From: Seison nebaliae
Taxonomy: Eukaryota > Rotifera > Pararotatoria > Seisonacea > Seisonidae
DNA: 50,626 bases
Direction: 5' to 3'
Assembly (NCBI GenBank): GCA_023231475.1
Contig: JALJEE010002538.1
Coordinates: 1 to 50,626 of the forward strand
Shown here piece by piece: positions 1-50,626 of the stretch (position 1 is its first letter; each line of letters opens with the position of its first letter). Position numbers and translations under genes: made by a program. The notes beneath the pieces are model-generated. The model did no database searches. It saw only the letters and a list, made by a program, of their open reading frames with translations, and had not been told where the DNA came from.

Positions 1-1
1 G

Positions 2-133
2 AGTGGTGGATCGATGACAACGTTGAAAGGTGAAAAGATTTCTTATTCTTATACTTCTCCATCTCTCAATAAAGATGGTGTCAGTGCAACATTCCCTCAA
101 TTCCACGATTTATACAAGAAAATCTTCCCATAA
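2..133 (+). CDS. 3' end of an unrecognised gene (partial)
   Basis: An open frame runs from the window edge to a TAA at 131-133, giving 43 residues with no start inside the window. It begins SGGSMTTLKGEK and ends FPQFHDLYKKIFP. The composition and the AATAAA about 70 nt downstream (near 200) suggest a real terminal exon. The rest of the gene lies outside the window, so I cannot name it. Its 3' end converges on the minus-strand gene at 374-682, and the two 3' regions may overlap. The stretch 134-373 holds only AT-rich untranslated sequence. Confidence 0.5.
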   Translation, partial: SGGSMTTLKGEKISYSYTSPSLNKDGVSATFPQFHDLYKKIFP

Positions 134-373
134 TTTTCAGACAATTTCTCGTTTTATATCTCCTCCCCATTCCCTAATTTATATTAACGAAATTTATTAA
201 ATAAAAATCGAATTGTTATTTATTTTTCTTATCATTCAAAAAAAAAAAAGAGATTATAAAAAAATTTACAAAACAAATTACATAAATTTCTCAGAGAACG
301 ATCATCTTCTTATTATTGTTGTTGTTTGAAATTGTTTGAATTGGATTGATAATTTTGAATAAAACGATTATTA

Positions 374-682
374 TTATTCGTAAGCGACCGTACTCGTTTC
401 ATAGATAGCATCATCTGTTAATGAATCACTAAATCGATAAGGATCATCTTCAGGATCTCGAATCTTTAACGACAAATGATAATAGTTCCACAACGACCCG
501 CCAATAGCCAATACGACTGAGATTGGCAACATGAAGAAACTGCAAATTTTCAGTGTAAAATTCTCAGTTTCATTGTAAACGATTCCGATGATGACGAAGG
601 CAAAAAAGAACAAGAAGACTGCCAACATTAGTAGCCAAGTACCAGGTCGGAATGTTGGTGGTCGACCGAAGAATCCGGCCAT
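374..682 (-). CDS. Small two-pass membrane protein, function unknown
   Basis: A single-exon 102-residue frame from the ATG at 680-682 to TAA at 374. The first 15 residues (MAGFFGRPPTFRPGTW) are polar and proline-containing. Two hydrophobic segments follow, at about residues 17-36 and 46-64, separated by a short loop with an N-glycosylation sequon (NFT). The tail is acidic and soluble, rich in Asp, Ser and Thr. I do not recognise the family. The topology predicts a small integral membrane protein with a short loop and a longer exposed C-terminus. Upstream 683-1143 has no gene that I can see. Confidence 0.6.
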   Translation of the reverse strand: MAGFFGRPPTFRPGTWLLMLAVFLFFFAFVIIGIVYNETENFTLKICSFFMLPISVVLAIGGSLWNYYHLSLKIRDPEDDPYRFSDSLTDDAIYETSTVAYE

Positions 683-1143
683 ACTTTCCTCGCTAGCTCG
701 AACAACGATAGAAGTGAATTGAGTAAAGTTTGATGATGAAGTGAGACGCAGGAGAATGTTTATTTATTCTCTCCACCCTTATCTCTACTTCACTTTATTG
801 ACATTTGTTTATTTAGGAGAATATTCCTTCGAAATAGACGGGAAAATAATCATGTCATAATTTCTCATTTATTTAAATATCTCAATTTATTTTAGTTGAA
901 TAAATTATGAGTCGGGGGACGACTCGACACATGGCCTAACGACTACACTTGAAAATGACTAACAAAAATTTAATTCAAAAGAAAATTTAAAAAAGAATTC
1001 CTAAAAATTCTTTGTTTGTTTTAAGAACATGTGTAATTCCTTTCATCCATTTCTCTAATCTACGTCGTTGATATGAAATAAACATATTTATTAGGTCGAG
1101 TAACGTAAATAAAAAATTATGGAAAAATCAGCCAAATAACATT
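683..1143. other. Intergenic spacer
   Basis: AT-rich spacer between two minus-strand genes. It should contain the promoter of the gene at 374-682 and the 3' UTR of the gene at 1144-1760. I see no coding frame, repeat or RNA gene. Confidence 0.5.
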
Positions 1144-1760
1144 TTACAAATGATAAACACGATCTGGTTTATTCGTTTTATGACACATCTTCATCAATGC
1201 CACAGTTATCTGAAAAAGAGAAACAATTAAAATTTTATAAGTTGAATATTTAAATAATTAAACCGAACCACCAAAACTATAATCATTCCAACAACTGCGT
1301 ATGCCAAATATTCCTGCAACTTCTTTTTCATACTGATTTTATCCTTTTTGTATTGATCGAATAATCGGAGAATAATTTCCTTCCGTCCACTCTCCAATTC
1401 GAGTGACAAACGATAAATCTCCGACGAATTGTACAAAATCGAATTCGTTTCCAATAATTCCTTCACAATGTTATGAGTTTTATTCAGTCGATCATCAGTC
1501 GAATTAGTGGAAGCGTAAATTTTGACATATTCCTCGAAAAACTTTTTGGGAACTAAACAAATCTGTTCGGCGTCTTCGATTCTCATTTTGTCGTCAGTTT
1601 GTTCTTTCGCTAACGATTTGATAAATTGTTCGATGTAGGACGGGAAAAGATGTAGAATCGTCAAATTATTTTTCTGCTCATCTCCAAATTCACTTGAGAT
1701 CGATTGGTGGATGTTGGAGATAAGAAGAATGAAAATAATTGAAATAGTTTTCAGTTTCAT
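1144..1760 (-). CDS. Single-pass type I membrane protein, unknown
   Basis: Two exons, 1269-1760 and 1144-1209, joined in phase 0 across a 59-nt intron (donor GTTCGG, acceptor TTTTTCAG). The protein is 185 residues. An N-terminal signal peptide (about residues 1-22, ending ...HQSISS) is followed by a mostly helical, charged ectodomain of about 125 residues. This has several N-glycosylation sequons (NLT, NST, NKT, NSS) and a single cysteine. A transmembrane helix (about residues 152-171, AYAVVGMIIVLVITVALMK) and a short basic tail (CHKTNKPDRVYHL) end the protein. The unspliced frame would end within the intron; the spliced one gives a more natural membrane anchor and tail. I do not recognise the family. 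A small cell-surface protein is the most that can be inferred. Confidence 0.6.
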
Positions 1761-2216
1761 TCTAATTTCGAAATGCTTGAAGGAGATAATAGTTTCCTCC
1801 TAATAATTCTGTTTGAGCCGTTGAGTTTCTCTTCGATTTCTTAGAAGTTTCAAGATGTCACCGTCTGGAATCCAATTTCCCACCTTCATCGAATGAATAT
1901 CATAAACTCGTCTGGTTTGGGATAATAGAGGATGTTGTCGATGTACATTTGTTGGAGTATTGAGATGTAATCTTTGAACTTTCTCATTTCAACATTTTCT
2001 CCGTATGAGAAATCTTCTCAAAATAAGAGTAATCATTGGAAATTGATTAATGTTATTCACTCCAACTAGAAATAGTAATTACATTTTAACGATAATAATC
2101 TCCGTGTCGTCAATCGAAGGAAAAATTTCCTAACAGAAATCATTCAATTTAATCTCAACCAATTTCTACTGTTAATTAAACAGTGGGCAGGGTGTGTAAA
2201 TCTCATAATTTTGGTA
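1761..2216. other. Intergenic spacer
   Basis: AT-rich sequence between the membrane-protein gene and the transposon. I see no supported coding region or RNA gene. Confidence 0.4.
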
Positions 2217-2224
2217 GTTAAATC
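2217..2224. repeat. Left target-site duplication GTTAAATC
   Basis: The 8-bp word GTTAAATC immediately precedes the left terminal inverted repeat and recurs in the same orientation at 3226-3233, immediately after the right end. Eight-base-pair duplications are the hallmark of hAT insertions and are also seen with P-type elements. Confidence 0.7.
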
Positions 2225-3225
2225 GGTAACCGGACAGATCGCAACCCTATATAAAAATTTTGTAGAGGACGGTTCTCAACTCAAATAAAGGGACAGTTCT
2301 CAACCTCAAAACATACTGGTCTGGAATCTAGAAAAATCTGAAAAGATTGTAACCGTACATAAAAATTCTCAAAAAGACAGTTATTAAGTCATTATTATGT
2401 AATTATATAAATTATTATTATTAATTAATTATAAGAATATATAACCTAATAATAAGAATAAAGATTTTTCCAAATTTAAGATTTTAAATTTGTTCAGATG
2501 AAAAATTAAGATTTTGTTATTTATTGTTTGAGATGAGTTCAGTTGATGGTGATGACAAAGATGTGGTTGAAAATGATAATGAACTAGTTGAAGATGATGC
2601 AGATGTTGCAAGGAATTCCTGAGGAAGGAATTCATTTGGTGGTAAAAATCTCCTCCATTTTTCTTGATTTGAAAAATTCTCCATTTCTTTAGTAGTTTAA
2701 TGTTGAAGATTTAGCAAATAACGACAAAAGAACCAATTTTTATGGTAGTAAATTTTGTTTTTTATGGTAATATATATTTTATAATATTTCTAACACGATT
2801 AGTCGTGCACAATATAACTCTATTTGTGTATTAACTGGATGGCTTAGGCTTTGTTTGTAATCTTTAACCTAGAATCATTATTCCAGATAAACCGATCTAA
2901 TGAACTGCATAAAGTGACGGACATATTATATCTTAAATTTAAAAACCATTGAAAAACTAAGTCAAGAAATGTCCTAATTATCAGTTAATAAGTATCCTCT
3001 GGAGAATTCTATACTATCAGTCCAGTTCAATTTTCAGTATGTTTTGACGTTGAGAACTGTCCGAAATTGAAAAAAAAAGTTGATAACTTTCTGAAACGTC
3101 TATAGAAGGTTGAAAACTGTCCGAAAAATTATTAAAAGGTTGAGAACTGTCCGAACGAATAAAAAACTAGGCTGAGAACTGTCCTCTACAAATTTTTATA
3201 TACGGTTACGATCTGTCCCCTAATC
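2225..3225. mobile_element. Non-autonomous hAT-like DNA transposon (large MITE)
   Basis: A 1,001-bp element bounded by perfect 8-bp direct repeats. Its left end (2225-2280) and the reverse complement of its right end (3225 back to 3170) match over about 55 bp with few mismatches and one gap. The shared core is GGACAGATCGYAACC, then TATATAAAAATTT, then GTAGAGGACRGTTCTC. The outermost 7 bases have diverged. Inside each end lie subterminal copies of GGTTGAGAACTGTCC: about five on the right (3049-3195) and two or three, inverted, on the left (2268-2385). The interior is AT-rich with no transposase frame, so it would need a transposase supplied in trans. The hAT assignment rests on the duplication length and the subterminal repeats. 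The low number of TIR mismatches suggests moderate age. Confidence 0.75.
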
Positions 3226-3233
3226 GTTAAATC
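3226..3233. repeat. Right target-site duplication GTTAAATC
   Basis: Second perfect copy of GTTAAATC, directly after the right end of the 1,001-bp element, in the same orientation as the copy at 2217-2224. Confidence 0.7.
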
Positions 3234-6200
3234 CAGTCCAAATATTTCATTATCATTCTTATTGTGAGCAATCTCCTCCGGACTGAAATATCATTTTATA
3301 TAAATTCAAATTAAGAATAATTATGTTAAAGTTTCAATTTATTAAGCTGTCTTATTATTTTATAATATATTATTATAGTATAATAATATCGATAAACAAT
3401 TAAAATGAATTTTATTGAAAGAATATTTTATCTGATTTTCCTATCGATTACAAGTTATACGATTATATCGAACCATAGAAATGAAACGTATAGGATTTCC
3501 AGTCTTCCGTTACTTCGTTAGAGTATATTTCTTCTATTTCCATTTTTTTCTATATGAAAATCGATGAAATAATATATGATTTGGGAGTTTGAAGTGAAGA
3601 AAAAAGAAATGATTGGGACACAATTTATAAACGTATAATTTTCTTACATAATCACAACAAAAAGACTGGAATAGCTGGAGTGGGAAGGAGAACATGCAAA
3701 ATAATAAATATAGGTTTAAACTTTAGGTCAATCGTCGATAATGATGATCAACAATCTTACACGAAGGAAGGTTAGAGAAATGTTCCTCTCAACTATTCAA
3801 TCAACGATTTTTTGTGCCGCTTCAGAAATTGTGCCACATTGTTAGTATCAATACAAATTTCATCCATAATACTTCCAATATTGATCGATGGTTTCATAAG
3901 AAGATTTATACGGTAGGGGATATACGACTAGAAAGTATAATGCATAGTATAATAGAAAATTGGGATGATGATTTTATGACATAATAGTCGTATATTTAGT
4001 ATTATAGTACGAGTTAGGTTATTCGACACTCAGGAAGTTAACTTTCTGATTGCTCTTCTTAGAATTTCTTATGTATCCAATTCTTAAAAGATTAATAATG
4101 ATCACCCTCGCGATATGAATTCGTATCGTTCAATATCTGTTTCTAGTGGAATGATTAAATTGATCGAAACCATCATTAGATACCGAATAGAGAATATTTT
4201 ATTTTTTGCTAAATGTCAATTTGCTAATCGATCTACCGACAGAGGCGATCTGTTTCCAACAAAGAAAAATTCAAATTTATAACATGCTTTCAGTATGTCG
4301 ATGTGATGAATATTAATTATGGAATTGAGATACTTAAGCAGAGAGATGTCGATGAGAATTATCTTCGTTTCATTAAACGTCTCTCTAAGGAATCGTTTAA
4401 ACAAGTGAAAGAGAACCGGTGTTTTGGGAGAGAATAAGACAAGGTTCCATTTCGCCACCGTAACATTTTAGGAAGATTTTATACAATAATGATGTCGTCA
4501 ATCGTAGATTGTCATTCGTCATCCATGATGGGAGTTATTTTCCATTTTATGCATATACTCATGATATGGCGTTATGTTCTAATAATACCATTTTTATTTC
4601 GGAATAATAATAATTTCGGTTAATTCAAGTAGAACTTGGGCAATGTAACAATTAATCATATCAATTAAATGTAAGGTATTTATAGCGATAATTAAAAAAA
4701 AATGAAATCCAAGTCAGAATTGTCGTTTATCTGACGTTTTTTATTAATTTAGAAAATCTATAAACACAAGGAAATAGTACCATCAATTTCAAAGGAATTT
4801 GAAGAAAGTAGATTTAAAAAAAATTTTATTCGTAATAATTTTCAATTTGTAACTTGTCAGAATAACTGACCAATTGGAATTGTAAAACCGAAATAGGAAC
4901 GGAAATTTTTTTTTCCATTTAACTAATATTTAAATTAGATTAAATAAATGTATTGTAAGTGTCTATATAAAGACGACAACGTAGAAAATTGGAAATATAT
5001 TTTAATCGGTTTTTTTTGCGCTAAAAAAATTATAGTTGGGAAGTTGCGGGGGGAACAAGGGAAATAAAAATGAGAGCGCTTCCCTTCGTTCCCTTGGAAT
5101 ATTCGATGTACGAATATGGCTGGGGAAAGAAAAGAATCCCAGTCATTTTGAGTGGAACTGGATGTATCTTCAATTGATTACCCATTGGCTACTACTTATA
5201 CTAATGAAATTGTTGTGGAAGTGAAAAGATTTCGAAACCATTAATATTCTATCTTCAATTTGTTTCCCATTCTTTCAAATAAAATCGTTCTTGTTTTCTT
5301 CTTCGGTTTCCCTTTTGTTGTTAGCATGACTAAATTTGGCTTAAATGCTGAAAGTGGGAGAGTCGGCCTGTTAATTAATAGGATTAGTCCATTTAATTTT
5401 TAGCAGAAATGTTGATTGGTTGTTCGGAATAGTTATATTAATCTTTTTCTCAACGATCAATTCCAACGATTGAAAGTAATGCCAACCGAAATGCTCTTAC
5501 CTTTAGGAATGACATTCGGAAATATCTCAAAATCCTTCAACCTGATTTTCCATGACCAATAAAGAAGTAAATTAAAATTTGAGAGATTAATAATTGTCAC
5601 TAACCATACTATATTAACACTAACATAATTTTTTATAACCCTATGAATTTAAATTTGAGAGCTGATCGACCGGGTACTTCCCTTGTAAGCTAAATAAAGT
5701 TATTTGAGGAATGTGAAAATTATGAAAATTTTTTTATGAACAATTTCTTGCGCATATAAGTACGTCATCATGTATATGGTATAAAACCATCATATACATA
5801 TGACATGTTTTAATATCTGAATATGAGTATTAATGTAATATTAATATGAATATATCTTTATTGGAGAGTATTGAACTTTCCAATTTCCGTAAATTTAGTA
5901 CATCTTTTTACGAGAAGTTAATTTTGAATATATTCGAACTGGAAAAAAACGGAAAAGTATCATCTTCTCATAAAATCTGATATTTCCAATTGTTCACTCA
6001 ATCAAAAATTCAACGGTTTAACACCAAACTAGTAATAATAAATACATGAATTGCTTGTCCGATCGGAATGATTTGTTTCGATAAAAATTCCATAATTTCC
6101 ATCAAATGAATGATCATGTCTCAGACGCTCTGATGCTCTATAGAACGACGAGAATTTTCATTAGTCTTTACTGTTAAAAGAGGAAGGAGAAATAATTTAA

Positions 6201-6613
6201 CGAGAGATAATGTCGTTTTGATGATAATCATGAATAATTGTTGACATTCATATTATTGATTACTATGCAATTTACACCATGTTCTTCGGGGGGTGTTAAA
6301 GTGAAATTGGAGTATTTGTGCTCAAAAAAACAATTTTAATAAGTTCGAACTACTCATTCGAAGAGACGGGGAAGAGAGGAGAAGATGTTCATGGGAACAT
6401 CTTCCAATTTCCATGATGGTCGGATTATAAATATGACGAAAATACGAGAATTATTCAAATAATTAGAGAGAATTAATTTGAAAGTTCAAATGACAATAAT
6501 CCAGTCACGTCACCATAAAAAGTCAAGCGCATTCTCGAAGAGGCACATTTCGTAAAAATTTTTTTCAAATATTATTTCTTTCATTAGTGGTGGAGAAGGA
6601 AGAAGATCATAAG
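3234..6613. other. Long gene-poor region
   Basis: About 3.4 kb of AT-rich sequence with only short, unconvincing frames (for example 4216-4458 minus and 5036-5224 plus). It holds an 11-bp perfect inverted repeat (3920-3930 and 3985-3995) and an imperfect hairpin near 5765-5810. A plausible splice acceptor at about 6589 precedes the gene at 6614, so unrecognised 5' exons of that gene may lie here. I found no tRNA or rRNA. Confidence 0.4.
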
Positions 6614-7453
6614 ATGGAATTGTAAGTCAGTTTTATTTCTAGTAATTCTTCTTTTTTGACGCTTGGATTGAATTAAATAGAAAGTTTCTATTAGAAAAGA
6701 TGGAAGTGAATGGGATTGGAAAGTGAAAAGAATTATGATTTTTTTAAGTTCACTTTTTCATCTCATTATTTCGACGAGTACAGTCCTCTCGTGTAACAAG
6801 GGCGGTCGTGATGATTCGTTAAAACAGAAAGTTCCCAATAATCTGTTGATAATTTAAAGAAAATATAAATTGTATCTGAATGAAATAAAGCGAGTGGAGG
6901 AAATGAGGAAGTTGGAGGGTGCGATGCAATTTGTGAAGACTGACGAGCATCTTTTCGAGAAATTTTATCGACACGACATTAATAAATTGGAGGTGCAATA
7001 TCGGACGTCATTGGAGAGGGAGTTGATGGGATATTTGTCACAAGATAATAAGTTTAAATTTAGTAAATAGTTTTAGATTTAATCGATAATCATTTTCTTC
7101 GAATTGTTTTCATTTTCGCTCTTCTTTTTCTCCACCCATCATTATTGATTTAATTACGGATGTATTTAATGGAAAACGATTTGATTAGAATTCTCACTTA
7201 TTTCGAAAAGAAAGTCACTTACGACGTAATGCAAGCGTACAACGAGTCGATACGGAGTACAGTGGGCGAAGCTTCGTCGGCCATGTTTGAGCTGACTCAC
7301 TCGTCCGAATATATTAAACAGAAAGATCTAGCTATGCAATACAGTCGACTGGCTCTATTATTAGAGAAGAGAATGCACGTATACGACTTGCTAATGCGTC
7401 AGATTCAGCCCCTTTTAACTAAATTAAGTGGTAACGTAAGCAACGAAACATGA
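6614..7453 (+). CDS. Signal-anchored helical protein, unknown family
   Basis: Proposed four-exon model: 6614-6621, 6695-6790, 6860-7051 and 7189-7453. The phases close and give 186 residues. The first donor is a perfect GTAAGT. The N-terminus is charged (MELKDGSEWDWKVKR) and is followed by one hydrophobic segment (about residues 16-34, IMIFLSSLFHLIISTSTVL). The remaining 150 residues are strongly helical and highly charged, with short coiled-coil-like stretches and no cysteine. This fits a single-pass anchored protein or a secreted one with a weak signal peptide. If the third intron is not spliced, exon 3 would end at TAG 7068-7070. A possible acceptor just upstream means the true start may lie further 5'. 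Loose similarity to membrane-anchored stalk proteins such as ATP synthase subunit b is too weak to name it. Confidence 0.45.
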
Positions 7454-8008
7454 ACGACATTCGACTCATTCAGTCTTCATGCCATTGTCTTCCTGTTCAA
7501 ATTGATTTGTATTGACTTAATTTCACTCATCTTCCTTCTCGTCATCGAGCAAATAATGAATTCATCTCATTCTTTCTTTCTTATTTGAAACGATTTTTAA
7601 ATATCAACTTTTTTTTTCTCACAACTTGACAAGTGCAAACAGGAGAACATTCAAATTGAATGAAAACTCGACACAATTTAGCCAGAAGCAAAATTTACTA
7701 ATCATTGTTAAGTGACATGCTTCCATGCATTATAGTGACAATCATGCAACTTTCTCTTCCTACGTAACTTATATTAAATTTCATTTTCTTCTTCTTAACA
7801 ATTCCTCCATTTTCAATTTTCTTCATTCCTCAATTCTCCTCCTTTATCAAACGCTCCTCCTAATTCCAATTCTCATTTGTTTCCCATTTCCATCTAATCT
7901 GAAAACTATCTGAAATTATATCTCTTCATTCTCCATTCCCTACAAGATTCTCACACATTTCAACCATTCGGTCAACAACAAACGAATTTAAATTAAAAAA
8001 AACAAATC
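7454..8008. other. Intergenic spacer
   Basis: Pyrimidine-rich plus strand with scattered stops. It contains the 3' UTR of the gene ending at 7453 and presumably the promoter of the gene starting at 8009. The 62-codon frame at 7725-7913 is low-complexity Phe, Leu and Ser and looks like noise. Confidence 0.4.
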
Positions 8009-8449
8009 ATGAAATTCCATTTAATTATTCTTCTATTCTGTTCACTCCTTTGCGAGATGATGAATGGCGCCTATCTGCAAAAGAGTGTTAGACATTCAGC
8101 ATCATCATCGGACGACTGTTTATTGTGAATTGTTTAGATTTCTGGAAAGAAACATCAGAATTCCATGCAAGAAGTTCCAGTTAAAATTTTTTTAAAAAAA
8201 TTTTTGGGAAAATTTTTAATATTTTTTCAAATCAATTTTTAGAAAGACTTTTTTCTTTATTTCTACAAAAGTGAATGGGAGTCGTGTGTGAAGAATTTGG
8301 CGAGTGTCAAATCGAACCGATCGAACGTCCTCTCGTCATTGGAAAATTTGCGACGCGGACCCGTCAAACGAACGGAAGGAGCTTATCAAGATTTATGTTT
8401 TGATCCTGATACCGAACAAATCGGCTTCTGCGATGTTAGTCATCATTAA
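8009..8449 (+). CDS. Small secreted precursor-like protein
   Basis: Proposed exons 8009-8086, 8138-8179 and 8243-8449, all in phase 0, give 108 residues. The first 20 residues form a clear signal peptide (MKFHLIILLFCSLLCEMMNG). The mature part is short and polar. It has a GKK site that could give amidation (residues 29-31), a dibasic stretch LRRGPVKRTEG that could be cleaved, and three cysteines near the C-terminus (ESC, DLC, GFC). An AATAAA at 8512-8517, about 63 nt after the stop, supports a transcript end. This layout resembles a neuropeptide or hormone precursor, but I do not recognise a known mature peptide. The first donor (GTTAGA) is weak, so the middle exon is uncertain. The third exon is best supported, ending FDPDTEQIGFCDVSHH. 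Confidence 0.45.
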
Positions 8450-8828
8450 CGAACATCCCTCTCACACGCCCATTCAGATGTCATATTAATCGATGGATAA
8501 TGATGGAACTCAATAAATTTTGCCATTTTAGATCATTTTTAAATTAAAAAGAGAATGAGAATTTCAATGCGAATTTTTTTTAGAATTTTTTTCATTTTTA
8601 CTTTGTTTGAATAAATTCCCGATTTTTTACTTTTAACAATCTCTTCATTACACACATCAGACGAAAAGTGAATGTGTAAAATTTAACGGAAATCAAACCA
8701 TTCGCCGCAGAAATATTCAAAATAATTTGTCAAAATTCAAATAAAATTCCAACACTTTTTCTTTATTTAAATAAAAAATTATATTTTTTTGAAAAATATC
8801 TTCTCGTCATTTTTTCGTTGCATCTGAT
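8450..8828. other. Convergent intergenic region with two poly(A) signals
   Basis: Space between two convergent genes. AATAAA at 8512-8517 serves the plus-strand gene, and its complement TTTATT at about 8762 serves NTF2 on the minus strand. I see nothing coding. Confidence 0.5.
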
Positions 8829-9313
8829 TTAAGCGGCATTGTTATGCAAGAGTAGACGGAAAACATCATTCAAAATGTACCAGGATTGATCGGCTTGTTT
8901 CAATAGGAAGGATTGTGTAAAATTATGGACTGGATCATTGTCCGTTTTCAATAAACCGATAACGACGATTAAGATCGATTGATCCATCGTCAATTGAGTA
9001 TCGAATTCGGTGACATGATGTTCCACTTTGCGGAATGTTAAACTCTAAAAAGATGATGTAGAAAAAATGATGATGATGATAATAACGTTCAATTTCTCCA
9101 TAATATTCTTATTTCCCCGATATTGGATGCCTTCAAATGTCATTAAAGAACATTCATCGTTAGGCACCTGATGAAACGGAAATGAGAATGAGGAGAATGG
9201 GAAAAAGATGGAACGTAAAAATTGGAGAGATTTTCACGATTCTCCGAATCAAATCCGGCGTAATATTGTTGGACGAATGCAGCGGCAACTTGTTTCGCTT
9301 GTTCGTTATCCAT
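8829..9313 (-). CDS. Ntf2: Nuclear transport factor 2
   Basis: Three exons (9215-9313, 9087-9167, 8829-9044), all in phase 0, give about 131 residues, the usual NTF2 length. NTF2 is a small homodimer that binds RanGDP and FxFG nucleoporins and returns Ran to the nucleus, where it is recharged with GTP. Visible hallmarks are the N-terminal helix with AAAFVQQYYAGFD, the central LMTFEGIQYRGNKNIMEKL, the SLTFRKVEHHVTEFD strand, and the C-terminal FLLKQADQSWYILNDVFRL typical of the beta-sheet core. The start is the ATG at 9311-9313 (MDNEQAKQ). Introns are only about 42-47 nt. The gene is intact and should be functional. It converges on the small secreted-protein gene. Confidence 0.93.
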
Positions 9314-9685
9314 TCTTTGAGGATGGAGTTCTCTGAAGAAAATTCTTTTTTTTTCGAAATTTTATGTCGAAAACGAAAGATGTGCGGCTTATAATTTGTT
9401 GATTTTTAAATGGACATTTCCTTCACGTACGAAATGACGACGGCGAATTAAAGGAGAATGGAAGTAGGCTTGACGGGAGAAGGAAAGAAGAATTGATTGG
9501 AATTATTATTCCATCAATTTATTCCATAGTTATGGAACTCATGATGGAAATTTCATATTTTATTTAAATTTTGAAAAAAGTTCTGATATAATTTTCGATA
9601 ATTTGAATGGGAAATGAAATTTAGAGAGAATGAAGAGAATGGGAAAGCAAAGAAAGGAGAGTGATGGCATCAAATTTACGATTTG
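9314..9685. other. Intergenic spacer
   Basis: Upstream region of NTF2 and downstream region of the polyQ gene; AT-rich. No supported coding sequence or structured element. Confidence 0.4.
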
Positions 9686-12304
9686 TTACTGACAATTCAT
9701 CCAGTTACTGAAATTACGTTGTCTCTTCAGGATAGAGGAGGCGATTGAAGAGGTGGAGGAGGACGTCGTCACTTCCGTACTTTCGTCAACATCATGCTCC
9801 GTATACGAGTAGAGATGGTCAGTGTCTTTCGAGGGAGTTGGTTGACTGGTCTTGTTCATTTCCTCCGATAATGTCGTGTACGACTCTAATTGGAAGTTGG
9901 GCGGGAGGACACAAATCGGAATTTTATTATTATTCGGATCAACCGCATACAAAATTTGTGGTTCGGGCGTCTTACAATCGGGTTGGAAAGAAGTAATCTC
10001 GAAATTTTGAGGAATGCTCTGCTGATGGATATTCTTATTCAATCGATTCGTTATGTCGATACTATTTCGATGAGCGATAAAAAACGGAACTTCCGAATTT
10101 CCCCTTTCATTATACTCCAATTGTTGTTGTTGTTCGGGTTGTTCTTGTTGATGGGATGAAATATTAGTGTTCGATTGGTGTAGTTGTTGTTGGTGTTGAT
10201 GTTGGGGAAGTGTCGTAACATTTCCAATCAATAATTGTTGTTGTTGTTGTTGTTGTGGTGGTGGTGGTGGTTTGAATTGATTTTGTTCTGGAAAAAATTT
10301 ATTTTCATTTTTTAATATTTGTTGTTGTTGGAATTGAGTTGGTTGTTGTTGTTGTTGGAATTGAGGTGGTTGTTGTTGTTGTTGTTGTAGTGGTGATGGT
10401 AATGAAGGTGATAAATTTTCAGGTTCATAAATATTTTTAATTTTTTCATTTGGAATTATATGAAATTTGGAATGATGTTGTTGTTGTTGTTTTTGTTGTT
10501 TTTGTTTTTCTTCATGTGTGACATCGAATTTTGATGGTGAAACGTATTCGTATGATTTTGGTTGAACATAAATATTTTCTTTAGATGACGAATCGGTAGG
10601 AGTACTTCGTAGTTCGCTAATTTGAATGTTTTGTTTTGATGAATAAAAATATTCGTCACTAGTTTCATTGAAATCGGATTTCTTCTCGTCTTGATTCGTC
10701 ACATCGGACGACAATAATTTTGAGGAAGGACATTTCGAATTGAGTTTGGGTGATGGAAATTTACCACGATCCTTCCGTCCATTATTATCATCCGAGAGTT
10801 CGGTGACCACTTCCGTTTCGTATGACGATGGTGAATGATAATGATTCCTTCGATAAGTTTCGATCGACGACGCTTTATTCGAATGACTTAACGAGGACCA
10901 TGGCGATCCGTCATTCTTTCCCAATCGGGACACATGAGAAGAATTTGAAAAATTTTTCTTTCTCTCCTCCAATTCCGTTCTGGAAATATGTTCGAATGAA
11001 TCATTATTTGATAACTGGGAGAAATCGCTCAAGATCGAAGGAGAACCATCATTGGAAGCGAATAACCGTTTTTGTTTTTGTTGATCGTCTGATGAGAACA
11101 TCGATTCTTCTTTCGATTTCCTCACATCACTAATAAATGGTTGTATCGTTTGATATGATTTATGTCGTTTAGATCGATGTCTTCTTCGACGATTACCGTT
11201 ATTTGGAATGAATTCTGGTAAGAGATATGAAGACGAATGTTCATCATTCAAATAACGATGGGATGATGGAGGTATTGATGGAATGTTATCGAAATCGAGA
11301 GATCTTGGTCGACGATATTGTCGAGAGAGATATGTGGGTTTTCGTGGCTCCGGTGCAAAATCCGTTGGAAGACGACGAAATGTCGAATTTGGATGGAATT
11401 GAGTCTGATAATCATTATCAAAGATTTCGTCATAATAATGATTAGTGTGTTGTTGTTGTTGTTGTTGTTCGTGTGATCGATCGATAACATTCCAAGGATT
11501 TCGATTAACGTTGAAATCGGGTCGATAATATTGATAATATTGATGGGAGGTATATGATGGAAATTGGATGGTTTGTTGATTGGGTTTCTGGAGGAATTGA
11601 TCATAACTGATCGTTTCTTCACGTGGCAACGATTGGAATAAGATATTATCATTTATCGTATTCGTCTCATCGTACGAATAGTTCATGACGGTTTGAGGAT
11701 TGTTTTCATAATTCGAATAATGATATCCATATGGTGTGGCGTAGCCGGTGGAGGAGAAAGCGGGAATTGTCTCATGTGAATAATTATAAGGAGCGGGATA
11801 TTCGATGGTGAAATAATTGCCGGGATCGAACGAGATTCTCGTCGAACTAGCCGCTCCGTTCACATTCGAATTTATCAGAATATCAGAATTATTATCATAA
11901 TATGACGAATAAACCGTTCCCAGTTGTTGTTGTTGTTGTTGTGAGTGACAGTTGTTGTCGAGATAATTCTGTCCATAATCATAATTCGAATAATACGGTT
12001 CAACTACGTTCGCTGGAGTAGTTTCTTGACAATTTTCAATTTCGTTACTACAATTCGGATAAATTTGTTGTTGTTGTTGCCAATATGTTACATTGGGAAT
12101 ATAATTGAAGAGATTGTGCTGATTCGTGTGATAGGGGAGGGGATATTGATTGAGAAAGGATTGCTGATAGGAATTGGGAATGCCCAAATTGTTGATTAGA
12201 TTTGATATGGGCGCGCGACGATACTGTTCGCGAAGTAACGCGATATGATAATCGTCTCGTGCATTTCTTAATCTTCTCGATTCGGTCGCTAAATTGTTAC
12301 CCAT
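9686..12304 (-). CDS. Large disordered polyQ protein with possible N-myristoyl site
   Basis: A single open frame of 872 residues from ATG 12302-12304. The N-terminus MGNNLATESRRLRNARD carries Gly2 with Ala6, compatible with N-myristoylation, followed by a basic helical start. The rest is low-complexity: Tyr/Asn/Gln-rich for the first 270 residues, then an Arg/Ser-rich middle with RRRRHRSKRHK. Many poly-Gln runs follow, including ones of 6-8 between residues 600 and 700. A more ordered end contains a proline-rich stretch and ILKRQRNFSNWMNCQ. The Gln runs are nearly pure CAA. I recognise no domain. A membrane-tethered scaffold is one reading, but function is unknown. The length of the uninterrupted frame supports a real gene. 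Confidence 0.75.
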   Translation of the reverse strand: MGNNLATESRRLRNARDDYHIALLREQYRRAPISNLINNLGIPNSYQQSFLNQYPLPYHTNQHNLFNYIPNVTYWQQQQQIYPNCSNEIENCQETTPANVVEPYYSNYDYGQNYLDNNCHSQQQQQQLGTVYSSYYDNNSDILINSNVNGAASSTRISFDPGNYFTIEYPAPYNYSHETIPAFSSTGYATPYGYHYSNYENNPQTVMNYSYDETNTINDNILFQSLPREETISYDQFLQKPNQQTIQFPSYTSHQYYQYYRPDFNVNRNPWNVIDRSHEQQQQQQHTNHYYDEIFDNDYQTQFHPNSTFRRLPTDFAPEPRKPTYLSRQYRRPRSLDFDNIPSIPPSSHRYLNDEHSSSYLLPEFIPNNGNRRRRHRSKRHKSYQTIQPFISDVRKSKEESMFSSDDQQKQKRLFASNDGSPSILSDFSQLSNNDSFEHISRTELEERKKNFSNSSHVSRLGKNDGSPWSSLSHSNKASSIETYRRNHYHSPSSYETEVVTELSDDNNGRKDRGKFPSPKLNSKCPSSKLLSSDVTNQDEKKSDFNETSDEYFYSSKQNIQISELRSTPTDSSSKENIYVQPKSYEYVSPSKFDVTHEEKQKQQKQQQQHHSKFHIIPNEKIKNIYEPENLSPSLPSPLQQQQQQPPQFQQQQQPTQFQQQQILKNENKFFPEQNQFKPPPPPQQQQQQQLLIGNVTTLPQHQHQQQLHQSNTNISSHQQEQPEQQQQLEYNERGNSEVPFFIAHRNSIDITNRLNKNIHQQSIPQNFEITSFQPDCKTPEPQILYAVDPNNNKIPICVLPPNFQLESYTTLSEEMNKTSQPTPSKDTDHLYSYTEHDVDESTEVTTSSSTSSIASSILKRQRNFSNWMNCQ

Positions 12305-12979
12305 CTTTCAGTGGATGAATGAAGGTAGTGAAGAAATATTTATTTGGGCGACGCTGATGAGAGGGAGAACAATAGAACAAAGAAGGAAAGTTTGATGGAG
12401 TTTGTACAAATTCGAAATAAATAAACTTATCTAAATTTCACTTATCCGTTCGTGAATAACAAGATAAGATAATTTAAACAATTATCATTGAATTGAAAGG
12501 ATAATTACTTACGCAAAACACACACACACATATCTACTACATCTCTCTATAATCATACCGACCAATAATCGTTAGATTAATGCTCCTAATGATGTGGGAT
12601 GGATCGGGCGACATATCTAACAAACACCTCACCAACTTGTCTCCTTTATTGATATTTAATTCTTGCTATTACACCTCTACTCGTTGATTGCTCTCCTCCT
12701 CGCACAACCTCGAACAATTCTTCTCCCGATCGAGTGGTTGTTAGAAAAACGTGCGATCTCTAACAAATATACGTAAATTTTTCGTGATAAATCACTTGCA
12801 TTATTCATAACTTCATCATCATTACGATCATTCCCCCCCAACCCCACCTTTTATCAACGCGACAATACTACTATTCTTCGTCTTATAGAGACGGTGAGTG
12901 AATGTGGAGAATTGTGACACTCCTTGACTCATTTCAATCATTTACTTACCAATTATTTTCGCTTACTATTCTTCTTCTT

Positions 12980-13018
<39 letters not shown>

Positions 13019-13277
13019 TTGCCATATCTATACAATTCTCATTTGAACCATTTCTCAATTTCATCAAAATGAATTTTTTCTACGAAAAAATTTGAATTTT
13101 CAAGTTCCGAAAAAAAGAAAAAAATTTGAATTTTCAAGTTCCAAAAAAGACATAAATTAGGAAAGAATGAATTAAGTTTTATAATTTTCCGTTTAAAATT
13201 TCATAATAAATAAAAACATAAAAAGAGTGGAACGACATTCATCTAAACAATATTCTCCCATCATTTACTGGGAAATG
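12305..13277. other. Intergenic region with microsatellites
   Basis: About 970 bp upstream of the polyQ gene and downstream of the HECT gene. It contains a short CA run near 12519 and a longer trinucleotide array at 12980-13018. No coding frame is convincing. Confidence 0.5.
12980..13018. repeat. (TAC)n trinucleotide microsatellite
   Basis: About 13 tandem copies of TAC (CTA in another register) in the intergenic region, followed by a short ATT transition. No frame through it is supported as coding. Confidence 0.9.
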
Positions 13278-16200
13278 TTAAGCTACGTTAAATCCAGTAT
13301 CGTAATTGGCTTCAATAGCGTAATCGAACAGTTCACCGAAATCTTCAGATTTCATGACGATTTCGGGAATGTCGACGGAGGAGAAACATGTGTGAAACAT
13401 GAAGCCGTTGTCAGCGCCTTTGTCGACAACGTTGAAACGAATCCGATCGGCTGTTTGGAACCCGCCGGCTGGTATAAATTGGACTCCCTTAATAACCGAC
13501 ACGAATCGATAAATTGCGTCCGAATCTTTCTTCAATATATACTCCTCCATTTTCTTTATGTAAACTTCTTCTTTTAACGAAGCGAAATTGATAGAAATGA
13601 GGAATTCTTCCGCCGTAATCTCTCGTTGTGGACTGAGAATTTGCTGATGAATGACAATTCGTTTGGAATTTTTTTTAATTTGAAAAAAAATTGAATGAGA
13701 GAAAAAAAGGGAATGACCAACACAAAGTTCAATTTCGTCAATATTCGTTAACATGGCTCTGGTAACACAAGCCGTGAAACCGGCATGGAATTTTTGGTGC
13801 ATTCTCGGAAAAGCACCAGTAGCGACTATAATGGCCAGATCTCTATTTTGAATGAGAAATTTAAATTTCAAATAATGAGAGGGAAATAATAAACTTTAGA
13901 ATGAAATTCTCCAACTCTTCGTACGAGTGAACTGGAATTTCGAAAGCGACTCCCCTTGTCAATAGTCGTCGTTGCTCCGCACTGAAGGTGTCGAACGATT
14001 CGGTAGTGTTATTTATCAGATATTCACGTTCGTCCTCCAGATCTATTTCTCCTAATCGATTTGAATGAGATTAGTTTGTGAAAAAATTTGAAAATTTTAA
14101 AAACTCAATTCCGCGAGATAAAGTCTCAATTCGATGTAGTTATTAGGAAAGAATTTTGCGATTTCTTCTCTGATAGCGTCCGTTTCTTCGGGACTCGCCG
14201 TTTGCAATGCCTCTTTTTTCGATTCACAAAGTTCCTTAAACTCTTTTCCTGCTACGGCATTATCTCTCATCTCACCCATCATGTAATCGACGGTGGCGCT
14301 TTGATATGGCATGTCGGCCATGGTTTCAGGAATGTCGCTGGTAATTCCAAATTGGGGATCATAAAAAAGTCCGCTGAATTTTTCAAAAATTTCAAATTAT
14401 CATACGAATGGAAGAAAGAAGATATTAACAGAATGGAAATTAAATCCTGATACGTTTTGAGAGGGAATGAACTGATAAGATCTCGATAATCGATCGATTC
14501 GTTCAGAACACAATATCTCAGAAATAACGGATGTAATTTGAAAGGTAAAAGAATTCGATGTAGAAGACACTAAAAAGAAAAAATGAAAAGCCTAAAAAAA
14601 ATTGAAAAATAAAGTGAAACATATCCGATATAGCGACCCATTGCCTCCCAGAAAAAGTCGAGATCTCTATCAGCCATCGTTAAATTGAAATCATAACTGG
14701 GTAAATAAAATCCGCCCTTCGTTTTCATGAACGGTCCCGTCACGGTATTTTCTAACTGTCGTCCGAATTTACTAAAAGTGTCGTTGAATACACCACCATA
14801 GTCTTCGGCTGGTGTATTTGAATTGATGATGAATCGTCGTCTTAAATTGTAGACGTCAATTCCCATGAAAACTCGAATCATCTCGCCGGGTATATTGTCC
14901 AGATCCATTTTAATTATGTAATAGGAATCGGCAATTCGCCGAGTATAACGAGTGACACTGAGCTCGTGTTGATTCTGATAGAATGCTCGTTGGGAGATCG
15001 TCGGCCATTGTTGCACATTCACATTGGCCAATTCCAATCGTTTCGAATTCAAATGTGCAGGAATACGATATCTCGAATCCAACATATCCGAATAGAAAGG
15101 AAGATTATTGTGATCCAGGAACGTTTTATATCCCGGATATAATTCACCTGTGAAATGAGCATGACTATCCACAAAATCATGATAATATAGAAGAGATAAA
15201 TGAAAATGAAACGGTGTTATTCGCGGATCAACTGCCATCACATGTCCACTATATTTGTTGATATAATGTACCGAATTTCCTACGGCACATTTCACTAACA
15301 AAATAGGGGGGAAATGAAGAAAGAGAGATATGTTAATGGAAACTATAATTATTCGGTTCAACGTCAAATCTCATGATTTCAAACGAACCATATTTCATAA
15401 TTTCTTTCTTCCTCATATCGTGCTAATTTAATGATATTATTATTAAATTTTAATAAATTTTAATAAAATCTAATTATAAAAATAACCAGAGCAATTAAAA
15501 TAATTTCTTTTTGAAGTTGACTCGTATTTTCAGTAACTCCAAAAATCGGATTTCCCGTTGACAATCTATATTTTTCACTGATGTAATTTATTCGGTTATT
15601 TTGCACGTCGATTTGGACGTTCCAATCGCCGCCCAATCCTCGATATTGACTGCCTTCGATGGCGTTGTACATTTGGAAGTCGCCAACGATCTTATTGCGG
15701 AAAACGGCGAGTTGACTGTAGATGATCTCGTCTTTGGATTCGGTGGGTACGTATGTGGGATCTAATCTCCCTTCCATCAATCTGATTAAAAATGAAGAAA
15801 TTTTTAAAAAATTCAAATTTAACCCCGGCAATGCTACTTGGTCCGGTCTTTCAATACTTTTACTGAGATGTTTGAATAAAGCATTCATCATCTCAGCTTG
15901 TGGTTGATAGATGGCACTATTGACTTCGGCATTCGTTTGAAAGAAAGCATAAATGTTATTAACTATAGAAATTATTGAAAAATATTATTTCTCAAAATTT
16001 TTTAATTAACATGGCGCATTATCATCTCGATTTACTGTTTTCATTTGTAGCAATATGTCTCCCATATTAATCACGGGTAAATCGACGGTGGATATGTCAA
16101 CGAAATCTTTCACTAACCACAACTCACTCTGCGAAGTTAACAGATTGGGATTCCTGGCATATTTATAAATGTCCCGATATTGTTCGTATGTCAAAACGGG

Positions 16201-16888
16201 CCGAATTTTCCCTTTCAGTATCATCGTATATTCACCAATACAATTCGTACTAGATAAGAAGTTTAAGGTGGCCCTTCCGATGAGGAGATCATCCGTCGGT
16301 TTATGACCCAAATAATAGATCTCAACCAATAAGGGGAATGTCATATCGAAACTGATGGTTTTTTTTTGTTTCCGTTAATTAATCTCATTAAAATTCAAAA
16401 TTAATTTAAACTATTTAATACGATTTATGTATTTCAATTTCTCTCCTTTCGACCCTGACACTCGTATGCCACTAGAAGAAAGTCTCCTATTCTGATATGT
16501 GATGTCAACTTGAAATTTTAATTGCTGATAATCTCGTAGACTAATCGGCTCTTTATGTTTAATTTTATCAGCGAAAAGATAATGGAGAACATTCGCCTCT
16601 AACAAACACTCTTCGACTTATTACGAACAATTGACCATATATATATATATAAGAATTAAATTAAGGAAAGAAACTTCTCAATTGAGGGTCGAGTACCATT
16701 GATGTTGGTCGAGGTCCATCCAAAACATCTGGTTTACTTTTTCGAGGAATTCCTTTAGGGAAATCACCGAGATCATCTGGATAATCGGAATCATCTCTCA
16801 CTAAGGATGAACGAGGAGTATCTCCACTCCTATTCGACTCATCCGAATAAAGAGTGTTGATAGTTTGAGCGACCGGACTATAACTCAT
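13278..16888 (-). CDS. Divergent HECT-type E3 ubiquitin ligase
   Basis: Twelve exons: 16675-16888, 16454-16616, 16011-16351, 15824-15962, 15487-15781, 15389-15422, 14621-15294, 14454-14569, 14105-14373, 13895-14051, 13753-13842 and 13278-13632. All phases close, giving 948 residues. HECT enzymes take ubiquitin from an E2 onto a cysteine and pass it to substrates. The N-lobe shows the DYGGV signature (560-564), then MADRDLDFFWEAMGRYIGY and LFLRYCVLNESIDYRDL. The C-lobe shows the GFT segment after FPRMHQKF, then RFVSVIKGVQFIPAGGF and the catalytic HTCF with Cys913. Phe at position -4 from the C-terminus, important in NEDD4-type ligases, is kept (GFNVA). Residues between the DYRDL motif and the GFT segment include an unusual acidic helical insert. 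The first 400 residues match no domain I know, although LLVEIYYLGH...DDLLIGRATL is faintly C2-like. No WW, ankyrin or RCC1 repeats are visible. The catalytic residues look intact. Confidence 0.8.
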
Positions 16889-17016
16889 GATAAGGGGAAC
16901 AAAGTGAAACAACGAAAAAATAAAGAAAGGAAAGAAAAGGAAAAATACAGAAAAAAATCGAAAATAATTTGAATTGAAAATATGTTGTCTTTATTATTTA
17001 CCTCCAAACAAAAATT

Positions 17017-19357
17017 CTATTTGTCTCCTTTCTTATCACATTTATTTTTTTCAGAACTCGTCGATTCTTCTTTCGTCTTATTCCAATTTTTCAATCCTTC
17101 AGGTATCGTCGTATCTTCATCCATCGATCCCGTTCCCTCCACGAATTCTTCATAAGTCGATTTCTCAACAAACGGTCGTTTTCCCAACAACTCCACCATA
17201 TCCTCCTTCTTCAACACCTCACTTTTCAACAATCGTTCAGCGACCTATAGAAAAAATTTTAAAAAAAAATTTTTTGGAAAGAAATTTTTTGATGGAAATT
17301 TAAATGGAATAAACTTTAATAATATCATCGCGATGTTTCTCTAATAATTCTCTTGTGGTATTTTCAGCTCGTTCGATGAGATTTCTCGCCTCGTCATCGA
17401 TGGTAGCGGCGGTTTTCTCCGAATATGGTTTATCGAAAACCATTTCGCCAGGTTGTGGTTGTTGGAAGGACAACGGTCCGACTTTCGACGACATTCCATA
17501 ATTGACGATTTGTGAGTAGGCACTTTGAGTGACTTTCTGAAGATCGTCTTGAGCGCCCGTCGTCAATTCGTTGAAGAACATCAATTCCGATATTCGACCA
17601 CCTAAAGTCATACACATTCGATGGAATAATTGATTTTGAGAATAAAGAAATTGTTCTCGAGGCAGATATTGTGCATATCCCAAACCACGTCCTCGTGGAA
17701 TTATCGAAACTTTTAATAAGGGATCGGCATATTTCAAATTCCATCCAGCCACCGCATGACCCGCTTCATGATAAGCCACTTTTTTCTTTTCTTCCGGTTG
17801 GAGGACTTGAGTCTTTTTTTCTAATCCTGCAATGACACGTTCAATCGCCATCTCGAAATGTTTCCATTCCACAAAGTCACTCAATTGTCTCGCCGCTATT
17901 AATGCGGCTTCATTACAAACATTCGCAACATCAGCACCAGAAAATCCCGGTGTCAAAGCCGACAATTTTTTCGCCCATTCTTTCTTCTCATCGATCTTTT
18001 CGTCACTTATTAAATTCATTCGTAAAGGTGTCAAATGAACGCGGAAGACAGATGCACGTCCTTTAATGTCTGGTAATCCGACGAAAATTTGACGATCAAA
18101 TCGACCCGGACGTAAAAGTGCAGGATCTAAAATATCCGAACGATTCGTCGCTGCTAAAACGATAATTCCACTTTGTTGACGGAAACCGTCCAATTCCACT
18201 AATAATTGATTCAAAGTATTTTCTTGTTCACTTTGACCACCAATATTTCTACCACCACGTTTCCTTCCGATGGCGTCAATCTCGTCAATAAACAGAATAC
18301 AAGGTGCTCGTTTTCGAGCTTGTTCAAACATGTCACGAACTCTTGACGGTCCAACACCCACAAACATCTCCAAAAATTCCGATCCACTCACTGTTATAAA
18401 TGGAACATTCGCTTCTCCTGCCGTGGCTTTTGCTAACAAAGTTTTTCCAGTTCCTGGTGGTCCGGTAAGAAGAGCTCCTTTTGGTATTTTCGCTCCAATT
18501 TTCGTATATTGTTCGGGATGTTTTAAAAAATTGACGAATTCCATTATCTCCAATTTAGCCTCTTCACAACCTGCCACGTCTTTAAATGTCACTCCGACAT
18601 TCTCAGAAACAATTCTTGCTTTGGAACTTCCCATACCGAAAATTCCACCAGGACCTCCTCCAATTCCTGAACTACCACCACCTCCTGATTTTCCACCCAT
18701 CATCATCGAACCAGCACGTCTCATGAACCAGAAAATGAGGACGAATGGAAGAATCCAACCGAGAACGGATAAGATGGTGGACATGTCGGCAGATGAACGA
18801 TAAATGATTGGAATCCGTTTCGACGGTTCCACATTCCTCTCATCCTCCAATCGCTCAAGACTACGTTCTAAACTCTCAACACTACCGATATTGAACCAGA
18901 TGATTCGAGAGGATGCTTGAGAACCATTCTTCATTCGAAGACGACAATATTTTTTATTAACCACCTCCAATTGATCGACATTGGCATAATAATCTGAGAC
19001 GAATTGTTGCCAAGTAATCTCATCATATAATTGATTATAAGTAACGTAGAAGAGGGCGAGAGAAGAGAAAGCGATAAAAGCATAAAACGATTTCATATCC
19101 ATCTTCTCAGGATTATTTCGATCAGATTTCTTCTCATTATTCTCTTCGAATTTCTTCTTGTCATTTTGAACGGTTTTCATCAATTGTTCCAGAAATGTTT
19201 TCATATTTTGTTCAGGTGGTCTCGATTCATCTTTATTCTTCTTCTCATTATAGAGAAGTGAAGATATAGATAATGGTCGAATCATCACAGTCTCGTGATT
19301 GAAACGCCATCTCAATATTCGGTGAATCGATTTGCTTTTAGTCACCAATCGATTCAT
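17017..19357 (-). CDS. Afg3l2: Mitochondrial m-AAA protease subunit AFG3L2
   Basis: Two exons (17315-19357 and 17017-17244) give 756 residues. This is the hexameric inner-membrane ATP-dependent zinc protease facing the matrix, which degrades misfolded membrane proteins and processes precursors. A basic N-terminal targeting sequence ([19 protein letters not shown]) precedes two transmembrane helices (about 90-107 and 194-212) flanking an intermembrane-space domain. A Gly-rich linker (220-243), Walker A GPPGTGKT (299-306), Walker [11 protein letters not shown] (353-362) and the arginine-finger region RPGRFDRQ follow. The metalloprotease motif is HEAGH (530-534), with the downstream TGAQDDL. The second exon supplies the conserved tail with ELLGKRPF and [10 protein letters not shown], which identifies AFG3L2 rather than paraplegin. 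The start is the ATG at 19355-19357. All catalytic residues are present. Confidence 0.96.
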
Positions 19358-19888
19358 GAGGAAAAAATAAGAAATTAATTGTGTGTTTATTAATGAAGAG
19401 TGAGGAGAAAGAAAATTTAGAATTTCATCGAAAGCTTCATCTTTCTAATTGTTCGGATTTGTAGAAGAATTCTTTTCAATTATTTTCATATCGCATATCA
19501 ATTTTTCAATTATTCGAATTTTCATTCAACACGAAAAATTTGGATTGAAAAAATTTTAAATTTAAAAATATTCAATTATTTATGTCTTCGTCTATTTAAA
19601 TTGCAGAAAAAGTTTATTGTCAAATAAAAAAAAAACAACAAGAGAAAACACAAAAGAGAATTGGATAATTTTTTGACAAGATGTTCGTGGAGAATGGAGA
19701 TTGACGTGGTAATGAATGAGAAATGATTTTGGGAAAGATTTGGAGGGTAGATTGAGAGTTCAATAAAAGAAATAGAGAGAGAGAGAGAGAGAAAGAACGA
19801 TTGGAAAGAAATATATGGCTAGAAGACAAATAAATAGATTCCGAAGAATAACGGATGGATTTTGAAAGAAAAACAAAAGAATTGAAAG
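19358..19888. other. Intergenic spacer with (GA)n run
   Basis: Holds the AFG3L2 promoter and the tango 3' UTR. A (GA)n microsatellite lies at about 19775-19791. The 69-codon frame on the minus strand here is a by-product of that simple repeat. Confidence 0.5.
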
Positions 19889-22542
19889 TTATTGATGAGA
19901 ATCTGATTGTTGTTGTTGTTGTTGTTGTGGCTCTTGTTTCGTGTAAAGTTCATTATTGACGTTCGTGGACGTGGAGGAAAAGATCGATGGGAAATTCTGA
20001 TTTTGTGGGAAGGAATATTGCATGAGATCTATTTAATTAAAGAGAGAAAAGAAATGAATTTAAATTAAGAAAAAATAAATAAGAGAAACCATAACGATTA
20101 TTGAACTCGGAATTGATTGAATATGAATCAGCATTATTCTGTAACGATTGTTGTTGTTGTTGTTGTTGATTAGTTTGTGATGATTCTATAGAATTATTCT
20201 TGTCATTATCCAATACCGTCGACGATGACGACACAATTTGTTGTTGTTGTTGTTGTTGCTGATTTGATTGTAAATGTTGTTGTTGTTGTTGCTGTTGTAT
20301 CATCATTGCCATTAATGGATTATTTGAATTAAGAAATGATGTTTGATCATAATGTTGTTGTTGTTGATTGTGGAGAAGTTGTTGTTGTTGTTGTTGTTGT
20401 TGTTGTTCATTATTCAATTGAGAATAAACATCATCTGAAAAAAAAGTAAGGAGTAATATATTAGAGAGAGACAGATAATGAAGAAGAGAAAAAAAAACAA
20501 TTTTCATTTTCATTTTCCGTTTTTAATTGCATATTATCTCGAAGTGCCATAGCCATATATTGTTGGAAATTTTGTTGATATAATAATTGATCGATATAAG
20601 GAGATTTATTAACAATATCCGAATAGAAATTTGCATCAACAACTGCAGCAGCAGCTGCTACCGCTGCCGGAAAGAATGGTTGTTGTTGTTGTTGTTGTTG
20701 ATCGCCTGTCAACAATTGAGAATTTGTATCGGATATACTATTGTTATTGTTGTTGGTGGGAGTGGTTGTGGGAGTAATGGAAGTGATAGATGAATCATTC
20801 GTATTTGTTAGAAGAGATTGTGGATTGGAAAAATTATGAAAATCATTTCCACTCCCAAAATTTGTGGCAGCGGCAAAATTGGGAAATAACATTTGATGCA
20901 AATTATGTTGTTGTTGTTGTTGTTGTAATTGTTGAAGATGATGTTGTGAATTAGTCGTCGACGAATTATTCAAATGAGACGACGATGTTGTTGTAGTTGT
21001 TGTTGTGTTGATTGTTCCACTTTTTTGTTCGTCGATAACGAGGACGGATCGATCGACAGGAGTAAAATTTGAAATTATAAACATCACTTCATCATTGAAT
21101 GGATTAGTGAAGGCATAACTTTGAATTTTCATTGGTAACCAACACGATCCACCTTCCACACATTGTGTACTTGGTGAATTATTTTGTTGTTGTTGTTGTT
21201 GACGATAACGTTTACAAACATTTTCATTAATACATAATAATCGACATGAATAATTCGTTGTAGTTTTATTGACGAAAGATTGTTCTAATTGTTTCGCCAT
21301 TTCCGATCGATCATCTGGATGAATTAGATCCAATAATTCTTTTCCTAAACTCTCACGTGGTTCTAGACCGAGAATAGAAGTTGATCTCTGATCGACAAAT
21401 GTCAATCGACCATCAATTGAACTTCTCACACAAAACTCGCTCGGATCTCCTTTCAAATCTGAAACATTTGGCAATGCCGCTACTTGTAATCGACCGATAG
21501 CTACCAAACAACAAACATGTTGATTTGTTTCATTCGTCGTTCCATTTCCACTCGACGTCGATTTATTCGTCTCTTTCTTATTAAAATTTTTCGATGCTGA
21601 TGATACTGGCCAATTTTTCGTATATCCCGTTATATGTACCACTGCATATGAATTTTTTGAATCATGTTGTTGTTGTTGTTGTTGTTGATGATGAATTTCC
21701 GTTTGATGTTCCGTATCACCAAGTGGAGTTCGATTTCGTTCACGATAAATTGTCGGTGTCATTCCATAACAATAAGCGATTTGTGGATCGGAATTTGGTG
21801 GTGGTGACAAATTTCCCATTTTCAAACGACAAACGAAATTCCGTCGACTTCCCATACAAATTTTCATTGAAGACGAATGTGCTTCTTTTTTTACCGTTCC
21901 TGATTTCATATCCAACACACGTCCTTGACAATTATTCGATGAATTATTATTCTGATTTTGATTGTTGTTGTTATTGTTGCTGTTGTTGGTGAGTGCGTCA
22001 TGACAAAATTGTTCACGAACTTTCTCTCGATCTTTCGGATGAATTAATTGGAAGAAATTTGACGAATACCATTCTGATGGTGCTATATTCAATACTGCCA
22101 TAACGGCATCACTCACATATCGAATGTTTCCTGTTTCACATTCCGTCACAAAAAGGAAACCATCTGCTGCTTCCAATAAAAGATGTTTCAATTCTAAATC
22201 TGTCAAAAATGATGGTTTATATCCTGCCGAATCGTGACTTGATGACGATGTATTCGTTCCACTCGATGATGACGTTCCAACACTATTCGAACAATGATTT
22301 AATTGTTGTCTCAACGCTTTCATATGAGACGAAGCCATTCGAAGAATTGTTAATTTGTCCGGTTTCCTTGGCAACTGGGAACAAGCGGGCACCATATCAC
22401 AAAGTTCGTTGAAGAATCGGGCCATTTTAACGCGTCGTCGTCTTTCGATTTCGCAGTGCGACTCTCGTGCCTGTTTCTCTTTTTCATGTTCTGCATTCTC
22501 CGTCGTCGAATCGACGGACTGTGGTTGTATCATCGTCTTCAT
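19889..22542 (-). CDS. tgo: bHLH-PAS transcription factor, ARNT/Tango orthologue
   Basis: Exons 20499-22542, 20090-20434 and 19889-20028 join in phase (842 residues from the first ATG, MKTMIQPQ). ARNT/Tango is the general partner of bHLH-PAS proteins such as Single-minded, Trachealess, Similar/HIF and Ss/AhR. It binds the CACGTG/ACGTG half-site. The basic region and helix-loop-helix (about 26-78) contain ESHCEIERRRRVKMARFF and KPDKLTILRMASSHMKAL; the KPDKLTILRMA form marks ARNT rather than BMAL. PAS-A starts SFLTDLELKHLLLEAADGFL, and PAS-B contains SSIDGRLTFVDQRSTSILGL. The C-terminal activation region is rich in Asn and Gln with many CAA-encoded Gln runs. PAS-A is interrupted by Asn-rich and Gln-rich inserts. 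A frame continues upstream of the ATG (NYRHLD), so a short 5' exon may add residues. Confidence 0.93.
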
Positions 22543-22750
22543 GTCCAAGTGACGATAATTCAAAATTTAAAAATTTGACTTTTTTTTTTGGGAGAATTAA
22601 ATAAATTAATTCAATTTATAGTTTATCATTTCACTATTTATTTCTTCGTTCCCATTAGATAATGTTGTCGATTGAGAGAAGTCAAAGAATTTCCTAATAA
22701 TTCGTTGAACACAAGAAAGAAATCTCTTTTGAAATGATAATGGACTTCCC

Positions 22751-22789
<39 letters not shown>

Positions 22790-24614
22790 ACCAGGTACAG
22801 AAAGTGGGGAGGGCGGGAGAGTGTGTCCGAAGGAGAGAAATGGGGGGAGAAGAGAGAGAGAAAGAGAGATAAAAAAAATCTCAAATTCGACCTGTTCAAT
22901 ATATTTTAGAAAACTTGTAATTTATCTCTTCTAATCACTTCAATCAAACCCGATAACTCCATATACAGGTGGACACAGTTATAGGAAATGTTACTCGTCG
23001 TTCCCATCCATTCTGGTCATCTCCACTCACCTGCCCATTCCAATTCCATACATTTATCATTCAAATTTTTAGCTCAAGTCAATTTGGGAATAATCAATCA
23101 ATTAATATCTCTTCTCTGTGTGTCTCTTCATCATTATTTTCTATAGCATCATGTCATGCAAACGGATGACATCGTTCCTCAGTCTATAATGAATGTCACG
23201 AAATCGTCAATTGTATTTTCATCATTCTCCTTTATCTCTCAATTTCATCACCCCTATTTCCTTCCCATTCTTTCCCTATACAAATAATTGTTGCGTCATT
23301 TTCACTCAATTTTGAGAATAATCATATTACAAATTTAACACTCCTCTCCATCCATTTTAGAGACATGATCAATTCATCTCTCTCATATTTAGATTCAATT
23401 TAAATATTTTCCTTATCTTACTATATTTGTTAGTTTTAGTTTTAATTAAAATTAGTTGGAAATTTAAAGAAATTTAAAATTCTTAATCAAATTAAAATTT
23501 AGAATTTTTAATTAACTGAATTAAAAAGATGAACAGATTGCGGATAATGGGAGACGATAATTAATTATAAATAATATATGTCTAATTTTCTCCATTAATT
23601 TACTTCAACACAGATTTAGAGAATTATTGTTTTTCTCTTTCTGTCTCTCTCTCTCTCTCAGTTTTTTTGGGAGAAGGATATAATTAATTTAATTGGATCT
23701 CTTCTCGTCAAAGCGATTGAGGATGAACGTCTAAAAACCTTTTATGTTGACGAAAGAGTAGGAAGTGAATTGTTGAGTAAATAGAAGAAACAGTTTAACA
23801 ATTCGTCTGGCACGTCAATAATTGATTGTATTTAGACTGGATAAGTTAGAAAGGGAATAGAATGTAAATGGATTTGAATGGGTGGGAAGAAGGAGAGTGA
23901 ATAGGAATGAAGAGGAAAAGAAAATTTTGAAAATAATTAAATTAAAAATTTTAAATTTTAAGCTTAATCCAGAAATTGATTGGTTAATTAATTTTTTAAA
24001 TTAATTTAATTTGTCATTATGTCCGTCCTGTCCGTATTATCTCTCTTATCGAATTGATGACGATTGATGATCGTTCGTTTGTCCACGATCATCACAAGTG
24101 TGATGATGTAAAGGAGGAAAGTTGAGAGATGGAGAAATTGTTTATTAATTCCATCAAAAAAAAACAAACAAACAAACAGGGGGAGTGAGAGTGAAGAGAG
24201 TGAAAATAATGAAAAATGGAAAAATAAATTGAGAACTCTTCCATCATCATTATCATTCATTTATCTCTTTTTCCATTTGATTTTTCTTCTTTTTTTTTTT
24301 TTTGAAGGTGGAGAAAGGGAAAGTCATTAATTTGATGTCCGATAATCTCCCCAATTGTTTTTGTTGTTGTTGGAGATGGCGTTAATAGGCGGAAGTTCAC
24401 CCAATTGAAGTTCTAAAAGTCAACGAGGTCATCTGATCATCGTTTGAATGTTGATGTCATTGTTATTCCATTTATCTCTCCTTCTTCTTCCTTCTTTCCT
24501 TTCTTTTTTTCTTGTTTTTATTTCGAGAAAGAAAATATTTAGTAAAAGAATCATCAACGAATAAATCTAAAAAAAAAAAATCGATTTCTTCTCTCCCATC
24601 AGATTGCTTGTTGG
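22543..24614. other. 2-kb divergent intergenic region
   Basis: Lies between the start of tango (minus) and the start of the disordered-protein gene (plus), so it should carry both promoters. It contains a (CA)n run at about 22757-22782 and purine-rich GA stretches at 22840-22870. A CT run lies near 23640 and an oligo(T) tract at about 24288. Short frames are low-complexity. I see no gene or RNA. Confidence 0.5.
22757..22782. repeat. (CA)n microsatellite
   Basis: About 13 CA dinucleotides, followed by an interrupted CA stretch, about 215 bp upstream of the tango start. Confidence 0.9.
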
Positions 24615-25955
24615 ATGATAATGGAATATGAATATCTCTCAGATTTCTATTCGGAGAATAAAGAGAGTGGATTGGAACGTTCGATGGTAACCAACGAAGA
24701 TGATGACGACGAAGATGAATTGAAGAATAACGTCAATTATTTGATGGTTCAATCGAATCGACCAACAACAGTGATAAAACCGATTAATCGTATCATCCAA
24801 CGACCGAATCGACGACTGCCGAAAAAATCGAATTTGTTAAATATTGACGAAAATGAAGAATTATGTGAAGAATTCCATTCAACAACAACAACGACGAAAA
24901 TTTCATCGGATAATTCAAAAAAGAAAAATATTCCGAATTATTTACCCGTCAATGACATGTCAGAGAAACGATCAATACCATCACCAATACCATCAATCAC
25001 GACGAGAACGATGAAAGTTTCGACATCGTCGCTAAACAATTCCATCATTTCTAATGACGACCATCGAAAAAATATGCCGATTTTCACTCCAGAAAATTTA
25101 AATTTATTAATCTCTTCAACAATCATTCAAAGTTCGAAAGATTCCATCATTCCATCACATGACGGTTCTGATTCCGATCATTTGTCAAAGAATCATCAGA
25201 CGAAAGGAACGAACGAGAAACGGACGATCGGTTCCAGAATTCAGACATTTCTCTTCTCTCGTTCCAAATCTCATTTGAGACGAAGTAGTAAAAAAATGAA
25301 GAGAAAACAAGCGACAAATGTGTCGAGTTCGGACGGAAATTCAATCACTCAAAAACCGGTTACATCTTCCTCCAACGACGAATTGGAGAAGTGTAGTGAC
25401 GAATGTCAATTCTCCACATTCAACACAATTTCCACACAGAACGATTCGCTGAATTATTCGTGGATTGATGACGATCATACTCGTCATCAATCCACGAACG
25501 ATTTCATTCGATACGACGACAATTTCCTCCTCAAATCCTCCAAACAACACAAGTCATTAAAAGAGCGACAACGGGAGATTTCTGTGAACGCTTCGAAGAA
25601 TTTGAAGAGAAATAAATCGACAATTGGCAATCTCAAATCGATCGAGAATGATTCGGAAGATTCCATCACTGATTCCACTTCCTATCCCAAACATCGTTAC
25701 GAGACTCATGAAATGAGTAAAAGTCATGAAGAATTGTTTAATTCGGTGCTCGATTCTAATTGTCGTCATTCGATACCTCATCGTCCCGAAATATCTATCG
25801 ATGAACTTCGCAATAAATTGAAGAGTGTCAAATTGAAACAAGTGAATCATGAGACGTCGAACAACTCTTCAAATATCGTCATGAATGAATTCCATTCATT
25901 AAATGATCCAGCTGAATTATCAGTCAAAGAACGAGTTGCCCTTTTTTCCAAATGA
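24615..25955 (+). CDS. Disordered basic/serine-rich protein, unknown
   Basis: A single open frame of 446 residues, start ATG 24615 (MIMEYEYLSDFYSENKE); the internal Met3 is an alternative start. It has an acidic run (DDDDEDEL, about 29-36), then long Ser/Thr/Asn-rich disordered sequence. A basic patch (SRSKSHLRRSSKKMKRKQ, about 214-231) could serve nuclear or membrane binding. The C-terminus is the most ordered part: a predicted helix ISIDELRNKLKSVKL and the final segment DPAELSVKERVALFSK. That last motif recalls short helical segments in actin-associated LIM and supervillin-type proteins, but I cannot assign a family. An AATAAA lies near 26140, about 185 nt after the TGA. Confidence 0.7.
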   Translation: MIMEYEYLSDFYSENKESGLERSMVTNEDDDDEDELKNNVNYLMVQSNRPTTVIKPINRIIQRPNRRLPKKSNLLNIDENEELCEEFHSTTTTTKISSDNSKKKNIPNYLPVNDMSEKRSIPSPIPSITTRTMKVSTSSLNNSIISNDDHRKNMPIFTPENLNLLISSTIIQSSKDSIIPSHDGSDSDHLSKNHQTKGTNEKRTIGSRIQTFLFSRSKSHLRRSSKKMKRKQATNVSSSDGNSITQKPVTSSSNDELEKCSDECQFSTFNTISTQNDSLNYSWIDDDHTRHQSTNDFIRYDDNFLLKSSKQHKSLKERQREISVNASKNLKRNKSTIGNLKSIENDSEDSITDSTSYPKHRYETHEMSKSHEELFNSVLDSNCRHSIPHRPEISIDELRNKLKSVKLKQVNHETSNNSSNIVMNEFHSLNDPAELSVKERVALFSK

Positions 25956-27226
25956 AGTTTTCTCCGGTTTTCTATTTATTACAATTATTTTCATCCAATT
26001 TTCATTCCTACAACTTTCTACAAAGAACTTATTTATCTCATCTCATCTCATTCTCATTCTCCCCTTCCTTCCCAAACACTTTCTCTTATTCATTTCATTC
26101 AATTTCAACACACCAAATTCATCTCGTTAAAATTTGATAAATAAAAACTTTATTCTAATACAAATCAACAAAATCGTCTTCAATTACACACTTATATTAT
26201 ATAAATTTAATAATTACTCATTTGACTTTGTCAATCAAATGATCAATTTATTCCAATGTCGATCCAGAATCAAATAAGAAAATGTTATTGAATCTTTTGA
26301 AAATTTCTTCTATTTCTTTTAATAATTCCTTCCCAATTATTCATTTAGAACATTATCTCAGAAAATTGGAAAGAATTCCAACATTTGAAAAAGGAGGGGA
26401 AATTTAAAAATTTTAAAATAATTTATATAGAAATTTAATTCGATAATTGATCGATTAAAATTGGTGATGGAAAAAAAAGCATAAAACTTAATAGGGATTC
26501 AATGAGACTTTTCTAATTTCTTGATCTTCAACTTCACTTCCATCAATTATTTTCGAAATGAATTACTTGTGTCTCATTCTTCCCGTTGTCACTTGGCCTA
26601 CTGCACAATATTATCCTTTAAATTAATATCTAATACGTTGAATCAATATTAAAGGTTTTCCCAGAAAAGACTTGTAGGAAAGACAGATATCTAATCTGAA
26701 AATAAAGGAAACTAGGAAAGCACTCCCATTAACGATTGTTAGAAAAGACGAACTAGACTATTTGAATAGGACACATGAAGTTTTAAAAGTTATTTCTAAA
26801 ACGAAAAATTCAACATGTTCAAATGAATTAATTTGGAAATAGATGAAAGTAGAGTAGAATTAGTGAACGAAGATAGAAAAGATATCACTTCATACAGTTC
26901 TCTACGATGAGAGAAAATTATTATGAAAATATAAATAAATAAAAATAAATAAATTATAAAAGAATTCGTTATAAAATAATGTTTTATTTGAAATATAAAG
27001 AATTGTAAGATATTTTAGAATAAGTTTAATTCAACAGAGAGAAGAGAATTAAGGAATATGACGAATGGAGCAATCCTCTCAAAAACTATTTTCAAGTTCT
27101 TATATTGTCAATATTGTTACACTCACCGATTAGTTGAGAGTGAGAAATTAGTGAAATTGTCATCATTTTATTCATCGAATGAATTTTACAATCGGCAGAC
27201 GTGTTACTGTATGAGAGTTGAGTTGT
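25956..27226. other. Intergenic region, convergent 3' ends
   Basis: Between the disordered-protein gene (plus) and the receptor gene (minus). It holds the poly(A) signal near 26140. The rest is AT-rich with frequent stops, and I see nothing coding or structured. Confidence 0.5.
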
Positions 27227-28126
27227 TTAGGAGAGTAATGTTCGGAAACCATCTCTGAAGGTTTTCGAAGAATTGTATAATATGGGCAAGCTAAGTCCAC
27301 GCGTACCGAGTAGAGTGATCTCTTCGATAATTGAAATGATCAGGAAAGCCGTACTCTTATGATGGATATATTGTTCGACGGTATATAATGTGAATAGAAA
27401 CGTTTCCACAAACAATAACATTCCTGACAAGACCATGGCTCTGGTGATGAATCGTCGTTTTTTCTCTCGTTTTTTAATGGTTAGTTTCGAAACGTTACCG
27501 GACATAAGATTTGGCTTCATAAGGAAACGAGTGCGTTTGAAATGAATGAGAAGTGAAATGATGATAAAGTTGACGGTACAGAAGATGGCGAGCATGCTTA
27601 TCATCAGAGCGGAGATTACATGTTTTGTTTTACATCTGAGCAGTCCGTGGAATGTGATGACTTGATGTGTATGTAAATAAGATGGTATGGATAAGATGGA
27701 GAAGACGAGAAAGAATTGAATGAGAGGAATTTGAAGGATTTTCATACAGACATTGTTCTTATATTTCGTTTCCCACCAAAAATTTAATTGATACAAAATT
27801 TTCAAACGATTCACCCAGAAGATGATATTGAATACATATGACGATAAGTAGAGATGTATGGTGAACGGATAGAATTTCCCGCACAGCAATCGTATGATGT
27901 TCTCATTTCGGAATATGTCCAATTTGAGTAAGAAGAAACAATTGATGAGCATGATGGTGTGAAGGAGTAGTGAGATTTGTTTGTATTTGAAACTTTTCGT
28001 CTTTGTCAATTGGAAGTGATTGATGGAGATGAATGTTAGTATGTTGGATAAGGTCAAACCGACGGTGAGAACGGGCACCATTATCGTATAAGTTCCACTG
28101 ATGATTTCCTCAGTTGTCCACATCAT
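27227..28126 (-). CDS. Orphan seven-transmembrane receptor (rhodopsin-like, divergent)
   Basis: An intronless frame of 299 residues from the ATG at 28124-28126. Seven hydrophobic segments are spaced like a class A G-protein-coupled receptor. After TM3 the usual DRY is replaced by WVNRLKI, keeping only an Arg. TM7 ends with LPILYNSSKTFRDGF, resembling NPxxY followed by helix 8. The third intracellular loop is short and very basic (KLTIKKREKKRRF). A Cys before TM3 (LLCGKF) and one in extracellular loop 2 (LLRCKTK) could form the standard disulphide. The short N-terminus and single exon are common in small invertebrate peptide or chemosensory receptors. Ligand unknown. Confidence 0.65.
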   Translation of the reverse strand: MMWTTEEIISGTYTIMVPVLTVGLTLSNILTFISINHFQLTKTKSFKYKQISLLLHTIMLINCFFLLKLDIFRNENIIRLLCGKFYPFTIHLYLSSYVFNIIFWVNRLKILYQLNFWWETKYKNNVCMKILQIPLIQFFLVFSILSIPSYLHTHQVITFHGLLRCKTKHVISALMISMLAIFCTVNFIIISLLIHFKRTRFLMKPNLMSGNVSKLTIKKREKKRRFITRAMVLSGMLLFVETFLFTLYTVEQYIHHKSTAFLIISIIEEITLLGTRGLSLPILYNSSKTFRDGFRTLLS

Positions 28127-28430
28127 ACCATCTCCCAATACGTCCGTGTTGATATTTAAATTTGAATTTTTAAATTAAATTTCGTATGGCAAATGCTCGT
28201 CTAACCGAAAGAGGTTTCGAGGGAGAGGAGGAGGAGGAGGAGGAATAATAGTTTGACGACGGACCAATGTTAATTGGAATAAGTATTCAACTTATTGAAT
28301 AGATTGAATGAGAAATGAAATCAATATGTTTAAGAGCGAGTCCAACAAAGAGTGACATTAACCCCGTTAAGTCGTGAGAGATTTAGTCAAACAAGCACGA
28401 AGTAATAGCATATCAGTCTTAATGATAGGG

Positions 28431-28727
28431 TTATGGTGAGGGGAGGTGTGCATGTATTCCTAATTTTTGGAAACCATACTTTCCATATAAATGATAAATT
28501 AGAGCGATTAAATATTTCGCTTTCGTTTCATGGAGGTGATACGGGTGGACTGAATGTACGTCATAACGGGGCACATGCTTCCGACAAATTGACTTGACGA
28601 TGGAGGAATGTTTTAGGATTTGAATATCTTCTCCTAATGTTAGAGGAATTAATGAGAATAATTCGTTGACAGAATAAATGATAATTGAACTTTCCCCGAA
28701 AAAGCACAGAAATTCTCTCTTGTTCAT
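28431..28727 (-). CDS. Possible small ORF, unknown
   Basis: A 98-codon frame starting MNKREFLCFFGES. Its composition is less repetitive than the surrounding noise (mixed charged and aromatic residues, helical ALIYHLYGKYGFQKLG). It has no recognisable domain, no signal peptide and no clear splice signals. It could be an exon of an unannotated gene, a decayed fragment or chance. Confidence 0.25.
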   Translation of the reverse strand: MNKREFLCFFGESSIIIYSVNELFSLIPLTLGEDIQILKHSSIVKSICRKHVPRYDVHSVHPYHLHETKAKYLIALIYHLYGKYGFQKLGIHAHLPSP

Positions 28728-28821
28728 GAATTTTTTCCATCTATGGATTTAATATCCACTATCGAGGGTCAGTCTTGTTGGACACGTAATTACTCCAAAA
28801 CTGCATTTTCACTCAAAACAC

Positions 28822-28843
28822 TCACACACACACACACACACAC
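28822..28843. repeat. (CA)n microsatellite
   Basis: About 11 CA dinucleotides in intergenic sequence. Confidence 0.9.
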
Positions 28844-29564
28844 GTAGAAAAGGTAAGTTCTAGTGTAGATTCTACAAGATGACAGGAATTGGCAATTCTC
28901 AATTCCAACAATTCTCCAGCTCATCAATTCTCTACGAAAATATTTCACAAGTCACAACAAACCAAAAAACAAATTAAATTTTTCATCATTTCTAATTTTT
29001 TCTCTGAAATTCAACTTGACAATTCTCTACTTCATTTTTTAATCGATAACATTCTGATGTTTTGATCATGAAATTTCAAACGAGAAATTCAAATATTGAA
29101 ATTAACAATAATAAATCTGATAATTTAACCAATTCTTGCCAAGTGTCTTTTTTTGTGATTTAGGTCAGAAACCGAAAATTAATTCGAACGAATTTGCCTC
29201 TTTCAATAATGCTTTTAATTTCATATTTTTTTCGTTCATTAAAAATTGAAAGATGATAATAATAGAGAAATTATTCAATTTAATTTATTCCGTCTTCTCC
29301 ATACTGATTTTAAAAGAAGATTTTCAAATTGCTCAATTTAAAATTGATTAATTGAAATTTGGTAATGTTTTTAACCAATTAATGACTACCCTTTTACAAA
29401 TACGTATTATTTATTATTGTTGTTTTATTGACAAGATTATTCATTGATATTAGTTCATTTTAAATAAAAATTAGAAGAATTTTAAAATTACTTTCGAATA
29501 TGTTGAAAATGGAATTTGATTGATGACATAAAAACTGTAAAATAATAAGTTGAGAAGTAAGTAA

Positions 29565-29660
29565 AAAATTATTTTATATTGAATGAAACATTCGTTCCTG
29601 TTGAATTAGTTATTAGGAATTTATTTTATATAGAATGAAACATTCGTTCTTGTGGAATTA
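29565..29660. repeat. Two-copy tandem duplication, period 52 bp
   Basis: Two near-identical stretches of about 40 bp containing GAATGAAACATTCGTTC begin at 29581 and 29633. Each copy carries a small palindrome, GAATG-AAA-CATTC. Confidence 0.7.
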
Positions 29661-29926
29661 TATTTACTATCTCTAATCGTTGCACTTTCCTTACTGAAAC
29701 GGACATTTAAGACCATCAGAAATCGTGAAGATATAATTAGAAAAGAATGATTAATGGTTGGAAGTATGGAGATGAATGGAGAGGAAGAAGATGAGATGAA
29801 GAATGAATTGAGTGAATAAGAGAATGATTTGTGGAATAGTCGAAGTGAAAATGAAGGCTCATTCGGAATCGAATCGACAAACTTAAATTTTCGGGTATCG
29901 AAAAAATTCAAATTATCTCAAACGGA

Positions 29927-30973
29927 ATGATATGTTATTATTAATGTTTCTTCTCTCAATCACTTTCAATTCTTCCATTCTCAGCCAAACGACGATTGAA
30001 GTTTCGTGGGGAGATGCAATTGCATAGTCGTTATCTTCGTCGATGTCTTACGATGTTACCGTCCGATTATCAGTCGATGGATATGCAACGAGTGACGATC
30101 GCCTTATTCTGTGTTGGTGGTTGTGCTATTTTAGAGAAAGAAGATCCGGCATTTGGTATGAAATCTTCCGAGAAAGCAGCTACCATCAAATGGCTTCTAT
30201 CGTTACAAACCGTTTCCGGTGGTTTTCGACCGACGGCCACTTTTTCCGGAATCCGTCACGATTTCGATCAAGCACATGCCAGTATGACATACGCCGCTCT
30301 CAGCATTTTCCAAATCCTTCATTCTGATCAACCGTTGACAGGAGTCGACGTTTCTGGAGTGAAACATTCGTTGAAGAATTTACAAATGAATGACGGATCG
30401 TTTCGAGCTAATCGTTTCAGTGAATATGATATGAGATTTGTCTATTGTGTCTGTGCAATTTGTCATTACATCGAAGATTATTCCACCATCGATAAAGACG
30501 AAGTGGCGAAATATGTTGAGTCATGTCAAAGTTACGAAGGAGGAATTGGACAACAACCGATGGGCGAAGCACACGCCGGTTCCACATTTTGTGGTGTAGC
30601 TGCTCTTCATTTAATCGGTCGATTGAATTCTGTTTTTCCACATCATTCTCGAGAGAGGAGGAATCTTGTCCGATGGTTAATTCATCTACAACATTCAGGA
30701 TTTCGAGGGAGAACCAACAAGGCATGGGACACATGTTACTCATTTTGGGTTGTGGCGTCGTTAAGTATTTTGGGACAGATAAATTTGATTGATCGAGAGA
30801 AAAATATCGAATATGTCCGAGAAACGAGATCGGCATTGAGTGGAGGATTTGGGAAGTTTCCCGATTCATCGTCTGATCCTTATCATACATATTTCGCTTT
30901 AGCCGCATTGTCATTGGTGAGACATATCGATTGTCGAATCACTCCCTCACTCATTCTGCCCATTCTCAAATAA
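29927..30973 (+). CDS. Pggt1b: Geranylgeranyltransferase type I beta subunit
   Basis: Model: 29927-29933 joined to 29985-30973 (331 residues). The first exon is only 7 coding nt (ATG ATA T), and the intron is 51 nt with acceptor TTCTCAG. The enzyme heterodimerises with the FNTA alpha subunit and transfers geranylgeranyl to CaaX cysteines of Rho, Rac and gamma subunits. The alpha-alpha toroid repeats are clear: TIKWLLSLQTVSGGF, SLKNLQMNDGSF, YVESCQSYEGGIGQ, SGFRGRTNKAWDTCYSFW and ALSGGFGKFPD. The zinc ligands Asp and Cys (WDTC) and His (DPYHTYF) are present. If the 7-nt exon is wrong, the alternative start is the internal Met in RGEMQLHSRYL, which would lose part of the first helix. AATAAA lies at 31005-31010. 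Confidence 0.9.
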
Positions 30974-31366
30974 ATTTCTATTAATTAATTATTTTATTCA
31001 TTCTAATAAATCAATTGATATTGTAAAATTCTTCAGATTTTATTTCCTTTTTATACTTTCTCCTTCTCATTCAAATTTCCCATCACTAATTTTCAATAAT
31101 AAATAATTCAATTTTAATTATTTATAATTAATTTAATTTTAATTATTTTTAATTATTTTCAAATATTTTAATTTTCATTTTACTAAATTAATTTAAATTT
31201 AATTTAAGTTGTAAGAAGAAGAATGTGAGGAAGAAACATGAAAAATTTTATAAAATTTTAAAGAAAATGATAAATCGTTCTGTGGAGAGATCTAACACTT
31301 TTAATTGAACTGATTCGACCACCAAAAGAAACATTTAAATTAACAAAAATTCTCTTTCTCCACCAT
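30974..31366. other. Convergent intergenic spacer
   Basis: Between GGTase I beta (plus) and the kinase gene (minus). It contains the poly(A) signal at 31005-31010 and AT-rich sequence only. Confidence 0.5.
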
Positions 31367-34300
31367 CTATCTGAAGTATTTGGCGGAATCGGTTTCTTGT
31401 AGTTTGGTGGTAGGACCACAAGTTTTCGTCAGATCAAACGTAGGCGGTGCTGTGACGGGAGTCGATGGGCGTGGACGTTTTCCTTTCACTCCTCCCGGAT
31501 CGGACGTTGTCTCCAACACATTATTATTCTGGAAGAAAGTGGCAATTGGACTGGATAATTTCGGTTCGGTATCCGTTTGGCCTAATTGTCGATGGTTTAT
31601 TTCGTCGATATCGCGTTGACTGGGATTAGAGGATTTGAATGAACTTTCCGGTGCGACATTTAGTGGAATGGGTGAAGGAACTACTTCTTCTTCTTTCGTC
31701 AATACGGCACTGATTCGGGGACTGGTGTGAATACTTGGTTCTCCTCCTGTTTGTTCATCGATTATCGGTCGTGCATGAGATGTGGTCGGTTTGAGATTAA
31801 TAGAATCATTCTTATGTTCCTCATCGCTCAAAATTCCCGTTGCATTTAAAGTGTTTTGCATTGGATCGTCCGTATCAGAATCAGACGCGAGAATTTGATC
31901 GATCATCATATTAACTTTCTCATTGGACGGGTCTTTGGGAGCTAACGTCATATCTCCACTGGGCATTGAGGGATCATTATGAATAGATTTCTGAGGTGAT
32001 CGTCTCGAACTAGTTGATCCGGTGCCCATCGTCAAACTATGGAATGAATGTTCAGGTTGACGGTTGTGGTCATGATGGAGCATATGGAGTGCTTGAGATC
32101 GTTGTCGTGTCGTTTCCACTTCGTTGTACATATCAGCATATTCTTCCAATGAACCGGCTAAGATGGCTGCATTAGCTACATAACTTATCGGTTTCTCATA
32201 ATCGTCCTGAGCGAGTATTCTACGAGCTAGGACGTCGTCGAATCCCAACCGTTGTAAGAGCGGGTATGTCATTTCACCTTCCACTTTCGCCAAATGGTTT
32301 CGATTTCTCAATGAAATCATCACCAATTGACGATTGGTGAGACGAGGCTCTGGCAAACTGCGACCACAATTCTGCCAATGCATCAATAAGTCCAATTCGC
32401 TCTGGAGATTGTTAACTACCCGTCGCGAGAACCATACATCGCCATTGATCTTAATTCCGTTGTTGAAGAGTGTTCGATTGAATTCAGCATAGTTTATCAA
32501 ATTGTCCGGGTTGGCACACATTCGTTCCATATAGGCCGAGATGATCTGCCGATAAATGATCATTATCTCACCAGCATCAGTACCTTGTTCGCGAATGACG
32601 GAACCGTTCGCTCGAACGTAATTGATACAGTTGTTATTGTGCAAATGTGCGATATATTTCAGTTTGGGATATTTCAATCGTATCGTCAATTTAACAAATG
32701 CTTCATGGATATGTGGTTGTCGAATATCGAATTCATTACAAACATTTGGTGGCACCAAATATCTTCGATCGGCGTCCAAATGAACCGTTTCGAAACCTTT
32801 AAATAAATTATCCAGAAATATAAGCACCCCAGTATTGGTGACCAGGGCCGTGTTTCCGGCCACATTCGTCACATTCGTCGAACAACAATCAATATCATAT
32901 AACTGATTTCCTGAATTGAGAACGGGAGGATAAGTCGTGGGAGGTCGACCACCATCTGGTTTGTACACGTAACTTTGACAGATTGCTATCCATTCGGATG
33001 GACAACAAACATCCGATTTACCAGATTCAATCGACGCCCAATCCACCCCGTCCAAGAAGTCCAACATTTTTATACTCTCATAATCCTTCACTCGAGTGGT
33101 GATGTCCCAATTCGTCATCGATGTAATACAGGTAATCAGTTCGGGACTGAGTGGCGTATCATACACGTCAGGTTCTTGTTGAGATGCCGTTATTTCCCGA
33201 TAACGATCCCACGGCGCGTAAATACTATAATTGTACAAGGGTAAAATGTACATCATTTGGTGGACGGTTGCCCCGAGAGCATAATAATCTCTCGCCTCAT
33301 CGAAACCACCATAAATTTCCGGCCATTTTCCTTCCGGTGCGATGAAACGTGGTGTTCCTTGATCAGCTGATCTTCCCGGTCTGAGTTTCGACTTTTCGAT
33401 GACTAAGCCATAATCAGTTATTTTGATGAGACCATTACCATAAACTAATATGTTTCCGGTTTTGAAATCCGAATGAATGATTCCTAACGAATGCAATTCC
33501 TTCAATCCATACATCATCATTGCCATCACATGTTTGACGCAGACCTCGGGTATACGCTAGAGAAAAATCGGAATGATTAAAAGAGGTTTTTTGGAGAAAA
33601 TGGGACAAACTCTCAATTTACTGGTAATATCATAACCACTATCCATTTCGGAATAGACGGAATGGAATCGTATTACCTCCAACAAATCGCCACACTCTGC
33701 CAATTCACAAGCAATAAACATATAACAATCGTCATGGTCCATCCATAATGGCACTGAGTTGTAGTGGAGGTTACTTCCCGCCCTTAATTTCAGTAAGGTG
33801 TTCCGTTCGGCAAAGATTTTATCTCTCGTGTGCACATAATGGTCGTTGAGACGTTCAAAAATCGTTCGAACATAAGACACCTGATTGAAGCTTTTGAGGA
33901 ATTTATGTTTCGGAACAATTTTCAATACCACCATATCCTCCCGGCCTTTATCTATGAGAGGAATGAGATGAAATTAATTCAATAAAGTAAACCGTTTATG
34001 GTTTTGGCTAGTACCACTGTTCCATATCCGCCACTACTCAAATATCCACAAACTCCCAACAAATTATGTTTTAATAGGACTTCGTTTTTCGGCTGAGAAT
34101 TTCTACCACATGGATTTAGTGGCGTCAAATTGATCATATGAGACATGGCACGAATATCTGTAATGTTTCTCAATTGTCGATATACTCGACCGCCTTTCCT
34201 TATTCTTTTTAGCATAGTTTCCTCTCGACAAACCATCCTGAACTTCCGCCCACACAGTGCCATATGAGCGTTGAGGATATAAGTTTCGAAAAAAGCCGGA

Positions 34301-36105
34301 AATAGTCGTCGCCATCGTGGATGATGGAAACTTGGTGTAGCTGTGATATGATAACCTTGAGAGAGGACTAACATTCGATGTACGTATAACTGTTCATTAG
34401 GCGGCTGTTCTTTTGAATAAAAAACCGCCTCCCAATCATTAAGCCAACCTTTTTCGATTCCACCTCTTGGCATTCGGTTCGTGTCAATCAATGCGTCAAA
34501 AAAGTAGCACCGATTGTGTCTATTTATCTTTTCAATATAACAGTCTTTGGCAACCGGAGGTTCCATTCGACCCAGTCGCGGATCTATATTTACATCATTC
34601 AAATGCAAATCTGGAGCAATATCAATAACATGAAAACGGTTCCGTGCAAACAACACATTCACATTCTTCAAATTTACATAATCGTAATAGCCATTTCGAC
34701 ATGAGTCTGGATTATCATCTGGTTGCATTACAATTCTTGACGCCGGTTCATTGTTGTCATGTAGGGACGACGTATGGACTAAGCGAGGAATTCGCGAATT
34801 TTCTTTCTCCATCGTCTGAATGTGTTTCATGTATACATCGAGTTTGGAGAAAACGAGTTCTCGTTTCAAATGACCTGGTGCCACTTCCACATGTCTCTTC
34901 AATTCATCGACATGCTGATAATATGGTGGTCTGGGAACGGCCGGATCATGATAAGGTAGACATCGACCACTTCGATTTCGATATCCTACAAATTCATTTC
35001 TGAATGGCACGTGACCTGCCCCTTGGGGATTATAGACATCTGAAATTTGATTATAAAGTTCCCGTTTGAGAACCGGACTTCGTTTGGTAGTTGTTAGCAT
35101 TTGGGGTGATTTCGGTTTATCAGCAGTCGGTTCTTCCGTGATGCCTTGTAACATTTGTTCGAGTTCGTCCATATTAAACAAATCCTCTCCAAATTGCGCA
35201 CCTCCACCTTCCCGTTGTTTCCGAAGGTTGTCCATGAATTCCTGCACATTCACTTCTTCCTGTTGTTTCGTTTCTTCTCCACTCGAATCGATCAGCAACG
35301 TTTTATCCGCTTTATTTTTGACGGGCGCCAATAATTCTTCCTGGAGTTTTCGTTGATCTTCCGTCAAAAATTGCGGTTGAACGAAATCACCAGGTGCCCG
35401 CGACGGAGGCTCATCGTCTGGAAATTGAAAATTGGCGATATCTGGAGCAATCAATCCAAGTCCACCAGGTGGTGGTTGAGGTTCCGCCGCTGCAGGTGGT
35501 TGTGGTGGTGGCGGTTGAGTTGTGGTTGTTGTAGTTGGTCGTCCAAAACCGATCGGTTCAAGCGGTTGGAAAGCTGGTCTTTGTTGTGCTTGAAGATTGT
35601 AAGCAGGTTGTGGATAAATTCTCGGATCATATCGACCTTGTTCTTGTCGTTCATATCCGGTGCGCATCGTCCCTGATGGGAATATACCACGTGACATTGG
35701 ATAGCTTGGTTGATTTGGGATATTTTGCATTCGCATATCTCTTCCATAATCTCCACCATATGGTGGTCCTCGTGATGTTGAAACGAAGCCCACACCACGA
35801 TGTCCAGCCATATGTGGTTGTTGTTGATGTGGATAACCGCCGAATTGTCGATCGGTTGATTGTCCTTGTTGATTGTAGTATTGTGGGGGTGGTTGATGCG
35901 GATCGAACATTCGATGTTCCAAATGTTGATTTCTAGCCTGCCAATTTGATGGTTGGCCTGCACTTCCGATCATTCCGAATTGGGAACGTCCTGGTGGCAT
36001 CGGTTGAGGAAGTTCATAGTCGTTTGGTCGCCTGAAAGGACCAGGTTGATCAAAATAACCTGTCCTGTCTGATCGACCCTGTCCGTACCTCGGATCCATA
36101 TACAA
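31367..36105 (-). CDS. Large protein kinase with novel flanking domains (putatively active)
   Basis: Three exons (33993-36105, 33611-33951, 31367-33556) join in phase, giving 1,547 residues. Residues 1-230 are Pro/Gln/Gly-rich and disordered, followed by an acidic helical segment. An uncharacterised region (about 380-685) precedes a central kinase domain. This shows a Gly loop (GYLSSGGYGTVVLAKTI, ending near 703), the VAIK-type lysine in VVLKIV, and a C-helix Glu in FAERNTLLKL. The catalytic loop is HSDFKTGN, with catalytic Asp, Lys and Asn kept and Arg of HRD replaced by Ser. DFG appears as DYG, and APE as APEG. The hallmarks predict activity on Ser/Thr, but no standard kinase group is obvious. 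A C-terminal domain (about 1,000-1,250), shared with the neighbouring pseudokinase, is followed by a disordered Ser/Pro tail. The gene lies head-to-tail with that paralogue, 311 bp downstream of it. Confidence 0.8.
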
Positions 36106-36416
36106 GTCAGTGGAAATTAAATTAAAAAAAAGAAAACAAATTCAAATAGGAAAAAATAGGAGTTAACTTAATTCTCGTTTGCTTTCATCATTCATTTCGA
36201 GTTAGTAATATAACGAAAACGTTGTGTAACTACATATTTCTCTTTTCAATTTTCCACTTTTCAAACTGCTCAACAGGAAAACAACTTTTCAAACAGCTAA
36301 ACAGCAAAACAACTTTTCGGCGTGTTAATTTATTGTTGAGGAAGAAATAGTTTAGAAGGAAATCAAATACATTTAAGAAGAATTATTATTAAATGATCTA
36401 GAGTACAATGAAGTGT
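36106..36416. other. Spacer between the paired kinase genes
   Basis: 311 bp holding the 3' UTR of the pseudokinase gene and the promoter region of the kinase gene. It contains a local duplication of CAACTTTTC-A-ACAGC(T)-AAACAG words near 36275-36315. No coding frame. Confidence 0.5.
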
Positions 36417-39141
36417 TTATAATTCACAAATAAAGTGTGGCAGTCCGTTGGGATCCACAATTCCGCTACTTATCGTTTTCTCATAATCCGATTCGCTTGG
36501 AAGATGTTTGCAGAATGTCTCGAAATCCTTAGTCACCTTCTCCTTCATCAAATCACCGCCATAACGACAATAATGTCGGATGAATCGTTCCAATTCCGAT
36601 GTCATCGGTCGACAATATCGTAGCCATAAATTCTTATCGTTCAAATAAATGTAATTGACATTCGGTTGAATCGGGTACGAATATCCCAACCGAATTTGTC
36701 TTACCGTATTGACGTGAACGTGATCCAATCCCTCGTTGTATTGAGGACACATCACTTTATTGTCCGTCCGTTCAATGGACAACGTTCGGGGGAAAAGGAA
36801 ATTCTTTTTATCGTAATAAACTAACTTATCCGTCACTTCGTAGTCGGGATTGTTGAGTTGATAGACAGTTGGTGCTTGTTCGTTCGAATAGATAACATCG
36901 GAATAATTCAGGTTTTTACAAATAATCTGCGGGAAATCGGTTTTGTGAGTTCCTTCGGGATCCAACTGATTATAATCATATCGAAGTCGTGAACATAATT
37001 TGAGATAGCCTTCTGGTGCCGCTTCAACATATTGGCCCGACTGTAAGAGAGCCCATTTAGTGCCAGAAAACGTACTAAATGTCTTAAGCTTATCAAAACT
37101 ATAAATAAATAATTAAAATTTCATATAAAATTTCAAATAGAATTTCAAATGGAAATGACTAACCAGCACAGACGTTCCATGGGATGAGGTTTACACAGTA
37201 ACTGAATTAGAGTCTTCACACTGTTCGGTACGAACATTCCTGGTAAGTTGAAATCGAGAGCCTCCAGATAGAGGAAAACCTCGTCCCAGGGCGCCAATAA
37301 TTCGGGATTGAACAAAGTCGTATAGAAGATTTGTGAGAGAATAATTCCCAAATTATAGAAATCGTTCAAATAATTATATCCACCAAAAATCGTTGTGAAA
37401 TGTTTCTCGGCCGATCTGTTGGCTAATGTGCCGGTGGCATAAATCGATCGGAATTTTATGGGTCGTGACGAATGGAAATTACTCAAACAAATCTTTCCGC
37501 TCGAATAAACCAGAATATCAGACAAGCTCAAATCGTTGTGACAGACATCGAAGGAATGAAGTTGCTCGAGACCGACGACTATCATGGAGAAAATATGCGT
37601 TAGATATTCGGTATTGACGAGGACGTTGAAATCCCAAAGATTCTTTATTGGACACCCCCCATTATTCTTCCGATAATTTATGAGGAATTGGTGCAAATTG
37701 CCACAATCCGCCCACTCCAATGCGATGTATCGATATTTCCCATCACTATCTATCCATAACGGTTCCACCAAATACGGTGTCACTTTGTTCATACTCTTCA
37801 CCAAATTCTTCTCGTTGTGGTAGTAACAACATAATTTTTTCCATGCCGTCGGATTCTCCACCAATTTACTGGTACCATATCTGGTTCTGGCACTAGCCAG
37901 GAAACGTTCCTTCTTCTCCAATCGAATCATAATTGGAAAATATTCATTATCATAATTTGAGATCGTTCGACACAATATATAATATCCATAGGCGTTTTTA
38001 CTAAGAACGCCGTAAATGCCGAGAATGTTCTGGCGAACGAAAACGGTATTTCGATTGATGATATTATCATTGTTAGTGATGGAAGGAAAAAATGATTCGT
38101 CTAACACGTCCAACAATTTCAAGGCAATTCGACTTTGGGGTCGTTTACGACCGGCGAGGAATCGATTTCTTACAACGATCCTCACCACTTTCGGTGTTAT
38201 TAACGAGAAAACGAGTCGTTCAAGATCCGTCAGAAATTTGGAAGGATAATAAATGTTGACATTCGTATCGATATTCTTCGTCACATAGACGTTGATGGAA
38301 GTCTCAAGATGATTGGGCAATAAGAGCATTCGAGAAACTTTGGGAAATTTGGGTGGTATTTCAAAATGGAAATAACCAGCTCGCCACGGATGGACGTCGT
38401 TGTTGAAGAGACCTTGATAGGAATAAAGTTTTGGCGCTCCATAATAACAATCGAGGAAGTATTTCCGGTTATATTCATTGATCGGTTCGAATCGATCTTC
38501 AAATTTCGTATGTTCAATTTTTATGAATCTCTTTTTTCCCTTCCGACTACTCGTTGGTTTGTTCGTCGTTTGCACTTTGGCACATAGTGCGGGTGTTGTG
38601 CCACATTGTTCGGTTGGTGTGGGTTGAGTGTTTGTGTCGTTGGCGGAGGGACGTGGATATGTCAAAGGTACTGGCGATTCGTGACCAGCACCTGCTTGTT
38701 CTAATGTCTCTTTCCATTTCTTCATCTGGAATGGTGAGACGGCACATGGTCGTCTCTCCAGTTTCAACAAAGGAATGAATCGATGGAAATCGGATGAAAA
38801 CGGAGTATTGGGTAGTAATATGTTGAGTTGGTCGGAGGAATAATCGATCATCTCTTCCGGTGTCAAATAAGCCACATTGTCAGATAACGCTACACTTTTC
38901 GATTTAGTTTGTGAATTTAACGTTCTCTGTGTTCCTACGTTACGCGTGTTCGTCTGCAGGTTTTCCGCGCCAACATTGTCGCTCACAACTGGCGAAGGTT
39001 CGTTTATATTCAACGCCACTTCGTCATTTCTACCATTCTTTAATGGAGTGTCTTTAAAAGTGGTCGAATAACCGTTACTATTTAATAGCTTAGCCAGCTC
39101 GTCAGTGTTACCTCTATGAGCCGTAGTAGCTATTGCTCCTT
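36417..39141 (-). CDS. Pseudokinase paralogue of the adjacent kinase (5' exon unresolved)
   Basis: Two joined exons (37164-39141 and 36417-37098) give about 886 residues. The first begins in mid-codon after acceptor TTCTACAG, so a short 5' exon is missing. Kinase-fold landmarks align with the neighbour but are degraded. The Gly loop is GVLSKNAYGYYILCRTI, the VAIK lysine is Arg (PIMIRLEKK), and the catalytic loop is HNDLSLSDIL (Lys to Ser, Asn to Asp). DFG is NFH and APE is SAEK. Structural positions persist: FGGYNYLNDFYNLG against YGGFDEARDYYALG, and LLAPWDEV against YAPWDRY. The flanking regions also match: RMLLLPN against RMLVLSQ, and a C-terminal YPIQPNVNYIYL against YPKLKYIAHL. Loss of the metal-binding Asp and ATP lysine means it cannot be a normal kinase; an allosteric or scaffold role is inference. 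Confidence 0.75.
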
Positions 39142-40144
39142 CTGTAGAATGAAAGTTAAGGTGAATTTTCACACGAATCGTAAAGAACAACTTTTAGATT
39201 GCATATTAGATATAGTGCCCTCTCAAATAAAAGGAACAAGAGAAGAATAATAAACAGAACAAAATAGAAAAAAAACAAATAAATTGACTTTTTCGGTTTT
39301 ATTAATAACTTATGTTCATCATTTCTTTTTCTTATTTTTCCATTCGATTTTACCACAATCCACTCAAACTTCTTCCAAACATCGTTCTTCCAATTCCATT
39401 CCTTCTCCCAAAAATCTGCCTCCGAGCGACACATTCATTTAAAATGGAAACTTATTTAAATTTATGTAATACTTATTTCATATAATTAATACCAGTTTTT
39501 TTCTTCAAAAAACCGTTTGAAAAACTGAAGACAAATTCAAATTGTCACTTCGCTAATCCGTTTTTCCATTATCATTCTTTAACGTTAATTCAATCAATTT
39601 TCTACATTCCATCCCTTATTTCCCTTCGGAATTTTAGTTCGGTAGTTTCATAAAACAACAACAACAAAAACAATATTCAAATTGATCTTTTTATTATGAG
39701 GGATGATTGAAATTGAGAATTTGATTTTTTGTGTTTAATTTAAATTTTAATAAATAATGATCGATCGTGAAGTAACGTGAAGATGGTGAATATGAAAATC
39801 CGGTGGAAGAACCGTTGATACTAGAAAACCGTTTATGATGATTTTTCTTGCAAAAATTTTAATAGTCTTTATTGAATAGATTATGAAACTTTTTTGAATT
39901 TTATTATACTTTTTAAAAATGTAACACAAATGAAAAATGAGAGGAAATGAAATGAAAATATTTACAAACATAATTTAAATTGAATCGAAGTGACGAAATA
40001 AAAATAACAATAAAAGTTCATTAACAATTTTTCATTTGAGAGAGAAGACAATTTGAAAGTGAATTCTCGATTGGACAGGAAACTAACAATAGTTGTAAGA
40101 GAATAAAGGGAAATTATTTAAGAACAATATATATTTGATGCATT
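39142..40144. other. Intergenic region, probably with the missing pseudokinase 5' exon
   Basis: About 1 kb between the pseudokinase gene and the CLPTM1L stop. A frame at 39156-39434 (minus, 92 codons, with a hydrophobic FFFYFVLFIILLLFLLF segment) could belong to the pseudokinase transcript, but its donors do not match the required phase. The rest is AT-rich. Confidence 0.4.
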
Positions 40145-42171
40145 TTAATTTTTCTTCTTTTCTTCCAACGTTTGTTGTGGTTCTTCTTCTTTGTTCGATT
40201 TATCATTTGTGAACGATTGACCATATTCATTTACACGTTTCTTATCCGTATCGTAAATGCTGTTTATCATTTTATATCAATTTAAAGAGACAAGAAAGAA
40301 AGTGAACTAGTATTGGTAGAGGAAAATGACGAAAACGATATCGTCTCGGAAACATGCCAATCGATGTGACGTCGGCATGGATAATATAGTGGCATAGACA
40401 TCGTCGATAATCGTGTTGAACCCTTTATACAGGAACACTCGGATTGGTAGATGAGCAACAGATTTCAACTATCCCAAAATAAATATTTGAAAAATTAATT
40501 GAAAAGAAGAACTTTGTAATTCAAGAACACTTGTGGTAACATGAAGAGAAATCCGAAATAATACACCATATGTACCAGACTAGTCACTGTCCAAGAATAC
40601 CAACTAATTTGAATATAATTTAAGGATATATGGAAGATAATTTTAATAAGATTTTGAATATAATTTAAGGATAATTTTAAGAGTATTGTGAATATAATTT
40701 AAGGATAAGTAGAGGATAAAAATTTAAACGAAATACTCACCTTTTCTGTGGATAATAAAGTAAAGAATAAACTGCACTTCCAATGCACAGCGGAATGATG
40801 AGATAGAATAATTTGTTGATCATTTCCGAATCGAAATTTTCAGAAGCATTTTCCGCATTCGATTTCTCTCCCAACTGATCAATAGAAAATGATGATGATA
40901 AAGATGAAAAATAATTAAAGAAAACTTTCATATAGAAAAAGGGGAATTTGGATGATAATTTGAAGGAGATCTTCATCGCTTTCATCAACTTCCAAATCTC
41001 CACCACTATCCCAACGAACAAGGGAATGATGACCAGATATGACGACAACGAATCGATGAGATGGAGAAGAATGATCGTTTGACTGATGACACGCCAAATA
41101 ACTAGATAATTTTCGATTAGAAACGAGCAGATTTTCTCAACTAACTTGTTCGTAATGAAATTCCCACCATCGACGATTGATTCCTCCAATAATTTATATC
41201 GTTCTTGAATGCCAATACATCGAGTAACATCTACGAATATTTTCCATTAATTTGAAAATTTGCAGGAAAATAATTGAACATGTATAATCATAATTAGGAC
41301 GGAAATGAATAGGATGTAGACGTTGTTGAAGGTGAGAAGATCTCTCACTTCCTTCAGAGCGTCTTCCTTAATACCCAATTCCTTCATTGCCGGAATATTT
41401 GAGTCCATCGATGACCAGAATTCGAATTGTGGCACATTCATTCGACGGAAATGTAAAGTGAAATTAATTTGATTAGAATCTAAAATCTGAAAGAAAAAAA
41501 AAACCATCAAAAATTAATTAATGATGGAATTAGGATTAATGAGGAACTTGGAGATATGATGGATGATGACGGAAAATTTCCTTCTCAATAATCGGTAAAT
41601 ATTTACCAGATGAATCGATTTTCAAATGTGGATGAATGGAACGAGGAACGGCGGTTAGATCGATGACAAATTCAGGATTTGAAATGAATCGGAATGGAAT
41701 TTTATTCCAATAATGAGTGTAAATGACATCGGGCTCATTGAATGAATCGATCGTTTTCAATAGATTCTTCTTCTTCTTGATCAATTGATATTTGGAGAGA
41801 TCTAAATTGAAGTAAATTCGATCATGATAATCGCTCGGCGTTTTCAATTTATTTATCGTTCGTTTTTTTTTCATTTCGCTGAAACGTTTCTCTCTGAAAC
41901 ATTTCTTCATAAATTTCGGATAGAGACCACTCTCGTGCATGAACAGATGAAGATTAATCGTTCCATTCTCTCTAGAGATGTGGGAAATGTTTTTCTTTGT
42001 GAATTCTCTAAAATGATCAAAATTAAAAAAAAAACGGAAATGGAAAAATATGATTGGGAACAATAGAAAATCATTTTGTGACGAATTGAATATCTCCAAA
42101 TTCTTCATTATGATATCCGAGCAATTACAATCCTTACCGATCTTTGTTGAATGAGTAATACAACCAGATAA
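40145..42171 (-). CDS. Clptm1l: Cleft lip and palate transmembrane protein 1-like (N-terminus unresolved)
   Basis: Exons resolved from the 3' end: 40145-40259, 40308-40468, 40513-40603, 40741-41101, 41146-41230, 41280-41487, 41548-42007 and one further exon ending at 42171. CLPTM1L/CRR9 is an ER multi-pass protein related to CLPTM1. The human protein acts as a lipid scramblase for glucosaminyl-phosphatidylinositol in GPI-anchor synthesis. Visible hallmarks are the luminal part with RENGTINLHLFMHESG, FWSSMDSNIPAMKELGI, and LLDVLAFKNDINYW. The helical segments contain IPLFVGIVVEIWKLMKAMK and PLCIGSAVYSLLY, then FGFLFMLPQVFLNYK. The very conserved end has KSVAHLP, MPTSHRLACFRDDIVF and DKKRVNEYGQSF. 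Exon joins checked are in phase. The first exon(s), with the N-terminal membrane helix, could not be fixed. Confidence 0.93.
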
Positions 42172-42593
42172 CTGAGAGAGAGAGAGAGAGAGAAATTTGA
42201 ATTTGGAAATAATTTCAAATAACTTGAATTAATTGTGACTCTTTCGAATAGAAGGGAAATAAACATTTGTGGTTTTTCTCTCGTTGTCGTTGGAGAGAGC
42301 ATTGTTTATAATCGAAATAATTATAAATATTCCTCAGGAATATACCCATGTAAACTAGTCCACAAAAAAGGATGAATTTTGTGGAGAGTGACATTTCTCC
42401 TTTTGTTTTAGGAAAGTTTACGAATATAATTTTATTAGAATTTTAAAATTCTCTCGAATTCCTCATGAAATAATTCGGGAGACGAGTAAACAACGAATTA
42501 TGATATCGAAATGGAGAGATAGATGATTCTGTTAAAACGAAAAAAGAAAATTAAAGAATAAATAGAATTATGGAATAGACGCGTAAATGAATG
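42172..42593. other. Possible CLPTM1L 5' region and spacer
   Basis: Contains a (GA)n run at 42173-42192, whose complement serves as a pyrimidine tract before an acceptor. A 64-codon frame (minus, from 42302) may or may not include the first CLPTM1L exon. Otherwise AT-rich spacer up to the DNAJC25 stop. Confidence 0.4.
42173..42192. repeat. (GA)n microsatellite at a splice acceptor
   Basis: Ten GA dinucleotides; on the minus strand the run reads TCTCTC...CAG and ends exactly at the proposed 3' splice site of CLPTM1L. Confidence 0.85.
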
Positions 42594-43691
42594 TCATTCT
42601 TCGAATGTGATCTGTCCCGGACCTCCTTTATTCATCCATCGACGGAAAGTTTTATATTTACCACTTTGAATTAATTTCTGTTTATTTTTCTCTTCGTGTG
42701 ATTTGTGCCATTCTTCATGTACATCCGATTTCCATAATTCCAATTTAAAATATTGAAATTTGTCCTCTTTGCTAAATGCATCCCAGACACGTTGTGGGAT
42801 ATTGAGATGATTCCGAATCAACAAACTTTTCTCCTCCTCGTCCAATTCTCGTTTCAATATCAATCGACGATAATACCATCTGATGATCGAGTAGACGTAA
42901 AGTATGAAGATAAAGGGAAGATAGGCGAGTTGAACGAGCAAGAAATCCTTCCACGTCGGACGGAAGAGATTGTTATGTTTGAGGAATTCTTGACGGAAAA
43001 TTTCGTCATTCTCATTTAAATTTTCTCGAATCTCTTTCGAAATCTGATTAAATTGACTCATCAAATGAACTTTCTCTTCGACAATCACATACAAAATATG
43101 TTCCTCGTTGAATCGAGCGTCTTCTTTCGATAATTCTTTTCGTCGAATTTTCCGTCTGATATCGTCGTCATTAATGAGATTTAACTCCTTCGCTATTTGA
43201 CTGGCCACACGTCGATATTTCGGAACGGCCACCATTCCTTTGATTTTCAATCGATATCGATTCTTAATCAAATAAAAATGAATGACAGAAATACAAATCA
43301 ATGTTCCCACAATCACATATCGAATATCGACTTTTGGTGATAATCGTCGTTTGTAATATCGATAATAATGATAATAATATTCTTCCGGATTGTCCAACAT
43401 TTGATCATAATCAGCTCGTTGATCTTCGTCATTCAACACTTCATACGCCGTTGCTATCCGACGGAATTGGAGTGTCGCTTTCTCTTTATCTTCTTTCGTT
43501 CGGAATCGATCGGGATGCCATTTCTTTGCGAATTTCCTGTAAGCCTTTGCGATCTCCGAACGACTCGATTCACGTTTCAATTCGAGAATCTCATAACAAT
43601 TCTCCTCGCCACAATACAAGTCTTGAATGAAACATTCACTCCATATCACACAACACATGAAGAAGAGAAAAGTCAAGAGACAACTCTTCAT
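42594..43691 (-). CDS. Dnajc25: DnaJ homologue, subfamily C member 25
   Basis: Single exon, 365 residues. A signal peptide (1-20) is followed by a Cys-containing lead and a J domain (about 31-95) with the HPD motif at 59-61 (KKWHPDRF), which stimulates Hsp70 ATPase. The first membrane segment is at about 123-142 (RYVIVGTLICISVIHFYLI). A charged helical middle and a second membrane segment (about 245-270, LLVQLAYLPFIFILYVYSII) precede the family-typical C-terminus RRWMNKGGPGQITFEE. DNAJC25 is a membrane J protein of the secretory pathway. The start is the ATG at 43689-43691 and all key residues are intact. It lies upstream of CLPTM1L on the same strand, about 420 bp away. Confidence 0.9.
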   Translation of the reverse strand: MKSCLLTFLFFMCCVIWSECFIQDLYCGEENCYEILELKRESSRSEIAKAYRKFAKKWHPDRFRTKEDKEKATLQFRRIATAYEVLNDEDQRADYDQMLDNPEEYYYHYYRYYKRRLSPKVDIRYVIVGTLICISVIHFYLIKNRYRLKIKGMVAVPKYRRVASQIAKELNLINDDDIRRKIRRKELSKEDARFNEEHILYVIVEEKVHLMSQFNQISKEIRENLNENDEIFRQEFLKHNNLFRPTWKDFLLVQLAYLPFIFILYVYSIIRWYYRRLILKRELDEEEKSLLIRNHLNIPQRVWDAFSKEDKFQYFKLELWKSDVHEEWHKSHEEKNKQKLIQSGKYKTFRRWMNKGGPGQITFEE

Positions 43692-44380
43692 TCTTTAAAC
43701 GATGAACACCGTACAAGTTTTGAACGGAAAAATGAAAAAGAAATATTATCTTCTCACACTTTACAACACTCTCTTTTTATATCAAATTGTGCCGTGGCAA
43801 AAGACAAATCCGCTTTTCTTCCTAACCCCATCACTCTCCACTCTCCATCTCTCCAAACACATTTAATACATATTACATTTCCAATTTTTGGCTTTTGCCA
43901 TTCCACATTCTCCATTACATACGTGCCACTCGGCATATGCAATTGAAATTTAACGAGCCCCATTTAAAACTACCAAAATGAGCTGTTGCGATGGGGAAAT
44001 TGAACTTTTTTTTCCACGAATAAATTCCTTTTAAAACTCTTTTTAATTTTTTAAGCAAGTCATTTTCAGTCTTCTACCTCCACCTCCACAAACTCAATTA
44101 AATTCTTTTAAATTATTTCAAAAAATTATTAATAATTCTCATTTCCATAAATGATGATAATTAATTTAATTTCTATCAAATTTTCTCTCTTACATTATCA
44201 GTAAAATTATTATGAGAAATGATTATTATATTTCCATCATAAACATCAGATTTTTTTTTGAAAATATTAAAATTATAAATCTTCCAACAAACCGTATATT
44301 ATAAAGTTATGAATGTTTAGAAATATCGGTCGTATTTTTTATATGACAGGGAAAAATGTGAAAAATTTGAATGAAAAAAT
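43692..44380. other. Intergenic spacer
   Basis: Promoter region of DNAJC25 and 3' UTR of the channel gene; AT-rich. The 69-codon minus-strand frame at 43754-43963 has no supporting signal. Confidence 0.5.
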
Positions 44381-47044
44381 TTAAAAAAAAATTGATTGAT
44401 GATGAAGAAAAGAAAAGAATTTATGATAAATAATAAAAATGATTATTTCAATTAATTCGATGACGGTTAAACATGACATGCCGAATAGTAGGCCAGCTAT
44501 ACCGCCACATCCTTCGATGAACATGTATGTCGGTTTCTGATAAACTTGTCGTTTCACGTCGAACATATTTAATTTCCATTTTATATCGATCTCTAATAAG
44601 GATTGTCTAATGAAAACGAATAATTTCTATAAAATAGAAACGATCAAATGAGAAACCGATATGCTTCGTGACTCAAACATTTCCCATAATAATCGCGATG
44701 AGTGCAATTTCTCAATTTTTCTTTAATAGTTTCCGGTAATTGATTTCCGTATGATTTCGTTTCAATTTCATAATCGATGTAGAATGAGAATTTATCAGGC
44801 GGACAATGACATTGAGAATAATTGAAATTCTCTTTTAAAATTCAAATTTAGAAAATGATCTATTAATTCTAACTTATTGCATTAACCATAAAATCCCGTT
44901 TGTTGATATTATATACGCAGAATTCTTTCATGAATGAATCATCCCGACGAATAGGCGAAAAATTTTTTTTCATTTTACAATGACCCAATTCTTCGATTAC
45001 ATCGTCATTACAAAAACGGTAACAACTATCCTCAGACGGTTCAAGTCCGAAATTGTCAATTTGATTATTCGGAAATTCATTTTCATCGAAAGTTGCATGT
45101 TGATACTGATAATAAAATTTGTTAATTATTAACTAATTTAAATAATAAATGTCATTTGTGACTAACCCAAGTCAATTCCAATTTGACTTGACTGCGACTA
45201 CCTATTTGGATGGATTTCGAGATTTCTCTATCGTCCACTCGTTCCTTTGGTAAAGAGACGATTAATTGAACGGCTTTCTATTGAAGGGAAGGACATAATG
45301 TTAAATTTACGAAATCCGTTCCAATTTACGATAAATGATGGAACTGAACTTTATTCAAAATATATTGGTTAATATCATCCATTTCATACGTTTTAATATC
45401 GTAAAGCAATTCCAATCCTTCGTTTTTCGGACTGAAATGAGTTTCGTTAAAGAAATACTCAATACAAGTGTTATATGGACTCGTTCCAGTTCGTTTCCAC
45501 TAATTAAAAAAATTTAAATAATTATTAATTTTTGAATATATAAAATGGAATTATTATTAATTATTAACTTCTTTTGAGCATTTACGTCCATTGAATTTAC
45601 ATTCGAGTTCTTCGGGATGAACTTCGTCGGCAATGTAAACTTTCTCCACATCTTCAAATGGAAGTATGTAGAGAAGATTTCAAAGACGATAATTGAATGA
45701 GAAGGAACTTTCATGGAATTTTGATCGGGAATCGAGTTTGAAAATGAAGAACGCGGATAATTCAATTCGAAGTTGATTAATGTAACGATAAGATGGTGTG
45801 TCGTCCGGTTCATTGGGAATCATTAAACGATCCACCAAGTGCATAACTCGTGATAAGTTACCCTTAAATTCTTTCTCGTTTAATCGACCGATTGATGGTC
45901 CATGATAGAAGTAATTAAATTTCCATAAAATAATGAAATAATTGTTGAAACTGGTGCGGAAAGATGACATGTCAAACAATTGCTCGTCATTCAACATCAT
46001 CGAAACGAATTGGCTAAGAATTCCTTTCAATTCTTCCAGCCTGCCATCAAACGGTATCAATTTCTTCCATGTGAAAATTACTTCGAAGAAGAAAGTGTAG
46101 AAAATGGAATATTCTTCGGCGAGGAGAATGTATAATGGTATGGTCATGATTTCTTTCAAACAATCATCTTCGAATAAACGACCTTCTTCTTCCAACATCT
46201 CTCCAACTTCTCGAGTGATATACCTGAAAAGATTGGACGGTAAATTAGTCCATTCTTTGTAATTTAATAGAAATAAATTTTCTATCGCATTTCTTCTCAA
46301 TTTTGAATGATCGAAATTATAATTCAATTTTACATTCATTTCATTAAATTTCATATCGTATAATAAGAGAGCGTAATGTAACATGTTTTGATCAGGACAA
46401 ATATTAAACATATGATTTCCATTGACACAGACCATTTTAGTCGAGTTCGTACCAACGCAGAAAACCCGATAAAATTCGTGATATTTCTTCTTCATCCGTC
46501 TCACAACCTCCATCATCAATTCTAACAAAATTTCGGTGGCAACCTCTTCTAGGAGAAAATTCGATGCTTTCAAATTGAGAACGTGATCGACATATTTCAA
46601 ATAATTCACTATTTTTCCCGATTCTTTCGCACTTCGTGTCAATTGACGATATTTACCCACATAACACAAAATAATTCGGGGCATGGGCAGAGTCGATTGA
46701 TATTCTCGTGAAGTTACTGTCAACGTCGCTTTCGATAGATATGGTTGGAATTCATTGAAGAGACCAATTCCTAAAAAACTTAAAACTTGAGAGAAAATCA
46801 AATTTCTTAATTGATTATCGAGAAGGAAATTACCGAGTAAATTCAGAACCATCCAAACGGTTCTTGCACACTTTTTCTCACTTCGTCCGATGCGCAATAT
46901 TCCATGATGGGTCGATTTTAAGAGAAGCGAATTAACATGATCTTTCCCTCCCATTTTTTTTCTTCTGAACTTAAAATAATAAATTGATTCGGGGTCAATT
47001 CCATCAATGAATCGTCGAACATGACAATTAAACATGTAGTTCAT
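44381..47044 (-). CDS. DEG/ENaC (pickpocket-type) sodium channel subunit
   Basis: A multi-exon gene. A large 5' exon covers about 45735-47044. Further exons lie near 45530-45640, 45310-45510, 45170-45280, 44890-45120, 44655-44840 and 44381-44593. DEG/ENaC subunits form trimeric amiloride-sensitive cation channels. The cytoplasmic gating motif HG is seen in KSTHHGILRIG, before TM1. The post-TM1 segment LPMPRIILCYVGKY corresponds to the FPAVTIC block. The Cys-rich domain has ECKFNGRKCSKE, then WKRTGTSPYNTCIEYFFNET, EDSCYRFCNDDVIEELGHCKM and SQCHCPPDKFSFY. The last exon carries the TM2 selectivity region in GGIAGLLFGMSCLTVIELIE, matching GLFLGxSxLSxxE. The extracellular finger region is unusually long in the first exon. 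The exact start is uncertain: an upstream frame from about 47180 (MVNSAGNFDVF) may be a 5' exon. Mechanosensory, peptide-gated or osmoregulatory roles are all possible. Confidence 0.85.
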
Positions 47045-47495
47045 TTCCGAGCAAATTTCTTCCAGAAATTCTCGTCCATCATCAAATCAATATTTTCTTC
47101 CTTTATTTTTCCATTTAATCGATTGGTCAGATTGATAAATTTTTGTTTGAAGACATCAAAATTTCCGGCTGAATTTACCATTTTCTGATATGAGTCTTAT
47201 ATATTCCGACAGATTTTAATGAATGAAAAATATTCATTGTCAAATCAATTTTAAAAAATAGGGAAAATTATTGGAAAAATTCATAAGAGAATTTTTAATA
47301 AAAATGGCCTTTACAAATTAGAGAAGAAAAGGAAAATAATCGCCAAGTGAAAATTTGAAAGAGAATTTGGAGGAATTGAAATTTAAATAATCGTCAGTCA
47401 GTTTATCGTGAAAAAATCAATTGATGGTGTGTTCATATGAAAAGTTTTGTAAAAACATTGTTCGGTATTTTGAAGATTTGGGTAATGTTGGTAAT
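47045..47495. other. Divergent promoter region
   Basis: Between the start of the channel gene (minus) and the glycosyltransferase gene (plus). The part 47070-47182 on the minus strand reads as an open frame starting MVNSAGNFDVFKQKF and may be a 5' exon of the channel. The rest is AT-rich. Confidence 0.4.
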
Positions 47496-49268
47496 ATGAA
47501 AATGTTCAAGGTCAGGTGAGTGGAGGATGTCTGACGTAACGATGATAAAGTAATACGAAATAATTTGGCTATTTCTATTTATCTTATTTCAGCTGGTACG
47601 ATGTTTGCAATACTAAGTTAAGATTCTTAATTCGATTTTAATTTAAATTGTGTTTAAGGAAGATTCCGGTATCAATACATTGGACTATTCGTATTATTCC
47701 TGGTCTTCATCACACTCAATAGACGACACAAAAACCTGCTACATTTAGCTCAATATGGAGAGTCGTCATTGTCTCGAAAAATCATAAGGTCAAATCATAT
47801 CTCAGCGAGATTACACACGTTCGATTCGGTCGTTCACTGTTTCGACAAGTACATTTGGGAGACGAAAGAGGAATTATGTTTATATCAGACGGTTTTGGTG
47901 TCGAAGAGTTCGAAGCCATTTCGCCAAAAGAAATATTATTGTTCCATTCATATTTCCGAATTGAGTGCGACGTTTGTGACGACGGCGAACGTGGTCGTCA
48001 TTAAAGAACGGCCGTCACTATCCCGAGGAATCTATTCATTGGAATGTTATGTGAAATCGTTGAATTTTAAAAACATTTCCGCTTTGGACGTTCGACTCTT
48101 ATCAACGAGTTTCAATTCGAAAGACAGCAAATTACTCTTATTGGCGACGGATAATAATTTGACTGTTCGATGGTATCGGTCACCCAAAGAAGTTTTCATT
48201 TACGATACATGTTATTGTTCGGCACCTATCATGTTATTCGACGAGACGGATGTGGATGATCTTTATTCGCATATCTTCTATTATTTCCATTATAACGTCT
48301 CATTAATCGTCCTCCAATTCCACGACGAGGATGATAAACATATTAACGAAATTAAAAGTTTCATCTCCACCAATATGAATTCCCATCAAATTTTCGTCAT
48401 TCGTCGCATCTATTTGGGGAAATTGAGGAAACATATCGACCCTGATAAATTGATCATGTTCAATTCCTGTTTCCATCGATACAAATATCAATGCAAGTCC
48501 TTCATTTCTCATGATCCAGACGAAATTATCATACCATCGGAAGCGATGCGAACTCCAAATTTCAGTTTCAATTATTGGGATTTCGTCGTGGACACTTTCC
48601 GCAAAACCGGTTATCGACAGCGGAAAGCTGATCGTGGCTATTGCGCTTATTTCGATGCGAACGTCTTGTTAGACGAACGTGATACAAATAGTGTGATTTA
48701 TGCACTCAATTCCTGGTTTTCTAGTAGTATCAAATTACCATATATCAACGCTAAATTGGGGGGATGTTGCAACACCAGATTCCGTGTGATGGATACGAAC
48801 AATATCCGGAAATATGAGGACACATGTCGACATCATTACACGAATGTACTTAATTTAACGGCTCGTTCTACGGAAATGAGACAAAAGTTAACTTATCGTG
48901 GACGGCGATATGTGAGACCATTAGCATTCGAAATGGCTTTCGACGAATTTCAAAGGAAATATTTCTGCTTAACTCCTCTATTGCGCGGACTGGGAACACA
49001 TGATGGTATCGGTCAAAATCTTCATACATCATTCGACGATTACATCAAATTGAAATTACAATTTGAGAAATATATTTCCGATAACACTTATTCGGTCACG
49101 GTGCCAACTCAACACGGTTTAGTTCTGCATCATCGCATCTATTTAAAGGAGCACATTCTCGATGTGATAGCCAGCATGCCCGTATATCCGTGCAAGAGTC
49201 TTTATTATAATAGGGCCAATTCGATATTGGAAACATTTTGGAACAACGTGACAACCGACAATCGCTAA
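47496..49268 (+). CDS. Glycosyltransferase family 92, type II Golgi enzyme
   Basis: Exon 1 (47496-47515, MKMFKV) joins in phase across a 147-nt intron to 47663-49268, giving 541 residues. The join creates a classic type II signal anchor (about residues 9-24, YQYIGLFVLFLVFITL) after a short basic cytoplasmic tail. The catalytic part has the GT92/DUF23 order: a central segment PKEVFIYDTCYC, a block around YFHYNVSLIVLQFHD, then LIMFNSCFHRYKYQCKSF followed by HDPDEIIIP, the likely metal- and sugar-nucleotide-binding DxD-like site. Cysteines and His-rich stretches (CRHHYTN, LVLHHRIYLKEH) follow. In nematodes and insects this family includes galactosyltransferases that add beta-1,4-galactose to core fucose; the substrate here is unknown. 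AATAAA lies at 49394-49399. Confidence 0.8.
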
Positions 49269-49493
49269 TGAGGAAAATAAGAAAATTTTGTTAAGTTAAA
49301 AGAAAGATAAAATTCTTAAAGGATTTCATCTCACTTTTCAATAGTTCAATTATTTATTTGTTCAAATATGCTTTTTAGAAAAGTTTCGAGGAAAATAAAT
49401 CACTTTTTGGATATGTTTTTCTCTTAAAATTCTATTTTTATAATCATTCACAAATTGAATTAAATCTCTAATTAAATTTAAAAAATAATTAAA
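49269..49493. other. Convergent 3' spacer
   Basis: Contains the poly(A) signal of the glycosyltransferase gene at 49394-49399. AT-rich, nothing else seen. Confidence 0.5.
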
Positions 49494-49788
49494 TTAAATC
49501 TGGTTTGATAGTTCTTCTCGATTCCAAAATGGTGGCATCCGCCTCACTCGATCACATCCGAAATAAATTCGTCCGTGCATCATTCCCATTCGCAACATGA
49601 TCGAAGTATCTTCCACTCTCAATCCGAATTCGTGTTTTCTCTTCACTAATTGATTCTTTAACTCACTATTATTCGTCTCGGAATCTTATTATCGCAGTTA
49701 CCGATATTCCTCCATTTCCTATTCTATATTGTCGACGCATTTTCCGCCTCCTAGACAACTTTTCGTCATCGGGGCTCTTCCCCGACAT
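49494..49788 (-). CDS. Small basic protein, unrecognised
   Basis: Proposed exons 49737-49788 and 49494-49684 join in phase across a 52-nt intron, giving 80 residues. The second exon alone is a 63-codon frame of clearly protein-like composition, with few low-complexity stretches: LKNQLVKRKHEFGLRV, then EDTSIMLRMGMMHGRIYF and CDRVRRMPPFWNREEL. It lacks its own ATG near the start, so a simple ORF scan would miss it. The first exon encodes MSGKSPDDEKLSRRRKM. The donor (GTCGAC) is non-optimal, so the join is tentative. I do not recognise the family; the final PPFWN segment is distinctive and searchable. Confidence 0.45.
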
Positions 49789-50364
49789 CTCATCTTTCAT
49801 TCAACGCTGTATCACATCGAATCATTCCATCTTTTCTCACACCATCGTATATTATTCGATAAACGACTCACCTCTTTCTACTGAATTTCGTGAGTTCATC
49901 TTCTCGTTCTTATCAGTGTCTCGGTTACGTGATGAACAGGTACACGGTGATTTCGTCACCCTATAATTTTTAAGTGAAAACCGGTGATTTCGTCACCCAT
50001 AAAATGGTGATTTCGTCACCTCTTTTAGAGTATTTCGGTGATTTCGTCACCCATTTAGTCGTATTTCGGTCAATTCGTCACCCATTTAGTCGTATTTCGG
50101 TCAATTCGTCACCCATAATTATAATCGTTCAAGTTTTTATCGCAGTCAATATAAGTAATGGAAAAAATAATAAAGAAAATAAACATTTTAATTTAACGAT
50201 TTATTGGAAAGCTGATGAAATGATAATCCTGATCTGATGAGGAAATAATTCTATCTATTAGCGATGGTATATAATTTGCTTTAAATTTAGTTGAATAGTA
50301 ACAAATGTTGGCTTTAAAAAGTATTTCTTGATGGTTTCTAGTTATTTTAAAATTTTAAAATCGA
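49789..50364. other. Spacer with palindromic repeat array
   Basis: Holds the repeat cluster at 49946-50113 and AT-rich sequence on either side, before the transposase remnant. Confidence 0.5.
49946..50113. repeat. Six-copy palindromic repeat GGTGATTTCGTCACC
   Basis: Copies begin at 49946, 49983, 50006, 50037, 50068 and 50099; the last two carry GGTCAATTCGTCACC. Each full copy can form a 5-bp stem (GGTGA/TCACC) with a 5-nt TTTCG loop. The last four copies are spaced exactly 31 bp apart with a shared 16-bp spacer (CATTTAGTCGTATTTC and variants); earlier spacings are 37 and 23 bp. Confidence 0.9.
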
Positions 50365-50571
50365 ATGGATGTAAATAGTGAAACATTATGGGGTAGACTC
50401 AGCAGGGATGTCTATGCTGACATTAAGCAATTTCAAAGAGTGGAAGAATTAAAAACCAGGGTGACGTATTGTTGGGATAAAATCGAACAAAACTTTATTG
50501 ATAATTTAATTGATTCATTTCCACGACGAATAGTTGATGTCTTGAAAAATAAAGGTTCAGTTTGTTGCTAA
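50365..50571 (+). pseudogene. C-terminal remnant of a Tc1/mariner (Tc3-like) transposase
   Basis: A 68-residue frame matches the end of Tc1/mariner transposases. MDVNSETLWGRLSRDVY corresponds to the DLNPIENLWG-x-L-x-R-x-VY block after the second catalytic Asp. QFQRVEELK, then CWDKIEQNF and NLIDSFPRRIVDVLKNKG correspond to the terminal helices. The form WGRLSRDVY...QF is closest to the Tc3 subgroup. The DNA-binding domain and catalytic DDE core are absent upstream, so this is a truncated, non-functional copy. The start used here is just the first Met of the surviving frame. The element may continue past the window edge on the 3' side. Confidence 0.75.
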
Positions 50572-50626
50572 AAAGATGTTTTTTCCATAAATTTCTAAAG
50601 ATATGACACGCTTATTTAAAATTTAT

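What the first reader, a model, noticed from the sequence alone, without database searches (positions are those of the whole stretch)
31367..39141. Tandem kinase-pseudokinase pair with shared, unnamed flanking domains
Two adjacent same-strand genes share a kinase fold and conserved regions on both sides, but are very divergent. The downstream copy (31367-36105) keeps the ATP lysine, C-helix Glu, catalytic Asp, Lys and Asn, and a DYG metal site. The upstream copy (36417-39141) has Lys to Arg, Lys to Ser and Asn to Asp in the catalytic loop, and DFG to NFH. Landmarks such as APWD and the GG(F/Y) block persist. Retention of fold and flanks with loss of catalysis suggests a regulator/enzyme pair, as in known pseudokinase partnerships. 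I know no family with this layout: a kinase domain in the middle of about 1,550 residues, between a novel N-region and a novel C-domain.
Basis: partly seen in the sequence, partly recalled or inferred. Interest (0 to 1): 0.8.

Follow-up and report, generated by a model that had tools for sequence, protein, structure and literature searches.

The report
Rotifer kinase family with dead members
Two neighbouring genes of the tiny rotifer Seison nebaliae encode one intact protein kinase and one relative whose active site is broken, and they belong to a small, so far unnamed gene family in which the other readable copies have lost key catalytic residues too.

Summary
The window is from Seison nebaliae. 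Gene B (36099-31367, three exons, 1545 aa) is identical to NCBI's SNEBB_008896. Gene A (about 39190-36417) is a divergent paralogue. Pfam calls both kinases. B keeps 6 of 6 catalytic residues scored; A keeps 1 of 6 but all 5 structural ones. A's kinase region folds as a kinase, though on an alignment containing kinases.
The genome has at least three more members on other contigs (C, D, fragment E) and a looser relative F. D shares two intron sites and phases with B and one with A. B is more like C than like A. Of five copies with a readable active site, only B is intact.
The family looks AGC-derived, but all five lack the HRD arginine and no AGC C-tail profile matches. The N-region has no Pfam match, and limited searches found no relative outside Seison. 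A regulator/enzyme partnership is possible but unsupported.

The parts
33993..36099 (-). Gene B (SNEBB_008896) exon 1: Pro/Gln-rich N-terminus, N-region, kinase glycine loop
33611..33951 (-). Gene B exon 2: ATP lysine, C helix, hinge
   Evidence: matches NCBI model
31367..33556 (-). Gene B exon 3: catalytic loop to kinase end, AGC-type extension, C-region, low-complexity tail, stop
33952..33992 (-). Gene B intron 1, 41 nt, phase 1; same site and phase as intron 1 of member D
33557..33610 (-). Gene B intron 2, 54 nt, phase 0; same site and phase as intron 2 of member D
34063..34542 (-). N-region of gene B shared with A and C, no Pfam match
33038..33058 (-). FLDGVDW, AGC-type extension after helix I in gene B
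   Evidence: profile alignment
32789..32809 (-). NLFKGFE, possible AGC hydrophobic motif (by eye; not supported by profile searches)
   Evidence: against:
37164..39190 (-). Gene A exon (open frame; true start not resolved): N-region and most of the pseudokinase domain
37099..37163 (-). Gene A intron, 65 nt, phase 2; same site and phase in members D and E
36417..37098 (-). Gene A last exon: end of kinase domain, extension and C-region, stop
38027..38500 (-). N-region of gene A shared with B (z 7.9) and weakly with C (z 3.5, 3 of 500 shuffles reach it)
36329..36334 (-). AATAAA between A's stop and B's start; possible separate 3' end of A (the motif is common: 178 in the window against 127 expected)

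Best explanation
The two genes are neighbouring members of a small gene family, so far seen only in Seison, derived from an AGC-type serine/threonine kinase. B is the one readable member with an intact active site and most likely phosphorylates protein substrates as a non-RD kinase (HSD instead of HRD, no threonine at the usual AGC activation-loop place), so it probably does not need activation-loop phosphorylation and is instead controlled through its flanking regions. A has lost ATP-handling and metal-binding residues but keeps the residues that hold the kinase fold, and has been kept open by selection; it most likely works without catalysis, as a binding or competing protein through the shared N-region and kinase surface. 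Shown: gene structures, homology, residue loss and retention, extra members, shared introns. Inferred: activity of B, non-catalytic role of A, control by the flanks. That A acts on B in particular is not shown.
For: Kinase matches for A, B, C. AGC relatives: B's kinase fragment finds PKC iota first, the A/B/C profile finds only AGC kinases (PKA, MSK, RSK) in the 60 rows shown of 1531, F finds PKC theta, SGK1 and S6K first. Extra members C, D, E, F. Tree: A, B, C, D one clade, support 100/98, F next at 85/93. Shared intron sites and phases between D and B (two) and D, E and A (one). Catalytic against structural residues. Neutral-substitution simulation of A: at 0.05 changes per base 0 of 300 runs stay free of stops, while A has none in 885 codons and lies on a protein branch of 1.89 changes per column.
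Against: A alone does not find AGC kinases clearly: its best solved match is CTD kinase subunit alpha at 4.1e-5, PKA lower; C's 11 matches mix PKA (5 rows, first) with CaMKK1/2, MAP3K2 and GCN2; B's list also holds MAP4K and PAK kinases. The nearest structures of A's model are tyrosine kinases by Foldseek and Nek7, PKR, PTK6 and Aurora by VIA-align, not AGC. Pfam's AGC C-terminal domain does not match, and the tail profile finds no AGC chain among 12 hits up to E 10. B's first glycine of the loop is Ser. Seison-only status rests on searches limited by shared 5-residue words and length; the first returned no record for A or C although their letters were in the query, so its negatives are weak. 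No expression data were seen. D and E were spliced by me, not from transcripts.
Confidence: 0.6

Rival explanations
1. A and B form a dedicated enzyme/regulator pair: the pseudokinase A binds B through the shared regions and switches it on or off, as Fam20A is known to do for Fam20C (that mechanism is recalled).
For: Adjacent same-strand genes, shared N-region and kinase fold, loss of catalysis in one with retention of the fold. A's nearest row by tree path is B. B lacks the usual AGC activation-loop threonine, so another switch is plausible.
Against: Adjacency is what duplication leaves behind; the family has other members elsewhere, the readable ones also degenerate; B is closer to C than to A; no evidence of complex or co-expression.
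Confidence: 0.22
2. A is still an enzyme: it binds ATP and transfers phosphate or another group by unusual residues.
For: A keeps the HxD aspartate, the C-helix glutamate and a basic residue (Arg) in place of the ATP lysine; precedents of active 'pseudokinases' are recalled, not tested.
Against: Loss of the metal-binding Asn and DFG Asp together, of Lys168 and of two of the three loop glycines.
Confidence: 0.08
3. A is a decaying gene without function.
For: Longest end branch in the tree, 1.89 changes per column; only 1 of 6 catalytic residues kept.
Against: 885 codons without a stop and a usable intron, where 0 of 300 simulated neutral copies stay open at 0.05 changes per base; 5 of 5 structural residues kept.
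Confidence: 0.03
4. The family is a plain lineage-specific duplication with no common theme: each member took an unrelated role and B is an ordinary kinase with an odd flank.
For: Low identities throughout (19.4-32.6% in kinase columns among A to F); C-regions differ in length and mostly do not align.
Against: Motifs persist despite catalytic loss: APWD in A, B, C, E and F (IPWS in D), PLWxD in A, B, C and D; N-region shared by A, B and C.
Confidence: 0.25

Closest known systems
AGC kinases (PKA, PKC iota/theta, SGK1, RSK/MSK)
   Same: Best solved relatives by sequence of B, F and the A/B/C profile; extension FFxxxDW after helix I.
   Different: No HRD Arg in any of the five readable members, no threonine at the usual activation-loop place in A, B, C, D (F keeps one, by eye), no Pfam match of the AGC C-terminal domain, new N-region, inserts in the kinase domain.
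Fam20A/Fam20C (kinase and pseudokinase paralogues; PMC4421793, start of abstract seen)
   Same: Paralogous enzyme and catalytically poor partner as a model for A and B (the activating role of Fam20A is recalled).
   Different: Fam20C is a Golgi kinase (abstract); partnership of A and B is not shown and their location was not tested.
Lineage-specific kinase/pseudokinase families such as rhoptry kinases (PMC3682881, start of abstract seen)
   Same: An expanded family in one lineage with kinases and pseudokinases.
   Different: Rhoptry kinases are secreted by a protozoan parasite (abstract); A and B were not tested for signal peptides and belong to an epizoic animal.
Plant tandem kinase-pseudokinases (PMC6170490, start of abstract seen)
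   Same: Kinase and pseudokinase side by side.
   Different: There both lie in one polypeptide (recalled); here two genes, each with its own stop and start, with a possible poly(A) signal between.

Membership tests
Protein kinase superfamily (PF00069) | Profile match above the curated cut-off | tested here: met
   B 78.5 bits, C 64.9, A 36.5; cut-off 31.7
Catalytically competent protein kinase | K72, D166, K168, N171, D184, G186 (PKA numbering, recalled) | tested here: met
   For B only: 6 of 6. A 1 of 6, C 5 of 6, D 3 of 6, F 4 of 6 (the last glycine of A and C is a gap and reads His by eye). Activity itself not testable here
Pseudokinase (gene A) | Kinase fold kept while catalytic motifs are lost | tested here: met
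AGC kinase group | Nearest relatives are AGC kinases | tested here: met
   B (with some MAP4K and PAK rows), profile, F; A alone and C alone do not show it clearly, nor do the structure matches of A
AGC kinase group | AGC C-terminal domain (PF00433) with hydrophobic motif | tested here: inconclusive
   No Pfam match and no AGC chain with the tail profile; DNxFxx(F/W) or close to it in B, C, D, E by eye
AGC kinase group | HRD arginine | tested here: not met
   HND, HSD, HND, HGN, HGD in A, B, C, D, F
AGC kinase group | Activation-loop threonine three residues before the conserved Gly | tested here: not met
   Y, A, K, I in A, B, C, D; F has Thr by eye
Kinase/pseudokinase regulatory pair | Physical interaction and effect on activity | not testable with these tools
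   needs protein experiments

The most novel reading that the evidence does not exclude
In a reduced rotifer genome a single intact non-RD, AGC-derived kinase (B) is surrounded by a set of damaged paralogues (A, C, D and perhaps E and F) that share its docking region and act as interchangeable regulators or decoys, a lineage-specific signalling module with a new N-terminal domain.
Probability: 0.15. Interest if true: 0.6.

Novelty: new variant of a known kind. Interest (0 to 1): 0.36.

Why it matters
If the family is real in this sense, it offers a small natural series of one intact kinase and several differently damaged copies with shared introns and flanks, in which one can ask what a kinase fold is kept for once catalysis is gone. 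It also adds an unnamed N-region next to an animal kinase. It does not overturn anything: lineage-specific kinase families with dead members are well known.

Tried and rejected
First guess of the host as an eriophyoid mite (small AT-rich genome): dropped after named Seison nebaliae; the mite paper PMC7738191 (start of abstract, three passages) is therefore irrelevant.

Fold of B residues 500-1304 on a four-row alignment failed: mean pLDDT 34.2, pTM 0.24; nothing is concluded from it, so the folds of the N- and C-regions remain unknown. Polo-box, RGS-type and MORN readings of the C-region were considered: Pfam gave nothing for B's, A's and C's C-regions, and one of five tails matched MORN at E 0.2; taken as chance. 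PDB hits of the tail profile to hyaluronate lyase (10 of 12 rows, best E 0.0046) are taken as chance. Viral origin: a scan of viral contigs found 178 pattern matches and no relative by tblastn. NCBIfam gave only prokaryotic kinase models far below their cut-offs. Retrocopy origin of intronless C: no long poly-A tract seen in the 301 bases printed at its 3' end, and the neighbouring ORF that looked like a reverse transcriptase by eye has no Pfam match; left open. AU tests of five groupings within the family (A+B, B+C, A+B+C, B+D, A+D) reject none, p 0.188-0.272. No AGC kinase is among the rows shown for A's structure model (50 of 1972 and 50 of 1000); a family not listed is not excluded. Papers: Seison with kinase gives 6 papers, 5 listed, rotifer with kinome 5; the listed titles and starts of abstracts do not concern this family, and 'kinase' and 'SNEBB' occur 0 times in the main text of the genome paper PMC8351084 (12 passages on other terms seen).
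Full report
Where it is. The open frames, short introns and Pfam content suggest an animal genome. The GGTase-I beta gene at 29996-30973 matches SNEBB_008895 of Seison nebaliae at 100% over its 325 aa; Seison is a rotifer, epizoic on crustaceans (genome paper PMC8351084, start of abstract, passages). The genome held is 36.0 Mb in 846 contigs. The pair lies between a CLPTM1 gene and GGTase-I beta.

The genes. Gene B runs 36099-31367 with introns 33992-33952 and 33610-33557; my model of 1545 aa is identical to NCBI's SNEBB_008896. Gene A has one intron, 37163-37099, and stops at 36417; its first exon is open from 39190 but its true start is not settled. An AATAAA lies between A's stop and B's start, but the motif is common in the window.

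The observation. Pfam's kinase model reaches 78.5 bits in B and 36.5 in A against a cut-off of 31.7. On the alignment, B keeps K72, D166, K168, N171, D184 and G186 (PKA numbers, recalled); A keeps D166 alone, with R, S, D, N and (by eye) H at the others, while E91, E208, D220, G225 and R280 are kept in both. The N-regions of A and B score z 7.9 over shuffles, B and C 13.9, A and C 3.5 (3 of 500 reach it). After the kinase, A and B score z 8.7, B and C 7.5, A and C 2.9 (9 of 500); beyond the first 45 residues A and B 3.0 (6 of 500), B and C 3.7 (2 of 500), and A and C nothing (474 of 500). So the N-region is shared, and the C-region is shared mainly next to the kinase.

Not only a pair. Searching the genome with A, B and C gave 40, 3, 6 and 48 matches, many of them ordinary kinases. 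Besides C I fetched six further regions and compared them with A, B and C; the rest were not looked at. C is a single frame of 909 aa on contig 524. D on contig 211 has four GT-AG introns of 52-65 nt in the part modelled. E is a fragment at the end of contig 545 with APWD and the extension. F on contig 633, 434 aa, has APWD but is otherwise an AGC-like kinase. The other three regions (contigs 55, 624, 267) look like general kinases (by eye). Queries with F (13 tries) and D (one) did not complete by the machine, so the count is a lower bound.

Introns tie the members together. D's introns 1 and 2 have the site and phase of B's introns 1 and 2: phase 1 in the codon ten residues after the last loop glycine, and phase 0 with the conserved His of the helix E region as the ninth residue after it. 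D's fourth intron has the site and phase (phase 2, in the codon three residues after the helix-I Arg) of A's intron, and E shows the same one. I read these by eye from aligned sequence. C has none of them. In the tree of nine rows (A-D, F and four AGC kinases; E left out as a fragment) A, B, C and D form a clade with support 100/98, and F joins at 85/93; the order within is open, with A on the longest end branch (1.89) and B on the shortest of the four (0.73); A's nearest row by path is B. Identity in kinase columns: B-C 32.6%, B-D 28.8%, A-B 25.6%. None of five groupings tested is rejected, A+B among them (p 0.203).

Loss of catalysis is the rule. Of five members with a readable active site, B has 6 of 6 catalytic residues, C 5 (DFH), F 4, D 3 and A 1; structural residues are 5 of 5 in A, B and F and 4 of 5 in C and D (E covers three of the structural sites and no catalytic one, and keeps all three). 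C has also lost all three loop glycines, A and D two, B and F one. All five lack the Arg of HRD. The AGC activation-loop threonine is not at its usual place in A, B, C or D; F has one by eye. A non-RD kinase usually does not need loop phosphorylation (recalled), which is why I think B is controlled otherwise.

Selection on A. A's coding sequence (885 codons used) has no stop. Random substitution at 0.05 per base leaves 0 of 300 copies open, at 0.02 per base 8 of 300; A's protein branch (1.89 changes per column) implies far more change than that. So A is kept as a protein.

What it is related to. B's kinase fragment finds PKC iota first (1.4e-12; MAP4K and PAK rows are also in the list); the A/B/C profile finds PKA, MSK and RSK in all 60 rows shown of 1531; F finds PKC theta (6.7e-22). 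A alone and C alone give mixed lists. The extension FLDGVDW of B fits the AGC extension, best seen beside FFDGVDW of P0001. A hydrophobic-motif-like DNxFxx(F/W) recurs, with small shifts, in B, C, D and E, but no profile search supports it. In 5.8 billion proteins the A/B/C profile found 11 kinases covering 16-51% of the query, and B's residues 480-1350 found B itself and one general kinase. These searches need shared 5-residue words and have length limits, and the first returned no record for A or C although their letters were in the query, so 'Seison only' is provisional. A viral-contig scan found no relative.

How it probably works. B as an active kinase and A as a non-catalytic relative kept for binding is the most economical reading; that A regulates B is possible (0.22) but adjacency is also what duplication leaves. 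The finding is a decent new example of a known theme, with an unnamed N-region as its most open part.

Noticed in passing
40737-42108 (-): CLPTM1 gene directly upstream of gene A (Pfam PF05602).
   Followed up: yes
42594-43691 (-): DnaJ-domain protein (PF00226); another DnaJ gene lies near member C on contig 524 (L018:8190-8924), probably coincidence.
   Followed up: partly
29996-30973 (+): Geranylgeranyltransferase I beta subunit in one open frame, SNEBB_008895, the match used to name the species.
   Followed up: yes
20461-22563 (-): bHLH-PAS protein in one long open frame.
   Followed up: no
17300-19357 (-): FtsH-type AAA protease (AAA and M41 domains) in one open frame of 685 aa.
   Followed up: no
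13278-13871 (-) and 47769-49268 (+): Weak matches below cut-off to a HECT domain and to glycosyltransferase family 92.
   Followed up: no
L018:6675-7298 (+): Open frame just 3' of intronless member C looks like a piece of a reverse transcriptase by eye; no Pfam match.
   Followed up: partly
window 1-50626: AATAAA occurs 178 times against 127 expected from shuffles (0 of 100 shuffles reach it).
   Followed up: no
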